DNA of 59,376 nt from Planctomycetota bacterium (GTDB lineage: Bacteria > Planctomycetota > Planctomycetia > Gemmatales > Gemmataceae), in contig JACPPF010000172.1 of the NCBI GenBank assembly GCA_016191165.1, forward strand, positions 1 to 59,376, written 5' to 3'. The position numbers were made by a program, and so were the translations under genes. Every line of letters begins with the position of its first letter. Position 1 is the first letter of the stretch. Of this stretch, positions 1-59,376 are shown piece by piece. The notes under the pieces are model-generated. The model did no database searches and had not been told where the DNA came from. It saw only the letters and a list, made by a program, of their open reading frames with translations.

Positions 1-59
1 GCGTGGTTCGTGGTGGTGAGAAGGGCGGGGTGACGCAGCAGGCGAAGTAACGTCTTCAT
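1..59 (-). CDS. possible 5' end of a leftward gene cut by the window edge
   Basis: Reading leftward from an ATG whose complement is at 57-59, the frame stays open to the window edge and gives a basic, hydrophobic start (MKTLLRLLRHPALL...), which would suit a signal or membrane-anchor segment. No strong ribosome binding site is seen and only 19 codons are visible, so this is a tentative call and no function can be given. Confidence 0.3.
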   Translation of the reverse strand, partial: MKTLLRLLRHPALLTTTNH

Positions 60-368
60 GCGTCAGTCGTTCCGTCACTGCTATTCCGCAATCCCAGGTG
101 CAAGAATAGAATACGCAAGTGGCGGTAGCTTGCACATTCTCGCGGGCCACGCCTAAGTGCATTCGAGGCCCACGACCTTGCGCGAAGCAAGGAAGCAGCC
201 GTTGGAACGCCGCGGTCGAATCAGGCGTCAGCCCCGAAGTCCCAAATCGGCCCCGGAATCCAAACATCAACTTGAAAGGCCGACGACGGCCTGTACAATT
301 TCTTCCTGAATGAAGCAAGCGATTTGATTACCATTCTTGAAGCGAATCTTCATCATCCTAGGAGCCTC
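60..368. other. non-coding stretch upstream of the first complete gene
   Basis: About 300 bases between the putative leftward start and the first rightward gene. The only open frame here (119-313) has an Arg/Pro-rich, low-complexity translation without a ribosome binding site, so I do not call it a gene. Promoters for the flanking genes probably lie here but none could be identified with confidence. Confidence 0.4.
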
Positions 369-1670
369 ATGCGACCCGACCGAACCTTGTTTGGCGTGTG
401 CGTGCTGACCGGTTGTTGGCTACTGTTTGGGCCAACGCTCCCCAAGGCTCAGGCCCAAAAAAAGAACGCCCAAGTCCGAATCGCAGGCGTATACGGCGCC
501 CTTCTGACGCCAGCGGCGAAAGGCCAGTGGACGAGCCTTGCCGCCAACGGCGACCTGCCCCCGGACCAATTGCTGATCGCGCTATTTGGAGCGGAATTTC
601 AAACGTCCAGCGGCGGCGTTCTCGCCCGGGTCGTCGCCGACATCGGCCAACGCGGACCATTCCCCGTCCTCGAAGCGGCATTTCGCTTTCATCAACCCAA
701 GAAGGCGGATCTGGATATCACCCTGGAGCGCGGCATTTTGATTTTGACGAATACAAAAAAGAAAGGCCCGGCCCACATTCGGCTGCGTCTGCGGGCGGAG
801 ACGTTTGACCTGACGTTGAGCCAGCCAAAAGCCCGACTTGGAATTGAGGTCTACGGCCGGCATCTGCCAGGTCCGCCCAAGCTGTCCAGTCTCAAGGCGG
901 ATGACCCGATCGCCAATATCGCCATCTTCGCCCTGGCCGGGGAATCGGTGATCTCCACATCCACGGAAACCAGCCGCCTACAGGCGCCGCCCGGCCCCGC
1001 CCTTTTCATCTGGAACAACGTGACCAGCAGCGCTGAGGTGGTTCGCTTTGAAGCCTTGCCCGATTTCGCCACGCCGATGAACGCCACCGAGCGGAAGCAA
1101 TTCGAGGCGATCGCCGCCCTGGCGAAAACCTGGGCCGCCAAACCAGGAGGGCTCGGCAATGCCGTGAACACGGCCACCACTTCGCGGGATGCGCTCGAAC
1201 GGCGGGCCTCGGTGGTGGCACTGGGCGCGCTCGACGATTTGCCGGGCCTGCTTCGTGTCCTCAACAACAAGGACCACGCCGACACGCGCGATCTGGCCAT
1301 TGTCGTCATCCGGCACTGGCTTGGCCGAGAAGCGGGCCAGTCCATCCGCATGTACGATTACGTTACCAAGGCCGAGAACGCCACTGCGATTCAGGCGAAG
1401 AACCTGCTTTACCTCTTCAACGGCATCGAGGCGGAGAAACGTCGTCAGCCGGAAACCTATGAACTGCTGATCCAGGCACTCGATCACGGGAAGATAGCCG
1501 CCCGGGAGCTGGCGCGCTGGCACCTGGTCCGGCTGGCGCCGGCTGGCCGATCGATCCCCTATGACGCGGCCGGCACGGACGCGGAACGCCAGGCGGGAAT
1601 TGCGGCCTGGCGTCGCCTCATCCCGGCGGGGCAGCTACCGCCGTCGCCAAAAGGCAAATCCTCGAATTAA
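369..1670 (+). CDS. secreted protein of unknown function with C-terminal helical part
   Basis: I do not recognise this 433-residue protein. The ATG at 369 is chosen over an in-frame ATG at 324 because TAGGAG lies just upstream and the protein then opens with a classical signal peptide (residues ~1-30: basic MRPDR, hydrophobic core, cleavage near AQA). Residues ~30-220 look beta-rich. Residues ~275-400 are helical and include stretches such as LERRASVVALGALDDLPGLL that resemble HEAT-type helical pairs. It is followed 54 bases later by another secreted protein gene on the same strand, so 369-3614 may be one transcription unit. The cell location is inferred to be the periplasm or outside. Confidence 0.75.
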   Translation: MRPDRTLFGVCVLTGCWLLFGPTLPKAQAQKKNAQVRIAGVYGALLTPAAKGQWTSLAANGDLPPDQLLIALFGAEFQTSSGGVLARVVADIGQRGPFPVLEAAFRFHQPKKADLDITLERGILILTNTKKKGPAHIRLRLRAETFDLTLSQPKARLGIEVYGRHLPGPPKLSSLKADDPIANIAIFALAGESVISTSTETSRLQAPPGPALFIWNNVTSSAEVVRFEALPDFATPMNATERKQFEAIAALAKTWAAKPGGLGNAVNTATTSRDALERRASVVALGALDDLPGLLRVLNNKDHADTRDLAIVVIRHWLGREAGQSIRMYDYVTKAENATAIQAKNLLYLFNGIEAEKRRQPETYELLIQALDHGKIAARELARWHLVRLAPAGRSIPYDAAGTDAERQAGIAAWRRLIPAGQLPPSPKGKSSN

Positions 1671-1724
1671 CCGGCGCCGTTTCCGAGCCTGCGGTCTCCA
1701 TGAATTCTGCTGGATGGTAATACG

Positions 1725-2765
1725 ATGAACCGATTGATGGTTATTCTGCTGGTTGGTTCCGCTCTCGGTGGGGCCCCATTGAGGGCAAGCGCGCAATATT
1801 ACCCGGGTTATCGCCCGCCAGCACGCCCGGGCTACCCTGGCGGGTACGTGAATCCCTATTTTCCGCAGCGGTCGCCCGGCTACAACCGATTGAATGGGCA
1901 GGCGGACGTGATGCGCGCCCAGGGCGATCTCACCAACGCCAATGAACAGGCCCGCATCGCCCGTGAAAAAGCGAATCAGGCAAAGATCGATACCAAGAGA
2001 AAAGCCTTCGACGAGATGCTGTATGAGAACGCCAACACGCCTACTTACCTCGAATCGCTCACCAAGGACCAGGCCAATAAGTTGACCCGTCTGATGAATC
2101 ACCCGCTCAAGGCGGAAATCAACGACGGCAGGACCCTCAACGTCATGTTGCCACTGCTGCAAACCCTGACCAGCTCGGGCTCACAAGGCCCGCCGGTGAC
2201 GTTGCCGAAGTTCGCCGTCAATGCGTTAAAAATGACGATTGGCGGCCAGCCGAGCGTCGGTATGTTGGCGAACAAAGGCCCCCTGGAATGGACCTCGGCA
2301 TTGCGCGGACCACAACAGAAGAAGCTCGACAAGCTTCTTCCCGCGGCTGTCGAGGCGGCGGTGGAGGGCACGCTCTCAACCAAGATGCTCAAGGAAATCC
2401 GCACCGAGATGACCTCGCTGCGTGAATCCATTCGCAAGCAATTCCAGAAAGACGAGATCGAGGGAAGTTCTTACTTCCGGGCGATCGAATATTACAACAG
2501 TCTGGAGGCGTCGATCAAGGCGCTTGATCGTCCCGACGCCAAGAAACAGCTGACTGGCGCCTATGCCCCCAAAGCCACGAACGTACAGGAACTGGTCCAG
2601 TTTGCCACCGACAACGGACTGCAATTCGCCGCTGCCGCGCCTGGCGATGAAAACGCCTACAAGGTAGTTCACGATTCGTGTGTCCGCTACGCGCGCACCG
2701 CCCAGGCCAGCGGCGGCTTCACGTCCTCACGCCAGCCCGCCATGCCGGGCGGGAAGAAAGAATAA
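1725..2765 (+). CDS. secreted Tyr/Pro-rich-leader protein of unknown function
   Basis: A 346-residue protein with a signal peptide (MNRLMVILLVGSALGGAPL, cleavage near ASA-QY). Mature residues ~24-55 form a Tyr/Pro/Gly-rich, probably disordered segment (YYPGYRPPARPGYPGG). A long helical or coiled region follows, including alternating charged residues at ~65-95 (NEQARIAREKANQAKI) that could form a short coiled coil. I know no domain that matches. It is the middle gene of three rightward exported proteins (369-3614). Confidence 0.75.
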   Translation: MNRLMVILLVGSALGGAPLRASAQYYPGYRPPARPGYPGGYVNPYFPQRSPGYNRLNGQADVMRAQGDLTNANEQARIAREKANQAKIDTKRKAFDEMLYENANTPTYLESLTKDQANKLTRLMNHPLKAEINDGRTLNVMLPLLQTLTSSGSQGPPVTLPKFAVNALKMTIGGQPSVGMLANKGPLEWTSALRGPQQKKLDKLLPAAVEAAVEGTLSTKMLKEIRTEMTSLRESIRKQFQKDEIEGSSYFRAIEYYNSLEASIKALDRPDAKKQLTGAYAPKATNVQELVQFATDNGLQFAAAAPGDENAYKVVHDSCVRYARTAQASGGFTSSRQPAMPGGKKE

Positions 2766-2810
2766 GCCCACAACCCTTATACCCTGATAGCCCTTCGCGA
2801 GGATTTTTCC

Positions 2811-3614
2811 ATGTCCATCACCTGGTTGCCCTGCGTCCTCTTGTGCTTGACCGGCGCACAGGACGATTCCCTCAAACTCACGGATCCGCATGGCACCTAT
2901 GGCTACCTCGGGGCAACGCGGCCCAAGGCGGGAATTCTGCCGGGCGACATGCTTCATTTCAGCTTTGCGATCAAGAACATGACCTTTGACTCGAACGGCA
3001 AAGCGGCCTACAGCATCGCCATCGAAATCCGCGACGCGGCCGGCAGGATTTTCTACGAACAGAAACCCTACAATGCCGTGGCGCAAAACTACTTGGGGGG
3101 TAAGTTGCTGCCCTGCTCTGGTTTTGTCGAGGTCCCGCTGGACGCCAAGCCTGGTCCCGTCACCTGGAAAATCACCGTGCGCGACCGGATTACCAAAAAG
3201 TCCGTGGTCGCCCATGGCAAGGGTAAGATCCTTCCGCCTGGTTTCGGAATCGTGCAAGTCGGACTTTTCGCGGACGTCGATGCCCAGGCACCCATGTCCC
3301 CGAATGCCACCGTGGGTGGCTCAGCGTATTTGAAATTCTCCACGGTCGGCTTCTCCCGCGACAAGGAATCCAAACAGCCTAACGTGAATTTCTCTTTGCG
3401 CATTCTGGATGAGCAGGGAAAGCCCACCCTGGCCAAGCCCATCACCGGCAAGATCAATGCCGGCGTCGCCGCGCAAGAACGGCATCTCACAAGCCAGTTT
3501 GGCCTCACCTTCGACCGCGCAGGGCGCTTCACCATCGAGTTGACTGCCGAAGACGTGATTACCGGTCTGCGTTCTCAAGTCAAATACAAGATTCGCACTC
3601 ATCCGCTTGAGTAG
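2811..3614 (+). CDS. secreted beta-rich protein of unknown function
   Basis: A 267-residue protein with a short signal peptide (MSITWLPCVLLCLTGAQ). It starts at an ATG preceded by CGAGGA. The mature part alternates short beta-like strands with conserved-looking phrases (PGDMLHFSFAIKNMTFD, RDAAGRIFYEQ, HLTSQFGLTFDRAGRFTIEL). The layout suggests two immunoglobulin-like beta-sandwich domains (~residues 20-140 and 145-265). The spacing of 45 bases from the preceding gene suggests co-transcription. The function is unknown; an extracellular adhesive or carrier role is only a guess from the fold. Confidence 0.75.
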   Translation: MSITWLPCVLLCLTGAQDDSLKLTDPHGTYGYLGATRPKAGILPGDMLHFSFAIKNMTFDSNGKAAYSIAIEIRDAAGRIFYEQKPYNAVAQNYLGGKLLPCSGFVEVPLDAKPGPVTWKITVRDRITKKSVVAHGKGKILPPGFGIVQVGLFADVDAQAPMSPNATVGGSAYLKFSTVGFSRDKESKQPNVNFSLRILDEQGKPTLAKPITGKINAGVAAQERHLTSQFGLTFDRAGRFTIELTAEDVITGLRSQVKYKIRTHPLE

Positions 3615-3690
3615 CCGACGGGGCGGCTTCGGCAGACGCCTCGCCCGATGCGGAATCAAAATGCACGCGCTCGATATTGGCACAATTGTT

Positions 3691-3751
3691 ACGGGCCGCG
3701 ACCGCAAGGGTGGGGGAAAAAGCCCAACGCTCCCTTACGGTCGCGGCTCGT
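3691..3751. repeat. 61-bp palindromic repeat, copy 1 (intergenic)
   Basis: An imperfect inverted repeat with arms ACGGGCCGCGACCGCAAGGG and CCCTTACGGTCGCGGCTCGT around a ~20-base loop. Two further 61-bp copies are at 10894-10954 and 40421-40481. It lies between convergent genes (3614 and 3819), where a transcribed hairpin could also act as a terminator. Confidence 0.8.
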
Positions 3752-3818
3752 CAATGAGGATGGGTAGTTTCGTGGCGAGTGCAGGATAGCCAGGCCTGAC
3801 AGTCGTTTGATCTACCAT

Positions 3819-4877
3819 CTACTTTTGAATCGAGCGCATCAGGCCAAGCGTTGCCCAGGCGCTGCCGAAGTAGGTGATCGGCACAATGAAGTTGCCCGGT
3901 TTTACACCGGGGTGCCCTCGCCGCGTCATCGGCCAGGAGCCATCGGCGTTTTGCGTGGACGCCAGGAATGCCACGCCGCGTTGGATCTCCGCTCGCTCCT
4001 TCTTGACGCCGGCCAGGCTCAGCAGGTATAACGTTTGCCCGGTGGCGTAAGCGTCGCTCGCAAGGCCCTGGAGTTGGCTCCATCCGCCGTCCTTGTTCTG
4101 CCGGCGCAAAAGAGCCTGGAGTGCGGGGCCAAACACCTTCGCTGATTCCCCATCGCGCACTTTTTTCAGAAGGCGAAACGCGGCGGCCTGCGTGGTGTCG
4201 TTTTCTTTGTGTTTCGCCAGCCAGGTGATCGCCCTTTGCCTTGCGTCTCGCTCGGCGGATTTGGCCTTCGGGTCGCCAGGCACATGAGGGCCAAGGGCCA
4301 GGTAGGCGAGCAGCGTGACCACTTCATCGGACTCGAAAAACGGCGGCGGCCGATTCATCGCTGGCGCGGACGACCAGGCCCACGATCCGTCCGCCTCTTG
4401 GTGGCGCAACAGATGCCCGGCGATTTTCTTTAGCTCCGCCGCCGAGATGGCCTGTTGTTTGGGCACCGCCTGCGCCATCACCGCCAGATAGATGGCCGGC
4501 GAATTCACCATTTTCCAGCCGGGCCGAGTGTCGCGCGGCTTGTCAAGGTCCTTGAATCGCTCTTTGGTCCACCTGGCCATGTCGGTGAGGTCGTCGGCCT
4601 TGACCGCGTAGCCCTGGGCTTTCGCTTCGCTCAAAGCCCAGACGGTCATCGTGCCGTGATGGCAGGTGGCACATTTGCGTTCGTTGCGCCACTTCACCGC
4701 ATCCACCTGCAGGAAACGCAGCCCGCGCTCGGCGGATTTGAGCGGCGTCTTGTCGGCATCGCCGGCCGGTGTTCGCGCCTTCTTGGCGACTTGATCGGTC
4801 GCCTGAATCGCGGGCTCCGCCGCAAGCAAAAGTAGACCGGCGAGTGCCAAACGGATTTTGTGATGTCCGGTATGCAT
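3819..4877 (-). CDS. exported alpha/alpha-toroid (squalene cyclase/prenyltransferase-like) protein with a CXXCH motif
   Basis: A 352-residue protein with a signal peptide (MHTGHHKIRLALAGLLLLAA). Several repeats of the prenyltransferase/squalene-hopene cyclase toroid are visible: QEADGSWAW (~190), QNKDGGWSQL (~265) and QNADGSWPM (~315), each the QW-like turn between helices. It lacks the DXDD catalytic motif of squalene-hopene cyclases, so it is unlikely to be a true cyclase. The unusual part is C69-A-T-C72-H73 just after the signal region, a c-type heme attachment signature (CXXCH). The start is the ATG at 4877. It is divergently oriented from the gene at 5033. A periplasmic role, perhaps polysaccharide- or heme-linked, is inferred. 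Confidence 0.75.
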   Translation of the reverse strand: MHTGHHKIRLALAGLLLLAAEPAIQATDQVAKKARTPAGDADKTPLKSAERGLRFLQVDAVKWRNERKCATCHHGTMTVWALSEAKAQGYAVKADDLTDMARWTKERFKDLDKPRDTRPGWKMVNSPAIYLAVMAQAVPKQQAISAAELKKIAGHLLRHQEADGSWAWSSAPAMNRPPPFFESDEVVTLLAYLALGPHVPGDPKAKSAERDARQRAITWLAKHKENDTTQAAAFRLLKKVRDGESAKVFGPALQALLRRQNKDGGWSQLQGLASDAYATGQTLYLLSLAGVKKERAEIQRGVAFLASTQNADGSWPMTRRGHPGVKPGNFIVPITYFGSAWATLGLMRSIQK

Positions 4878-5032
4878 GGTTTAATCTCGGGACCAAGGGC
4901 CATTTGGCGTTTCGGGGAGAGTTCTTGATATTGTAATCAACTGGCCGGGCGAAACGTGGGGTTTGCGGTTGGATACCGTCGTTGGCGATTTCGGCCAGCG
5001 ACTGATTGGCTCAACGCCGGGGATGATCAAAA

Positions 5033-5215
5033 ATGATGGACGACGCCAGCTACGTCTGCGATTCCTGCGGTGAGGAAATTGTGGTCCCCATCGACCTTTC
5101 AGCCGGAGCGAGCCAGGAGTACGTCGAGGATTGCCCGGTGTGCTGCCGGCCCAACGTCATTCACATCGGCGTTGACGCCGACGGCGGTGTTCGCGTTTGG
5201 GCAACTGGAGAGTGA
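5033..5215 (+). CDS. small CPXCG-type cysteine-rich zinc-ribbon protein
   Basis: A 60-residue protein with paired cysteine knuckles CDSCGEE (~9-15) and CPVCCRP (~34-40), and the phrase VPIDLSAGASQEYVEDCPVC typical of the small CPXCG family found across bacteria. The pair of CXXC motifs should bind one zinc ion. The molecular role of the family is not known to me. A second ATG follows directly (5036), and GGGGAT sits upstream at the right distance. Its stop is only three bases from the next gene's ATG, so the two are almost surely co-translated. Confidence 0.8.
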   Translation: MMDDASYVCDSCGEEIVVPIDLSAGASQEYVEDCPVCCRPNVIHIGVDADGGVRVWATGE

Positions 5216-5218
5216 ACC

Positions 5219-5422
5219 ATGCCCCCAAGCCTTTGCGATTCGTGTCAACACCTGCGCGAGATCCGCACGGCAAGATCGCGGTTTCTGCTGTGCGAATTAT
5301 CACAAACGAATCCCGCATTTTCGAAATACCCGCCCCAGCCGGTGGTGTCCTGCGCGGGGTATCTGGCATCAGTCAGCACGGAGCAGGATCAGCGTGCCGT
5401 TGGGGAGGCGGATCTTGGCTGA
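5219..5422 (+). CDS. very small Cys-containing protein, paired with the CPXCG gene
   Basis: A 67-residue protein beginning MPPSLCDSCQHLREI. It has CXXC near the N-terminus and later single cysteines (RFLLCELS, PVVSCAGY). The order CXXC...LLC...KYP.QPVVxCxGY looks like a metal-binding knuckle and resembles small planctomycetal proteins I recall, but I cannot name the family. Its ATG lies three bases after the CPXCG stop. The last ~54 bases overlap, tail to tail, the 3' end of the leftward gene at 5369-5923, so the conserved part is probably residues 1-49. Confidence 0.6.
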   Translation: MPPSLCDSCQHLREIRTARSRFLLCELSQTNPAFSKYPPQPVVSCAGYLASVSTEQDQRAVGEADLG

Positions 5423-5923
5423 GGCCCCGCGCGCGATCAAGTATTCCTCGGCGTCATTCATCATGCGCTGCTCGGGCTCTTCCATCCTCGTGCCATTCAG
5501 AGGCGGGCGGATGCCGCCGCCGCGCCGTGGGACGCCGTTAAGCAGGACGATCCCCTGGGTCGAACCCGTCAGCATGAAATGACCGCGGCTGACGCCTCGA
5601 TCGGCCAGGCTGCGAAGCGAAGTCACCACCGGCCGAGTCGAGTTCGGCAACATTCGCGTCGGATGATAGCGCGCGTCGAGGTATTCGATTTGTCCACCTT
5701 CCTGGCGCCCTATGACCAGAGACTCCTGGGGTTGAAGCTGGACCTCAAGTTCGCTCTGGGCCCGGTCCTCCACGACGGGAACCGACGACCACAAATTCAA
5801 CGCGGGCCCTTCGAGGATCGATAGGCTCAGGGGCGTGCCGAAACGCCAGTCGTCATGCGGCAACGGCACGCCATCCGGAATTGGCGGACATTCCAGGGCT
5901 ACATCTTGCAAGAAAGGTTTCAT
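5369..5923 (-). CDS. FHA-like domain protein
   Basis: A 184-residue protein. The start is set at the ATG at 5923 because GGGAGG precedes it at the ideal distance; longer in-frame starts have no such site. The C-terminal ~115 residues show the order of a forkhead-associated domain: ESLVIGRQ (~72), ...GVSRGHFML (~115), VLLNGVPRRGG (~130) and a final IRLPNGTLILLR strand. The GR, SRGH and NG positions match FHA pThr-binding loops. FHA domains bind phosphothreonine peptides, so a link to Ser/Thr kinase signalling is inferred. No kinase gene is adjacent; one FHA-kinase is at 50691-51902. Confidence 0.65.
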   Translation of the reverse strand: MKPFLQDVALECPPIPDGVPLPHDDWRFGTPLSLSILEGPALNLWSSVPVVEDRAQSELEVQLQPQESLVIGRQEGGQIEYLDARYHPTRMLPNSTRPVVTSLRSLADRGVSRGHFMLTGSTQGIVLLNGVPRRGGGIRPPLNGTRMEEPEQRMMNDAEEYLIARGASAKIRLPNGTLILLRAD

Positions 5924-6147
5924 CGCAATCGCCTCCCGCCACACCAAGGAACCAAAGGGCCTACCATGATTGTACCACGACCTGCCCCCCGTGGGCGGAA
6001 CCATCGGACACGATCGCACGGTTCCCATTACAGGGTCTGCTGATTTTCGTGGTTTTCCGCTTCGTTTTCGTTACGATGGCTGGGAAGAAATCAAAACAAG
6101 AAAGTTGCCGCGCTCAGTTAGCGGCCATCGGCCTGCGAGGTCCCATC

Positions 6148-6576
6148 ATGGCGGAATTGACGCGCGTCAGTATCTCCCTGGAGGAGAACCTGCTCGATGC
6201 CTTCGACAAGCTCATCGCGGCCAAGGGGTATGAGACGCGCAGCGAAGCGATTCGCGATCTGATCCGCGATTTGCTTATTCGCCAGGAAGAACGCTCCAGG
6301 CGCGGCGAGCAGGTGGCCGTCGTCACGCTGGTCTACGACCATCACGCCCGCGAGCTATCGGCGAAACTGATCGAAAAGCAGCACCACCACCACGATCTGG
6401 TCGTCTCCACCCTGCACGTTCACCTGGGCGAACGGCATTGCCTGGAAGTATCGGTCCTGCGCGGCCCGGGGCACAAGGTCATGCATCTGGGTAATGAACT
6501 GCTGGCGACCAAAGGCGTCCTGCACGGTGATATCACGTTCACCAGCGGGGAAGGGGCGCTGAATAAGTTCAAATGA
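6148..6576 (+). CDS. nikR: nickel-responsive regulator NikR
   Basis: A 142-residue ribbon-helix-helix repressor. The N-terminal DNA-binding segment is MAELTRVSISLEENLLDAFD (1-20), followed by helices through ~50. The C-terminal ACT-like domain (~55-135) holds the nickel site: a His run at 79-82, H90 and H92 in STLHVHLG, and C98 in ERHCLEV, matching the H76/H87/H89/C95 set of Escherichia coli NikR. Longer in-frame openings upstream are not used because only the ATG at 6148 starts the conserved RHH fold. With bound nickel the family represses nickel-uptake operons. No nickel transporter or nickel enzyme lies in this window, so its targets are elsewhere. Confidence 0.93.
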   Translation: MAELTRVSISLEENLLDAFDKLIAAKGYETRSEAIRDLIRDLLIRQEERSRRGEQVAVVTLVYDHHARELSAKLIEKQHHHHDLVVSTLHVHLGERHCLEVSVLRGPGHKVMHLGNELLATKGVLHGDITFTSGEGALNKFK

Positions 6577-6607
6577 GTCAGGCAGCGAATGCCAAGCCGC
6601 GAACGGA

Positions 6608-7558
6608 TTAATTGCACTCCGCCACCAGCGGTTCCGCCAGTTCCTTCAGGTAGAACAGTTTTCCGGCCAGCGTGGGCATGTAGGTGCTCGGAATCCACGT
6701 ATTCGGCTCGTGTTGCAGAGTCATGCGGAGAGACAAGCCCTGCCATTGCATGCCGCGGCCGAATGCGCCGTCGGCGCCGCCGATGATGTGATCCGCGGCC
6801 AGAAACAACGCCGGGCCGATCGTGTTCGCGAAAGCAGGCACCAGCGTTGTGCGGCTTCTGAAACTCGTGAGTGCGTTCTGCTCAATGGTCAGCGGATGCA
6901 AGCGAGCGCCCAGCCGATGGGTTTGCGCCTTCCATTCCGCTTCGGTCTTGAATTCGGCGGCGAAGTGAGGCTCCCAAAAGGCGATGTGGCACACCCGGCC
7001 TATGCCGAACACCGTATCGAGCTTGGCGCCCTGTTTTTTGAGATCGTTGATCCGTGCGGCGTAGGTGGGTAAGTTGTCCTTCAGCGCGAAGTGCCGTTGC
7101 CCCTTCGGAACCGTCGCCGCGCCAAGGGGGCCGTAAAACGCCTGCTCCATCGCATATTGAAACGCGCCCGAGTTGTCCGACGGCAGCGTGTTTCCGGCGG
7201 CGTCGGCCCATTCGTCCATGTTGAATCCGTGCACATGCTCGCAGGACACACCCCACTCCTTGAGAAAATAAACCGCCCAGCGGTACATGCCCATCGGCCC
7301 GACCGGCAGGATGATTGCCAGCTGGCGCCCTGCCTGTCGGGTCAACTGAATTTCTCGCGCAATCTCATGGCCCATGAAAGTGTCAAAATCAGCTAAAGAG
7401 ATGCACGCGATTGGCTCGAACTTCGGATGCCACCAGGCACAGCGCCTGACCAGCGCTTCGCCGGATTGCTCAGCTAGGCGATCGATTTTTTCCAGATCCC
7501 AGCCCGCCGGCAGAAAGCCCTCCATCATCGAGCCGCGAAAAGTCGTCAACAAATTCAT
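6608..7558 (-). CDS. NagB-like glucosamine-6-phosphate isomerase/deaminase homologue
   Basis: A 316-residue protein. The NagB-fold motifs are present: [11 protein letters not shown] (~85, phosphate-binding turn), GFNMDEW (111-117, matching FNMDEY of NagB) and [13 protein letters not shown] (185-197, matching GVGxDGHIAFNEP). The catalytic histidine (H191) is kept, but the Asp that precedes it by two residues in NagB is Val here (V189), so classical deaminase activity is doubtful. Family members interconvert glucosamine-6-P and fructose-6-P. The start is the ATG at 7558; the longer in-frame opening upstream has no conserved sequence. It is a lone gene, convergent with nikR. Confidence 0.75.
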
Positions 7559-7846
7559 GGAACAACCGCCTTTCTGAGAACCAATATGTCGGTTGGGGCG
7601 TAATGTAGCTGAAACCGGTTGGCAAGGCATCCATATTTCCCGGGTGAACCGGATTGGTTTTTGACCCCGGGTGTTGCCACGGATATTCTGGAGCAACGTT
7701 CACGGCAAAGGTTGCCCGATATTTTGCCCAGATTCTCCGCGAAACCTTGTTTTTGGACCTGGATTGCCTACAAAATCGAGACGCCCCGTTTCGGGATTTT
7801 TTGACGATTTCTTGCTCGTATATCCGGTTGCACCGGGAGGAAAAAC

Positions 7847-8980
7847 ATGAACCTTTGGCGTTGGCTTGGTATTTCGATGTTTTTGGTCGGCGCGCTCTGC
7901 CTCGTCGGCACTGCGAAACTCACCGTCTACGCGGGCGGCAAGGACAAGAAGGTAGACGACAAGACCAAAAAGGCGGACGACAAGGGCAAGAAGGCAGACG
8001 ACAAAACCAAAAAGCCGGATGACAAGACCAAGAAGGACGACGACAAAAAGAAGGTCGTTGTCCCCCCCAAGCAAGAACCCAAGGGCGATCTCGTTTTCAA
8101 GGCGTTTGACTTTGACGCCTACCCCAAGGACAAGGCCTATTTCTTCCAGGAGCAAAACACCAAGACGACCCAAAAGATGAAGGTCATGGGCCAGGAGGTC
8201 GAACAAGTTCAGGATCAAACCTTCCTGATCAAGTGGACCGTGAAACCCAAGAAGGACGGCAACTACGTCGTTGAACAGACCATTGAGGGCGTCAAGATGA
8301 CGATCAGCATCGGCGGCAACAAAATTGCCTACGATTCCACCCTCGGTGAAGACAAACAACTCAAGAACCCGATGACCGAGTTTTTTGGCCAGTTACGCAA
8401 AAACTCCCTGACCTTTGCGATCACCTCCGACCTCAAGGTCAAGTCGATCGAAGGTCGCGACAAGTTCATCAAGGATCTCGGCGCCATCAACCCTCAGATG
8501 AAGAGCTTGCTCGACGCCATCCTCAGCGACAATGCCTTGAAGCAAATGGCCGAGCCGACCTGGTTTGCCTTCCCGGACAAGGGCGTTATTCCCAAGGACA
8601 AAACCTGGCAAAAGAAAAGCGAACTCGATCTCGGTCCAATCGGCAAGTACGACACGACCTTTGATTTCACCTACAACGGCATGGACGGCAACACCAAGGA
8701 TAAGATCGGCATCAAGACCAAGCTGGACTACACCGCCCCCAAAACCAGCGCCGGCTTGCCGTTCCGTATCCTCAAGGCCACACTCACAACCGACAGCGGC
8801 ACAGGCAACGCCGTGTTCCTGCGCGACAAGGGCCGCTTTGATTCCAGCGACATCAGCATGAAGCTCTCTGGCTCGCTCGAAATCGAAGTCGGCAGCATGA
8901 AGACCAGCGTCGATCTCAACCAGGATCAGACCGCCAAATCCAATACCTACGACGAAAAGCCCAAGGCGTGGGCCAAGTAG
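7847..8980 (+). CDS. secreted protein with Lys/Asp-rich repeat linker, DUF6263-like
   Basis: A 377-residue protein with a strong ribosome binding site (GGGAGG). An N-terminal export segment (~1-32, ISMFLVGALCLVGTAKL) is followed by a very low-complexity linker (~36-72) made of DDKTKK / DDKGKK repeats. From ~80 onward it is a globular beta-rich domain of the kind labelled DUF6263 in planctomycetes (FKAFDFDAYPKDKAYFFQEQ, then EPTWFAFPDKGVIPKDKTW). The function is unknown. The charged linker may span the wall or bind a partner. It is divergent from the NagB-like gene and ends in a strong terminator. Confidence 0.75.
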   Translation: MNLWRWLGISMFLVGALCLVGTAKLTVYAGGKDKKVDDKTKKADDKGKKADDKTKKPDDKTKKDDDKKKVVVPPKQEPKGDLVFKAFDFDAYPKDKAYFFQEQNTKTTQKMKVMGQEVEQVQDQTFLIKWTVKPKKDGNYVVEQTIEGVKMTISIGGNKIAYDSTLGEDKQLKNPMTEFFGQLRKNSLTFAITSDLKVKSIEGRDKFIKDLGAINPQMKSLLDAILSDNALKQMAEPTWFAFPDKGVIPKDKTWQKKSELDLGPIGKYDTTFDFTYNGMDGNTKDKIGIKTKLDYTAPKTSAGLPFRILKATLTTDSGTGNAVFLRDKGRFDSSDISMKLSGSLEIEVGSMKTSVDLNQDQTAKSNTYDEKPKAWAK

Positions 8981-9008
8981 TCCCTCCACGAACCCGAAAA
9001 ATCCCGAG

Positions 9009-9042
9009 GCCGTGGCACCCCTGGTGCCACGGCTTTTTTTTT
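9009..9042 (+). terminator. rho-independent terminator after the DUF6263-like gene
   Basis: A perfect 11-bp stem, GCCGTGGCACC / GGTGCCACGGC, with a CCT loop, followed by nine consecutive T (9034-9042). It lies 29 bases after the stop codon. Confidence 0.92.
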
Positions 9043-9217
9043 GCCCAATTTCACCTTGAGCACGAAGCGTAAGCAAGGGCGGCTTTTGTTTGCACTGCGC
9101 AAACAGAACGGCTGCGCTATTTGCGCAGGAACCTTTAGAAAGCGATTCGGCCTGGCATGATCCACGACATCAGGTATGTAGCCCTCGCGGCAATTTGCTA
9201 ACCCCGGGTTCCAACCC

Positions 9218-10690
9218 ATGAGACTATTTGTCGGCTCGTGGCTCATGGCGACAGCCTGTCTTGCCCTGGCGTTCCCGGGGCACGCGCTGGCCCAGGCGCC
9301 GACGGCCACCTTTGGCGTTCCCTCTGCTGCCGAAACGACCCCGACCGCCTCCAACGGTTTATTTCCGCCTTCGCTGGTTTCGCCAACCTCGCCTGCCTCG
9401 CAGGACTCCGAAAGACGCCGCATTCCGCTTTTCGCCTTCTGGGACAACGGCTTGCGATTTGAATCGAAGGACGACCAGTTTCATTTGCATCTCGGCGGCA
9501 CGATTCAGCTCGATTCGACCTGGCCGATCGGGCCCGCAAGCGTTTTCGCCCTGCCCAACGGCGGTGCGAATGGCGTTGGCAACTCGTCGGCAACCTTCCT
9601 GCGCCGCGCTCGCCTGCGCACCGACGGCGATCTCTTTGGCTTGTTCGATTTCATCATCGAATACGATTTCGCCAACGCCTCCAACGAAAATTCAGGCGAC
9701 GACCCGGCATCCTTCGGCAATCTAACCAGCAGCCCGTCGCCCGCGAATGTCTGGATGCAGATCCGCGACGTTCCCCTGTTCGGCCACGTCCGTATCGGCA
9801 ACCAAAAGAAGCCCATTGGCATGTTGAACAACACATCGCACGCAAACCTTCCGTTCCTCGAACGCCCCGATTCCAGCGACGCCATCTACGCGCCGTTCGA
9901 CGGCGGGTTCGCCCTGGGCGTCAGCGCCCAGAACTGGATCGAGTCCGAACGGATGGCCTGGCGCATTGGAATCTACCGCCCGGCCACCAACGTGTTTACC
10001 GTGGCGCTCAACAAGTATGCCTTTGGGGCGCGCTTGACCGGGCTTCCGTGGCATGCCGACAACGGCCAGAGCCTGGTCCACCTCGGCCTTGGCCTCTGGG
10101 GCGGCGAGATCGTGCAGGATGCGTTGCGCCTTCGCGCTCGCCCGCTGATTCGCAACGGCCCCGGGTTCGCGGTCCCGGTCATCCTCGACACGGGACAATT
10201 TCCAGGGAGCCGACAGCTCACTCTCGCCCCGGAATTCGCACTGGTGCGCGGCCCTCTGACAATTCAGGCGGAGTGGGCGGGCCAATTGGTCACGGATACC
10301 GTGAGCAATGGGCAAGCTCAGGGGACCACCTTCTTTCACGGTGGCCATGTCGAGGCGCTATGGTTCTTGACAGGCGAACAGATGCAGTACGAAAAACGCG
10401 ATGGCGTCTTTGGCCGAGTTGTGCCTCGCAACGACTACAACCTTCGCGGGCGTGATTCCTTTTCCAGCCTAGGGGCCTGGCAGGTCGGCGCCCGCTTCAG
10501 TTACCTCGATTTGAATGACAAGGCCATTCAGGGAGGCCGGGTTCACGATTGGACTTTCGGCTTGAATTGGTTCCTGACTGCGAACATGAAGTTCCAGTTC
10601 AATTACATCCTCGAGCATCGTGACGGCCCGACCGGTATGCCCGTGGGCTGGTTCAGTGGCTTCGGCGTGCGCGCGAATACGACTTTTTAA
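9218..10690 (+). CDS. phosphate-selective porin O/P (OprP-like) family outer-membrane protein
   Basis: A 490-residue protein with a signal peptide (MRLFVGSWLMATACLALAFP, cleavage near ALA-Q). The order fits OprO/OprP-type porins of planctomycetes: DNGLRFESKDDQFHLHLGG (~70-90), FLRRARLRTDGDLFGLFDF (~125), VRIGNQKKPIGM (~195), the barrel strands WQVGARFSYLDLND (~425), and a C-terminal strand that ends in Phe (VRANTTF). The family forms trimeric outer-membrane channels, some of them selective for phosphate or pyrophosphate. No pho box is evident upstream, so the substrate is not fixed by sequence. Convergent with the sulfatase gene. Confidence 0.85.
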   Translation: MRLFVGSWLMATACLALAFPGHALAQAPTATFGVPSAAETTPTASNGLFPPSLVSPTSPASQDSERRRIPLFAFWDNGLRFESKDDQFHLHLGGTIQLDSTWPIGPASVFALPNGGANGVGNSSATFLRRARLRTDGDLFGLFDFIIEYDFANASNENSGDDPASFGNLTSSPSPANVWMQIRDVPLFGHVRIGNQKKPIGMLNNTSHANLPFLERPDSSDAIYAPFDGGFALGVSAQNWIESERMAWRIGIYRPATNVFTVALNKYAFGARLTGLPWHADNGQSLVHLGLGLWGGEIVQDALRLRARPLIRNGPGFAVPVILDTGQFPGSRQLTLAPEFALVRGPLTIQAEWAGQLVTDTVSNGQAQGTTFFHGGHVEALWFLTGEQMQYEKRDGVFGRVVPRNDYNLRGRDSFSSLGAWQVGARFSYLDLNDKAIQGGRVHDWTFGLNWFLTANMKFQFNYILEHRDGPTGMPVGWFSGFGVRANTTF

Positions 10691-10893
10691 GAGCGTTCAA
10701 CACTTCAGCAGGCTTACAAGAAAGAGCTTCACCGTAATGAGCTTCGTTGTTCGTACGAAACTTTCCCATGCGTGACATGGCGACACCGGTCATGTCGTTC
10801 TGCGGCATGCCGGGCCCAAATGCCTGGCAGTCAGCCTGTCAAGCTCGCTGCAAGGGTCGAGATTTGATGCTTCTGCAAAGGCTTCCAACCGAT

Positions 10894-10954
10894 ACGAGCC
10901 GCGACCACCAGGGGAGCGGTCTGGACAAACCGCTGCCTGCCGGTCGCGACTCGT
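10894..10954. repeat. 61-bp palindromic repeat, copy 2 (degraded)
   Basis: ACGAGCCGCGACCACCAGGG is paired with CTGCCGGTCGCGACTCGT, giving the same 61-bp length as the copies at 3691 and 40421 but more diverged. It sits in the ~300-base convergent gap between the porin and the sulfatase (10691-10993). I see no gene or other element in that gap. Confidence 0.7.
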
Positions 10955-10993
10955 GGACGGTGATTGACGCGCAATGCTGGACTGCATTTCGTC

Positions 10994-13438
10994 TTACTGA
11001 GGAACCTTCCGTTTCGGCATCGGTCCCGCGGGGCCATTTACCGTTACCACCGCGCGATGGATGACGCCGGTAAACCGGAACGGCGATTGGTAGGCCGACG
11101 TCACCGGCGTCAAATCGTCGTAGCCGCAGGTCAAACCCTCGTTGTGGGGCCAGTAGATGGTCGGCACGGTCTTGGGGAGGACTTTGGTGGCGACGGACTT
11201 TCCATTGATGGAAAGGATGGCGACGCCCCCGGCGCCGAATTTCGCCTTGCCCGTCTTCATGAATTGCAACCCGACCGTTGACTTGCCTCTGGGCAGATCC
11301 ACACTGGAAACGAGATCATAGTGCTCGATGCCCAGCCAGTTGTAGGCATAGTGAAGTTTGCCGTCCTTGGCGTAAAGAGACCAGCCGCCGAAGTTGCCGC
11401 CGTGGGCGATGATGACGCCCTCGGCTCCCTTGGCGCCGGTATCGATTTCGGCCGTGATCTTGAAGGAGCGGTTGATCGTCGGGGCGGCCACGGTATGGGA
11501 TACGGGGGCGCCGCCGGGGAAGTATTCATAGCTTGAACGACCGGGCGTGATCTGCGGCCGCGGTTCGATCATGCGGAGAGTCGATCGGCCATCGAGCGGC
11601 AACACGTTGTTCTTGGCCGCTTCGGCCCACCAGATCTCCTCCATCATTTTGACGCGGGCCGGGAACTTGGCCGCCAGGTCTTCAAACTGCGAGAAATCCT
11701 GGTCGGTGTTGTAAAGTTCCCACTTCGATTTCGCCAGGACCTTTTCGTCGATTGGCGTGCCAAACGGAAGATGCGGGGAGACCGCGGTCCAGCCGTCGTG
11801 GTAGATGGCGCGGTAGCCGAACATTTCATAGTATTGAGTCGGACGTTTACTTTTCGCCTTGGCATCGTTGAAGGTATGCTTGAAGCTGACGCCATCGAAG
11901 GCGCTTTGCGTGATGCCGCCGATCGCCTTGGGAGGCGTGATGCCGCACACGTCGAGGACGGTGGGGACCAGGTCGATGGCATGGGCGTACTGGCTGCGGA
12001 TGGCGTTCTTTTCCTTGATGCCCTTGGGCCAGTGAACGATGAACGGGTCGCGTATGCCGCCCAGGTGGGTTTCGCGTTTCCATTTCTTGAACGGCGTGCA
12101 GCCGGCCATGGTCCAGCCGAACGGGTAATGGTTGAAACTATTGGGCGTGCCGAGCCGGTCCTTGTTTTTCCAGATGAAGTCCACGGTTTCCTGAACGCCG
12201 TTGAAGAACGAGCCTTCGCACAGGACGCCGTTGGGCCCTCCCTCGGCACTGGCGCCGTTGTCGGAGATCACCATGATAAGCGTGTTGTCGAGCTGCTTGG
12301 TTTCTTCAAGATAGGTGATGAGCCGGCCGATGCGGTCGTCGGTGTGTTCCAGGAACCCGGCGAAGATCTCCATCATGTAGGAATAGAGTTGCTTCTCCTT
12401 GGCGGTGCATTTGTCCCAGGCTTTCACTTCCTCGTTGCGGGGCGGCAGCTTGGTCCCCTCGGGAACGACGCCCAGCTTGATCTGATTGGCAAGGATGATC
12501 TCGCGGGCCTTGTCCCAGCCCATATTGAATTTACCCTTGTGCCGCGCGATCCATTCCTTGGGCACATGGTGCGGAGCGTGCATGGCGCCGGGCGCGTAGT
12601 AGAGGAAAAACGGCTTGTCGGGCGTGACGGCTCGCAGGTCGCGGATGTAGCCAATTGATTTCTCGGTAATGTCGTCCGTCAGGTGGTAGCCCTGCTCCGG
12701 CGTCTTCGGGGGGCTGACCGGCGTGTTGTCCGACACCAGGTCCGGATAGTACTGGTGCGTATCACCGCCGAGGAAGCCATAAAAGCGTTCAAAGCCCCGG
12801 CCCAGCGGCCAGCGGACCTTGGTGGCGCCCATGTTCATTTCCTCATCGGGCGTGAGGTGCCATTTGCCGACCACGAAGGTCGCATATCCGAAGCGCTGGA
12901 GGATTTCGGAAATGAAGCCATTTTCAAACGGAATTCGGCCATTGTAACCCGGGAAGCCGGTGGAGAGCTCGGTGATGCACGCCATGTTATTTTTGTGATG
13001 ATTGCGGCCCGTGAGGATCGAGGAGCGTGTCGGCGAGCAAAGGGCCGTGGTGTGCATGTTGTTGTAGCGCAGGCCATTCTTGGCGAGCCTGTCGAGATTG
13101 GGCGTCTTGCACTGCCCGCCGAAGCAGCCGAGCTGGCCGAAGCCGACGTCATCGAGGACGATGAAGATGACATTCGGGCTGCCTGGTTTGGCGCGAACGG
13201 GCACCGGCCAGGACGGGACCGAATCCTGGACGGTGCGGTTGACGATGCCGTCAAACTGCCCCTTGTAGGTCTTGACGCCCGCCTTGGCCTTGGGCGGCCC
13301 CTTTTTGGGCTGCACGGCGGGCCCGCCGCTGGCGAATATCGCCGGGACGTCGAAACGTCGCCAGCTTGCGACGCCGAGCCCGATTAGAATACCCACCGTG
13401 AGCACGGCCATTACCTGCCATTTTTGGGACCATCGCAT
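10994..13438 (-). CDS. type I sulfatase (arylsulfatase family), membrane-anchored
   Basis: An 814-residue protein with an N-terminal anchor or uncleaved signal (residues ~8-26) and a Pro/Lys linker. The alkaline-phosphatase-fold sulfatase domain follows: NVIFIVLDDVGFGQLG (89-104) with metal-binding D96/D97, and the modification motif C134-S-P-T-R whose Cys is converted to formylglycine by FGE. Further matches are GRNHHKNNM (~144), GKWHLTPDEEM and VISDNGASAEGGPNG. The C-terminal ~200 residues are a beta-rich extra domain. Family members hydrolyse sulfate esters; planctomycetes carry many of them for sulfated polysaccharides. No FGE gene is in the window. The gene follows the small membrane protein at 13947 with a 32-base gap, which suggests an operon. 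Confidence 0.93.
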   Translation of the reverse strand: MRWSQKWQVMAVLTVGILIGLGVASWRRFDVPAIFASGGPAVQPKKGPPKAKAGVKTYKGQFDGIVNRTVQDSVPSWPVPVRAKPGSPNVIFIVLDDVGFGQLGCFGGQCKTPNLDRLAKNGLRYNNMHTTALCSPTRSSILTGRNHHKNNMACITELSTGFPGYNGRIPFENGFISEILQRFGYATFVVGKWHLTPDEEMNMGATKVRWPLGRGFERFYGFLGGDTHQYYPDLVSDNTPVSPPKTPEQGYHLTDDITEKSIGYIRDLRAVTPDKPFFLYYAPGAMHAPHHVPKEWIARHKGKFNMGWDKAREIILANQIKLGVVPEGTKLPPRNEEVKAWDKCTAKEKQLYSYMMEIFAGFLEHTDDRIGRLITYLEETKQLDNTLIMVISDNGASAEGGPNGVLCEGSFFNGVQETVDFIWKNKDRLGTPNSFNHYPFGWTMAGCTPFKKWKRETHLGGIRDPFIVHWPKGIKEKNAIRSQYAHAIDLVPTVLDVCGITPPKAIGGITQSAFDGVSFKHTFNDAKAKSKRPTQYYEMFGYRAIYHDGWTAVSPHLPFGTPIDEKVLAKSKWELYNTDQDFSQFEDLAAKFPARVKMMEEIWWAEAAKNNVLPLDGRSTLRMIEPRPQITPGRSSYEYFPGGAPVSHTVAAPTINRSFKITAEIDTGAKGAEGVIIAHGGNFGGWSLYAKDGKLHYAYNWLGIEHYDLVSSVDLPRGKSTVGLQFMKTGKAKFGAGGVAILSINGKSVATKVLPKTVPTIYWPHNEGLTCGYDDLTPVTSAYQSPFRFTGVIHRAVVTVNGPAGPMPKRKVPQ

Positions 13439-13470
13439 GCGGGATCTCCGTGTTGAACAAGGGATGGAAT

Positions 13471-13947
13471 TCAGTCAGCTCGTTCCATTCGGAAGAGCGT
13501 TTTTCGCTCGTCCTGGAGCACAAGTTCACTGCGGTTGAGAACCTTGATCAGGTGTTTCTTGACCTCGTCTTGTTTGGTGTGCGGGTTGCGGGTCGTGATG
13601 AAGAGGGTATCACCCTCGACCTCGATGCGCGCGTTGATGATGCCTTCCCGCCCGCCCGCGTTGATGCGGCCCCGCATGGAGCCGTTGCGATAGAAGTCGA
13701 AGGTGGCGCCGTCCTGATCCCCGCCGCTGACCACCCATTTGCCGATAAGGTCGCCAGGAAGCTGGTTCCAGAGCACCTTGTTCCAGACGACGAATTCAAG
13801 GAAAGACCAGGTCGCGGCAGCGGTGAGGAGCGCTCCGAGACCGAGGACAATCCAGCGCCGGGCGTTGCCGCCGGCAGCTTTGGCCGGCGGCGCTGATGGC
13901 GCTGGGGCTTGTTGGCGTTGCTTGGTGAATTTGGCGGGGTTTCTCAT
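13471..13947 (-). CDS. small single-pass membrane protein upstream of the sulfatase
   Basis: A 158-residue protein with a basic Pro/Ala-rich cytoplasmic N-terminus (1-28), one transmembrane helix (~32-52, WIVLGLGALLTAAATWSFLE) and a beta-rich domain of ~90 residues (LIGKWVVSGGDQDGATFDFY, GRINAGGREG, ...). The second part resembles the small lipocalin-like or 'TIGR-type' beta domains that planctomycetes use in exported proteins, in which a GKWVV strand starts the fold. I cannot assign a function. As the first gene of a likely two-gene unit with the sulfatase, it may aid that enzyme at the membrane (inference). Confidence 0.7.
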   Translation of the reverse strand: MRNPAKFTKQRQQAPAPSAPPAKAAGGNARRWIVLGLGALLTAAATWSFLEFVVWNKVLWNQLPGDLIGKWVVSGGDQDGATFDFYRNGSMRGRINAGGREGIINARIEVEGDTLFITTRNPHTKQDEVKKHLIKVLNRSELVLQDERKTLFRMERAD

Positions 13948-14129
13948 GGCTTGGCCTATGAATCAAAGCGAATGAAATCACGCTTTGACCGCAAATCCGC
14001 TACAGGTGGATAAGGATATTTTCTTTCCCATTGGGTTTCGGAATGGGCGTCCACGATTCCATACTCCCGTTTCCGATACTAATCAGGCGTTCGTCGCAGC
14101 CCCGTATTCGCACGCATGGAGGCTTCACC

Positions 14130-15185
14130 ATGATGCCGCACCGAGTTTCTTGTCGTTTTTTGCTACCAGCCCTCGCCCTGTTCGCAAATTTCCAACTGGC
14201 TGTTGGCCAGGATTTGCCCAAAAAAATCGAACCGCCTGTACTTGACCCCGTGGTGGTTTCGCCGGGCCTGGACAAGGCCGATTCGGGCCACTTTCGCATT
14301 TTCAATGTTGGCAACATGCCTGCGAATTTTTTGACGGGCAATCGTGAGTTTCCCAATTTTATCAGTTTTATCAGCAACCCCATCCAGTCCATCGATCCGC
14401 GCGCGAACACGGAAATTATTGCCATGTTCGGCCAGGGCTGGCTGTCGGCGGACAATTCGCTTTTGCCAGGCGGCAGCATGCAGGTCTACGGCGGCGGGCC
14501 CTACAGCCTCGCGATTTCCGACCGCATGAGCGTCGGCATCAACCAGGGTGGTTATGCGCGGGCCGAGTTTGATCGGGACCGGGAAACCATCCGCGGCCGC
14601 CTCGGCCTGCCCGTTCGCGACATCGACCGCGGCGGCGTCCGCCAGGGCTGGCTCAACCTCGGCGGCTGGGTGCAATACACCCTCATCGCCGACGTTCCCA
14701 ACCAGTTCCTCCTCACCGCGGGTATGCGCTGGGAGGCGCCGATCGGCACGACGCAAATCTTCCAGGGCGGCGATAGCCCAGTTTACCTCTCGCCCTACCT
14801 TACCGTGGGCAAAGAATTCGGCGCCTATCACGTGCTGGCCACCACGGGCTACGAATTCCCCGCCGGCAGCGGCACCGCCACCACAAATACCTACTATTTC
14901 AACCTCCACCTCGATCGCAAGATCGGCTGCTTCTACCCCCTGGCCGAATTCAATTTCGCTTACCGCACGACGAACGTGGACGTCAACATCGTTACCCCGC
15001 GCCACGGCGTCATCGACCTGGGAACCTTTACCACGACCGGAACCTCACTCACCGCCGCCGTCGGCGTGAACGCCGTGCTCATCCCGACCAAACTTGAATT
15101 CGGCGCAGTCTACGTTCGGCCCCTGGCCCCTCAAGGCCGCTTCGACTTCAACGGCCTGCTGGTCAAGATGGTCTATCGGTTCTAA
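14130..15185 (+). CDS. predicted outer-membrane beta-barrel-like protein
   Basis: A 351-residue protein. The ATG pair at 14130/14133 is preferred over the upstream in-frame ATG at 14031 because it directly starts the signal peptide (MMPHRVSCRFLLPALALFA, cleavage near VGQ-D). The mature protein has alternating hydrophobic/polar strands from ~120 to the end (WVQYTLIADVPNQFLLTAGM, YHVLATTGYEF, FYPLAEFNFAYR, VLIPTKLEFGAVYV) and ends in a terminal Phe (VKMVYRF), the usual C-terminal signal for outer-membrane barrel insertion. The family is unrecognised. It is divergent from the gene at 13947. Confidence 0.7.
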   Translation: MMPHRVSCRFLLPALALFANFQLAVGQDLPKKIEPPVLDPVVVSPGLDKADSGHFRIFNVGNMPANFLTGNREFPNFISFISNPIQSIDPRANTEIIAMFGQGWLSADNSLLPGGSMQVYGGGPYSLAISDRMSVGINQGGYARAEFDRDRETIRGRLGLPVRDIDRGGVRQGWLNLGGWVQYTLIADVPNQFLLTAGMRWEAPIGTTQIFQGGDSPVYLSPYLTVGKEFGAYHVLATTGYEFPAGSGTATTNTYYFNLHLDRKIGCFYPLAEFNFAYRTTNVDVNIVTPRHGVIDLGTFTTTGTSLTAAVGVNAVLIPTKLEFGAVYVRPLAPQGRFDFNGLLVKMVYRF

Positions 15186-15194
15186 TTGGCGCGT

Positions 15195-16499
15195 TCACTT
15201 CTTGTCCTCTTTCGGTTCCTCGACGCGCACCAGCGAGAATTGCTGGCTGCGCTCGGGGCTGTAGTGGACCAGCATCGTGGTCGCGTCCTTGGTGAGGTTG
15301 GCCAACCCCGCCTCGTACACAGGAGTTTTGCGGTCGCCCACCGTCCACGCCGCACGCTGCGTTTTTTTGTCCGCGGAACCATATACCTGGGCGGTGGTGT
15401 CCGTGACGGCGTCGTAATAGTTGCCGCGAATCACGCCTTGCTTGTTGACACTCAGTTGAAAGATGTGATTGGACGTCGTCTCCTCTCCCTGAACCATGGC
15501 GAAAACGCCGAGTGGGAGCCATTCCTCTTCCTTGGTGACCTTGGCTGCTTTACCCGAGTCGGCGAGCTTGGTGGCTTGCTGGGCGTATTGCTGTGGCGTG
15601 GCGGCCTTTTGTCCATCGACGTACACGCCGTCGTCCTGGTAGACGACGTTGGTCCCATAGTCGTAATAGACGGGCTGAGCCGGATACCCATAACTAGCGC
15701 ATGCCGACCAGGTGGCCGCACGCCAGACCGCGTTGGCGGTCCAGCCCGCGGCAAGCCAGGCGCCCGGATACTGGGCATACCAACCGGCGCGGAAGCATGG
15801 ATAAGCGGCCACGCCGTGACGCACGTAAGCGCCCTGGGTGCGGATGGCGGTAGTGGAGCGATAGTAAGTGCCACGGTTGGTGGTGGCAACGGTTGTTCGA
15901 CCCGCGACGGCGCCGTAGTGCCCGACGCTGGCCCCGGTACGTGTACCGCCCACGACGGTTCCACTGGCGCCGTGAACGGCTCCCACCCGCGTGCCACCCA
16001 CGGCGGCGCCATGGGGTCCAATGGCGACGCCGCCCTGGTAGCGGGTGGCAAAGGAGCCGCCGGGACCCGATCCGAAGGTCGCCCCGGATCTACCGGCGAC
16101 CGCATTCCCCCCAGGCCCGACGGCGGCGCCGCCCCGGCCTACTTTGCCAACGGTCTGGCCGCCCGGCGTGGTCACCTTGACGCCACCCGCATACCTGCCA
16201 CCGGAAACACCGCCTGGGGTGGTGCCATGTGCGCTCGCGCCACGATATTGAACCGTGCCGCCCCGCTGGGTGGTGTACGATCCACCGCCCCGGTTGACCT
16301 GCGCCGAGCCGCCGTGAGAACCAAAGACCGACGTCGAACCACGGGCGGCATATCCCCCGCCCCCGCCGTAGGAATGCACGGCGCCGCCACTGAAGCCTCG
16401 GCTGAACCCACCGCCCCCACGCCCCCGGCCCTGCGATTCGGATCCCGGTACGAACGCCAAGAAACCCAGAAGAAGCACGTATCGAATTAGTTTTTTCAC
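15195..16499 (-). CDS. secreted Gly-rich repeat surface protein
   Basis: A 434-residue protein. It starts at GTG (16499), which gives a clean signal peptide (MKKLIRYVLLLGFLAFVPG); no good ribosome binding site is seen. Residues ~22-200 are extremely Gly/Ala/Thr-rich with GG, GGG and RYQGGVAIGPHG-type units, resembling the planctomycetal proteins loosely called mu-protocadherin-like cell-surface proteins. Residues ~210-300 contain Tyr/Cys/Trp-rich sequence (PCFRAGWYAQYPGAW), and the C-terminal ~130 residues form a small beta domain (EEWLPLGVFAMVQGEE ... VEEPKEDKK). A surface location is inferred. The opposite strand is also open across the whole gene, an effect of GC-rich codons. Confidence 0.75.
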   Translation of the reverse strand: MKKLIRYVLLLGFLAFVPGSESQGRGRGGGGFSRGFSGGAVHSYGGGGGYAARGSTSVFGSHGGSAQVNRGGGSYTTQRGGTVQYRGASAHGTTPGGVSGGRYAGGVKVTTPGGQTVGKVGRGGAAVGPGGNAVAGRSGATFGSGPGGSFATRYQGGVAIGPHGAAVGGTRVGAVHGASGTVVGGTRTGASVGHYGAVAGRTTVATTNRGTYYRSTTAIRTQGAYVRHGVAAYPCFRAGWYAQYPGAWLAAGWTANAVWRAATWSACASYGYPAQPVYYDYGTNVVYQDDGVYVDGQKAATPQQYAQQATKLADSGKAAKVTKEEEWLPLGVFAMVQGEETTSNHIFQLSVNKQGVIRGNYYDAVTDTTAQVYGSADKKTQRAAWTVGDRKTPVYEAGLANLTKDATTMLVHYSPERSQQFSLVRVEEPKEDKK

Positions 16500-16549
16500 G
16501 ATGGCACCGTTGTTCTTGATTCTTGGAAGGTCCGTGATTTTCCGAGAGT

Positions 16550-17524
16550 TCAGTTCTTGGCGTTGACGCGCGTCACCCGAACGGGTCCGATGTCCGGAAC
16601 CGGGTTGTCATTGATCGTTCGTTCAACGGACTGAAACGTGAACGCGTTATCGCTCACCGGCACGAAGAGGTTGGTGGAGGTCACCACGTCGCCGGTCCCC
16701 GTGACTGCCGTTGCGTCAAGGACCCATTTCTTGTCTTCCCGGCTCCAGGTCGCCTCGCCGAAGCTGCCGTCCGGATCGAAGGTCCAGGATCGCAGTTGCC
16801 CCGTCGAGGCGTCTTTGCCAATCATTTGAAAGCCCTTGGCAGTTCGTTTTTTGTCCTTGATGGTGATGTCCATGCGGATGAAATTTTTCTCGCCCCACCA
16901 TTGATACTTGGTGGTGATTTCCGTGTCATCGCGTTTTGCGGACCAGGTGCCGATGAGCCAATCAAGGTCGCGCAGAGACGCGCCTTCGCCGGGCCATTCC
17001 CGCACGATCGCCATGAGCCACTTGCCGTTTTCACGCACATGCACAACGCTGTATTTGCTGGTCACCGCCAGCTCTTTGCCAGCGCGAACCCGGAAATGCC
17101 CCTCCTCGATGGCAGTGTCCTGCGACGGAAAGCGGATCGTATCGACGTCGATGCCAACCTTGACGACGCCTTTTCTCTTCGCGAAAAGTTGGGCATATTC
17201 CTTCTCGATAGCGGCGCGGCCGCGAAAAACGGCGCCGTCGTCGGTGGCGTATTCGCCGTTCTCGGTCCAGTGCGCTGCCAGGGCCTTGGCATCGCCTTTT
17301 TCAAAGGCGACGGCGAAGCTACGCACCGCCCTGGCGATTTCCTCGCGCCGGGCATCCAACGCCTTACCCTTGGTTGGCTGCGTCGTCACGACCTCGGCGG
17401 TGCCCTGAGCGCGGGCTTCGTCTCCCGATCGATTGCAAAAGACAATCGTGCCAACCAGCAGGCCGAGAGCGCACAAGGCAAAGGCCATGCGTTTTTGGTG
17501 AGCGATCAAGATACTGGTGAACAT
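16550..17524 (-). CDS. exported NTF2/SnoaL-like domain protein (SgcJ/EcaC type)
   Basis: A 324-residue protein. The ATG at 17524 is chosen because GGGGAAG lies at the right distance; upstream in-frame ATGs lack one. An N-terminal helix (IAHQKRMAFALCALGLLVGTIV) anchors or exports it. Residues ~60-180 form a SnoaL/NTF2-like cone fold (ARAVRSFAVAFEKGDAKALA, HWTENGEYATDDGAVFRGRA, KWLMAIVREWPGEGA), the pattern found in the 'SgcJ/EcaC oxidoreductase' group. Residues ~185-324 are a second beta-rich domain beginning DLDWLIGTWSAKRDDTE. Such proteins are small-molecule binding or isomerase-like; the substrate cannot be inferred. Confidence 0.75.
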   Translation of the reverse strand: MFTSILIAHQKRMAFALCALGLLVGTIVFCNRSGDEARAQGTAEVVTTQPTKGKALDARREEIARAVRSFAVAFEKGDAKALAAHWTENGEYATDDGAVFRGRAAIEKEYAQLFAKRKGVVKVGIDVDTIRFPSQDTAIEEGHFRVRAGKELAVTSKYSVVHVRENGKWLMAIVREWPGEGASLRDLDWLIGTWSAKRDDTEITTKYQWWGEKNFIRMDITIKDKKRTAKGFQMIGKDASTGQLRSWTFDPDGSFGEATWSREDKKWVLDATAVTGTGDVVTSTNLFVPVSDNAFTFQSVERTINDNPVPDIGPVRVTRVNAKN

Positions 17525-18040
17525 GGCAAGCTTCCCCATGAAGGTAGAATGTCCGGCCGAACACATCTCGATTGGTTCGAGGGCGCGCCAGATAGAGGTT
17601 ACGTTTGGAAGTTTTAACTTCGAGCCGCAAAACAAGTACGTCGCAGTGGAGGAACGACAAATGCACACCGCATCAAGCGATGGCCCGGTGCTGTTTGCAA
17701 GTGCTTGCCCACGCGCAAGCCAACACGTTTGTCAGGCAACTCGTGAAACGCGACGATTCGCAAGTGGGCGCGTTGACACATCGATCGACTTTCCGGAGAT
17801 CCTGGTGGTTTGACATGACCAAGTGAAAACCAATTTCGACCGACCGACTATTTCTAGGTTGCCAATCTTAAAAAAACAAGAGGACCGAAGGAAGAATTGA
17901 CGAAGGAGCCCCGCGAATCCGCGCCGGCGCCTCCGCTTATCCCTCATGGCAACACCGACTCCATTCCTGTTTGTGCCCAGCCCAGTCGAAACCCTGATAG
18001 AATATAGCGAGAGTCAATTCCTGCCCCAAAAGGTGAATCC
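17525..18040. other. long divergent intergenic region
   Basis: 516 bases between the leftward NTF2-like gene and the rightward small gene at 18041. Both promoters should be here. Only a short inverted segment (TTGC..CACGCGCAAG near 17700) and no convincing gene, RNA or dispersed repeat copy was found. Confidence 0.5.
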
Positions 18041-18301
18041 ATGAAGAAGTCATCGTTTGAAGATGTCAAGCTCGAATTGCAAGAAGCCTGCGATTTCCTG
18101 CGGTCATTTACGCTCGGTCGGCGCGGCTTCACGCAACAGGATGGAATGGCAGCAATCCAGCGCGTGTCGGATCAATGTGATCGGATGGAAAAACTCTTCG
18201 GTGAGGGGCCGGATGCCGGGGAATCCAAAACAATCGTGGCATCGGCGCGGCCGCGGGTTTCCGCAGCCCGAGCGCGCCTCGCGCTACTGCGGCATGAATG
18301 A
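18041..18301 (+). CDS. small acidic/basic helical protein of unknown function
   Basis: An 86-residue protein that starts at an ATG with AAAGGTG upstream. It is fully alpha-helical by appearance (FEDVKLELQEACDFLRSFTL, AAIQRVSDQCDRMEKLFGE, RPRVSAARARLALLRHE) with two cysteines. No family is recognised. The good ribosome binding site and ordinary amino-acid composition argue that it is real. It stands alone between two genes of the opposite strand. Confidence 0.6.
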   Translation: MKKSSFEDVKLELQEACDFLRSFTLGRRGFTQQDGMAAIQRVSDQCDRMEKLFGEGPDAGESKTIVASARPRVSAARARLALLRHE

Positions 18302-18399
18302 GGAATGCCGCGGGAATACCCGCCTGACGCGCAACCGTTGGGGGGAACCGCCGAAATCCGGCCGCGCGCTTGCGTGTGAGGCTGGCTTACCCGGTCTGC

Positions 18400-18543
18400 T
18401 CAAGGAGTGTAAGGGCAGGGACAGACCGGTTGGCAGCACCCCAGGCGGTGGGCGCGGTGACAAACGAGACGGTGACGGATGCAACCCGACATGGTGAAGG
18501 TCCCCGCCACCAGCAACAAAACGAGCAAACGTCGCAACGACAT
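18400..18543 (-). CDS. 47-residue Cys-rich lipoprotein
   Basis: A very small gene with a near-perfect ribosome binding site (AAAGGAGG) eight bases before the ATG at 18543. The product starts MSLRRLLVLLLVAGTFTMSGC: a lipoprotein-type signal ending in a plausible lipobox (TMSG-C21). The mature ~27 residues are rich in Cys, His and Arg (CIRHRLVCHRAHRLGCCQPV). Five cysteines follow the lipidated one, so metal binding or disulfide cross-linking is possible. The frame remains open upstream to 18630, but that extension has no start signal. The function is unknown. Confidence 0.6.
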   Translation of the reverse strand: MSLRRLLVLLLVAGTFTMSGCIRHRLVCHRAHRLGCCQPVCPCPYTP

Positions 18544-18958
18544 AGATCCCGCCTCCTTTGCCCCCGTGGCTTCGGATGCGAAGCGACGGGGGTGCCAATC
18601 CGTGATGAACGTATGGAAGGAATCGTCCACGGTGCGTGGCTATCTGTTTTGTAAACCAATCGGGTTGAGAAAAAACCGTTTTCTCGTCGATCTCAACCCA
18701 AATTACACGCAAAAAATGCCACACGCAAGAAGTTGACCAAACCGGGAAATGCGGCACTGCCGAACCATTTCGCGAATACGTTTTCGCAGCACGGGCAAGG
18801 TAGGGTGCAAGATCGGGTGGTAGCGAAGAGTCCGGTGCCGCTCGAATGCGAGGTAGCGCCGCACGGGCCGGCCTTTGCTCGCTTTTTCGTTGCCTTATCA
18901 AGATTTCGGACCTGTTGGATGCTGATGCGGGCGGACCAGTTTCACGTCAGATAGCCCC
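18544..18958. other. intergenic region with a 9-bp perfect inverted repeat
   Basis: 415 bases without a supported gene. GGGTTGAGA (18662-18670) and TCTCAACCC (18691-18699) form a perfect inverted pair around a T/A-rich core, upstream of the small lipoprotein gene on the minus strand. It could be an operator or a weak hairpin. The rest shows nothing recognisable. Confidence 0.45.
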
Positions 18959-19705
18959 CTATTCCAGAACCCGCTGCAAGAACAGGGCCATGCGTTCGGT
19001 TTTCGGATGGTCCAGCACCTGAGCAGGCGTACCGTCCTCGAGGACCTTGCCATCGCACAACATCACCACGCGGTCCGCGGCGCGGCGGGCGAAACCGATC
19101 TCATGCGTGACCAGCACGATGGTTAGCCCGTCTCGCTTCAATCCCTCCAGGACACTCAACACCTCATTCTTCAGTTCCGGGTCCAGGGCACTGGTTATTT
19201 CGTCGCAGAGTAAACCGCGCGGTTCCATCGCCAGCGCGCGGGCAATCGCGACGCGCTGTTTCTGACCGCCGGAAAGCTGCTGCGGAAAGGCGTGTGTGTG
19301 GCTCGCCATGCCGACGCGGTCGAGCAAGCCCACCGCCCGACTGCGCGCGGCGGGCGACGAAATGCCGAGGACGCGCCTCGGCGCCTCGGTGACGTTGTCG
19401 AGCACACTCAGGTGGGGAAAGAGCTGGAAATCTTGAAAGATCATGCCAAAGGAACGGCGAATCGGGTCGAGTGCCGCGCGCGCCTGGCGAGCGCCAGGCG
19501 CCAGGCGATGCGGGCCGACGTGGATTTCGCCATGGTCGAACGTGTTGAGCCCGTTCAGACAGCGCAGCAGCGTCGATTTCCCGCCGCCGGACGGACCCAG
19601 GAGCGCGACGGTTTCACCTGGCGAAATGTTCAAAGAGACGTTTTCCAGAATCGTGCGTGCGCCGAACCGTTTCGTGACACCACGAACCGTGATTGACCAG
19701 GACAT
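18959..19705 (-). CDS. polar amino-acid ABC transporter ATP-binding protein (GlnQ/HisP type)
   Basis: A 248-residue ATPase with Walker A GPSGGGKST (~38), Q-loop FQDFQLFPHLS (~90), signature LSGGQKQR (~143), Walker B LLCDEITSALDPE (~163) and H-loop VTHEIGFA (~198). The sequence FQDFxLFPHxSVLDNVT and the TSALDPEL extension are typical of the PAAT amino-acid import subfamily. The start is the ATG at 19705, which gives the normal MSWSITVRGVTKRFG opening. It follows the fused binding protein/permease gene by 68 bases, so the two form one importer: the ATPase energises uptake of polar or charged amino acids. Confidence 0.92.
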   Translation of the reverse strand: MSWSITVRGVTKRFGARTILENVSLNISPGETVALLGPSGGGKSTLLRCLNGLNTFDHGEIHVGPHRLAPGARQARAALDPIRRSFGMIFQDFQLFPHLSVLDNVTEAPRRVLGISSPAARSRAVGLLDRVGMASHTHAFPQQLSGGQKQRVAIARALAMEPRGLLCDEITSALDPELKNEVLSVLEGLKRDGLTIVLVTHEIGFARRAADRVVMLCDGKVLEDGTPAQVLDHPKTERMALFLQRVLE

Positions 19706-19773
19706 GATTACAACTTCTCCCCCTCGTTTAGCGCTCGCATGACGCCGAGCGATCGCCACGCCGCAAAGGGCGA

Positions 19774-21243
19774 CTACTTCGCGCCCCAGCGTCTTTCCAG
19801 ATACCGTGACAGATACCCCAGCGGCACCGACATCACCAAATAGAGCGCCGCCGTCGTCAGGCCGATCTGCAAGAACCCGCCATAGGTTTTTGTCAGGATC
19901 TGATATTGCTTGCTCAATTCGATCACCGAGATGATGCTGACAACACTGGTGTCCTTGAAAAGGGCAATGAAATCATTCGTCATCGGCGGCAAGATCACGC
20001 GAATCGATTGCGGAAAGACGATCCGGCGAAAGGTCAACAGCGGCGACATCCCCAGGGATGCGCTTGCTTCCCATTGCCCCACCGGAATCGACTGAATACC
20101 ACCACGATAAATCTCAGCTTCGTAGGCCGCGTAGTTCAGCCCGAAACCGAGGATCGCCGCGGTCAACGGATTCAGTTTCAAGTCAATGAGTTCCGGCAAC
20201 CCGAAGTAAAGGAAATAGAGCAGCAGCAGGACGGGGATACCGCGAAAGAATTCGACGTATCCGATGGCCAACCAGCGCAGGGGCCAGGGGCCGTAAAGCC
20301 GCGACGTGGCAATGGGCAACCCGATCGACACCGCAAGCGCCATGCCGGCAAACGTGATGAGGATGGTGACGCCGGCGCCTTGCAGCAGCAGCAGAAAATA
20401 CTGCGCGAACCCAAGGCTTAGCGCGGCGTTCTCGTCCACGCGCAGCGGCGTGTAAAGCCGGTATTGATCCGGCGACCACAGATGCCACTTCGTCAAGATG
20501 CGCTTCAGTTCGCCCGATCGAATCACGCGCCCCAGCGCCTGGTCCATTTCTTTCGTGAGCGCCCCATTTCCCTTTTTTACGGCGATGCCATAGAAGCCTT
20601 CCGCGAAAGGTTCGCCGACAAGTTTCAGGCCGGGGTAGTCCTTCTTGCGATGAGTAATCTGATTGTCGGGCACGACATAATAAAGTGCGATGGGCATGTC
20701 GAATAGGACCGCATCGATTTGTTTCTGCACCAGGTCCTTGAATGGCCCTTCCTGGTCGTCGTAGAGCTTTCGTGAGATTTCTTCCTTCTCCAGCAACCGC
20801 GCCGCCGACGAACCGCTGAGCGTGCCGACGGTTAGCTTTTTTTCCTTGCAATCGTTCAGAGACACGAAGCGCTCGTCATCGATGCGCGCGATGAGCTGCA
20901 GGCGATAGATGTAATAGGGACGAGTGAAGTCGGCCTGCTTGAGATTGGTCGGCGTGATCTCCAGTCCGTTCATGGCCAGATCGACATCGCCGCGCTGAAG
21001 CGTGGGGAGCAGGCTGTCAAAGGCGGCATGTTGGCGCCGGATCGGCCGGCCCAGTTCCCTCGCCAGGGCGTCCATCAAATCGACTTCAAACCCGGCGGGG
21101 TCATTTTTGTCTCCGAATAGATAGGGGATGCCCCCTTCGAGATCGGTGCCGCAGACGAGGGGCCTTTTTTCCTGGGCCTGAATCGCGGTCGGAGAAATGA
21201 AGCATGCGACAGCGAGAAGAAGCGTCAACCAGGAATTGGACAA
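19774..21243 (-). CDS. fused amino-acid ABC binding protein and permease
   Basis: A 489-residue fusion. Residues 1-24 are a signal peptide. Residues ~28-250 are a type-3 periplasmic solute-binding domain (GGIPYLFGDKNDPAGFEVDL, MNGLEITPTNLKQADFTRPY, VLFDMPIALYYV). Residues ~275-489 are a permease with about five membrane helices and the EAA loop EASASLGMSPLLTFRRIVFP. The start is TTG (21243), with AAAGGAGGG upstream; no ATG gives a signal peptide. The fusion puts ligand capture and membrane passage on one chain, which would tether binding protein to each permease. A glutamine/glutamate-like substrate is likely but not provable by eye. Confidence 0.9.
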   Translation of the reverse strand: MSNSWLTLLLAVACFISPTAIQAQEKRPLVCGTDLEGGIPYLFGDKNDPAGFEVDLMDALARELGRPIRRQHAAFDSLLPTLQRGDVDLAMNGLEITPTNLKQADFTRPYYIYRLQLIARIDDERFVSLNDCKEKKLTVGTLSGSSAARLLEKEEISRKLYDDQEGPFKDLVQKQIDAVLFDMPIALYYVVPDNQITHRKKDYPGLKLVGEPFAEGFYGIAVKKGNGALTKEMDQALGRVIRSGELKRILTKWHLWSPDQYRLYTPLRVDENAALSLGFAQYFLLLLQGAGVTILITFAGMALAVSIGLPIATSRLYGPWPLRWLAIGYVEFFRGIPVLLLLYFLYFGLPELIDLKLNPLTAAILGFGLNYAAYEAEIYRGGIQSIPVGQWEASASLGMSPLLTFRRIVFPQSIRVILPPMTNDFIALFKDTSVVSIISVIELSKQYQILTKTYGGFLQIGLTTAALYLVMSVPLGYLSRYLERRWGAK

Positions 21244-21311
21244 CGCCGGAGCCCTCCTTTGGTTAGTGGTTGATGAACCATGTTAGCGAAAACGCAACGG
21301 CGATGCAATGG

Positions 21312-21878
21312 CTACGCGTTGCCCCTGCCGAGAATGGATGCCTGACGCTCGATCCAGGTTCGCAACAGCGCAACGCAGGTTGGGCCATGCGTGATTTTAC
21401 TTTCCGAAATCATCCTTATTGCGTCACCCAACGGAATTGTCACGCGGCAAATTCGCTCGGTCCCCTCGTGGGCTGGCTCACCGAAGGTCAACTCCTCGGC
21501 CAGGTAAATTTCCGTCGGCGATACGACATTCGCGGTAAACGGATCGACGACGCCCAGTCCGGTCCACCTGGCCGCGACGATACCCAGTTCCTCGCGCAAT
21601 TCGCGCCGCGCCGTGTCAAGCGGCGCCTCACCCGGCTCGATCCCGCCGGACACGCCCTCCAGCGTAACGCGGCCAACGGCATAGTGGAACTCCTCCGCCA
21701 GTTGAACTTGGTGATCGGCATCCAGCGCGACCACGCAGACGCCCGGCTTGATCTGGATGATGCTGTGAATGCCTGCATTTCCATCCGGCCGAATCACGTC
21801 ATCGACTTGCACGCGAATCCAGGGATCGGCGTACACCTCGCGCGATTGCACGATCTTCCAGGGGCCGCGCTGGGTCAT
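21312..21878 (-). CDS. NUDIX hydrolase (ADP-ribose pyrophosphatase-like)
   Basis: A 188-residue protein with a complete Nudix box GGIEPGEAPLDTARRELREE (~90) followed by LG. The glutamates of REXXEE bind the metal that drives hydrolysis of nucleoside diphosphate-X substrates. The upstream phrase YADPWIRVQVDDVIRPDG is typical of the ADP-sugar pyrophosphatase branch. Its ATG (21876-21878) overlaps the stop of the DUF4432 gene by four bases (ATGA), so the two are translationally coupled. The true substrate is unknown. Confidence 0.9.
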   Translation of the reverse strand: MTQRGPWKIVQSREVYADPWIRVQVDDVIRPDGNAGIHSIIQIKPGVCVVALDADHQVQLAEEFHYAVGRVTLEGVSGGIEPGEAPLDTARRELREELGIVAARWTGLGVVDPFTANVVSPTEIYLAEELTFGEPAHEGTERICRVTIPLGDAIRMISESKITHGPTCVALLRTWIERQASILGRGNA

Positions 21879-23143
21879 GGCGCCACCGGCTTGGTCCGGA
21901 TGCTCGGCGTTTTCGCCCGTTGCACAGCGTCGATGGCCTGGATCGACGCATCAACATCGGCCTTCTCGCTGTGGAGCGTGAAGTCCATGCGCATCGAGTG
22001 GCTCGCACCCCCGGCGAGCCTCGGCACGCGCCCGGCCGCGCGTTCCACCTTGCGCGCGTTGGGAAAGCTCACACCCGGCTCGATGCCGATGACGTACCCG
22101 TCGTCCTCGTGGCCCGTGTTCTTCCACAGCGTCAGGTACGGCAACTGCTTCTTCGCGTAATGCAGCACGACGCAGCGATCGCCCCTTGGATTGTGCAAAA
22201 GCACGTTGACGCTTCCATGTTTGTCGGCCAGCGGCCGCATCAAATAGACCTGTTCGACATACCCGGATTTCGGCCCGGCGAAGGTATTCCATGTCTTCAC
22301 ATCCCGCGCCGCATTGGCGTTGTAGGGCGTCACGCGCTCGACGGGAACGTGCAGCTTGGCCCCGTCGCCCAGGAGCGGCGCGCCAAAGTTGTAGTGATAG
22401 AGAATCTGAAACTCCTGCGGCTGCGAACCCTTGTTGGTTACCGTGTCTTCGATGCGAAACTGGTTCGAGCCCGGCTCGGTCGAGACTTCGGTAATTAGCT
22501 CGAGCTTGGGGCCGAAGAGCATTTTCTCGTATACGGCCCCACGAACGGTGATGCGATGCGGCGCCTTTTTTTCGACGAGGATCTCGACTTCGGAGGCGGG
22601 GATGTTGGCGATCTTTCCGTGCAGGGTGAGATCGACGGTCTGCTTGTCGCCGACGTTGTTGATGATTTCGTCTTTCCCCGCCTGGCCGGTGTTTTCGAGG
22701 CCGCAGCGGGCGAGCCATTCGTTGAAGCCTTCAAGCCAGCCGAGGCCGCCGCGCAGGTTGAGGTTGACGTGTTTGGGATGCACCACCTCGGTGACTGGGG
22801 ATTTCCAGCCAAGCTTGAGTTTCTCCCCTCTCCCCCTGGGAGAGGGGTCGGGAGTGAGGGCAACCGACAGGATGCCCATGCCGCGTGTCGGAACCAGAAC
22901 GATGCGCAGTTTGCCGTTGTCAAGCGTGATGAGGCGAACGCCCTCCTGCTTGCCGCCGTGCAGCGTCTTTACGGCGACGGACCACGCAATCGCGCAGTCC
23001 GGCGTGATGTCGCGCCCGTGACTGGTGCCGTCCTCGGCGTTGAGATTTTTCTCGGCACTGATGATTCGCGAACGAAACGTCTGCCCGGCGCCCGCGTTTG
23101 CGGTCGCGAGTGCGATCACCCCACAAAGAATCCAACGAAGCAT
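21875..23143 (-). CDS. exported DUF4432 / aldose-epimerase-like protein with an in-frame repeat insertion
   Basis: A 422-residue protein with a signal peptide (MLRWILCGVIALATANAGAG). The mature chain has the galactose-mutarotase-like beta-sandwich phrases of DUF4432: DNGKLRIVLVPTRGMGIL (~75-92), EGFNEWLARCGLENTG (~135), VTNKGSQPQEFQILYHYNFG and IGIEPGVSFPNARKVERAAG. Family members bind or act on sugars. Residues 95-108 (ALTPDPSPRGRGEK) are the translation of a dispersed GC-rich palindrome (22821-22862) dropped into a loop without breaking the frame. It is translationally coupled to the Nudix gene. Confidence 0.8.
   Translation of the reverse strand: MLRWILCGVIALATANAGAGQTFRSRIISAEKNLNAEDGTSHGRDITPDCAIAWSVAVKTLHGGKQEGVRLITLDNGKLRIVLVPTRGMGILSVALTPDPSPRGRGEKLKLGWKSPVTEVVHPKHVNLNLRGGLGWLEGFNEWLARCGLENTGQAGKDEIINNVGDKQTVDLTLHGKIANIPASEVEILVEKKAPHRITVRGAVYEKMLFGPKLELITEVSTEPGSNQFRIEDTVTNKGSQPQEFQILYHYNFGAPLLGDGAKLHVPVERVTPYNANAARDVKTWNTFAGPKSGYVEQVYLMRPLADKHGSVNVLLHNPRGDRCVVLHYAKKQLPYLTLWKNTGHEDDGYVIGIEPGVSFPNARKVERAAGRVPRLAGGASHSMRMDFTLHSEKADVDASIQAIDAVQRAKTPSIRTKPVAP
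22821..22862. repeat. GC-rich palindromic repeat inside the DUF4432 gene
   Basis: TCTCCCCTCTCCCCCTGGGA continues into GAGGGGTCGGGAGTGAGGG: the arms CCCTCTCCC / GGGAGAGGG form a hairpin with a GGAGTGAGGG tail. The same pattern is in tyrS (26166-26208) and three times in the RND gene (37747-37891). Confidence 0.8.
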
Positions 23144-23165
23144 GGAAAGGCCTCACATTATTTAG

Positions 23166-23523
23166 CCGCGGGGCTTGCCCCGCGTTGTTCCCCAATTCAC
23201 AACGAGCAAATTGTGCCCGAAACCCAAGACCGTTGCAAACCAATTCTGGCGGCGAAACCCCAATCGCCATAAAATCCAGATGCACCAGCGTGTTGGCTGG
23301 GACCCCCGTCGCCGCCGCATTTGTTTCTTGCCCCTCAACGTCTTCGCACGATGCGGAGAAACTTTGAGGCCATCGAAATCGAGCCTTTGTTTCTCGCAAA
23401 GACGCAAAGGACGCCAAGAAAGGCAAGGGGGATCGGACGAACAAGGAACAAAAGTAGTGTGGGGACAATTACGGTTGTTTCCCTCCCTTGAATTCCTTTG
23501 CGTCCCTGGCGTCTTTGCGAGAA
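23166..23523. repeat. intergenic inverted repeats upstream of the PQQ protein gene
   Basis: This 437-base gap (23144-23580) has no gene. It holds a perfect hairpin CGCGGGGC/GCCCCGCG (23166-23183) and, further on, two oppositely oriented copies of a short repeat: TTCTCGCAAAGACGCAAAGG (from 23391) and the inverse CCTTTGCGTCCCTGGCGTCT (23495-23514, running on to 23523). A third copy of the latter unit is at 41374-41403. Confidence 0.65.
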
Positions 23524-23580
23524 CTCAGGATCTCGGCTCTTGTTTACCCGGTTGCGGTTCAGCCGCGTTAGGAGTTTGCC

Positions 23581-25650
23581 ATGCGATGGCTTATGGTCAG
23601 TTTGGTGCTCGCACTCCTACCGCCAATCGCGCTCACCCAGGAAACCGTCGGCTGGCGCGGGAACTGGACGGGCCTTTGGCCCGACGCCAAGACGCCGCTG
23701 CACTGGCACCGCATTCCCCGGGGCGTCCTTGCTGACGTGCGCACTCAGACCGATCGGCCCAAACCCGGCGACGAGAAATCGGCCCCTGCCCTGTCGATGG
23801 GTCTGGTCCCCCACTGGCTCGTGGCTGGGCCGTTTCCCGTCAACGATTCGATCAAGGAATTCGATAAGCCGTTAATCGACGAGGCCGGCGCAGCTCCGAC
23901 TGGCAACAGCAACCCGCCGTGGTTGAAATTGACGGCCCCGTTCGACGACCCCAACGTTTTCGGCACCGCGACGTTGCCATTCGTCGATCTCGCCAAGGCG
24001 GCCGGCGGCTTCAAGATCAACCAGTATGTTTACGCGCACGCTTACGTCTACACGCCTCGCGCTGGCACGCTGCGCGGCGTCGTCGAACACACCTTTGGCA
24101 TGAAAATCTGGCTCAACGGCCAGGTCGTCTATCGCGACCCGCAGCGGCGCGAGGTGTTCTCCACTTACCCGAACCTCAGCCGGCTGGAATTGGCTCATAG
24201 TCGCACGCCGTCGCCACGCTTCGATTTGAAGCTAAAGGTGGGTTGGAATCGCTTGCTCGTGAAAGTCAGCACGCCCAACAAGCCTGGGTTCACGCAGCAA
24301 CATTTCTGTTTGCGGTTCATGGACCTGCCCAACGTGAAGTACGATGAAAAGAACATCGCCTGGATGACGGAACTTCCGGGCCGATCGAGTTCGACCCCCA
24401 TCCTCGTCGGCGACCGCATCTTCCTGGCGGCAGAACCCGACGAGCTTTTGTGCATCGACAGCAAAACGGGCAAGAAACGCTGGTCGGCCTCCGTCAACCT
24501 GTACGAAGCGCTGTCACCAAAGGAAAAGGCCACGCTGCCCACGCTGGCCCAGGCGGTCGATCCACTCGTACTCGCCCTTCGCAGGGAGACCGACTTTGAA
24601 AAACGCTTCGCCTGGCGCCAGCAAATACAATTGGCTCTGCGAAAAATCGACGCCGAACGTTTCACGCCCAAGCTCGATGGGCATTATGAATCCCATTTCG
24701 CCATTGTCGGCTACACGGTGCCGACACCGGTCAGCGATGGCAAGTTCGTCTACGTCTGGAACGGCATCGGCGTGGCGGCGTGCTATGATCTCGACGGCAA
24801 ACGCCAGTGGATCACGCGCGTCCCGGGCGAGCCGGGCTATGCGTCCTCGCCGGCGCTTGTGGACGGAAAACTCATCGTGTTCATGAACATGCTCCACGGT
24901 CTCGACGCGACGACGGGGCAGGTCGTGTGGAAGCAAAAGAAGATTCGCCACAACGTCGCCGCCGTCGTTCCCGCTCGCCTCGCTGGTACGCCCGTCGTCG
25001 TCACCCAGCGCGGGCATATCGTTCGGGCAAAAGACGGGCATATCCTCTGGCTGCGCGGCCGCGATGAGGGCAGCGGCGATACCGGCTGGGCGCCCCCCGT
25101 GATCCTGGGCAACACGATCTACGCCCTCAAATACGGCGTCACCCATCTCGACAAGATCGATTGCAGCGCCTGTCAGGGAGACGGTTGGCAACCCAAGGTC
25201 GTCGGGTTCAACCTGCCCGAAAAGGTGAGCCGAAAACCGAACGGCGGCTGGATCGACCGCTGGACCGCCGGCGGGCCGGTGATCGTCAACGATACCGCGT
25301 ATACCATCGACATCTGGCGCAACGCCTTCGCGCTCGATCTCAAGACCAAGAAGATGCACTACCAGCACAACACCGCCTTGCCGGGCTACTTCCATTACAA
25401 CGCCGTCTCCGTCGCCGCGAGCCCGGCGTTGCTGGGCGAGCATGTAATGGTCCAGGGCAACCAGGGCACCGCGTTGTTCTTGAAGCAAGGCCCGAATTAC
25501 GAGGTGGTCGCAAGGAACCAGATCGGCACCGTCCTCGACCGCCTTTGGCCGACTCCAGGACAAGAAATTATCGGCTACGCCCCGCCTATCACTGACGGCC
25601 GCCGAATCTTTTTGCGCGGCGAACGCTACCTTTATTGCATCGGGCATTAA
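23581..25650 (+). CDS. exported PQQ-type beta-propeller repeat protein
   Basis: A 689-residue protein with a signal peptide (MRWLMVSLVLALLPPIALTQ) and AGGAG upstream. Residues ~55-260 are a jelly-roll-like N-terminal region (LVAGPFPVND, YVYTPRAGTLRGVVEHTFGM, NRLLVKVSTPNKPG). From ~265 on it carries PQQ-propeller blades: ELLCIDSKTGKKRWSASVN, GVAACYDLDGKRQWITRVPG, HGLDATTGQVVWKQKKI and IVRAKDGHILWLRGRD. Such planctomycetal proteins are often not PQQ enzymes but beta-propeller scaffolds or binding proteins; I see no complete PQQ-dehydrogenase catalytic set. It may share a transcript with tyrS, 44 bases downstream. Confidence 0.85.
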   Translation: MRWLMVSLVLALLPPIALTQETVGWRGNWTGLWPDAKTPLHWHRIPRGVLADVRTQTDRPKPGDEKSAPALSMGLVPHWLVAGPFPVNDSIKEFDKPLIDEAGAAPTGNSNPPWLKLTAPFDDPNVFGTATLPFVDLAKAAGGFKINQYVYAHAYVYTPRAGTLRGVVEHTFGMKIWLNGQVVYRDPQRREVFSTYPNLSRLELAHSRTPSPRFDLKLKVGWNRLLVKVSTPNKPGFTQQHFCLRFMDLPNVKYDEKNIAWMTELPGRSSSTPILVGDRIFLAAEPDELLCIDSKTGKKRWSASVNLYEALSPKEKATLPTLAQAVDPLVLALRRETDFEKRFAWRQQIQLALRKIDAERFTPKLDGHYESHFAIVGYTVPTPVSDGKFVYVWNGIGVAACYDLDGKRQWITRVPGEPGYASSPALVDGKLIVFMNMLHGLDATTGQVVWKQKKIRHNVAAVVPARLAGTPVVVTQRGHIVRAKDGHILWLRGRDEGSGDTGWAPPVILGNTIYALKYGVTHLDKIDCSACQGDGWQPKVVGFNLPEKVSRKPNGGWIDRWTAGGPVIVNDTAYTIDIWRNAFALDLKTKKMHYQHNTALPGYFHYNAVSVAASPALLGEHVMVQGNQGTALFLKQGPNYEVVARNQIGTVLDRLWPTPGQEIIGYAPPITDGRRIFLRGERYLYCIGH

Positions 25651-25694
25651 AGCCCAGCGGCTTTTTCTTGGCATCTCATATCTAAGGAAACACG

Positions 25695-27005
25695 ATGAAC
25701 GTCTTCCATGAACTTCAATGGCGCGGCCTCGTCCACCAGGCGACCGCGGAAAATTTGGCCGAGGTGCTCGATAAGGAAAAACTGCCGATGTACATCGGCT
25801 TCGACCCGACCGCGACCAGCCTCCACGCTGGCAGCCTGATCCCGCTCATGGCCCTGCGCCAATTCAAACGCTGCGGGCATCAGGTCATCGTCCTCATCGG
25901 CGGCGCGACCGGGCTTATCGGCGATCCCTCCGGCAAATCCGAGGAACGCAATCTCGAAACCATCGACACCGTCCGGGCGCGCGGCGACGCCATGCGCCGC
26001 CAGATCGAACGCTTCCTCAACACCGACGACGGGCCGCCGCCCAAGTTCGTCAACAACATCGACTGGCTCGGCGAATTCAAGCTCCTCGAATTCCTCCGCG
26101 ACATCGGCAAGCATTTCTCCGTCAACGAGATGATCCACAAGGACTCCGTGAAGAAGCGCTTCGGCGCTCCCCCCTCTCCCGCCGGGAGAGGGGAAGGGGG
26201 TGAGGGCGGCACGGGAATCTCGTACACGGAATTTACCTATATGCTGTTGCAGGCAACCGACTTCCTCGAACTCTACCGCCGCCACGGCTGCAAGATCCAG
26301 TGCGGCGCGTCGGATCAATGGGGCAACATTTGCGAAGGCATGGAACTCATTCGTCGCATCGACCGCGGCCAGGCCTATGGCCTGACCATGCCGCTCTTGA
26401 CGAATTCCGAAGGCAAAAAGATGGGCAAGAGCGAAAAGGGCGCCGTCTGGCTCGACCCCGCCCAGACCTCGCCCTATGCCTTCTACCAATTCTGGGTCAA
26501 CATGGCCGACGCCGACGTGGGCCGATTCCTGCGCTGGTTCACGTTTCTCGATGAAGCTGTCATCAAAGATCTCGACCAAAAAATCGGCAGCGGCGAACGC
26601 ATCGCCCAGAAAACGCTGGCTCAGGAAATCACCTCGCTCGTCCACGGCACCGACGAAATGGAAAACGCCAAACGGGCGTCCGAAGCCCTCTTCTCCGGCG
26701 ACATCGCCTCGCTGCCGGTCGCGCTTCTGAGGCAGTTGGCGAAGGACGTGGACTCCATCACGCTGACGCCCCAGGAACTCGCCAGCGCCATCCCCTTGAT
26801 CGACCTGTTGGTGAAATGCGGCGCGTGCTCATCGAAGGCCGACGCTCGCCGAAACCTGTCGCAAAAAGGCATTCGCCTCAACGGCAAACAGCCGGCCAGC
26901 GCGGATAACCCGACGGTGACAGCCGCCGACTTCCTGGAAGGCGAGGTCCTGGTGCTGCAACGCGGGAAGCGGAATAACTACTTGGTCCTGGTTGATATGA
27001 GGTAA
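25695..27005 (+). CDS. tyrS: tyrosine--tRNA ligase
   Basis: A 436-residue class I aminoacyl-tRNA synthetase. It has HAGS (44-47, the HIGH-motif variant), GGATGLIGDPSGKSEER (~74-90, Tyr-AMP site), YTEFTYMLLQATDFLELY (~177), CGASDQWGNI (~203) and KMGKS (242-246). An S4 RNA-binding domain occupies the C-terminal ~65 residues (LLVKCGACSSKADARRNLSQ). The start has AAGGAA upstream. Residues ~158-172 (PPSPAGRGEGGEGG) are an insertion produced by a GC-rich palindromic repeat (26166-26208) in the loop after KKRFG; all catalytic motifs remain, so the enzyme is probably active. Confidence 0.97.
   Translation: MNVFHELQWRGLVHQATAENLAEVLDKEKLPMYIGFDPTATSLHAGSLIPLMALRQFKRCGHQVIVLIGGATGLIGDPSGKSEERNLETIDTVRARGDAMRRQIERFLNTDDGPPPKFVNNIDWLGEFKLLEFLRDIGKHFSVNEMIHKDSVKKRFGAPPSPAGRGEGGEGGTGISYTEFTYMLLQATDFLELYRRHGCKIQCGASDQWGNICEGMELIRRIDRGQAYGLTMPLLTNSEGKKMGKSEKGAVWLDPAQTSPYAFYQFWVNMADADVGRFLRWFTFLDEAVIKDLDQKIGSGERIAQKTLAQEITSLVHGTDEMENAKRASEALFSGDIASLPVALLRQLAKDVDSITLTPQELASAIPLIDLLVKCGACSSKADARRNLSQKGIRLNGKQPASADNPTVTAADFLEGEVLVLQRGKRNNYLVLVDMR
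26166..26208. repeat. GC-rich palindromic repeat inside tyrS
   Basis: GCTCCCCCCTCTCCCGCCGG runs into GAGAGGGGAAGGGGGTGAGGG: the arms CCCCTCTCCC and GGGAGAGGGG form the hairpin, followed by the GGGGGTGAGGG tail. It keeps the reading frame and adds about 14 residues. Confidence 0.85.
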
Positions 27006-27241
27006 GGCTAAAGAAAATGAGCGCGGTTTGTATAAAATGCCACGTGCAGCCTCATGAATCTTTATGGGGTGGCATCGCACGCCAGCACCACCAAACGCCA
27101 ACCGGCGCGCCTTAATGGATTAAGAACTAACTGGATTTGGTTGCATATACGCTCCCATTTTCATCTGCGACCCCAAGTTTCGGGGAATTGATGGGATTCC
27201 GTACAACCCGGGCATCGATCCTTGTTGAATTGGAGCGACGT

Positions 27242-28390
27242 ATGACCGTCTTGGAGGTAAAACACTTCGCCCAAATCGACAACGCTCGCGTTGAATTCGG
27301 AGACTTGACTGTGCTGGTCGGTCCGCAAGCAAGTGGCAAAAGCCTCCTGCTGCAATGGCTCAAGATCGCGATCGACATCGGGGAGGTCGTGTTCGCACTC
27401 AAAGAGGCAGGACACGATGTCAAGGCAGAAAAAAACCTTCTTGACCTCGTGTTTGGCGAAGGAATGTCCGGTGCGTGGATAGATGGAAAGACTGACGTTC
27501 ACTTCGATGGGCACTTAATTTCACCTGGGTCCTGGACCAAGGGCAAAAGGAGAAAGAAGGAAGGAAGCGTGTTCTTCATTCCGGCCCATCGGGCACTGTT
27601 GCTGGCCGAGGGATGGCCTGCCCCCTTTTTGAAGCTTAATGCCGATACACCTGTGGTGGCGCGGCTCTTCAGCCAGAATCTCTACCAGCGATTCAGCGGA
27701 CGTCAGGCCGCGCCTCTGTTTCCGGTCGAAAGGATTCTCAAGGAACAGTACCGCTACCTGATTGACGAAGCCGTTTTTCACGGAGGCAAGGTGGAGTTGG
27801 AGAAGGAAGGACTCCGTTACCGGCTTCGTTTGTCCTTCAATGAGCTTTCACTACCCTTCATGACGTGGACGGCGGGGCAACGTGAGTTCACACCGCTTCT
27901 CCTGGGACTGTACCATGTTTTGCCGCCCAGAAAGTCGAAAAAACGCCAGGAAATCGATTGGGTTGTGATCGAGGAGCCGGAGATGGGACTGCATCCCCAA
28001 GCCATTGCTGTGGTAATGCTTTTGGTTCTCGACCTGCTCTGGCGCGGCTACAAAGTTGTGATATCAACACATTCGCCGCTTGTACTCGACATCGTATGGG
28101 CAATACGGTTACTTCATGAACACAATGCGCGGTGGCAATTGCTCTCCCAAGCGTTTGGAGCGCAAGACACCCAATCGATACATCCCGTCATGCAACACGC
28201 CCTCGGTGCTGATTATCGAGTATACTTCATGGACCTCGACCAGAAAACCCGCCGAGTGACGACACGCGATATCTCAACGCTCGACCCGGATGCGTCAGAC
28301 GATAAAGAAGCAACATGGGGTGGGCTGACAGGATTCAGTTCACGTTTTGGCGACGCGGTTCGGAGTGCGGTGAATGAGGATCAAAAGTGA
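27242..28390 (+). CDS. AAA/OLD-like ATPase of a two-gene module
   Basis: A 382-residue ABC/SMC-type AAA ATPase (AAA_21-like). Walker A is GPQASGKS (27-34). An SSGQ-like signature, TWTAGQREFTPL, is at ~220. Walker B is DWVVIEEPEMGLHPQ (~250) and the switch region is ISTHSPLVLDIV (~282). The start at 27242 is preferred because GGAGCGACGT precedes the ATG and the fold begins there; in-frame ATGs farther up lack a site. The C-terminal ~80 residues (MDLDQKTRRVTTRDIS...) carry no TOPRIM domain. The gene overlaps its partner by one base (TGATG). The base composition looks more AT-rich than its neighbours, which suggests transfer. A defence or repair role is inferred only from gene build. Confidence 0.8.
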   Translation: MTVLEVKHFAQIDNARVEFGDLTVLVGPQASGKSLLLQWLKIAIDIGEVVFALKEAGHDVKAEKNLLDLVFGEGMSGAWIDGKTDVHFDGHLISPGSWTKGKRRKKEGSVFFIPAHRALLLAEGWPAPFLKLNADTPVVARLFSQNLYQRFSGRQAAPLFPVERILKEQYRYLIDEAVFHGGKVELEKEGLRYRLRLSFNELSLPFMTWTAGQREFTPLLLGLYHVLPPRKSKKRQEIDWVVIEEPEMGLHPQAIAVVMLLVLDLLWRGYKVVISTHSPLVLDIVWAIRLLHEHNARWQLLSQAFGAQDTQSIHPVMQHALGADYRVYFMDLDQKTRRVTTRDISTLDPDASDDKEATWGGLTGFSSRFGDAVRSAVNEDQK

Positions 28391-28848
28391 TGGCCCGACA
28401 AACACACCTCAAAGCGGCCTTGAATGAGGAAAGTCGATTGCGTGACCTTGTTATGGCTGGAATGGGGGCCTTCGCCAAGGTTGACCTCAGGTTGATTGCG
28501 CCGGATCAACGAACAAGGATCGGCGATAGCCTAGATCTCGACGCGGCATCTAAGGATGAATATCCCCAAGCAAACCGATGGGACTACATCGTCTCAATTC
28601 CGGACTTGGAAGAATTCGTCGGCATCGAGCCACACAGCGCGAAGGACTCTGAAATCAGTGTTGTAATTGCAAAGAGAAAACACGCTACCCAGTATCTGCG
28701 AAAACACCTGCAGGATGGTTACCGAGTAACAAGGTGGCTCTGGGTGTCTCACGGCAAGGTGAGTTTTAGCAAGATGGACAAAGCGCGGCGTAGCCTTGAT
28801 CAAAATGGGATCGCATTCGAAGGCCGGATCTTGCACCACCTCGGCTGA
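28390..28848 (+). CDS. small partner protein of the ATPase, possible nuclease-like fold
   Basis: A 152-residue protein whose ATG overlaps the ATPase stop (TGATG). I cannot name its family with certainty. Visible features are WDYIVSIPDLEEFVGIEPHS (~59-78), then ISVVIAKRKHATQYLRKHL, and WLWVSHGKVSFSKMDKARR followed by LDQNGIAFEGR near the end. The D...E-x-H pattern after a hydrophobic strand, plus a following basic helix, recalls a PD-(D/E)XK-type core with His in place of Lys, but this is speculative. Tight coupling to the ATPase implies that the two act as one machine. Confidence 0.7.
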   Translation: MARQTHLKAALNEESRLRDLVMAGMGAFAKVDLRLIAPDQRTRIGDSLDLDAASKDEYPQANRWDYIVSIPDLEEFVGIEPHSAKDSEISVVIAKRKHATQYLRKHLQDGYRVTRWLWVSHGKVSFSKMDKARRSLDQNGIAFEGRILHHLG

Positions 28849-29200
28849 AAGTCCCTTGGGCCAGGAGAATGTTCGGGACTCGATTTAGGACAAATGACCA
28901 CCACCAAATCTATTTTAAAGAACTCCCAGGTTCGGCTCTGCCCGTTCCCCTGATTCGGTGTACGGCCCGATTGGCTCCTTTTGGCGCCCGCCGAACCAAC
29001 CGTTCACGTCCGCATCGCAGCAAGGTCAGTTGCACAAGGCGCGAAGAACGAACCGGCGAGTTCCCTTACCGGCTCCCGTCCATCTGGCTGGAACAGGCCT
29101 TCTTGGCTGTTCGGGCACCGACAGGAATGTCGGTGCCACCCTAATTGAAAGCGTGGAGGGGGCGTCACACCAGGCCTGCCCGGTTTGTCGATCTCAGGAA
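28849..29200. other. intergenic region with a REP-like hairpin
   Basis: 352 bases between the ATPase module and the convergent SGNH gene. GGCACCGACA (29114-29123) and TGTCGGTGCC (29128-29137) form a perfect 10-bp stem with a GGAA loop, usable as a bidirectional terminator. Otherwise I see no gene. Confidence 0.55.
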
Positions 29201-30334
29201 TCAGCGCCGTGACGCCGCAATAGCGCCTTGCGCCGAACGCTGCTGCCGCGGCAGGATGACTTCACGCAGCAAACGGCCCGTGAGAATTTCGGCGCCGTCC
29301 GCATAAAGATGCGCCGAATCGGAGAAATGCTCCTCGCCACACCATGTGCGGGCGTCGATCAGCGGAAAGCCGCTCGATTCGCTGATAGCCCGGAACTCCG
29401 CCAGAAGCGGCGCCAGTCTTTCCGGCACCTGCGAGGAATGCATCAACGGCCCTTCCGGCATCAACACCAGTATCGTTGGTATCTTTTCAGACTTCAAAAG
29501 GTCGATCAGTTCCCGTAGCGCCTTCACCGGGGGTTCGCCGACCTGGTAGGTCTGGAATCGGTTGTGGAACGCCTGCTTCATGGCCTTGAGCGTTTCGGCA
29601 CGCGCCGCTGGATTGCGGTCGCGCAACTTGCGCCAGCCGTGCTCGTCCATGTCGTGCCACAGTTCCAGCCGGTCGGCGAACGGGACGAAATTCGGCGCCG
29701 TCTGATTCAGCACGGCGAGCCGATGCGCGTAGACCGGAACCAGATAGCTCTGCCACCACTCCTCGCGCAAATCGGGCTGGGCCGCATAGCGTTCGACGAT
29801 CTCCAGATCGTGCCGGTCCAGGACGTAAGCGGGGAAGCGGCCAATATCACTGGGCGCGTCCGGAAAGTCATAAAGCAGGGGCGACAGCTCGACGACGGCG
29901 AGGTCCGGCCGGACGCCACGGCGGAGCAGACGCCGATAGTACATCATTTGCGTGAACGGCCCGGCGGCGCTGGTGCCCAGGTTGAAACCGATGGCGGGTC
30001 GCTTGAGCACGTCGCTGAGCGGCGCGTCCACCATGTCGGCCTTCATGCCGTGCGCCGTCATCGACGAGCCGGTGAACACGACCAGCGCCGGCGTTTCGGC
30101 GCTCCGGTCGAGCAACTCCTTCAACTGCCGATACTTGATCTCAAAGCCCGGGTCGCGCATCTCGGGTCGGCTGTTTTCAATCCAGGCGCGCATGCCAACC
30201 TGCGCAGCCACGAATAGGATCAAGCCGCCCAGAACCGCGGCGCGCGCATGCGCGTGCAGCGCGCGCCGCGTCCGGCGCGGCGGCGCTTGCCTGGTCGCGG
30301 CAGGTTTTTGCTGTTCCAGTTGCAACGTTTGCAT
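29201..30334 (-). CDS. membrane-anchored SGNH/AlgX-like hydrolase partner of the MBOAT protein
   Basis: A 377-residue protein. A basic cytoplasmic tail is followed by one transmembrane helix (~32-52, AAVLGGLILFVAAQVGM). The extracytoplasmic part has SGNH-type blocks: VVFTGSSMTAHGM (~85, GDS-like serine), GFNLGTSAAGP (~116, block II) and DSAHLYADGAEIL near residue 348 (Asp...His pair). With MBOAT proteins such partners complete O-acetylation of extracellular glycans. The gene follows the MBOAT gene by 13 bases, so both are made from one transcript. The exact acyl acceptor is unknown. Confidence 0.78.
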   Translation of the reverse strand: MQTLQLEQQKPAATRQAPPRRTRRALHAHARAAVLGGLILFVAAQVGMRAWIENSRPEMRDPGFEIKYRQLKELLDRSAETPALVVFTGSSMTAHGMKADMVDAPLSDVLKRPAIGFNLGTSAAGPFTQMMYYRRLLRRGVRPDLAVVELSPLLYDFPDAPSDIGRFPAYVLDRHDLEIVERYAAQPDLREEWWQSYLVPVYAHRLAVLNQTAPNFVPFADRLELWHDMDEHGWRKLRDRNPAARAETLKAMKQAFHNRFQTYQVGEPPVKALRELIDLLKSEKIPTILVLMPEGPLMHSSQVPERLAPLLAEFRAISESSGFPLIDARTWCGEEHFSDSAHLYADGAEILTGRLLREVILPRQQRSAQGAIAASRR

Positions 30335-30347
30335 GACACGGTTCCGG

Positions 30348-31772
30348 TCAGAACTGAAAATAGATGAACGCCTGCCCGCTCCTGGGCGCCAGGATCAAGG
30401 CCGCCATAAAAATCGTGCAATAGCCGACGGCGACGGTCTGCCAGGGCGCGCGCATGCTGGTGATCCGCAGCCAGTTGTACCTGCCAAGCCAATGGCACAG
30501 TGCGACGACCGCAAAAGTCGCCGCCAGGCCGACGGACGGCACCGGCGTGCGCAGGCCATCCTCCAGCACGAACATGCGCTGCAACATTTGGCCACCTAGC
30601 GTCAGCGACGTGGCCCGAAACACCACGAGCGTGCAGCAAAACGTCACGAACGTCAATACGACGCAAGCCGCCGTGCCGAAGCGCGTGTTCAAGGCCCAAT
30701 CGAGTCGAGGCAGGTGCGAGGCCAGGGCGCGGAACCAGCGATGCCCGATCAGCAGCATTCCTTGTATGGCGCCGAACACGACGAAGTTCCAGTTCGCGCC
30801 GTGCCACAGTCCCGCCAGGGTCATGGTGATGAGCAGATTTCGCGCCGTCCGCCATTCCCTATCGCGGCTTCCGCCGAGAGGGATAAACAGGTAATCGCGC
30901 AGCCAGCTCGAGAGCGAAATATGCCAGCGCCGCCAAAACTCGGAGATGTTCGCCGAAAGGAACGGCATGTTGAAATTGGGCGCCAGCTTGTACCCGAACA
31001 TATGGGCCAGCCCTATCGCCATGTCGGTATAGCCGGAGAAATCACAATACACCTGAACCGCGTATGCGAAGGCCGCCAGCCAGACGGTGTGCGTACGAAA
31101 AGAATCGGGGGCGGCAAAGACGGGGTCGGCCAGCACCGCCATGCGGTCGGCAATCGCCAGCTTCTTGAACAACCCCATCAAGAACATGCCCACGCCCAGT
31201 TGCAGCCGCGCCCAGTTCCATTGCTTGGGCCGATGTATCTGTGGCAAGAAGTCCCGCGCCCGCACGATTGGCCCCGCCACCAGATGCGGGAAGAACGTTA
31301 TGAACAGCATGAAGTGTCCAAGTTCGCGCTCGGCCCGGACCTTGCGCCGGTAGACGTCAACCGTGTAGTTGATTGCTTCAAACGTGTAGAACGAAATTCC
31401 GATCGGCAGAAGGACTTCCAACAAAGGAAAGGAGACCGACGCGCCGACGGCGTTCAGGCTTGCCTGCAGCGATTCGATGAAGAAGTTGACGTATTTGAAA
31501 TAACCCAGCAGCGTGAGATTGCCAATCACGCTGAACAGCAGCAGCGCGCGCCGAGCGGCGGGTTTGGTCCAGGCGTCCATGCCGCGCGCCAGCCAGTAGT
31601 CGATAAAGGTCGAAACTCCTACCAACAAGGCGAGCCATTCATTCCAGCAAGCGTAAAAGAAAAAGCTGGCGCAGAGCAGCAGCCAAACGCGGGCGCGTTG
31701 CCACGGCATTGCCCAGTACAGCGTGAAGACAAAGACAAAAAAGAACAGAAAGGTTTGCGAGCAGAATAGCAT
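30348..31772 (-). CDS. MBOAT-family O-acyltransferase (AlgI-like)
   Basis: A 474-residue polytopic membrane protein with ~10 hydrophobic segments. Family landmarks are LLPIGISFYTFEAINYTVDV (~121-140), VAGPIVRARDFLPQ (~165), CDFSGYTDMAIGLA (243-256), FWRRWHISLSSWLRDY (279-294) and GLWHGANW with the catalytic His at 324. AlgI-type members move acyl groups across the inner membrane onto exopolysaccharides. It is the first gene of a two-gene unit with the SGNH protein; together they look like an O-acetylation cassette for a secreted polysaccharide. Confidence 0.93.
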   Translation of the reverse strand: MLFCSQTFLFFFVFVFTLYWAMPWQRARVWLLLCASFFFYACWNEWLALLVGVSTFIDYWLARGMDAWTKPAARRALLLFSVIGNLTLLGYFKYVNFFIESLQASLNAVGASVSFPLLEVLLPIGISFYTFEAINYTVDVYRRKVRAERELGHFMLFITFFPHLVAGPIVRARDFLPQIHRPKQWNWARLQLGVGMFLMGLFKKLAIADRMAVLADPVFAAPDSFRTHTVWLAAFAYAVQVYCDFSGYTDMAIGLAHMFGYKLAPNFNMPFLSANISEFWRRWHISLSSWLRDYLFIPLGGSRDREWRTARNLLITMTLAGLWHGANWNFVVFGAIQGMLLIGHRWFRALASHLPRLDWALNTRFGTAACVVLTFVTFCCTLVVFRATSLTLGGQMLQRMFVLEDGLRTPVPSVGLAATFAVVALCHWLGRYNWLRITSMRAPWQTVAVGYCTIFMAALILAPRSGQAFIYFQF

Positions 31773-32316
31773 GGCATCCTTACCGATTCAAACGATGGCC
31801 GTACGTCAACGAGAAAGCGACGCCTCCTAACCGATTTGTCTTTCCAGGTCAAGGCATCCGTGCGGGATCTCAAACTGGGCAAGCTGGAGTGAAACGGCTG
31901 CGGCAATCACTGCCGAAAACAAAGGAAGTGCTCATAAAAACTGCAAATGGTCAGAACCGAATATTGAACCGGCGAATTCCGTTGGCGCCCGCCGAATGTG
32001 CTCCTTCAGGATTGCAAGGTCAGTAGTGCCACCACCCCCGTTCCGTGAGAGGTCGGCCTGGTTCAAATCCATCGATTTTACGGTAACAAACAATCCGCGA
32101 GCCGCCGGGCTTGTCCCGGCGGTGAACCAAGCCGAATCGGAATGCACCGCCGGGACAAGCCCGGCGGCTCGCTTTGACCTTTACTTGAACCAGGCCGAGA
32201 AGTCCTCGGAAATTTCGTTCCAAATGACTGCGCCGTATGGAGTTGAGGCATGGATACGACTATTCACTTACTAGGCCGCGTTCACCGTCAAGGCGTTGGC
32301 GGCCGTTAATCCCGCC
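31773..32316. other. divergent-side intergenic region holding the 142-bp repeat
   Basis: 544 bases between the MBOAT start and the stop of the HEAT-repeat gene. Its main content is the dispersed repeat at 32055-32196. The promoter of the MBOAT unit should lie near 31780-31900. No gene is supported. Confidence 0.6.
32055..32196. repeat. 142-bp dispersed repeat, complete copy with terminal inverted repeats
   Basis: Ends are perfect 12-bp inverted repeats: GGCCTGGTTCAA (32055-32066) and TTGAACCAGGCC (32185-32196). The core is a large palindrome with arms GCGAGCCGCCGGGCTTGTCC and the matching GGACAAGCCCGGCGGCTCGC. Further copies are at 51951-52086 (right end worn) and 59269-59376 (cut by the window). 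This layout is that of a miniature inverted-repeat element; there is no coding content. Confidence 0.88.
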
Positions 32317-33930
32317 TCACGCCAGGCCTGCACTCTTGAGCTTGCGCTTCGCCTGCTTGCCGATTTCGGACTTCGGCAAGCGCTTGACGACCAGTTCCAG
32401 AACGGCTTTGCCGAAGTCCCGGGCGTGGTGCGTCTGTTCGGCATAATGAAACCCCACGTAAAAGAGGTCTTCGACGTCGAGCCATTTCGCCTTCGCGATG
32501 TGGCCGATCAAGTCGAACGCGGGGTTTTGCAGCAGCCGCGTGAAGTGATGCAGCGGCGGGTCCTTCGCGCGTTGATCGGGCGAAAGGTCGCGGGCCGACT
32601 CCTTGAGTCCGGTCGCGGCGAGATCGAAACGGGTCTCTTCGCTGCACGCGGGATCCTGGGCCAGCAGACGGTAATAGCCAAGGGCCTCGGCATATTTCTT
32701 TTTCTTGCGCAGGTCCAGGGCTGTCACTTCAAGCTGGTCGCGCAGCCAGTCGTGATCAACTTCACGCAGCAGGAAAAGCAAGGCGGCGGCGCGACGGTCG
32801 TCGGCGTCGTGATACTTGGCGGCCTGGGCGAATAACCTGGCGCGCTGGGCGGCGGTAAGGTCCCTGGCGGCCGGCGCCATGCCGCGGGCGAAGTACCAGG
32901 CGCGATCAGCGTCCTCGGCAGCGAAGAGCCCGTCCAGAAGCGCGGCCCGGCCCGCGCCATAGCCGAGCAGCGCGTTGCCCGCTTCCTCACGCAGGCCGCG
33001 ATCGGGATGCCGAAGCTGCGCCAGCATTGCCTGCGCGACCTCGGCGTTCTCGATGCCATGCAGCTTTTCGACGGCGAAGCGGCGTGTCGCCACGTCGGGC
33101 GCGTCCAGCAACCTGATCCAGGGTTTGGCGTTCTTCGCGTTGACGGGGATTTTTTTAAGCATCATCAAGGCGGCGGCAACAATTTGGAAATCGGTTTCAC
33201 CCGCGCACGTCAGCACCGCCGCCAGGCGTTTGGCCGTCGTTGGCTCGGCACCCCCCAGAGCGTGCAGAGCCGCCGCGCGCACGTCGTGCGAATAGGGCGG
33301 CAGAATGCGCACCCAAAAAATCTCGTCCGCCTTCGCCTCGTGCAGGCCGGACAAAACTCGCAGTAAAGCGGCCTCGGATTTCGGCGGAATCTTTTTCGCG
33401 TTCAGCGATTCGATCAGGAATTTCGCGAGCGCATGGCGCTGGGCCGTGGTGTAGCCGGGGATTTCCATCGCCAGGCTGCGCGCGGTCGAATCGATGACCT
33501 TGGGATCGTCGTCGAGCAACCCTTGTGCGGTGACGATGAGCGCGTTGCCCGTGTTCGATTTGGCCAGGACGGCGCCAATGCGCGATCGGATCGACGGGCT
33601 GGCGTCCTGCATGATCTTGCCCATCGACTTCGCCCCGCGCGCCCCGAGTTGGCTGGCCGCGTGGACTGCCGATTCCAGCTCCGCGCCGCCTTGCCGAGCG
33701 AAAGCTTCCAGCGGTTTGAGGGCCTCGTCAGCCTGAAGTTGCCCAAGCGCGTCGATCGCGGCGATGCGCAATTCCTGCTCGGGATCGGCCAGCACGTCAA
33801 GAAGGGTCTTGACGACCTTGGCGTCCTTGCTGCCGACCGAGCCGATCACGTTGAGCGCAGCGAGGCGCATTTCCGTCGATTCGCTCTCGGCGGCGAGTCG
33901 TATCAGCTTGGTCAGCGTGGCGTCAGGCAT
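32317..33930 (-). CDS. HEAT-repeat protein with C-terminal helical domain
   Basis: A 537-residue all-helical protein without a signal peptide, hence probably cytoplasmic. Residues 1-335 are a string of HEAT/armadillo-type helical hairpins (LTKLIRLAAESESTEMRLAA, LADPEQELRIAAIDALGQLQ, ATRRFAVEKLHGIENAEVAQ, LREEAGNALLGYGAGRAAL). Residues ~400-510 contain TPR-like helices (KKYAEALGYYRLLAQDPAC), and the tail is basic (LPKSEIGKQAKRKLKSAG). Such solenoids are scaffolds for protein interactions; no partner is evident. The gene downstream in transcription direction is the MBOAT unit across a repeat; the upstream one is at 33972. Confidence 0.8.
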   Translation of the reverse strand: MPDATLTKLIRLAAESESTEMRLAALNVIGSVGSKDAKVVKTLLDVLADPEQELRIAAIDALGQLQADEALKPLEAFARQGGAELESAVHAASQLGARGAKSMGKIMQDASPSIRSRIGAVLAKSNTGNALIVTAQGLLDDDPKVIDSTARSLAMEIPGYTTAQRHALAKFLIESLNAKKIPPKSEAALLRVLSGLHEAKADEIFWVRILPPYSHDVRAAALHALGGAEPTTAKRLAAVLTCAGETDFQIVAAALMMLKKIPVNAKNAKPWIRLLDAPDVATRRFAVEKLHGIENAEVAQAMLAQLRHPDRGLREEAGNALLGYGAGRAALLDGLFAAEDADRAWYFARGMAPAARDLTAAQRARLFAQAAKYHDADDRRAAALLFLLREVDHDWLRDQLEVTALDLRKKKKYAEALGYYRLLAQDPACSEETRFDLAATGLKESARDLSPDQRAKDPPLHHFTRLLQNPAFDLIGHIAKAKWLDVEDLFYVGFHYAEQTHHARDFGKAVLELVVKRLPKSEIGKQAKRKLKSAGLA

Positions 33931-33971
33931 CGGCGCTCCAGGATGAGCCTCGTTTCCACCCTACGCGGTCG

Positions 33972-34754
33972 TTATTTCTTGCCCTTCGGCGCCGGCAGCG
34001 CTTTCATGATCGCGGCCGCGCTGATCGGACCCTTGCCGTCCTTCAGGCCCTGGGCGATTGCGCGGTTAATCTCATCCTTGACCATCGGCTCGGCGGCTTT
34101 CACGAGCTGGCGCAGGCCGTCGTTGAGGTCCTTGCGCAGGTTATCGCCGAATTCGCCGGGGAGGATGGGGCCGCCGCGGAGCTTGAATTCGACGAAGTTG
34201 AGCCCGAGCTTCGTGACCTTGGGTTCAATTTTCAGTTCCGGGGGAAACTTGTCGATGTTCAGCGACACACCGACATCGCAAACGATGGCGGCGGTCAGGT
34301 TGGCGTCGGCCACTCCCGACGCGGAGATCAGCAGCAGCCCTTTTTGCCATTGCTGCCATTCGCCCGCGACCATAATCGTGGCGTCAACGTCAACGACGAC
34401 GCGGTAGGTCGTGGCGTTGACCTGTTTGAAATCCTTGACGACGATTTTGAGATTTTTTTCGGGATGCTCGATCTTGCCCTTGAAGCGCCGCCAGGCGCCG
34501 TGCGGCGCCTCGTAACGGTCCTTGACCTTGTAGATCGTCCGCAGGCGGGCGAGGGGCAGACGCCCAGGAACCTCGATGCGCTGGCCCCAGCCCGACTTAT
34601 CCTCGACTTCCTTCGGCATCTGCTTGACGGCAATCGCATGGATCAGCTTTGAAAACTCCGCATACTCCTGTCTGGGCTTGGGCTTTTTCTCCTGGGCAGT
34701 CAAACCGATCGGCAGGGCGATCAACAGAACCAACAATCCGCCAACACTTCGCAT
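33972..34754 (-). CDS. exported protein of unknown function
   Basis: A 260-residue protein. The ATG at 34754 is chosen because GGGAGGTG precedes it and it begins the signal peptide (MRSVGGLLVLLIALPIGLTA). The mature chain starts with a Lys/Pro-rich stretch. A central beta-rich region (RYEAPHGAWRRFKGKIEHPE, TYRVVVDVDATIMVAGEWQQ) is followed by a helical C-terminus (DNLRKDLNDGLRQLVKAAEP). I do not recognise the family. It is spaced 41 bases from the HEAT-repeat gene, which suggests a shared transcript. Confidence 0.75.
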   Translation of the reverse strand: MRSVGGLLVLLIALPIGLTAQEKKPKPRQEYAEFSKLIHAIAVKQMPKEVEDKSGWGQRIEVPGRLPLARLRTIYKVKDRYEAPHGAWRRFKGKIEHPEKNLKIVVKDFKQVNATTYRVVVDVDATIMVAGEWQQWQKGLLLISASGVADANLTAAIVCDVGVSLNIDKFPPELKIEPKVTKLGLNFVEFKLRGGPILPGEFGDNLRKDLNDGLRQLVKAAEPMVKDEINRAIAQGLKDGKGPISAAAIMKALPAPKGKK

Positions 34755-34860
34755 GGGTTCACCTCCCGTGTTTGAATCATGCTCACCCATTCGCCTCTAT
34801 TGTACTGCCACCAACCCGGACAAAGCAAATGCCCGCTGGCGGTTTCGCGTCCTCGGCCGG

Positions 34861-35649
34861 TTAACTTCCCTCGTGAAGGTATTCGCTCGCCTTCTTGACA
34901 ACTGAAGGCTCGTCGCGCGCTTTTTGCAACAGCCGACCGATACAGGGCGGGCAGCAGAATTCATAGCGCTGACCGTTAATGACCCAGATGCATTCGGCGT
35001 CCGCGCGCTTCTTGGTGATCGGACAGACCTTGTCGCCCGCTTTCAATTGCGGGACGCCTTCGCGCATGAACGCCTTGCCTGCGAACTTCACATCCGGTGT
35101 CGTGCCGCCATTGGCCTTGATGTCCGCCAGCGAGTAAAGCTTGCTCGGTACCAGAAAAATCCTCGCGTTCTTGGGCGCCTGGTAGCTGAAGTCGTCACCG
35201 TAAGGCTTCCCATCCACCTTGCCCGAGATATGACCGTCAATGTCAACTGGCTTGCCAAAGTAGTCGTGCGTCGCGACAAACGCGATGCCCTGCGCGCCGC
35301 TCAGCTTGGCATCGTGTTTCAAGTCGATCACCAGCGGCGGTTTAGCGTCCTTGACGGTAAGTTTCATCTCGGTAATCTTGCCGGCATCAATCTTGGGAGC
35401 GGCCTTGGCCTTGTCGTCGAGAATATAGACCACGACTTGCTTCTCGGCGTAATTGATCGTGAACTCGGCGTGAAACTTGTCGTCCCAGTCGGCAAACGGT
35501 CCGCCATGCGGGCCGGTCTTGCCATGCACATGCTCCGACTTGGTGGTTTTGCCGTGGTCATGCTTGGCCCGCGTACACCCGGATTGGGCCGTGAGGAAAA
35601 GGCAGGCGATCATGCCGGCGCCGCAGAAAAAGCGAATCTTTTGAAACAT
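34861..35649 (-). CDS. lipoprotein with a C-terminal Cys-rich metal-binding domain
   Basis: A 262-residue lipoprotein. The ATG at 35649 has GAGGTG upstream. The signal ends in a lipobox (TAQSG-C), followed by a His-rich segment (HDHGKTTKSEHVHGKTGPHG). The middle is beta-rich. The C-terminal ~55 residues carry VCPITKKRADAECIWVINGQ, then YEFCCPPCIGRLLQ: a TRASH-like cluster of CP..., C and CCPPC suited to heavy-metal binding. Next to a (chimeric) CzcA-type pump, it would be a periplasmic or outer-membrane metal chaperone. The same strand and ~180-base spacing from the pump gene suggest common regulation. Confidence 0.8.
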   Translation of the reverse strand: MFQKIRFFCGAGMIACLFLTAQSGCTRAKHDHGKTTKSEHVHGKTGPHGGPFADWDDKFHAEFTINYAEKQVVVYILDDKAKAAPKIDAGKITEMKLTVKDAKPPLVIDLKHDAKLSGAQGIAFVATHDYFGKPVDIDGHISGKVDGKPYGDDFSYQAPKNARIFLVPSKLYSLADIKANGGTTPDVKFAGKAFMREGVPQLKAGDKVCPITKKRADAECIWVINGQRYEFCCPPCIGRLLQKARDEPSVVKKASEYLHEGS

Positions 35650-35664
35650 GGATTTCACCTCGTG

Positions 35665-35801
35665 TTTAGCCGCGATACCGTTCGTCGAAGAGCATTGGAC
35701 CAGCCCCCAGCGCAAGCTGGGGGTTTTGCGAGGTCGCCCAAACCCCACGCTTGGGCGTGGGGCTGGTATCGCTCCGCTTGACGAACAGATTTGCGGCTAA
35801 A
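35665..35801. repeat. nested inverted-repeat element with TTTAGCCGC ends
   Basis: Perfect 9-bp terminal inverted repeats, TTTAGCCGC (35665-35673) and GCGGCTAAA (35793-35801), enclose TTCGTC/GACGAA and two internal hairpins, CCCCCAGC/GCTGGGGG and CCCCACGC/GCGTGGGG, whose outer edges ACCAGCCCC and GGGGCTGGT also pair. It looks like a non-coding mobile element. A related TTTAGCCGC sequence stands at 23160. Confidence 0.75.
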
Positions 35802-35826
35802 CAAATCATATGGGACATCGGAAACA

Positions 35827-38574
35827 TCAACCAATGGACGGGCGGTCGAGCGTGGGCGAATCGAGTTCTTTGTCCGGGTCCATCTCGGTGACGAGTCGCT
35901 CGGCGTCCTTGCCGCTGAAGCGCCAGAAGATGCCGGGGTGAATCAGGAATTCGCACAGGGTCGAGGTAATCAGCCCGCCCAGAATGACGGTGGCCACTGG
36001 GTAGAGGATTTCGCGTCCCGGCTCCTGGCCACCCCAGACCAGAGGCATCAGACCGATGCCGGCCGTCAGCGCGGTCATGAGGACGGGCGAGAGGCGTTCG
36101 AGACTGCCGCGCACGATCATGGTTTCGGAGAAGGATTCACCCTCATGCCTCATCAGATGGAAGTAATGAGTAACCAGGAGGATGCCATTCCTCGCGGCGA
36201 TGCCGCCCAGCGAGATGAACCCGACCATGCTGGCGACCGTGAGCGACTGGCGCGTCAGAATCAGCGCCAGCACGCCGCCGATGAAGGCCGTGGGTAGCGC
36301 GTTCAAGATCTGCAAGACGATGGGCGTGGACGGAAAGAGCATGTAAAGGACCACGAACATGCCAGCCAGGGCAAGGAGGGCCAACAGGCTGATAAGCCGG
36401 GTCGCCGCCACCTGGTTCTCGAATACGCCGCCGTATTCCACCGAGTAACCCACCGGCATGGGGACCTCGCGTTTTACCACTTCCTTGATGTCACCCACGA
36501 CGCTGGCAAGGTCGCGGTCCTGGGCGTTGGCGCGAATCACGATGCGGCGGCGCGCGTTTTCCCGGCTGATTTGGTTCGCGCCGATGCCATGCTCATTGAA
36601 GGTTGCCAGCTTCTGGAGCGCGACCGTGCCGCGATGCTCGGGAAGTTCGAGGCGCAGTCGGCCCAGGTTGGGGTAGTCCGTGCGATAGCGATCCTGAAGT
36701 CGCAGGAGGATGTCGAAACGGCGCTGTCCATCGATGACCTGCGAAATCTCCTGTCCCTTGAGCGCGGTGCTCAGGAAACCCGCGACGTAACGGCGATCGA
36801 CGCCGTGAAGGGCCAGCTTGTCCGGGCGCATTTTGATGTGCATTTCCTCGATCATTTCCTGCGTCTCGACCACCGGAGGCAACAGGCCGGGCACATCGCC
36901 GATGCTCTTCTGAATTTTCACGGCGGTCTTGTGCAGCACGTCAAGGTCGTCGCCGAACACCTTGATCGCAATCTGGGCCCGCACGCCCGAGAGCATGTGC
37001 CCGATCAGGTGCTTGAGCGGTTGCTCGACTTCAACGTCCACACCGGGCGGCAGTTCCTGCTTCACCTCCTCCATGACCCGCTTGAGCGTCTGCTCGCGCG
37101 ACTGCTCGCCGTCCGGGTTGATCGCCAGGATGTACTCCGTGAAATTGACCGGATCATTCTCCTCGTCGTTCTCCGCCCGGCCCGACCGGCGCGAGAAGTT
37201 GATGATTTCGCCCTTCGGGTTTTTCGAGGTCTTTTGCATGGCGCGAAACCTGGCGTCCACGATGTCGGCGATCTGGTTGGAGGCTTCGAGCGACGAACCC
37301 GAGGGTAAAGCAAAATTGACCTGCACGCTTCCCTCGTCAAACTCCGGCAGAAAGTCCGCTCCGAGCTGGGTCAAAAGCCAGCCGCACACGAGGACCGCCA
37401 TCCAGGTCAGGACCAGCAGCGGCCGGGCCCAGGCCAGGCTGAAGCGAATCATTGGCGCCGCGGCTTTTTTCAAAAGGCGAAGCAAGAGACTGTCGTCGTG
37501 GCGGTGCGTGGCCGACGCATGAGGCAGCAGGTAGTACGACATCACAGGCGTCACGGTGAGAGACACGAGCAGCGACGCCAGGATCGACACGATGTAGGCG
37601 ACGCCCAGCGGAGCGAACAGCCGACCTTCCATGCCCGAGAGCGCAAACAGGGGAATGAAAACGAGGATGACCATCACGGTGCCAAACACGATTGCGCCGC
37701 GAACTTCAATGCTGGCGTCGTAGATGACGCGCAACGCGGAGCGCCGTGTCTTGCCTCCCTCTCCGTCTGGAAGAGGGGTTGCCATCCTACTCCCCTCTCC
37801 CACTGGGAGAGGGGTTGGGGGTGAGGGCGTGCCGTCACTGGTCCCTCCGCCCTCACCCCCGGCCCCTCTCCCGGAGGGAGAGGGGAGGGGTAATTGGTTG
37901 TTCTCGCGCAAACGGCGAAAAATGTTCTCGACGTCGACAATCGCGTCGTCCACCAGTTCCCCCAGGGCGACGGCGATGCCGCCCAGCGTCATCACGTTGA
38001 TCGTCAGCTCGGTCCCGGTGATCCAGCTCATCATGCGAAAGGTCATCCCGGTGATGGCCAGTGACAACGGGATGGCCCCCGCGGCGACACTTTCCAGCCT
38101 TTTGCGCTCTTTCTGAACAATGTCCAGTTCGCGCTTGCTCTTGAAAAGCTGCACCTGACTGGCTTGAAACGACTCGCTGACCACGCGCAGGCGAAAAAGC
38201 TCCGCGCCGCGGCGAATGGTCTTGCCAGGCAACGCCGACACGTGCGTGATGACCCCGGCAATCGGCGCCGTGATCACGCGATCGCTATGCCCGGGGCGGT
38301 CCACCACGGTTCCAGGCAAGATGAGCGTGCGCCAGTACGTCGTCGGCGTCATCGCCTTGACGACGAGCCGCAGATTCTTTTGCGCCTGCGGACTTAGCTT
38401 CACCCGCTCATGGCCGTCGGTCGCCAACGTTTTTTTGGCTGCCGCCTGGTCGGCGCCGACAGGGCTCAGCCAGGCTTGCCAGGAATCACGCGTGAACCAG
38501 GCCGCGCCAGCGAGCGCGAGGGCGAGCAAAAGCGAAAGACCGGCGCCGGTTCGGTACCAATGGCTCGGTTGCAT
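35827..38574 (-). pseudogene. chimeric heavy-metal efflux gene: CzcB-like adaptor N-terminus fused to CzcA-like RND pump
   Basis: One open frame of 915 residues starting at the ATG at 38574 (GAGGTT upstream). Residues 1-~165 are the N-terminal half of a membrane-fusion adaptor: a membrane anchor (14-28), a GTVVDRPGHSDRVITAPIAG strand, LPGKTIRRGAELFRL (115-129) and the start of the coiled-coil hairpin. From ~169 (IPLSLAITGM) it becomes an RND pump of the HME group at helix 4: VALGELVDDAIVDVENIFRR with its intramembrane acidic residues, then the second half through the last helices. Missing are the adaptor's C-terminal half and the pump's first ~360 residues. Residues 229-276 translate palindromic repeats. 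Probably non-functional; alternatively an assembly artefact. Confidence 0.8.
37747..37891. repeat. cluster of three GC-rich palindromic repeats inside the RND gene
   Basis: Three tandem-like units of the CCCCTCTCCC / GGGAGAGGGG family: one short and worn (37756-37777), one full with tail (37790-37826) and one inverted (37850-37891). Together they add ~48 residues (SPSGRGAGGEGG..., TPLPVGEG...) in frame between pump helix 4 and helix 5. Confidence 0.85.
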
Positions 38575-38671
38575 GGAAACCTCGTGAAATAGGTATATAA
38601 TCTTATCAGGTAGGTGAACGAGGGACGGACAGGGAACCCGTCCGCCAAAAAAATCGAGAAGGTGGGGAGAT

Positions 38672-39031
38672 TCAAATCCGCAAGGCGCGCACGCCGAGCC
38701 CGCCAGGAATTTGACCGCGTACGAGAGGCTGGAATTGCTCGCATCCATTGCGACCGAGCGGCGAAAAGAACTCGCCCGGCCAATTTGACATGCCGACCCA
38801 CGAAGAATCACCGCTGTCGAGCGACTGACTTCGCCCGGTATCCAGCGCCATCGCGTCGCGCAGCTTGCAAGAACACTCGGTCGGCTGCGAATCCGAATCG
38901 TGATCGGATTGGTGTTGCGAACTCGCCTCTAGCTCACAAGGATGCTCAATTTGCAGGAATTCGCAAAAACAAACGCCGTGCGGCAGCGCCACCAAGACCA
39001 TGACAACAAAACTCAGAACCGCACGCAACAT
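38672..39031 (-). CDS. exported Cys/His-rich small protein upstream of the metal-efflux gene
   Basis: A 119-residue protein. The start at the ATG at 39031 gives a signal peptide (MLRAVLSFVVMVLVALPHGV). The mature part has CFCEF, HPCELEASSQHQSDHDSDSQ, TECSCKL: clustered Cys, His, Asp and Ser that suggest metal binding. It lies ~100 bases before the efflux chimera on the same strand, so it is probably the first gene of a metal-response unit (38672, 35827, 34861). No family name is known to me. Confidence 0.65.
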   Translation of the reverse strand: MLRAVLSFVVMVLVALPHGVCFCEFLQIEHPCELEASSQHQSDHDSDSQPTECSCKLRDAMALDTGRSQSLDSGDSSWVGMSNWPGEFFSPLGRNGCEQFQPLVRGQIPGGLGVRALRI

Positions 39032-39210
39032 TCCGGATTCCCTGTGGGCAGGATCGCTTGGCGCAGGAAGGACCATCGATTGGCGCCACTTCAATGCAGG
39101 GCTACACACGACGCTTCGACAAGGCGCCGCTGACCAATCAGAAGTTTAGCGTAAAGTAAATCGAATGCCCTGTCAACGAGAATTCGCTAGGATGACCTTG
39201 GGAGCCAGCC

Positions 39211-40305
39211 ATGCGTCAACTACTTTCTGAATTGACCCAGGCAATCGAATTGGGGCGCGCCTGCGTCTATTGTTCCGTCGTCGAAACGCGCGGCTCCACT
39301 CCGCAGAAGGCGGGGGCGGCGATGCTGGTGTTCGCCGACGGTCGGCAGGTTGGCACGCTCGGCGGCGGTTGCGTTGAGGCGGAGGTCAAACGCCAGGCCC
39401 TGACGACCCTGTCGGGCGATGCCGCGGGGAAAACCGAAGTTCTCACATTCTGCCTCGACGACAACTACGGCTGGGACGACGGCCTGATCTGCGGCGGACG
39501 CATGAATATTCTCGCCGATCCGATCTTGGCCGCGGATGACCAGCGGCGCCAGCAAATTCGAGCTTACTATGAGCGTTTCCACAAGCTGGTCGAAGCCGGC
39601 GTTGGTTGCACCGAAGCGGTGGTCGTGTCGTCGGAGGTTGCTCCCATCGGCAGCCGGTACCTGTTTGACGCCGATCAGAAATTGATCGATCGGCTCGCAC
39701 CCGATGATCCGCCCGAGGCGATTGTGACCGGGTTGATCCCGCTGCGAAAGCGCCCCAGGCCGAGCCATCAGCAAGGCGTCGCTTACCTGCCGGTGCTGCC
39801 GCGCATCACGCTGTTGATCGTCGGCGGGGGGCATGTCGGACAGGCGGTGGCCCGACTCGGCGCCGAACTCGACTTCGACGTGTGTGTCCTGGACGACCGC
39901 GACGCCTACGCCAACCGCACTCGCTTTCCCGACGCTCAGCGCCACCTCGTGGGTGACATTGGCCAACAACTGCACGCTCTGGCCTCGGAAATCACCCCGG
40001 CGACCTTCGCCCTCATCGTTACGCGCGGCCATGCCCATGACGAAGAGGCCCTTTTCCATCTGGCGACGACGAACGCCGGTTACGTCGGCATGATCGGCAG
40101 CAAGCGCAAGATCAAGCTGATCTACGAAGATTTGCTGGCACGCGGAATTCCCCAGGCCGCCCTGGACAAGGTCCACGCACCGCTGGGGTTCGACATCGGC
40201 TCGCAGACCGTCCCGGAGATCGCGGTCAGCATCGTCGCCGAGTTGATTGCCTGTCGCAATCGCGGCGCAACCATCCCGGCGGCCCGGATCCAGGTTGCCT
40301 TGTAG
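39211..40305 (+). CDS. XdhC/CoxI-family maturation protein
   Basis: A 364-residue protein with TTGGGAG upstream. The N-terminal XdhC/CoxI domain shows VVETRGSTPQKAGAAMLVF (~24-42), GTLGGGCVEAEVKRQAL (~48) and DDGLICGGRMNILADP (~90-105). The C-terminal Rossmann domain shows LLIVGGGHVGQAVARLGAEL (~202), CVLDDRDAYANRTRFPDA and YVGMIGSKRKIKLIYEDL. XdhC handles molybdenum cofactor sulfuration and insertion for xanthine-dehydrogenase-type enzymes. No molybdenum hydroxylase is in the window. It is divergent from the metal unit at 39031. Confidence 0.93.
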   Translation: MRQLLSELTQAIELGRACVYCSVVETRGSTPQKAGAAMLVFADGRQVGTLGGGCVEAEVKRQALTTLSGDAAGKTEVLTFCLDDNYGWDDGLICGGRMNILADPILAADDQRRQQIRAYYERFHKLVEAGVGCTEAVVVSSEVAPIGSRYLFDADQKLIDRLAPDDPPEAIVTGLIPLRKRPRPSHQQGVAYLPVLPRITLLIVGGGHVGQAVARLGAELDFDVCVLDDRDAYANRTRFPDAQRHLVGDIGQQLHALASEITPATFALIVTRGHAHDEEALFHLATTNAGYVGMIGSKRKIKLIYEDLLARGIPQAALDKVHAPLGFDIGSQTVPEIAVSIVAELIACRNRGATIPAARIQVAL

Positions 40306-40420
40306 CCCCTCAACCCGCGCGGGCCGCGTCCATCGAATGGGACGTCACTCGATGGACGCGGCCAGGTAAAAATGTGTGTGTGTATGGATGGCAATCTCTT
40401 GGCCATCGCAAACCGCATTG

Positions 40421-40481
40421 ACGAGCCGCGACCGAAAGGGAGCGTTGGGCTTGTGCCCGCTCCCTTACGGTCGCGGCTCGT
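40421..40481. repeat. 61-bp palindromic repeat, copy 3 (best preserved)
   Basis: ACGAGCCGCGACCGAAAGGG and CCCTTACGGTCGCGGCTCGT form arms around AGCGTTGGGCTTGTGCCCGC-type core sequence. It lies between the convergent xdhC-like and phosphorylase genes, ending five bases before the latter's stop. Confidence 0.85.
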
Positions 40482-40485
40482 AACC

Positions 40486-41253
40486 CTACGAGAGTAGGGT
40501 CAGCGTCAGCAATTCTCCCAGCGCGATGCCTAGCTGTCGTGCGGCGTGGTTCGTATCGCGCCTCAAGCGCAATAACTCCCGCAGCAACGTCGGTCGGCGA
40601 AGCAGCGTTCCCAGCACGCGCCAGGGGGACAACACACCGTCCTCCAGCAGTTCCATGATGTCGCGTGAAATGGGCGTTGCCAGTTCGTCGGAGGTTGCGC
40701 GGACGCAAGCAAATGGGATTTCCGCTCGCGTGCAGCGAGCCGCGAAGTAGGCCGCCTCCATTTCGACCGCGATCGCTCCATGTTGTTGCCCCAGGCGGCG
40801 TTTGTCCTCTGGGGTGGCGATGAGGCGATCTACCGTCAACAGTTTGCCCCTGCGAAGCGGCGGAGTCCACGGGCCATCTGGCAGCGGGTTTGGCCAGGTC
40901 GCCCGCCAGCTGCCCCCATGCTCGTCCACGACTTCGTCGGCCAGAACGATCTCGCCGAGGCGTAGCGATTCATCGAGGGCGCCCGCGAATCCCGCGAAGA
41001 TCATCAGTTTGGGTTCGTAGGCCACGCCATCGAGTTTCGGTTTCGCCAGCAGCCAATCCAGTACCCGGGCGACACACGCCTGTCCTACGCCTGTCTCCAC
41101 CACCAGAACGCTCAGCCAGGCCGGCCCGCAGAATCGCGCCGGGCAAGGTCCGCCTGGAAACGCCTGGGTCGGTCGAAATTCGCCACGAAAAGGCGCGCTC
41201 TCGCGCGGCAGCGCGAAAAGGATGCACGGGTCGTCGATGTGCAGAAAACTCAT
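40486..41253 (-). CDS. nucleoside phosphorylase superfamily protein (MTA/SAH nucleosidase-like)
   Basis: A 255-residue protein starting at the ATG at 41253 (MSFLHIDDPCILFALPRESA). The PNP/UDP fold is supported by VVETGVGQACVARVL (~58, phosphate/ribose loop), MIFAGFAGALDESLRLGEIV (~86), and AIAVEMEAAYFAARC (~158) followed by VRATSDELATP (~180), the last two giving the catalytic Glu and Asp of the MTA/SAH nucleosidase group. It could also be the hopanoid-type adenosylhopane phosphorylase, whose sequences are similar; no hopanoid genes are nearby. The function is thus limited to purine (deoxy)nucleoside or adenosyl-group cleavage. Confidence 0.82.
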   Translation of the reverse strand: MSFLHIDDPCILFALPRESAPFRGEFRPTQAFPGGPCPARFCGPAWLSVLVVETGVGQACVARVLDWLLAKPKLDGVAYEPKLMIFAGFAGALDESLRLGEIVLADEVVDEHGGSWRATWPNPLPDGPWTPPLRRGKLLTVDRLIATPEDKRRLGQQHGAIAVEMEAAYFAARCTRAEIPFACVRATSDELATPISRDIMELLEDGVLSPWRVLGTLLRRPTLLRELLRLRRDTNHAARQLGIALGELLTLTLLS

Positions 41254-41373
41254 GCCGGTGGTTCGCCTTCGCAGCGCAGGCGGCGATCGCGTAGTGGTGA
41301 GTGGGAAGTGAAGAGTGACGAGGCGATCATGCTTGTCTCTCCACGCTCCACTCGGCACTCACCACGGCTGACG

Positions 41374-41403
41374 CTTTGCGACCTTGGCGACTTTGCGAGA
41401 AAC
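41374..41403. repeat. short dispersed repeat (third copy of the CTTTGCG...GCGAGAA unit)
   Basis: CTTTGCGACCTTGGCGACTT followed by TGCGAGAAAC matches the inverted units at 23391-23418 and 23495-23523. It lies in the 270-base gap between the phosphorylase and DUF1501 genes. Confidence 0.65.
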
Positions 41404-41525
41404 CAAGAGTGGAAGTCGGCTGCCCTAAATGTTTATTGCGTCCTGCGCGGAAGTCGAGGAGGAAAAATCCATAACTGGCTAGCCATGATTACATCCCTCG
41501 CTTGGCCAATATGCGCTGAAGCCCC

Positions 41526-42875
41526 TCAAAAGAGCGGCAGCGCGCGGCCATCGGTCAGCGGGAATGGCCGGCCGGTTGCGTCGTGGAGGTGCGCATCGAG
41601 GGGAATGCCCAGGGCGTGAAAGATGGTGGCGTGAACGTCGGCCGGGCCAGTCGGGTTGTCGCGCGGAAAGGCGCCAAGCCGGTCTGAACTGCCGTAGACC
41701 TGCCCGCCGTGGATGCCGCCACCGGCCAGGAAGATCGAATAAGCGTTCGGGTAATGATCCCGCCCTGCCCCGCCGTTAATGCGTGGCGTTCTGCCAAAAT
41801 CGGTGAGCAGCACCACCAGCGTTTCGTCCAGCCGGCCGCGCTCGGCCAAATCCTCCAGCAAGGCACTGACGCCGCGATCGAACGGCGGCAACAAATCGCG
41901 GCGCAGACGATTGAAGTTGTTGCCGTGCGTGTCCCAGTGATCTCCGGACGAGCCATTCAGATCGCCCGCGGCACAGACGACGGTGACAATCGGCACGCCG
42001 GCCTCGGTCAAGCGCCGCGCCAGCAAAATGCTTTGCCCGCACAGGTGTTGGCCGTAGTGATCGCGCGTCACCACCGATTCACGATCGAGATTGAAGGCGG
42101 CCTGCACCGTCGGACTCAACAGAATATCGGAAGCCATCTGGCGAAAATGTTCGTAGGAACGAACGGGCGCAGCGGCGTTGAAGGGCCGATCGATGGCCTG
42201 CACCAGGCTTTGTCTGGCAACCAGCCGTCGTGAATCGACACCCTCGGAGGGCTGGAGGACCATGGCGCCCAGGTCGCGCGAGACGCCGCCCCAGGGGCGA
42301 CCGCGATCGGGCCGCACGATGATCGGATCCGCCGCTGAACCGAGGAAGCCGGCGTTGTCGCCCGCTTGCAGCGTGTTGTTGTCCACCAGCGGATAGGGAA
42401 TCTGCACTGCCGCGGGGAAACCAGCCGCCGCCCGGCGAAACCGGGACACCATCGCCCCCAGGCTGGGCCAATCGGCCCGCGACGGCGGCTGATTGGCGGC
42501 CACCTCCGGCGCCAGCGGCGGATGTCCCGTGATGTTCCAGTACATCCCCTTGCCATGCGCCGACGAACGATGGTGCATCGAACGGATGATCGCCAGTTTG
42601 TCCGTGTGGCGTGCCAGGCGTGGTAAATGCTCGCCGATGCGAATGCCCGGCACCGCCGTCGCGATCGGGTGGAATTCGCCACGGTATTCGGCAGGCGCAT
42701 CGGGCTTGGTGTCCCACGTCTCGTGGTGACTCATCCCACCCCAGCAATAAAGGACAATACACGACCGCGCTCGCGCCGCGTTTGCGGCAGTCGTGGCACT
42801 CAAAAGCGACGGCACGGAAAGACCGAGTCCGCCAAGTGACAGCTTCAAGAAATCGCGGCGCGGGATGGAGGACAT
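41526..42875 (-). CDS. DUF1501 sulfatase-fold protein with Tat signal
   Basis: A 449-residue protein. The twin-arginine signal is MSSIPRRDFLKLSLGGLGLS. The DUF1501 blocks are SCIVLYCWGGMSHHETWDTK (~38-57), IRSMHHRSSAHGKGMYW (~96), VLLTDFGRTPRIN (~360), GRDHYPNAYSIFLAGGGIHG and PTGPADVHATIFHALGI near the end. The fold is related to alkaline phosphatase/sulfatase. It is exported folded; its substrate is unknown. In planctomycetes DUF1501 genes usually travel with DUF1549/DUF1553 cytochrome-like proteins, but here it stands alone. Confidence 0.92.
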   Translation of the reverse strand: MSSIPRRDFLKLSLGGLGLSVPSLLSATTAANAARARSCIVLYCWGGMSHHETWDTKPDAPAEYRGEFHPIATAVPGIRIGEHLPRLARHTDKLAIIRSMHHRSSAHGKGMYWNITGHPPLAPEVAANQPPSRADWPSLGAMVSRFRRAAAGFPAAVQIPYPLVDNNTLQAGDNAGFLGSAADPIIVRPDRGRPWGGVSRDLGAMVLQPSEGVDSRRLVARQSLVQAIDRPFNAAAPVRSYEHFRQMASDILLSPTVQAAFNLDRESVVTRDHYGQHLCGQSILLARRLTEAGVPIVTVVCAAGDLNGSSGDHWDTHGNNFNRLRRDLLPPFDRGVSALLEDLAERGRLDETLVVLLTDFGRTPRINGGAGRDHYPNAYSIFLAGGGIHGGQVYGSSDRLGAFPRDNPTGPADVHATIFHALGIPLDAHLHDATGRPFPLTDGRALPLF

Positions 42876-43173
42876 TCACCAGGCTCCGAAGGAACGACAA
42901 ATTGCGGTGGTGAAGGCAGGACTGACAAGTTGATTATCCGCGCCGGGGTCGCGCTGTCAAGGGTGATACGAAAACCGATTCCGCCCAGGCGAGGGACAGA
43001 AAACTGTCTCCGCTCTTCTCCCGGTACTCTGGGCGAAAGAAGGACGCCAGTTTACGGAGCCGCAGACCCGGTCGTCAACCAAGAGTTTCGGGCGTAGAAT
43101 CATTAGAACGTTGCTCGGAGGTCTTCCCCCTGTCGCTCGCCCCCACCTGCACCCAAAATGAAAGGACCGAGCC

Positions 43174-44325
43174 GTGAATTTACCCAGCCAATCCAGCCGA
43201 CGTGAAATGCTCGCTGCCGCCGGCGCATTGCCGTTTACCGCCACCGCGACCCATGCAGGCGCCGCACAGAATCCGCCGCGGGCGGCGCGCGTTTATCGCA
43301 TCGGGGTCATCTCGGCGTCGATCAACGGCCGGGCGCAGCGAACCAACGGCCACACCTGGCATTTCGCCCAGTATTTCCATCCGGAAGTCAACATGCCGGC
43401 CATTCGGCGTCACCTCGATCCAGGGTCGGTACGCATGTTCGAGCGGTATTTGCGCAGTCCGCGTTACACGTTCGATCAGCTTCCGTTTCCCGATACGCGC
43501 ATCACGCACGTTTACGCCAATCCCGCTGACGGCCTGACCAATTACATCGAGGCATTCCCCGGGGTACGTATCGCCCGGACCCTGGCGGAACTCGTCGAAA
43601 ACGTGGACGCCGTCTGGCTTGGCGATGCCTCGGGGCAAGGCAACGATCACTTCGACCTGATCGCACCGGCCCTGCGGCGTGGGTTGCCTGTCTTCTGCGA
43701 CAAGCCCATCGGCGGCACGGTTGCCCAGACGCGCCGGATTCTGGACCTGGCCCGCGAGCATCGGGCGCCGTTGATGTCGTCGAGCCTGTTTCGCCACGAG
43801 TTCGGCATGGAACAGGCCCTACGGATTCGCGATGCGGGCGAAGCCGGGCCGCTTCAATTCGTGCTGGCGAGCATGGCGGGCGGCTATTCGCGCGAGGGTT
43901 GGTTCATCTATGGCCAACACCCGGCTTGGACCGTGGTGACGCTGTGCGGGCCGGCCGTGGAGGCGGTGAGCATGTACGCGCGCGAGGCGACCGCGCATGC
44001 CCTTGTCACCTATCGCGACCGGATGCCCGCGGAGATCTGGTACGGTCGGCCGGACATCGGCTCGCAATATTGCCACACCTCCGTGCATTTCACCCGGCAG
44101 GTCTATCAATTCACGCCGGCAATCGAGGGCGATTTCTGGTATGGGCATCATTACGAAATGTTCCGCATGGCGCACGCGTTCCGCGAGATGATCCGCACGC
44201 GCCGCGAACCGGTGCCGCACGAGGAGATTCTCGCCGTGACGGCAATCATCCACGCCGGCGCCCGTTCCCTTGCGAACCACGGCCGACTTGTGCCGTTGAC
44301 GGAAGTGATGCCGCGGCAAAAATAA
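43174..44325 (+). CDS. Gfo/Idh/MocA-family oxidoreductase-like protein with Tat-like signal
   Basis: A 383-residue protein starting at GTG (43174), with AAAGGA upstream. The leader SSRREMLAAAGALPFTATAT resembles a Tat signal. Family matches are a Rossmann region (~45-130), IARTLAELVENVDAVWLGDA (~125), LRRGLPVFCDKPIGGTVAQT (~165, the EKP-type lysine), and the C-terminal half ending HEEILAVTAIIHAGARSL. The usual GxGxxG dinucleotide loop after the first strand is not visible (IGVISASINGRAQRTNG), so cofactor binding may be altered. Substrates of exported members are unknown sugars. Confidence 0.8.
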   Translation: MNLPSQSSRREMLAAAGALPFTATATHAGAAQNPPRAARVYRIGVISASINGRAQRTNGHTWHFAQYFHPEVNMPAIRRHLDPGSVRMFERYLRSPRYTFDQLPFPDTRITHVYANPADGLTNYIEAFPGVRIARTLAELVENVDAVWLGDASGQGNDHFDLIAPALRRGLPVFCDKPIGGTVAQTRRILDLAREHRAPLMSSSLFRHEFGMEQALRIRDAGEAGPLQFVLASMAGGYSREGWFIYGQHPAWTVVTLCGPAVEAVSMYAREATAHALVTYRDRMPAEIWYGRPDIGSQYCHTSVHFTRQVYQFTPAIEGDFWYGHHYEMFRMAHAFREMIRTRREPVPHEEILAVTAIIHAGARSLANHGRLVPLTEVMPRQK

Positions 44326-44374
44326 GAGCGAATATGTTCCTACTACACGTGGGTGGATTGGATAAAGTCTAAAC

Positions 44375-44689
44375 ATGGCCGATCAAGACGTGATGCTGGA
44401 ACACGCTCGCAAGGTCCTACGCGCCAGCCCAGAATGCGACGAGGCCGCGCTTAGGACGCTGCTCACCGTGCGATTCCTGCATGAAGGGGAATCCGACCCT
44501 GGCGGAGGAGGCGCCGGAGGTGGCGAAGTCATGGCGATCTTCTTCGTTTGCCTTTGGCCTTTTTTCATTCTCAAATGGCTGGCATTCCGAAGGCGTCTCA
44601 GGGAATTCAATGAAGGCCTGGATGCGGTAACCACGGTTCTGCGCCAGGAAGGTTGGTTCGCTGGTGATCGGAGCCAGGGAACGCAATGA
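44375..44689 (+). CDS. small single-pass membrane protein
   Basis: A 104-residue protein with a helical acidic N-terminus (MADQDVMLEHARKVLRASPE), a GGGGAGGGEV linker, one transmembrane helix (~52-70, VMAIFFVCLWPFFILKWLAF) and a basic C-terminal helix. No signal peptide. It lies 49 bases after the oxidoreductase-like gene on the same strand. No strong ribosome binding site is seen and the family is unknown. Confidence 0.55.
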   Translation: MADQDVMLEHARKVLRASPECDEAALRTLLTVRFLHEGESDPGGGGAGGGEVMAIFFVCLWPFFILKWLAFRRRLREFNEGLDAVTTVLRQEGWFAGDRSQGTQ

Positions 44690-44711
44690 GACGACGTAGT
44701 ATCCGAAACCC

Positions 44712-46928
44712 TCACGGGCTGATCTGGTAGCGCAGGACTTTTTCACCTTTCAGGACCGCTGGGCCAGCCCCCTCCAAAAGGTCGATCATCAGGTTTCGGC
44801 AGCGGGCGCGCGAGAGGAATGTATCGGTCCAGTCGGCGGGCGAGAGCTTGACGCGCTGAGGCTGGTCGAAGGTAATTCGCACTTCGCCCTGGAAGCGCTT
44901 CAACTTGACGGCCGTGACCTTGTCGCGGTATTCGCTCGTCGCGGGAAGCCATTGGCCGTTGACCTGAAATGCGATGGCGGTCGGGGCAGCTTTGGCCTGC
45001 CGTTGCGCCTCGTGCAAGAAGATCGGGATCGTTTCGTAACATTCCGCGACCTTGTCCTGTCCGGCTGCCGCGATGCGGGTTTCAATGCGGACCTTGTCCG
45101 CGTCGATCTGGAAGGTGCGTTGATATCCGATTCGACCTTGCAGCACCTTGGCCTGGCCAAGCTGTTCAACGGGGATCATGCCGCTGACCTTTACGGCGCC
45201 CAGGTTGTCCTTCAAATTGGAAACCACGTCTGGCTCGCGGATGCGGGCGGAGGTAAAGACTTTGCCGGCGAGGTTGCAGCCGCTGACGGCATGGATTGGC
45301 CAGGTGCGCCATTCCTCGAGTTTGTCAAAGGTCTTGCTCCAGGTGTTGCCCGCGCGTCGGCCCAGGATCACGGAGCCGGTCGCGGGAGTCCAATAGGCCG
45401 ACAGTTGTCCGCCACCGAAACCGAGCGGACCGGCAAACTTGAAGGTACCATCCTCCTGGTCCGGAATCCCGACGGGGCCGGAATGGACAATCACGGCATG
45501 TTTGGGAAACCTGGCGACCGTGAACGCCCTGGCGAAATCGCGCACAAAACTCTCGTCGCGCAGGAACGGCGACTTCAGCCAGGGTGAGTTTTCCCGCACG
45601 AACTTGGCGTGACGCGCATGGCTCTTATTAGGGTAAAACTCGTAGCCCGCGTTGACCGCCGCCGGGAAATTAAAACTATGCCAGAGCCGCCATTTCCACG
45701 GGTGTGAACGAAGTTCGTCATTTTTAAGGAAACCGCCCTTGCCGTTGACCGGGTTCTCGGCGATTTGCCCGTTAAACGCGGCCGCGCGTTTTGCGGGTGC
45801 ATTCTTGAGGTCATCCAGAGCGGGTAGCTTGGCAAGGTAGATGGCCTCGTCGGTCACCAGCGAGGCGAACTGATCGCGCGCGCCGCTCCATTCCCACTGG
45901 TCGCCCCAGGCGTCGCTTGACGTGCGCGAGTTGAAATGGCTCGGACCGACAAACAACTTCCCGTCCGGTTCCGGCAGGCAAAGATGAGCGCGCAGGCGAT
46001 AGCTCTTGTCAACTGCCTCCCGCGCGAACGGCCAATTGCTGGCGAGGGCGGCCCAGACGGCGACGAAATTCGTTGTCCCCTGGTAACCCATGTCAATCCC
46101 ACGGTTGTCACGCCAAAACCCTGCCGGGTGAAAGCGCGGTTCGGTAAAAAGACGACGCGCATACGACTCGGCATTCTTCGCAAACGTCGGATCGTTGATG
46201 GCGTTGCCGACGTGCCACAACCCGACGGCGGCGATCATGTCGAGGTTGGGTTCCTCGCCGACCGGGCCCCAGTCCAGCACGCGCTGCCCCATGCGCCGCA
46301 GGCCGGTTTCGTAGGCCTTTCGCACTTCAATGGGCAACACGTCCTTGAAACCCGGGTAAGGCTGGGCGGCAATGACCAGCTGGTTGGAAAACCAGTCCGC
46401 GCGGGCGCCGCCACGCTCGGGATGGTGATCGAGCTGATCGTCCATCATCGTCATGTGGATCGTGCTGGTCACAAACGCGCGCAGCTTGAGGGCACGGTTG
46501 TGGTAATAAACGTTGCCCGAGTATTTCCAGTTCGCGAACGTGACAAGCGGCTCCGGCCAAACGGGTGGGACCATGACCCCTTCGGGTCTCTCGATGTTGG
46601 CAAGCACGAACAACGACGCCGGAGCGTTGACGGCCGGCGCGCCTCGCTTGGTGCCGACCAGAGGTTGCGGCATCATCGTCAACAGATGCGTTCGGTAGAG
46701 GTACTCTGCGTCACCATCACTTGCCGGCGTCGTCAGTTTGCCCTGGACGCCGTGAGTGAAATCCTTTTCGGTCAGCGTGCCGAGGAACGTCCGCAGCGTC
46801 TTCTGGTACGGATGTTCGTCCGGCAATTTCGTGCGCATGCCCGGCGGACCGGTGAGCTTCCGCGCGCCGGAGTGAACATCGGCGGCAATCGCGATGAAGG
46901 TGAACGCACTGATTAGCAGGATTCGCAT
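44712..46928 (-). CDS. large exported protein, polysaccharide-lyase-like architecture (uncertain)
   Basis: A 738-residue protein with a signal peptide (MRILLISAFTFIAIAADVHS). Residues ~100-420 look like an (alpha/alpha) toroid with many aromatic helices (RRLFTEPRFHPAGFWRDNRG, GYQGTTNFVAVWAALASNWP, WGDQWEWSGARDQFASLVTD). From ~430 to the end it is beta-sandwich-like (GGGQLSAYWTPATGSVILGR, AECYETIPIFLHEAQRQAKA). This toroid-plus-sandwich order is seen in heparinase/alginate-type lyases and some glycosidases, but I see no decisive catalytic motif. It is 24 bases downstream of the related gene at 46953. Confidence 0.7.
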   Translation of the reverse strand: MRILLISAFTFIAIAADVHSGARKLTGPPGMRTKLPDEHPYQKTLRTFLGTLTEKDFTHGVQGKLTTPASDGDAEYLYRTHLLTMMPQPLVGTKRGAPAVNAPASLFVLANIERPEGVMVPPVWPEPLVTFANWKYSGNVYYHNRALKLRAFVTSTIHMTMMDDQLDHHPERGGARADWFSNQLVIAAQPYPGFKDVLPIEVRKAYETGLRRMGQRVLDWGPVGEEPNLDMIAAVGLWHVGNAINDPTFAKNAESYARRLFTEPRFHPAGFWRDNRGIDMGYQGTTNFVAVWAALASNWPFAREAVDKSYRLRAHLCLPEPDGKLFVGPSHFNSRTSSDAWGDQWEWSGARDQFASLVTDEAIYLAKLPALDDLKNAPAKRAAAFNGQIAENPVNGKGGFLKNDELRSHPWKWRLWHSFNFPAAVNAGYEFYPNKSHARHAKFVRENSPWLKSPFLRDESFVRDFARAFTVARFPKHAVIVHSGPVGIPDQEDGTFKFAGPLGFGGGQLSAYWTPATGSVILGRRAGNTWSKTFDKLEEWRTWPIHAVSGCNLAGKVFTSARIREPDVVSNLKDNLGAVKVSGMIPVEQLGQAKVLQGRIGYQRTFQIDADKVRIETRIAAAGQDKVAECYETIPIFLHEAQRQAKAAPTAIAFQVNGQWLPATSEYRDKVTAVKLKRFQGEVRITFDQPQRVKLSPADWTDTFLSRARCRNLMIDLLEGAGPAVLKGEKVLRYQISP

Positions 46929-46952
46929 GGAATGCCCTTCGTGTTTGTCGGG

Positions 46953-49556
46953 TCAGTTGCCAAACGGCACCAATCGATACGACATCGACACGTCTTTGGC
47001 CGCGACGACCTTGTCCGCGAGCCGAATCATCACGGTGTTGTTGTTGCCCCGCATGACCGGGCGCGCCTTGTCAAACACGATGCGCACGCCGAAACCGCCG
47101 CGATCGATCAGGACACCCGCCGCTTCCGTTGGTTCCTTGTCCAGGACCTTGCCAGGGTTGCCCTGGGCATCGAGCAGAGCCACGATGGTTGCGCCTTTCT
47201 TGCCGCGCTGATTCGGTTGAAAGGGGATCATCTCATAAGCCTCGCGCACCCTGCCGCGCAGATTGTTCTTGAGCCAAAGGCTTAACAGGTCGCCGAAGCC
47301 GGATTCGTCGAGTTGAACCGAGCAGGCAATCTCCTGGTCCTTGAAGGCAAAGGTCCGCCGGACGTGCAACGGCGTATTGCGGATATCGCCGCTGCTGACG
47401 ACGACGTTCTGCTTGAGTTTGGCGTCGGCATGTTCGCTGTCGCCGGAGACGAACGGGGCGCCGTCCGCCTGAATCCCGGCCAGGGTGTGGAGGTGGAAGT
47501 TGCGCCAAAGCGAGATGTCCATGTCTTCGCCGTAGCTTTTGTTGAGGGTTGAGGCGATGGCAAGTCCCTTGCCGGGAATCTGGAGCTGGCATAGCATTCC
47601 GCCGCCGTAACCGGACTGGCCGGGGTGCGCGTTCGATTCCCACTTGGGGCTGAGCCGGCCATGATAGGTCAGCGCATAATAGTTTTTTCGGCGGGCGGCG
47701 AAGAACTCGTCGGCGTTGTTGACGGAGTCGGTGAATGCGGGGCCGGGCAGTCCTTTCCAGGCGAAGGGCCCGTCTTTCGCGGGGCCGCCTTCGGGATAAA
47801 AACTCGTACGCGTGCTCCACGGGCCGGCGGGGACTCGTTCATCCGCGTAGGTGTAGCTGAACCAGCGATGGACGCCATCGTGGACCTTGGCGAATCGTTT
47901 GTCGTCAGGGAAGTCCGCCCGGATCGCCTTCCAGGTCGTGAGGATATACGAGGCGTAGTGAAAGGCATACCCGAAACCTTCCTGAATCGGCCCCGACGGC
48001 CCAACGCCGACGCGCTCGCCCCAACCGCCCGTGGTGAAGCGTTGCCAGTAGGTCTCAAAGAGCTCCTTTTGCAGCGGATCGTTGGTGGCTTCATGGGCAT
48101 AGCGCAGGGCTGTGAGCACCTGGGCATACGAGTTGCCGTTGACGCGCTCCCAGGTTCGGCAGAACGCCAGCCGATCGCCCGTGACCAGGAAAGCCTCGTG
48201 TACAATGGCCTTGACCTCGTCGGGTGCGTCGGACTGGCGCAAGATGCGCCAGGCGGGACGCCAGTAATGCCAGGCGTAGTTCCCGAACTCGTAGGCCATG
48301 TTGGCGAACGGTCCACCCGCGGCATTGGCGACATGATCGTGCGGCCCAATCACGCGCAGACCCCGCTGCAGGTCGCGCAAGGCGACGTTGAGAGCCGCCT
48401 TGTTTTTGTGAGCCGGGTAGTTGTGCAGGATGACATCACAGGCCGGCGCGCGCCAGTGAACGCCGTTGACCGGCAGAAAGTTAGGCCGCGTCGGCAACGC
48501 AATGAGGTTTTTCGGTGTCTTCAAATAACCCGCGGCGGGGTCGGCAGGCTTGCCGTCCTTGGTTGTCACCTCGAACTCGGAGGCGGGAATTTTCTTCAGC
48601 CAGTCGTGAAAGCGCACCTGGAAGCCATGCCAGAACACTTCGCCGTCGTGATAGATGGCGCCACCGCGAACCGCCCGGGCGGTCGCCACGTCGGGTGCGT
48701 ACACCGCCGGCGCGACGCGCTCGCCGCGAAAGTTTACTTTCACGCTTCTCTCGAGCCGAAACTTTAACCCGAGAAGGAAATCACCCGGTCCGGGGCCGAC
48801 CTCCACAGTCAAAACCTGGTCGTCGTACTTCCCTGGCTTTTCAAAGGTGATCTGATCTTTCCAAAAAATCTGCCCCGTCTTACCGGTGATCAACTGCTTG
48901 CCGTCGGGACCGCGTACGATGACCGTCCGTTGGCGTGGCGCATCGTATTCCGCAAACGTCGCGAACATTCCCACGCTGCCGCGCGGCACGTAAACGTAGC
49001 TCTTCTGCCATTGTTTGCCGTGGCCATGGATCCAGTCGGGATGCCCGGCAATGGCATGAGGCATGGCCGGATCCATCTTCAGTGTGACGTAGTGATCGAT
49101 GCAGCCAACAACCAGAACGCGGTACACGCCCTTCTTGGCGCCCTTGACCGCAAACTTAAAGTCGCGCTTGGCCACCGACGCCAGCCGATCCGGCTCGGAG
49201 AAGGCGCTCCAGCGGATCATCGGCTGCGTGCCTTTCATGTAGCAGTAAGCGTAGTACCACGCCTCGTGGTCCCAGGCGCCGATCGGCGGCAAGAACGCCT
49301 TCGAGACGACGCCGTCATCCGGAATCACTTTGCGAACCACCGGCCTTCCCGCGGGATCGTACACCTTGACGAGCAACTCGCGCGCTCCCGTCTCGAAGAG
49401 GTTGAGATCGCGCACGGCGAGGTGGACGTTGAAGTCCTTTCCTTCGGTGTTGTTGACAAAAGCCGTGATTCCATCCTGGAGCCGATGCGTCGATTGAGCG
49501 AAGCCCAGCGAAGTGGAGGCGAGGAAGAGTAAGAGGGAGAGAATCCAGCGAAGCAT
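46953..49556 (-). CDS. very large exported protein, distant relative of its downstream neighbour
   Basis: An 867-residue protein with a signal peptide (MLRWILSLLLFLASTSLGFA). The N-terminal ~300 residues are beta-rich, with two or three sandwich-like repeats (FNVHLAVRDLNLFETGAREL, SYVYVPRGSVGMFATFAEYD). Residues ~380-640 form a Trp/Tyr-rich helical toroid (NYAWHYWRPAWRILRQSDAP, QEGFGYAFHYASYILTTWKA), and the C-terminus is a beta-sandwich with AYEMIPFQPNQRGKKGAT, which resembles CYETIPIFLHEAQRQAKA of the next gene. The domain order suggests a polysaccharide-degrading enzyme; the activity is unknown. Co-transcription with 44712-46928 is likely. Confidence 0.72.
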   Translation of the reverse strand: MLRWILSLLLFLASTSLGFAQSTHRLQDGITAFVNNTEGKDFNVHLAVRDLNLFETGARELLVKVYDPAGRPVVRKVIPDDGVVSKAFLPPIGAWDHEAWYYAYCYMKGTQPMIRWSAFSEPDRLASVAKRDFKFAVKGAKKGVYRVLVVGCIDHYVTLKMDPAMPHAIAGHPDWIHGHGKQWQKSYVYVPRGSVGMFATFAEYDAPRQRTVIVRGPDGKQLITGKTGQIFWKDQITFEKPGKYDDQVLTVEVGPGPGDFLLGLKFRLERSVKVNFRGERVAPAVYAPDVATARAVRGGAIYHDGEVFWHGFQVRFHDWLKKIPASEFEVTTKDGKPADPAAGYLKTPKNLIALPTRPNFLPVNGVHWRAPACDVILHNYPAHKNKAALNVALRDLQRGLRVIGPHDHVANAAGGPFANMAYEFGNYAWHYWRPAWRILRQSDAPDEVKAIVHEAFLVTGDRLAFCRTWERVNGNSYAQVLTALRYAHEATNDPLQKELFETYWQRFTTGGWGERVGVGPSGPIQEGFGYAFHYASYILTTWKAIRADFPDDKRFAKVHDGVHRWFSYTYADERVPAGPWSTRTSFYPEGGPAKDGPFAWKGLPGPAFTDSVNNADEFFAARRKNYYALTYHGRLSPKWESNAHPGQSGYGGGMLCQLQIPGKGLAIASTLNKSYGEDMDISLWRNFHLHTLAGIQADGAPFVSGDSEHADAKLKQNVVVSSGDIRNTPLHVRRTFAFKDQEIACSVQLDESGFGDLLSLWLKNNLRGRVREAYEMIPFQPNQRGKKGATIVALLDAQGNPGKVLDKEPTEAAGVLIDRGGFGVRIVFDKARPVMRGNNNTVMIRLADKVVAAKDVSMSYRLVPFGN

Positions 49557-49844
49557 GATGGTTCCTTCTGGGTTAACGTTGTACGGCAGCGGCCCGCAAG
49601 GCTGAGCGAGCGCCTGGTGGTCATCCTAGTCTTCAAATAAGCGAAGGCATCCCGCCATTGGAAAGGATTTTTGTACGCGGGCACGGAACGCACCGTCTCC
49701 GGCCTGCCCCGTCGTGATGTAACCGCCGAAGGGTGGCGCATCCCGCAGCCATTCGGCTGCGGGCTTGGATGGGGCGCCAATACCGCCCCGTTACCGGAAC
49801 CATCCTCGAAGTTGCGCCGAGGGAGGGACGGTTCACATCGAAGG

Positions 49845-50672
49845 TCAGTTCCAGCGCGCGATCATCTTCCGGGCGATTGACAGGAGCTTTTCGATGCCCG
49901 CCCGGTCTTCGGCGTCGCCGGCGGCGTGCAGGTAGGCTTGCAGGTGGTCGATGGCTTTGCCCGGTTGATCGTTGTGCAATCGGCAGATGCCGAGGTCGCG
50001 GCGCAGGGCGATGTCGTCCGGGCTGAGCTGGCGAAGGCGTTCGAGGGTGCGGACGGCGCGGGGCCAATCCTGACCTTTTTGATAGATCGTCCGCAGGTTG
50101 TTGAGCATCCGCTGGATCATCAGGCCGAGCGGGATCGGCGTCAACTCGAGCATGCCGGGCAGGACCACGACGCCCGTGGCGTGGTGAATGAGTTGCTCGC
50201 AATCGGCGCGGGAGAGGATGCGGCCGCCGTCGAAGGGATCGATGATGATTTCCCGCGTTCCATCGATTGCCTTGACGATGAAATGCCCGGGCAAGCCGAT
50301 GCCGGCGATCGTCAGGCCGGCGCGTTGTCCGACGGCCATCGCGACGGCGGAGAGGCTGATTGGGATGCCGACGCGGCGTTCGAGCACCTGGTTGAAGTAG
50401 CTGTTGCGTGGATCGTAATAATCGGCCGGGTTGCCGCGAAAGCCCATTTCATGGAACAGGTAACGGCACAAACCCTGGACTTGATGGGCAAGGTGGCCGC
50501 GCAGGTAGGGCTGGACTTCGCGCGCCATCGCAGTCAGTTCGCCCAGGTGGGCATCGACGTCGAGAACGGGATACTCGTCGCGGGCCAGGAGCAGAGCAAC
50601 CTCGGCCAGATCGAGCGGAGCGCACGGATCGCGCGAGAGCGCTTCGAGTGCGGCGTCGAGGGGGGAGGTCAT
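49845..50672 (-). CDS. SirB1-family protein (transglutaminase-like domain with TPR tail)
   Basis: A 275-residue cytoplasmic protein. The SirB1 phrase DPRNSYFNQVLERRVGIPIS (~87-106) is followed by GIGLPGHFIVKAIDGTREI (~125) with the H of the transglutaminase-like triad, then DPFDGGRIL. In this family the catalytic Cys is commonly lost, and I see none at the expected place. The C-terminal ~70 residues are TPR-like (AVRTLERLRQLSPDDIALRR, LGICRLHNDQPGKAIDHLQA). It starts 18 bases after the FHA-kinase gene, which suggests co-expression. It may act as a regulatory scaffold. Confidence 0.85.
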   Translation of the reverse strand: MTSPLDAALEALSRDPCAPLDLAEVALLLARDEYPVLDVDAHLGELTAMAREVQPYLRGHLAHQVQGLCRYLFHEMGFRGNPADYYDPRNSYFNQVLERRVGIPISLSAVAMAVGQRAGLTIAGIGLPGHFIVKAIDGTREIIIDPFDGGRILSRADCEQLIHHATGVVVLPGMLELTPIPLGLMIQRMLNNLRTIYQKGQDWPRAVRTLERLRQLSPDDIALRRDLGICRLHNDQPGKAIDHLQAYLHAAGDAEDRAGIEKLLSIARKMIARWN

Positions 50673-50690
50673 TTCGGAATGCTCCCACGG

Positions 50691-51902
50691 CTACATGGGT
50701 ACGTTGTAAGTCCCGGCGATCTTCTCGAATTCCTTGCGCAGGTCGGCCGCGGTCGGGATGCGATCTTGCGGCCGTTTCGCTAGACACCGCCGCAGAAGCA
50801 ACTCGATTGAATCGGGAACCTGGATGCGGTAGGCGTGCAAGCGAGGGGCGGCGTCGTAGCGAATCATGTCCACCAGTTCCTCGACGGTGGTTCCCTGAAA
50901 GGGAGGCTTGCCGGTCATCATGGCGTAGAGGACGGCGGCCAGGCTGTAGATATCGGTGCGGACATCGACACCGCCGACTGGGCCGTCGGTCCGCTCGGGC
51001 GACATGTAGGCGAGCGATTCGGAGGGGAGGCCGGCGGCGGAGATCGGGTGAGTCGGATCCTCTTCCGTGGCCAGGGCCAGCATGAGGTCGGTCAGCTTGG
51101 TGTTCTGGGGTTTCTTGCCAACGATGATGTTTTGCGGCGTGACGTTCTGGTGGATCAAGTTTTTGGCGTGAGCGAATTCAAGGGCGCGGGCCAGGTAGAT
51201 GCCGACGCGCAGGACCGACTTCCATTCGATCTTGCCCGCCCGCTCAATGCGGCCGATGACGGCGGCCAGGCTTTCGCCAGGAATGTATTCGGTGGCGAGC
51301 CAGCAATGCGCGGCAGCCTTGCCGGCGCCCAGAATTTTCAGGAGATGCGGGTGGCTTAGAGGCATCACCGTTTTCATGGCCTCGATGAAGCGCTGGACCT
51401 TTTTGTCGTCCTGGCTGAATTCGGGATTCAAAATCTTGAGCGTGATGGCCGTCTCGTTGCGCGTATCCTGGCCGTGAAAGATGTAACCCGTCTTGCCGCG
51501 CGCCAACGGTGCGGTGATGCGATAATGCCCGAACGATTGTCCGACGAGCGCCGCGGCCCAAGCGGCGGGCGAGGAGGCGGCCTTCGCGGCTGCCGGTGCG
51601 GGGGCCGCCTGGCCGTCGCTCGCGAATTGCAGGTGGGTGCCGCCAATGCGAATCAGGTCCCCGGCCTGGAGAGCGTGACGCTGAATTTCCTTGCCATTCA
51701 GGAAGGTGCCGCTGCCGCTCTCGAAGTCGATGAGGATGTACCGATCCCCCTCGAGCATGATCTGGGAGTGTACGGGAGACACATGCGGATCGGTCAGGTG
51801 GCCCTCGGTCGCCCGGCTGCGGCCGAGCAGAAGAGGCTCCGCGCCAAGGGTAAACACACGCCCTTCGTCAGGGCCGGCCAGGACGATGATTTTGCTTGCC
51901 AT
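50691..51902 (-). CDS. FHA-domain Ser/Thr kinase-fold protein lacking the catalytic Asp (pseudokinase)
   Basis: A 403-residue protein. Residues 1-93 are an FHA domain (LLLGRS at 24-29, SPVHSQI at 42-48, GTFLNGKEI at 65-73). An Ala/Pro linker follows, then a protein-kinase fold (~125-400). The glycine loop is ARGKTGYIF, the ATP-site Lys is K156 (TLKIL), and the alphaC Glu is likely E174. The catalytic loop reads H251-Q-N-V-T-P-Q-N instead of HRDLKPxN: the Asp is Asn and the Lys is Thr. DFG is D-L-M (272-274) and APE is S-P-E. It is predicted catalytically weak or dead. It probably binds ATP and phosphopeptides as a signalling adaptor, together with SirB1. Confidence 0.85.
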   Translation of the reverse strand: MASKIIVLAGPDEGRVFTLGAEPLLLGRSRATEGHLTDPHVSPVHSQIMLEGDRYILIDFESGSGTFLNGKEIQRHALQAGDLIRIGGTHLQFASDGQAAPAPAAAKAASSPAAWAAALVGQSFGHYRITAPLARGKTGYIFHGQDTRNETAITLKILNPEFSQDDKKVQRFIEAMKTVMPLSHPHLLKILGAGKAAAHCWLATEYIPGESLAAVIGRIERAGKIEWKSVLRVGIYLARALEFAHAKNLIHQNVTPQNIIVGKKPQNTKLTDLMLALATEEDPTHPISAAGLPSESLAYMSPERTDGPVGGVDVRTDIYSLAAVLYAMMTGKPPFQGTTVEELVDMIRYDAAPRLHAYRIQVPDSIELLLRRCLAKRPQDRIPTAADLRKEFEKIAGTYNVPM

Positions 51903-51950
51903 GAAATCGCCTCGCTGCGCGGGTATCTACTTTTACATATAGGAAAAACC

Positions 51951-52086
51951 GGCCTGGTTCAAATCCATCGGTTGTCGTGTAACAAACAATCAGCGAGCCG
52001 CCGGGCTTGCCCCGGCGGTGGACCAAGCCGGATCGGGAAGCACCGCCGGGACAAGCCCGGCGGCTCGCTGTGACCTCGACATCAAG
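51951..52086. repeat. 142-bp dispersed repeat, second copy with worn right end
   Basis: It starts GGCCTGGTTCAAATCCATCG and holds the same core palindrome (GCGAGCCGCCGGGCTTG ... CAAGCCCGGCGGCTCGC). The right terminal repeat is lost: ACCTCGACATCAAGTCAGG in place of TTGAACCAGGCC. The copy abuts the stop codon of the symporter gene at 52087. Confidence 0.85.
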
Positions 52087-52995
52087 TCAGGTTTCTACCG
52101 GTTGAATCGCCTCACTCGTCTCCCTCTGAGCCATGCGTCGGTGATTCCAAGCGAGTGGCAACCCGACTCCCATGGCCGCACCGGCATAGAAGAGGATGAC
52201 GAACAGCACGCCGCCGCCCACCGGGTCAGGCGGCGGAAAAAGCCGGGCGCTGATGAGCAACGCCAGATTCATGTTCCGCATGGTGATCTCGATGCCCACC
52301 GCCATGCGATCCGCGCGCGGCCAGCCAAAGAGCCGAAACGGAAACATATTGACTTGCTGGCCCAAAAGGCAAAACAGAATGATCGCCAACGGCACTCGCA
52401 ATCCGTATTCCAGCGGTTTGATACGGCCGCTGCCGAGCGAACCGGCAACCATCACGATCACCACGGCCAGGCCGATGCGAATGCAGATATTGGAAAGGAT
52501 TTGCCGGTGCCTGGGTACAAGACGTCCCAGCGTCAACCCGACCACGAGCGGCAGAAGCAGGCAGAGGGCAACATCGATCATCACATCGGCGACGGGCATC
52601 ACAAAGTCCGCAGTGTACTGGGTGGCCAGGAGTTGCAGCATGGCCGGCACGGTGAGCAGTGACAACAGCGTGCTCACGCCGGTCAAGGAGATGGACAGCG
52701 CCATGTTGCCGCGGCCAAAATAGGCGAAGAACTTGGACAGCGCCCCGCCGGGCATGGCGGCGACGAGGATCATGCCGACCGCGATGCCTCCCTCCAGGCC
52801 AAAGGTGGCGTTGATGACGACCGCGAAAAGCGGAATGACGAAGATCTGGCCAAGAAGTCCGGAGAGGAACGACCGGGGCCGGCGGGCAATCTCGACGAAA
52901 TCGCCGAGGGAAAGCGTGATGCCCATGCCGAGCGTGAAGAGCACAAGTTGGGTGCGCGCGAAGAGATACTCGTATCCCGGGTACCAATCGAACAT
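52087..52995 (-). CDS. bile acid:sodium symporter family transporter
   Basis: A 302-residue membrane protein with ~9-10 hydrophobic helices. The family phrases are QLVLFTLGMGITLSLGDFVE (~17-36), AVGMILVAAMPGGALSKFFA (~72-91), MALSISLTGVSTLLSLLTVP (~97, the crossover helix with the GVSTLLSL sequence) and ADRMAVGIEITMRNMNLALL (~235, E-x-x-M-x-N-x-x-L Na+ site). Members carry bile-acid-like or other organic anions with sodium; the natural substrate in planctomycetes is unknown. A single gene between a repeat and the tRNA-associated gene. Confidence 0.92.
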   Translation of the reverse strand: MFDWYPGYEYLFARTQLVLFTLGMGITLSLGDFVEIARRPRSFLSGLLGQIFVIPLFAVVINATFGLEGGIAVGMILVAAMPGGALSKFFAYFGRGNMALSISLTGVSTLLSLLTVPAMLQLLATQYTADFVMPVADVMIDVALCLLLPLVVGLTLGRLVPRHRQILSNICIRIGLAVVIVMVAGSLGSGRIKPLEYGLRVPLAIILFCLLGQQVNMFPFRLFGWPRADRMAVGIEITMRNMNLALLISARLFPPPDPVGGGVLFVILFYAGAAMGVGLPLAWNHRRMAQRETSEAIQPVET

Positions 52996-53070
52996 GACGC
53001 CATCGATCCGTGGGCCAGGCAGCGTGGGGAGACAGCATCATTAAATGGAAAACAACAAAACAAGCACCGG

Positions 53071-53817
53071 TCACACGCGATTGGGCCTCTTCAACGGCTC
53101 GCAATATTTGCGGATATCCGCGCGCGTCGCAACGTGCGTCTGGCGTGCGAAGACGGCTCGCCCATACCGGGCCACCGCTTCGGCGCGCGTGAGGCCGGCC
53201 TGCCACAGCGCATCTTCCATTCGGAGGGGCGCCCCCAGATGATCCAGGCCAGGGTGTTTGGGAAAGGCTTCCAGCTCGACGCGCAGCCAGAGGCCATCTT
53301 TGCGAAAATACACGCGGTCGAAATCAACGGCAACCTGCTTCAGGGGTGGAGCGCTCCTGGGCCGGCGCGCCTGGCGGCGAACCCGCTTCAAAAGTCCGGT
53401 TCGTGGGCACACATAGAAAAGCGGATTGCCCCAGGCGCCGAGGGGGATGCCCACGCCGTATCCATCGCCCCGGCACAGGACGCCGTCGATGATGGTGACA
53501 CGCGTAGCGACGTAATCCAGGACATGATCGCGAACATGATCCTGGACGGCGGAATCGCGGCTGATGTGCTGGGAGATTTCCGAAAAGACTTTGTTCCACG
53601 GCCGGCCGATTTGTTTGTGCAGGTAGCGGCGCAGAGGCCCGAGGTGTTCGTTCAGCAACTTCCGGCACGGCCCAACGGACCGCTTCATTCCCTCTCGCTT
53701 CGGGGTTTCATCCGAAGGAAAGCGCTGGAGCTTGCGGCGTGCGCCCTTGCCTCGGCCTCGCAATCGAGATCCGATTCGCGGGCGTTCGACGATTACTTTG
53801 GCCATATCGGGTCGCAC
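53071..53817 (-). CDS. unrecognised basic protein downstream of the tRNA array
   Basis: A 248-residue protein. It starts at GTG (53817) because AAGGAGAATTCCC lies directly upstream; a later ATG at 53805 has no such site. The N-terminus is very basic (RIGSRLRGRGKGARRKLQRF), suggesting RNA or ribosome contact. The rest includes KLLNEHLGPLRRYLHKQIGR (~53), YGVGIPLGAWGNPLFYVCPR (~120) and FRKDGLWLRVELEAFPKHPG (~170). I do not recognise a family. Its start lies 29 bases after the last tRNA of the array on the same strand, so it may be carried on the tRNA transcript. Confidence 0.65.
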   Translation of the reverse strand: MRPDMAKVIVERPRIGSRLRGRGKGARRKLQRFPSDETPKREGMKRSVGPCRKLLNEHLGPLRRYLHKQIGRPWNKVFSEISQHISRDSAVQDHVRDHVLDYVATRVTIIDGVLCRGDGYGVGIPLGAWGNPLFYVCPRTGLLKRVRRQARRPRSAPPLKQVAVDFDRVYFRKDGLWLRVELEAFPKHPGLDHLGAPLRMEDALWQAGLTRAEAVARYGRAVFARQTHVATRADIRKYCEPLKRPNRV

Positions 53818-53846
53818 GGGAATTCTCCTTCAAAAAAACGGTTCAG

Positions 53847-53926
53847 TGGTCGAGGTGGGAGTCGAACCCACAGACAATCACCATCCTCTCAAGATGGCCG
53901 CTTTACCGGTATTTGCGTACTCGACC
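53847..53926 (-). tRNA. tRNA-Leu(GAG) with short (9-nt) variable arm
   Basis: An 80-nt cloverleaf: acceptor GGTCGAG/CTCGACC with discriminator A, D-stem CGC/GCG around a 13-nt loop, anticodon stem CCATC/GATGG with loop TTGAGAG (anticodon GAG), variable region TGATTGTCT, and T-stem GTGGG/CCCAC with TTCGACT. Normal bacterial Leu tRNAs have a 12-15-nt variable arm with its own stem. CCA is not encoded. Confidence 0.82.
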
Positions 53927-53942
53927 GCCCTTGGGACCCCTT

Positions 53943-54016
53943 TAGCACGGGTGGGATTCGAACCCACACAAACCAAGGTTTGAGCTTGGCCGCTCTGCCG
54001 GTTGGCGTACCGTGCC
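53943..54016 (-). tRNA. tRNA with Leu anticodon CAA but a 5-nt variable loop
   Basis: A 74-nt cloverleaf: acceptor GGCACGG/CCGTGCT (G1-T72 wobble) with discriminator A, D-arm CGC CAACCGGCAGA GCG (Leu-like), anticodon stem CCAAG/CTTGG with loop CTCAAAC (anticodon CAA), variable TTTGT, T-stem GTGGG/CCCAC. The class II long arm expected for Leu is absent. Confidence 0.82.
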
Positions 54017-54038
54017 GAATCGCTGTTTGCGAAAATCG

Positions 54039-54115
54039 GGTAGTGTCTCAGTTTGATGGTAGACCTCACGCTCCGCGTGAGGAATTCCATGCGCCGAAGC
54101 AAAGTGAGACACCAC
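54039..54115. mobile_element. 77-bp miniature inverted-repeat element within the tRNA array
   Basis: Outer arms GGTAGTGTCTCA and TGAGACACCAC are inverted, with an inner perfect hairpin CCTCACGC/GCGTGAGG (54064-54082). The element is flanked by identical 9-bp direct repeats CGAAAATCG (54030-54038 and 54116-54124), as expected for a target-site duplication. No coding capacity. Confidence 0.75.
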
Positions 54116-54169
54116 CGAAAATCGCGCTCGCGCGGCGCCATGCGAGCGCAAAGCCGCAAACGGACGCAG

Positions 54170-54244
54170 CGTCCCCGGCGGGATTTGAACCCGCGACCTT
54201 CTCCGTGACAGGGAGACGAGCACTCCGGGCTGCTCCACGAGGAC
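54170..54244 (-). tRNA. tRNA-Asp(GTC)
   Basis: A 75-nt canonical cloverleaf: acceptor GTCCTCG/CGGGGAC with discriminator G, D-stem GAGC/GCTC, anticodon stem TCTCC/GGAGA with loop CTGTCAC (anticodon GTC), variable AGGTC, T-stem GCGGG/CCCGC with TTCAAAT. Confidence 0.92.
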
Positions 54245-54266
54245 TGGAAGAATTCCCTGGCAACAG

Positions 54267-54340
54267 TGCCTGGAGTGGGATTCGAACTCACATCCGCTCG
54301 GGTTTAAGCCGAGCCGCTCTACCGGTTGGCGCATCCAGGC
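54267..54340 (-). tRNA. tRNA with Leu anticodon TAA but a 5-nt variable loop
   Basis: A 74-nt cloverleaf: acceptor GCCTGGA/TCCAGGC with discriminator A, D-arm CGC CAACCGGTAGA GCG, anticodon stem CTCGG/CCGAG with loop CTTAAAC (anticodon TAA), variable CGGAT, and T-stem GTGAG/CCCAC with one A-C mismatch. Class I shape with a Leu anticodon. Confidence 0.82.
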
Positions 54341-54372
54341 CGGCGCGCCGGTCCCGAAATGGGGCCGGAGAT

Positions 54373-54443
54373 ATCCGAGGGCGGGAATCGAATCGGCGTC
54401 TCCTGGGTCAAAGCCAGGCGTGTTGCCATTACACCACTCCGGA
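54373..54443 (-). tRNA. degenerate tRNA-Gln(TTG)
   Basis: A 71-nt fold: acceptor TCCGGAG/CCTCGGA with one A-C mismatch, discriminator T (Gln normally G), D-stem GTGT/ACAC, perfect anticodon stem CCTGG/CCAGG with loop CTTTGAC (anticodon TTG), but a weak T-stem (GCCGA/CCCGC, two mismatches). It could be a decaying or specialised tRNA. Confidence 0.7.
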
Positions 54444-54447
54444 AACA

Positions 54448-54513
54448 GGGGTTAGGGGTTAGGGGTCAGGGGTCAGGGGTTAGGGGTTGGCAACTATCCA
54501 CTATCCACTATCC
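54448..54513. repeat. telomere-like G-tract repeats plus ACTATCC triplet between tRNA genes
   Basis: Seven-base units GGGGTTA / GGGGTCA are repeated six times (54448-54490), immediately followed by three units of ACTATCC (54493-54513). Six G4 tracts spaced by 3 bases could form a G-quadruplex on the plus strand, that is, on the non-template side of the leftward tRNA transcript. Confidence 0.85.
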
Positions 54514-54520
54514 ACTCGAT

Positions 54521-54592
54521 TGGGATCGGAGGGAGTCGAACCCTCACCCCCTGATTAAAAGTCAGGTCCGCTGCCATTACGATCACGATCCC
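54521..54592 (-). tRNA. tRNA-Lys(TTT)
   Basis: A 72-nt fold: acceptor GGGATCG/CGATCCC with discriminator A, a short D-stem (TCG/CGG), anticodon stem CCTGA/TCAGG with loop CTTTTAA (anticodon TTT), variable GGGT and T-stem GAGGG/CCCTC with TTCGACT. Confidence 0.87.
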
Positions 54593-54651
54593 GACAACGC
54601 TTGCATTTCACGCCCTCGCGGCAGTTTGCAAGCGCTGAACGCAAATGGCAG

Positions 54652-54724
54652 TGGCTCGTACGGGAATCGAACCCGTCTCTGCTGTGTGAAAAACAGCGAT
54701 CCTCCGCCAATAGACGAACGAGCC
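54652..54724 (-). tRNA. tRNA-Glu(TTC)
   Basis: A 73-nt fold: acceptor GGCTCGT/ACGAGCC with discriminator A, a Glu-like D-arm starting TCGTCTATTGGCGGAGGAT, anticodon stem GCTGT/ACAGC with loop TTTTCAC (anticodon TTC) and T-stem ACGGG/CCCGT with TTCGATT. It is the first gene of the array in transcription direction. Confidence 0.9.
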
Positions 54725-54747
54725 AAAAAAAAAACGGCCAGGCGCCG
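54725..54747 (-). terminator. possible terminator between ribBA and the tRNA array
   Basis: On the minus strand a weak CGGC/GCCG stem (within GCGGCGCCTGGCCG) is followed by ten T residues (54725-54734), just before tRNA-Glu. It would separate ribBA transcripts from the array. The rest of 54748-55019 holds a further inverted pair (GACACCTG / CAGGTGTC, 54753-54796) and no gene. Confidence 0.4.
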
Positions 54748-55019
54748 CAATCGACACCTGGTCCGTTTCTGGACCGCCGCTTGGTCAGCAGGTGTCATCG
54801 CCAGCGCGGATCGGGTTTCCGCACCACGCGCGGCAATTCGAGCCGCTCGGGTTGCAAACGTTCAGGAGTTAATGCGAGGAAGTTCATGGTTTTTTCTTTG
54901 GAAATCGAGGTCGCCTGTTTCAGACGTAGAAGTGAGCCGTCAATTGCGCGCGAGGTTCGCGGTTTTTTTCAAAAACCCAAAAACCCAGGAGTGCACGCAC
55001 AGAACCCCCGGGATCGAAC

Positions 55020-56267
55020 TCAGCCAACGTCATCGAGAAGGTGGCCGAGCTTGTCCTTTTTGGTTTTGAGGTAGCGAGCGTTGCTCTGGTTCGGCTCGAT
55101 GCGAATCGGAACGCGTTCGCTGATGTGCAAGCCGTATCCGTCGATGCCGACGACCTTGCGGGGATTGTTGGTCAACAACCGGATGTCGCGAACGCCGAGA
55201 TCGATGAGAATCTGGGCGCCGATGCCATACTGGCGCAGGTCGGGCGGGAAGCCGAGCTTCTGGTTGGCCTCGACGGTGTCCAGGTTTTCCTCTTGTTGAA
55301 GTTTGTACGCTTGAAGTTTGGGCAAAAGCCCAATGCCGCGGCCTTCCTGGCGCATGTAGAGGACGACGCCCTTGCCTGCCTGGGCGACCTGGGCCATGGC
55401 CTGGTGGAGTTGCGGTCCGCAGTCGCACAACATGCTGCCCAGGATGTCGCCGGTCAGACATTGGCTGTGAATGCGCACCAGGATCGGCTCGGTCTGGATG
55501 GGGACCACGCCGTTGACCTCCATGCCGACACCGCCCAGGCACATGGCCAGGTGTGGTTCCGGATCGACGACGGAGGTGTACGGGATCAGATCAAATTCCC
55601 CGAAGCGGGTCGGCAGCTTCACGGTGAGTTCGCGATGGATCAAGCGTTCGCGTTTGCGCCGATGCTTGATGAGGTCTTCGATCGTACACATCTTGAGATT
55701 GTTTTGCTTGGAGAACTCGCGCAGGTAAGGCAGCCGGGCCATCGTACCGTCCGGGTGGACAATCTCGCAAATGACCGCGGCTTCCTTGAAGCCCGCCAGG
55801 CGAGCGAGATCGACACTCCCTTCCGTATGCCCGGCGCGGACGAGCACGCCGCCATCCTTGGCGCGTAGGCCGTCCACGTGGCCCTTGCCGCGGATCAGGT
55901 CGGCGGGGCCCGATTTGTCATCGATGGCCACCGCGACCGTGCGCGCCCGATCGAAGGCGCTCGTGCCAGTGGTGATGCCGTAGCGGGCATCGATTTTCTG
56001 TGTGAATGGCGTCGTCGGCCCTTCGTTGGAACCGGTGGTGACTTCCAGATGCAGGCGATCGCAAATCGACCCGGACATCGCCAGGCACACGATGCCGCAG
56101 GCGTTGCGCATCATGAAGTTGATCGCGTCCGGCGTGGCGCACTCGGCCGGGATGATCACATCGCCTTCGTTCTCGCGCTGTTCGTCATCAACGAGAATGA
56201 CCATGCGCCCGGCTTTAAGTTCGGCCAGCGCGTCTTCGATGGAGACGAAATCCTGTGAATTTGGCAT
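55020..56267 (-). CDS. ribBA: bifunctional riboflavin biosynthesis protein RibBA
   Basis: A 415-residue fusion. The N-terminal DHBP synthase (1-~205) has DDEQRENEGDVIIPAECATP (26-45, acidic metal site), YGITTGTSAFDRARTV (~95) and GHVDGLRAKDGGVLVRAGHT (~127). The C-terminal GTP cyclohydrolase II (~210-405) has HSQCLTGDILGSMLCDCG with the zinc cysteines, MRQEGRGIGLLPKLQAYKLQ and LLTNNPRKVVGIDGYGL. The two activities make 3,4-dihydroxybutanone-4-P from ribulose-5-P and the pyrimidine precursor from GTP for riboflavin. No FMN riboswitch is visible in the 130 bases upstream. It is a single gene upstream of the tRNA array. Confidence 0.97.
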   Translation of the reverse strand: MPNSQDFVSIEDALAELKAGRMVILVDDEQRENEGDVIIPAECATPDAINFMMRNACGIVCLAMSGSICDRLHLEVTTGSNEGPTTPFTQKIDARYGITTGTSAFDRARTVAVAIDDKSGPADLIRGKGHVDGLRAKDGGVLVRAGHTEGSVDLARLAGFKEAAVICEIVHPDGTMARLPYLREFSKQNNLKMCTIEDLIKHRRKRERLIHRELTVKLPTRFGEFDLIPYTSVVDPEPHLAMCLGGVGMEVNGVVPIQTEPILVRIHSQCLTGDILGSMLCDCGPQLHQAMAQVAQAGKGVVLYMRQEGRGIGLLPKLQAYKLQQEENLDTVEANQKLGFPPDLRQYGIGAQILIDLGVRDIRLLTNNPRKVVGIDGYGLHISERVPIRIEPNQSNARYLKTKKDKLGHLLDDVG

Positions 56268-56397
56268 GTTAGTTGCCTGAGGGATTCAACGCTTCAGGTT
56301 TACGACGCGGCTGTCCTTATCTTATCGGCAGAGGCGCGGCGCGGAAAACGCCTGTGCGGAATTGACAGGGAGCGTGCTGTGTGTCATGCTGGCGGGC

Positions 56398-57327
56398 ATG
56401 GAACACGATCAACGGTTCAAGGCTTTGCTGCGGACCTTCTTCGCCGAGTTCTTGCTGCTGTTTTTCGCCGAGTGGGCGGCCCGTTTCGATCTCACCAAGA
56501 TCGAATGGCTTGACAAGGAGCTGTTGGCTGGCGATTCGGAGTCGTCGCCCCACTTGCTGGACATGGTTGCGCGCGTCGGGGTGCGACACCCGGTCGAGGG
56601 GTATCACGCCGAGGCGGAAACTCCCTGGCTGGTTCTCGTGCATATTGAGATCGAATCCGCCGACCAGACGACGCGGATCAAACCGAGGATGCCGCGTTAC
56701 TATCATCGGTTGCGGGCGGAGCATGAGCTGCCGGTCTTGCCGATCGTCATCTACTTGAATGTACATCTTGAGGGCATTGGTGAGGACGTATATCGCGAGC
56801 GGTTTTGGGAATTCGAGGTCTGCACATTTCGGTACTTGTATGTGGGCCTGGCGGGCCTGGAGGCAGTAGAATATCTTCACGGGGACAACTGGCTGGGCGT
56901 CGCCTTGACGGCCCTCATGCGCATTCCGCCGGACCGCGTGGCATGGTTGGGCACCGAGGCGTTGCGACGGTTGAGCCAAGCGCCGTTGTCTGGTCAAAAG
57001 CGATACCTGCTGGCGGAATGCGTGCAAGCCTATTTGCCCCTGGATGAGACGCAAAGACAGGTGTATGATCGAATCCTGCAAAGCGAACCCTACGCGGAGG
57101 TGCGAGCGATGAACAAGACCATTTTTGATGAGGGCCTGGAGAAAGGCCAACTTCTCGGCGCACAGCGCATTGCATTTGCCCTTCTGGAAGAGCGATTCGG
57201 AGGCGTGTCGTCCGCGTTGCGGAAACACCTGGAAAGTCTGTCGCTGGATGAGCTTTCGTCTTTGACTCGTCGTATCTACCGCGCCGCGTCGCTGGAGGAA
57301 GTTGGGCTGGGCGGGCTCAAGGATTGA
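56398..57327 (+). CDS. Rpn-family PD-(D/E)XK nuclease-like protein
   Basis: A 309-residue protein. The start is the ATG at 56398 (MEHDQRFKALLRTFFAEFLL), the usual opening of these proteins. LDMVARVGVRHPVEG, then LVLVHIEIESADQ (~80-92) give the Asp ... E-x-x nuclease core of Rpn/transposase_31-type proteins, and YHRLRAEHELPVLPIVIYLN the next helix and strand. The C-terminal third is helical (GLEKGQLLGAQRIAFALLEE), as common in this family. Rpn proteins promote RecA-independent recombination or are linked to mobile DNA and phage defence. It is common in planctomycetes, often in many copies. Confidence 0.82.
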   Translation: MEHDQRFKALLRTFFAEFLLLFFAEWAARFDLTKIEWLDKELLAGDSESSPHLLDMVARVGVRHPVEGYHAEAETPWLVLVHIEIESADQTTRIKPRMPRYYHRLRAEHELPVLPIVIYLNVHLEGIGEDVYRERFWEFEVCTFRYLYVGLAGLEAVEYLHGDNWLGVALTALMRIPPDRVAWLGTEALRRLSQAPLSGQKRYLLAECVQAYLPLDETQRQVYDRILQSEPYAEVRAMNKTIFDEGLEKGQLLGAQRIAFALLEERFGGVSSALRKHLESLSLDELSSLTRRIYRAASLEEVGLGGLKD

Positions 57328-57429
57328 CCGGCCAGGTCTTAGTTCCGACAATGGGAGAGTGCCTCCCGCCAACAACACCCACTCCCCGCCTGGTCAAACG
57401 GTGACCACAACTGCTGAAAGAAACCTCTG

Positions 57430-58632
57430 ATGAGTCAACGTCGTGTCGGTTTATGGCTGATTGGCGCCGTCGGCGGAGTATGTTCCACCGCCGCCCTGGG
57501 CGTCTCCGCGTTGAGTCGCAAGCTGGTCGATACGACAAGCCTCGTGACCGCGACGCCGATGTTCGAGGGAATGGACCTCGACGGTTTCGACCATTTCGTG
57601 ATCGGCGGGCACGACATCCGCCGCTGCAACTACGTCGAATCCGTGCGTGAATTGCACCAGCGTTCCAATGTCTTCAACGAAGCCCTGATCCAGGCCTGCA
57701 CGCCCGACCTCGACCATTGGTCCGCCAACGTTCGCCCCGGAACCGTGCTCGGCTCCGGCCCGACCATCGGCAAGCTCGCCGACCTGCCCGAGGTCCAGCG
57801 TGTCAGCACGCCGATGGAAGCCATCGAACGGGTTCAGGCCGACCTGCGTGAGTTTCGCGCGCGCAACAAGCTCGATCAACTCGTGGTCGCCAATGTCTCC
57901 TCGACGGAACCGCCCAGGGATCTCGACGAACGCTACGACACCATCGCCAAGTTTCGCGCCGCCCTCGCGGCCAAGGATACCACGATTCCCGCTAGCGCCC
58001 TCTACGGCTGGGCGGCCCTCGAACTGGGCATCCCCTACATCAATTTCACGCCCTCTCTCGGCGCCTCCTTTCCCGCCGCCTTGCAACTCGCTCAGGAAAA
58101 GAAAACAACTGTCAGCGGCAAGGATGGCAAGACCGGCGAAACCCTCATGAAGACCGTCCTCGCTCCGATGTTCGCCTATCGCAACTTCAAGATCCTGAGC
58201 TGGGTCGGCCACAACATCTTCGGCAACCGCGACGGCGTCGTACTCGACGATCCAACCAACAAGGCGTCCAAGATTCAAACCAAAGATCAGGTCGTAAGCT
58301 CCATCGTCGGTTACAAGCCGAACACGCACGTGTCGATCGAGTACATCCCGTCGCTCGACGACTGGAAGACGGCGTGGGACCACATTCACTATCAGGGTTT
58401 CTTGAATACCAAGATGATCCTGCAATTCATCTGGCAAGGCTGCGACTCGCTCCTGGCCGCGCCGCTACTGCTCGACATCGTGCGCCTGACGCTGCTATCG
58501 CAACGCCGCGGCGAGGTCGGCATCCTCAAACATCTCGCGTGTTTTTTCAAAAGCCCGATGGGTTGCGACGAGCACGATTTCTTCAAGCAGATGGAGATGC
58601 TGGCGGGATATGCTGGAAGTGCGAAACAATAG
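57430..58632 (+). CDS. ino1: inositol-3-phosphate synthase
   Basis: A 400-residue NAD-dependent cyclase. MSQRRVGLWLIGAVGGVCST (1-20) is the Rossmann start. Family blocks are FDHFVIGGHDIRRCNYVESV (~55), LVVANVSSTEPPRDLDERYD (~150), GIPYINFTPSLGASFPAALQ (~200) and SWVGHNIFGNRDGVVLDDPT (~257-276). KTAWDHIHYQGFLNTKM (~315) holds further active-site residues. The enzyme turns glucose-6-P into inositol-3-P, the entry point to inositol phospholipids or inositol-derived compounds. The gene is a lone unit, divergent in orientation from the small genes at 58643-59085. Confidence 0.95.
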   Translation: MSQRRVGLWLIGAVGGVCSTAALGVSALSRKLVDTTSLVTATPMFEGMDLDGFDHFVIGGHDIRRCNYVESVRELHQRSNVFNEALIQACTPDLDHWSANVRPGTVLGSGPTIGKLADLPEVQRVSTPMEAIERVQADLREFRARNKLDQLVVANVSSTEPPRDLDERYDTIAKFRAALAAKDTTIPASALYGWAALELGIPYINFTPSLGASFPAALQLAQEKKTTVSGKDGKTGETLMKTVLAPMFAYRNFKILSWVGHNIFGNRDGVVLDDPTNKASKIQTKDQVVSSIVGYKPNTHVSIEYIPSLDDWKTAWDHIHYQGFLNTKMILQFIWQGCDSLLAAPLLLDIVRLTLLSQRRGEVGILKHLACFFKSPMGCDEHDFFKQMEMLAGYAGSAKQ

Positions 58633-58642
58633 CAAAAATAGC

Positions 58643-58864
58643 CTATGCGGCAGGTGGGTCAATGAAACGCACCACACTATCGGCCGCGAAGACGACACTG
58701 CCGCCGTCGGGCGTTCGCATCGCATACAAATCTCCCTCGCGCCGGATCGCCTCCGGATGAAGAACGATCACCTGTTGGCCGCTTGTGAACTCGATGCAAC
58801 ACTTGCGAAATGGCCGACGGTTGCAAAACGCTCGAAAGACGGTGTCAAATTGTTTTGACGTCAT
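58643..58864 (-). CDS. small protein, paralogue of its upstream neighbour
   Basis: A 73-residue protein starting at the ATG at 58864, which overlaps the stop of the upstream gene by four bases (ATGA). It has the phrase RRPFRKCCIEFTSGQQVIVL followed by HPEAIRREGDLYAM, which aligns with RKPFIPFVVELSDGETLVVP and HPPAFDASGAVFFG of its neighbour. This is a small family that I recall as frequent in planctomycetes (a short beta-rich 'PF-x-PF...HPE' fold), function unknown. Confidence 0.7.
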   Translation of the reverse strand: MTSKQFDTVFRAFCNRRPFRKCCIEFTSGQQVIVLHPEAIRREGDLYAMRTPDGGSVVFAADSVVRFIDPPAA

Positions 58865-59085
58865 ACGACTGCCTCGGAACTCAGCAACCGAATTTGGCGA
58901 ACGTTCTTGAACCAAAAATCGACCAGTCCGCCATCGGTGCCAAAAAAAACGGCCCCTGAGGCGTCAAAGGCCGGCGGATGCGGCACGACAAGGGTTTCAC
59001 CGTCACTCAACTCGACCACGAACGGAATGAAGGGTTTACGATGAACCAGTTCCGTTAGCTTCAATTCGACTTGTTTGATATCCAT
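58861..59085 (-). CDS. small protein, paralogue of its downstream neighbour
   Basis: A 74-residue protein starting at the ATG at 59085 (MDIKQVELKLTELVHRKPFI). The phrase KPFIPFVVELSDGETLVVPH followed by PPAFDASGAVFFGTDGG shows the same plan as the next gene: a short helix, then a beta meander with a conserved HP turn. The ATGA overlap means the two are translationally coupled, possibly as a heterodimer (inference). Upstream (59086-59268) there is no further gene. Confidence 0.7.
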   Translation of the reverse strand: MDIKQVELKLTELVHRKPFIPFVVELSDGETLVVPHPPAFDASGAVFFGTDGGLVDFWFKNVRQIRLLSSEAVV

Positions 59086-59268
59086 GTTTGCGCCCTCCAA
59101 GCCCATTTTAGCACAACACTATCATCACGCAAAGCGAAAACTTCCAATACCAGCCGAGTGCAGCCGAGCGCGGGGGGGCATCGCAGGACCATGACGATCT
59201 ACAATTCATTTCCGCTAAACTTTGCCGATTATTCCGCCGATAACGATCCCATCGAATAGGCAAATCCT

Positions 59269-59376
59269 GGCCTGGTTCAAATCCATCGATTTTAGGGTAA
59301 CAAGCAATCAGCGAGCCGCCGGGCTTGTCCCGGCGGTGAACCAAGGCGAATCGGAATGCACCGCCGGGACAAGCCC
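59269..59376. repeat. 142-bp dispersed repeat, third copy cut by the window end
   Basis: It starts GGCCTGGTTCAAATCCATCG and follows the copy at 32055 nearly base for base through CACCGCCGGGACAAGCCC, where the window ends. An open frame that crosses it (59108-59344) is an artefact of the repeat. Confidence 0.85.

Follow-up and report, generated by a model that had tools for sequence, protein, structure and literature searches.

tRNA genes of the cluster

How can a planctomycete use three tRNA genes that carry leucine anticodons but lack the long variable arm of class II tRNAs, and what controls the dense cluster in which they lie? The cluster is part of the window, the 59,376-nt stretch of DNA considered here (contig JACPPF010000172.1). 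ARAGORN finds exactly seven tRNA genes between 53846/7 and 54724, all on the reverse strand, and Rfam agrees, confirming the expected seven leftward genes in fewer than 900 bases (Table 1). The seven genes occupy 878 nt on one strand; relatives of the array hold up to 33 tRNAs. The original prediction named low covariance scores together with a lack of expression as the mark of pseudogenes. All seven genes pass the gathering score of the Rfam tRNA model (RF00005) with 47–61 bits, and they are not random pseudogenes.

The window copy of the array is slightly eroded, as tRNA-Leu(TAA) has one stem mismatch and tRNA-Gln(TTG) has three. Further pieces lie elsewhere in the same genome, namely five tRNAs (Gln-Phe-Gly-Met-like-Ala) at C26:2789-3346 and a short-arm Leu CAG at C175:45569. 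The mismatches, the split over three contigs and a dispersed repeat inserted between genes are what a decaying phage or plasmid relic with functionless tRNA pseudogenes would look like. However, 5/7 window genes and 11/13 array tRNAs genome-wide have no mismatch in the three scored stems; further evidence on both sides comes from the identity elements and upstream regions below.

The spacers have features of their own. The dispersed repeat (54031-54118) lies between tRNA-Leu(CAA) and tRNA-Asp, has inverted ends (gtagtgtctcagtttgatgg...gaggaattcc...tgagacaccacc) and occurs in seven more copies elsewhere in the genome at 76–92% identity. A GC-rich repeat, gcgctcgcgcggcgccatgcgagcgcaaagccgc, at ~54122-54163 has many dispersed copies in all congeneric genomes. 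The spacer between tRNA-Gln and tRNA-Lys (54446-54515) is of low complexity, with GGGGTTAGGGGTCAGGGG and CACTATCCACTATCC repeats.

Table 1. Features of the tRNA cluster and its upstream region in the window
Feature	Position	Strand	Remarks
tRNA-Leu(GAG), 9-nt variable region	53847..53926	(-)	acceptor, anticodon and T stems without mismatch; A73, U48
tRNA-Leu(CAA), 5-nt variable region	53943..54016	(-)	ARAGORN, Rfam
tRNA-Asp(GTC), array type	54170..54244	(-)	ARAGORN, Rfam
tRNA-Leu(TAA), 5-nt variable region	54267..54340	(-)	one T-stem mismatch (A.C)
tRNA-Gln(TTG), eroded	54373..54443	(-)	three stem mismatches
tRNA-Lys(TTT), array type	54521..54592	(-)	ARAGORN, Rfam
tRNA-Glu(TTC), array type, first array gene	54652..54724	(-)	ARAGORN, Rfam
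Intrinsic terminator, GACCAGGTGTCG-ATTG-CGGCGCCTGGCC + T10	54725..54763	(-)	abuts tRNA-Glu; z -4.66 for segment
Candidate antiterminator, TGACACCTG (stop-codon region) pairing with CAGGTGTC(G) of terminator 5' arm	54753..54797	(-)	
Leader ORF, 30 codons, MNFLALTPERLQPERLELPRVVRKPDPRWR then stop	54795..54887	(-)	31-codon counterpart in congener G002
GCGAACC, candidate -35 of ECF-type promoter	54954..54960	(-)	without canonical CGTC -10 at usual spacing

Variable arm and leucine identity

The variable region, counted from position 44 to the T stem, is 5 nt in tRNA-Leu(CAA) (TTTGT), 5 nt in tRNA-Leu(TAA) (CGGAT) and 9 nt in tRNA-Leu(GAG) (TGATTGTCT), the same lengths as first read from the sequence. 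None of the three has the stem-forming variable arm of more than 10 nt that marks class II. The Leu-like D-arm and discriminator A ascribed to them are real, with A73, A14, A15:U48, G18G19 and A20a present in all three. The loss of the arm is a general feature of the array Leu tRNAs. A short variable region is found in 140/154 array Leu tRNAs, a count that shifts slightly with the de-duplication rule, and in 0/44 canonical ones. Some loci were picked via the short-arm Leu pattern itself; with pattern-matching genes excluded there are 117 short versus 14 long array Leu tRNAs, all 50 cyanobacterial ones included. In the same arrays the long arm is kept by all 70 Ser tRNAs and by 25/27 Tyr tRNAs.

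The identity elements are retained in the short-arm Leu tRNAs, with A73 in 132/134, A15:U48 in 131/134 (98%) and A20a in 109 of the 132 scored. Identity elements and anticodons of array tRNAs are conserved across phyla, which argues against a relic. The acceptor, anticodon and T stems are 98.3% paired, with changes on both sides at 16/17 pairs, and stem covariation is 0.985 compared with 0.243 after shuffling, values to be read with the preference of ARAGORN detection for paired stems. A C in place of U at position 33 is seen in ~7% of array tRNAs, including many array Leu(GAG) from several loci, and in 1/81 canonical tRNAs sampled.

The LeuRS of E. coli depends on A73, A15-U48, G18G19 and A20a and has no need of the long arm, while the size of the arm is the major identity element of tRNA-Ser (PMC9976931). 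Since A73 and A15:U48 are retained, an ordinary LeuRS should charge the short-arm Leu tRNAs. The simplest reading of these sequences is relaxed selection on an arm unused by LeuRS, while leucine identity is retained. The original prediction had raised other options: charging by an unusual route, being misread by another synthetase with codon ambiguity, or a non-translational role. Their class I shape, unlike that of all sampled canonical Leu tRNAs, would agree with a synthetase other than LeuRS. We regard such charging, or a role outside translation, as very improbable. A73 and A15:U48 are almost always kept, as in canonical Leu tRNAs, the arm is dispensable for LeuRS (PMC9976931), and the arrays span all amino acids, most of their tRNAs keeping the expected discriminator bases. 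A second LeuRS as a dedicated partner was also considered and rejected: a single LeuRS is present in every LeuRS-containing genome examined. None of the three options finds support, and the short-arm Leu tRNAs do not represent an anomaly of the genetic code.

Redundancy with canonical leucine tRNAs

Canonical Leu tRNAs with anticodons TAG, CAG and GAG lie on other contigs of the same bin and have normal class II arms. The search for class II Leu tRNAs with the anticodons of the short-arm genes thus succeeds for GAG, whereas for CAA and TAA it finds no canonical gene in the window's bin, only in its relatives. The bin has an estimated completeness of 95%, yet LeuRS is absent from it, and initiator Met and Asn tRNAs are absent among the tRNAs found. 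Because these are missing too and the relatives have the canonical Leu tRNAs, the absence of canonical CAA and TAA is a gap in the bin. Congeners contain sequences matching canonical CAA and TAA tRNAs, and the full set of five canonical class II Leu tRNAs is present in each of three array-bearing genomes, complete or nearly so, that belong to three families. The earlier argument that a genome with no other UUA/UUG readers would make the array Leu tRNAs essential is confounded by this gap, and the role of essential UUA/UUG readers is rejected, as congeners and complete relatives carry canonical CAA and TAA.

The window Leu tRNAs are more similar to array tRNAs than to canonical ones, with 79–92% identity to array Leu and 65–72% to canonical planctomycete Leu. 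The window tRNA-Leu(CAA) shares 92% identity with array Leu(CAA) of another genus and only 67% with its own canonical Leu.

Distribution of the array family

By sequence, the window locus is a fragment of the known tRNA array or L-array family, a redundant, divergent and mobile tRNA set. A search of relatives with array DNA finds up to ~23 divergent tRNAs in complete chromosomes from several families of the class. Matches to the short-arm Leu pattern occur in Planctomycetota, many cyanobacteria, a Mycobacterium, an Elusimicrobia bin and viral contigs, and the arrays at these loci contain up to 33 tRNAs. Pattern matches in Halovivax and Gemmiger were rejected as chance, with no tRNA at those sites. 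Homologous sets are carried on Nostoc and M. chimaera plasmids and in Gordonia phage Sixama, and the window tRNA-Asp is 91% identical over 58 nt to tRNA-Asp of Enterococcus phages. The existence of phage relatives also fits a relic. We recognised no mobile gene next to the window copy, and no conserved flanking protein gene was found beyond same-genus neighbours and generic families.

Leader ORF, terminator and candidate antiterminator

Upstream of tRNA-Glu, the window contains a short ORF, an intrinsic terminator and a segment around the ORF stop codon that can pair with the 5' arm of the terminator. The same order of short ORF, stop codon, terminator and tRNA array recurs across the class in ~33 array leaders (26 distinct), the window included. 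The distance from the stop codon to the terminator stem is 27–39 nt in 32/35 ORF-containing leaders. In congener G002 the leader-terminator elements are kept despite diverged spacers, which speaks against a decaying relic. The terminator scan calls no terminator in 21/60 array upstream regions, although a terminator is in fact present in a few of these, and some end at a contig edge or have a missed first tRNA. The exact hairpin CCGGTGTC-N3-8-GACACCGG is found in 44 of 297 genomes of the class. Among 30 fetched hairpins, the 12 that run into a T-rich tail on the listed strand all stand in front of tRNA arrays, three adjoin array tRNAs on the other strand, and 15 are without any tRNA or T-rich tail and look like chance sites. 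No Rfam match of note and no T-box was found in the leader.

Two alternative structures are predicted for the leader RNA. The window RNA up to the terminator 5' arm takes the antiterminator fold at -18.3 kcal/mol, and the longer RNA takes the terminator fold at -35.4 kcal/mol (z -4.66). These mutually exclusive predicted structures are conserved. In 24/26 leaders the cut-off RNA is predicted to form the antiterminator (12.6% with shuffled upstream sequence), and in 22/26 the full RNA is predicted to form the terminator. In 23–26 of the 26 non-redundant leaders, the stop codon and the three bases after it can pair with the terminator arm; about half of the leaders were found via the terminator motif itself. 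Changes of the stop codon from TGA to TAA are matched by changes from GTGTC to GTGTT in the terminator arm. Outside this conserved antiterminator core, covariation is modest; with the ORF of each leader chosen by best complementarity, the paired fraction over 15 positions is 0.710, compared with a shuffled mean of 0.665 (1/2000 shuffles reach the observed value) and 0.32–0.48 in slid registers.

The leader ORF is probably translated, judging from its position, length, and start and stop codons and not from protein conservation. The leader peptides evolve fast and are poorly conserved, with more non-synonymous than synonymous changes. One could regard the ORF and terminator as a small gene with no relation to the array that ends before it by coincidence, since each leader ORF ends ahead of an ordinary-looking intrinsic terminator. 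We find this quite unlikely. The terminator abuts the first tRNA with a gap of 0 nt in the window and 8–9 nt in two other arrays, so that a separate promoter would not fit in between; among the fetched hairpins, those with a T-rich tail are confined to arrays; and complementarity to the stop region recurs across the class. In an Elusimicrobia bin (locus L159), the first array tRNA directly follows a terminator-like hairpin, CCCGCCTAAGCAGTAAGATAGGCGGG-T6, with which an upstream TTAGGC.CGGGTT could pair, possibly as a similar switch outside planctomycetes.

Promoter-like motif

A promoter-like motif often heads this layout. The motif [GT][CTG]GAAC[CT]-N13-18-CGTC, mostly with N15-16, is found upstream of 25/60 arrays in the sense orientation and of 1/60 in the antisense orientation, with 0.6 expected from shuffles. 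It resembles ECF-sigma promoters, which have a GAAC-type -35 and a CGTC -10 at fixed spacing. The window array has a candidate -35 element and no canonical -10, which again would suit a relic. Against this, the exact motif is present ~50 nt upstream of two of the three clusters of this genome, those on C26 and C175; these two have the motif but no leader. With the intact stems, the conserved identity elements and the leader kept in the congener, we judge it unlikely that the array is a functionless relic.

Genome-wide, most matches to the motif fall within coding sequence and appear to have arisen by chance. A few matches of the form GCGAACC-N15-18-CGTC precede genes that were named by eye: one is 113 nt upstream of MetRS (G000:C58:10156, L284), one 150 nt upstream of RpoC (G000 C38:38968, L274) and one 48 nt upstream of an EF-Ts reading frame (G000 C30:49526, L268). 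They suggest a shared translation and transcription regulon, for which a second look in other genomes gave a weak result.

Proposed mechanism

We consider it likely that the locus is a partly eroded copy of a horizontally spreading array, whose Leu tRNAs have lost the arm and are leucylated by LeuRS, and whose expression is controlled by the leader attenuator. The loss of the class II arm would follow from its being dispensable for bacterial LeuRS, and the short-arm tRNAs, charged by the single host LeuRS, would read Leu codons. Transcription would begin upstream of the short leader ORF. Ribosomes that translate the leader as far as its stop codon would cover the TGACACC segment; the terminator would then form and the array would be off. 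When leader translation fails, the TGACACC segment would pair with the 5' arm of the terminator and block it, and RNA polymerase would read through into the tRNA genes. We infer from these elements a ribosome-mediated attenuation that turns the array on when leader translation fails, so that translational stress would induce it. We also lean towards the wider view that planctomycete arrays are an inducible second tRNA set, governed by a ribosome-sensing attenuator and a class-wide ECF-like promoter, where cyanobacteria use a repressor.

Another possible function, compatible with this mechanism, is anti-defence, in which the arrays replace host tRNAs that are lost to anticodon nuclease cleavage in the course of phage infection or conflict. 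This role is already proposed for mycobacterial arrays (PMC12803027), phage relatives exist, and a switch that senses failing translation would fire upon host tRNA cleavage too. However, the conserved flanking clusters are generic families or congeneric neighbours, with no obvious linked nuclease or defence gene among them, and we regard this function as possible but less likely than not.

Retention of the arm solely for those synthetases that depend on it (Ser and, for the most part, Tyr) would explain why arm-less Leu tRNAs recur in bacteria and phages. The leader suggests how a failure of translation could itself switch on a chromosomal backup set of tRNAs, and the purpose of tRNA arrays becomes directly testable in culturable planctomycetes.

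Comparison with known systems

A spare mobile tRNA set is already known from cyanobacteria, mycobacteria and phages, and a short-arm cluster Leu tRNA is reported from mycobacteria. A limited literature search gave no description of attenuation of tRNA arrays, and the leader switch ahead of the planctomycete arrays looks new. Ribosome-mediated transcription attenuators include the trp and his leaders and the whiB7 uORF. Like these, the planctomycete leader has a short ORF, a terminator and a mutually exclusive antiterminator that involves the end of the ORF. Unlike them, its target is a tRNA array and no run of codons for a single amino acid was noticed; the leader would therefore sense the general arrival of ribosomes at the stop codon.

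The tRNA array units and clusters of mycobacteria are horizontally acquired, like the window family. M. mucogenicum/phocaicum is reported to have a cluster tRNA-Leu(TAG) with a short variable loop, and some cluster tRNAs are expressed (PMC6582537). Mycobacterial arrays differ in having an HNH endonuclease within the array, and a leader attenuator is not described for them. The cluster of Gordonia phage Sixama is similar to the arrays in its near-complete tRNA set with Leu TAG, TAA and CAA genes of 74–76 nt, but it lies in a phage genome and a leader of the planctomycete type is not seen there.

The L-array (trn operon) of Anabaena sp. PCC 7120, with 26 tRNA genes on plasmid delta, is likewise dense, redundant and divergent, and related cyanobacterial arrays have short-arm Leu tRNAs as in the window; the array of the window is smaller and fragmented. 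The Anabaena array is silent under normal growth, is induced by antibiotics that target translation, and is repressed by TrcR at TGTAGTAT (PMC10272220). As a positive control for reading upstream regions, we find this TrcR site upstream of 7/13 cyanobacterial arrays. In contrast to TrcR repression in Anabaena, the planctomycete arrays carry the ECF-like motif and the attenuator-like leader.
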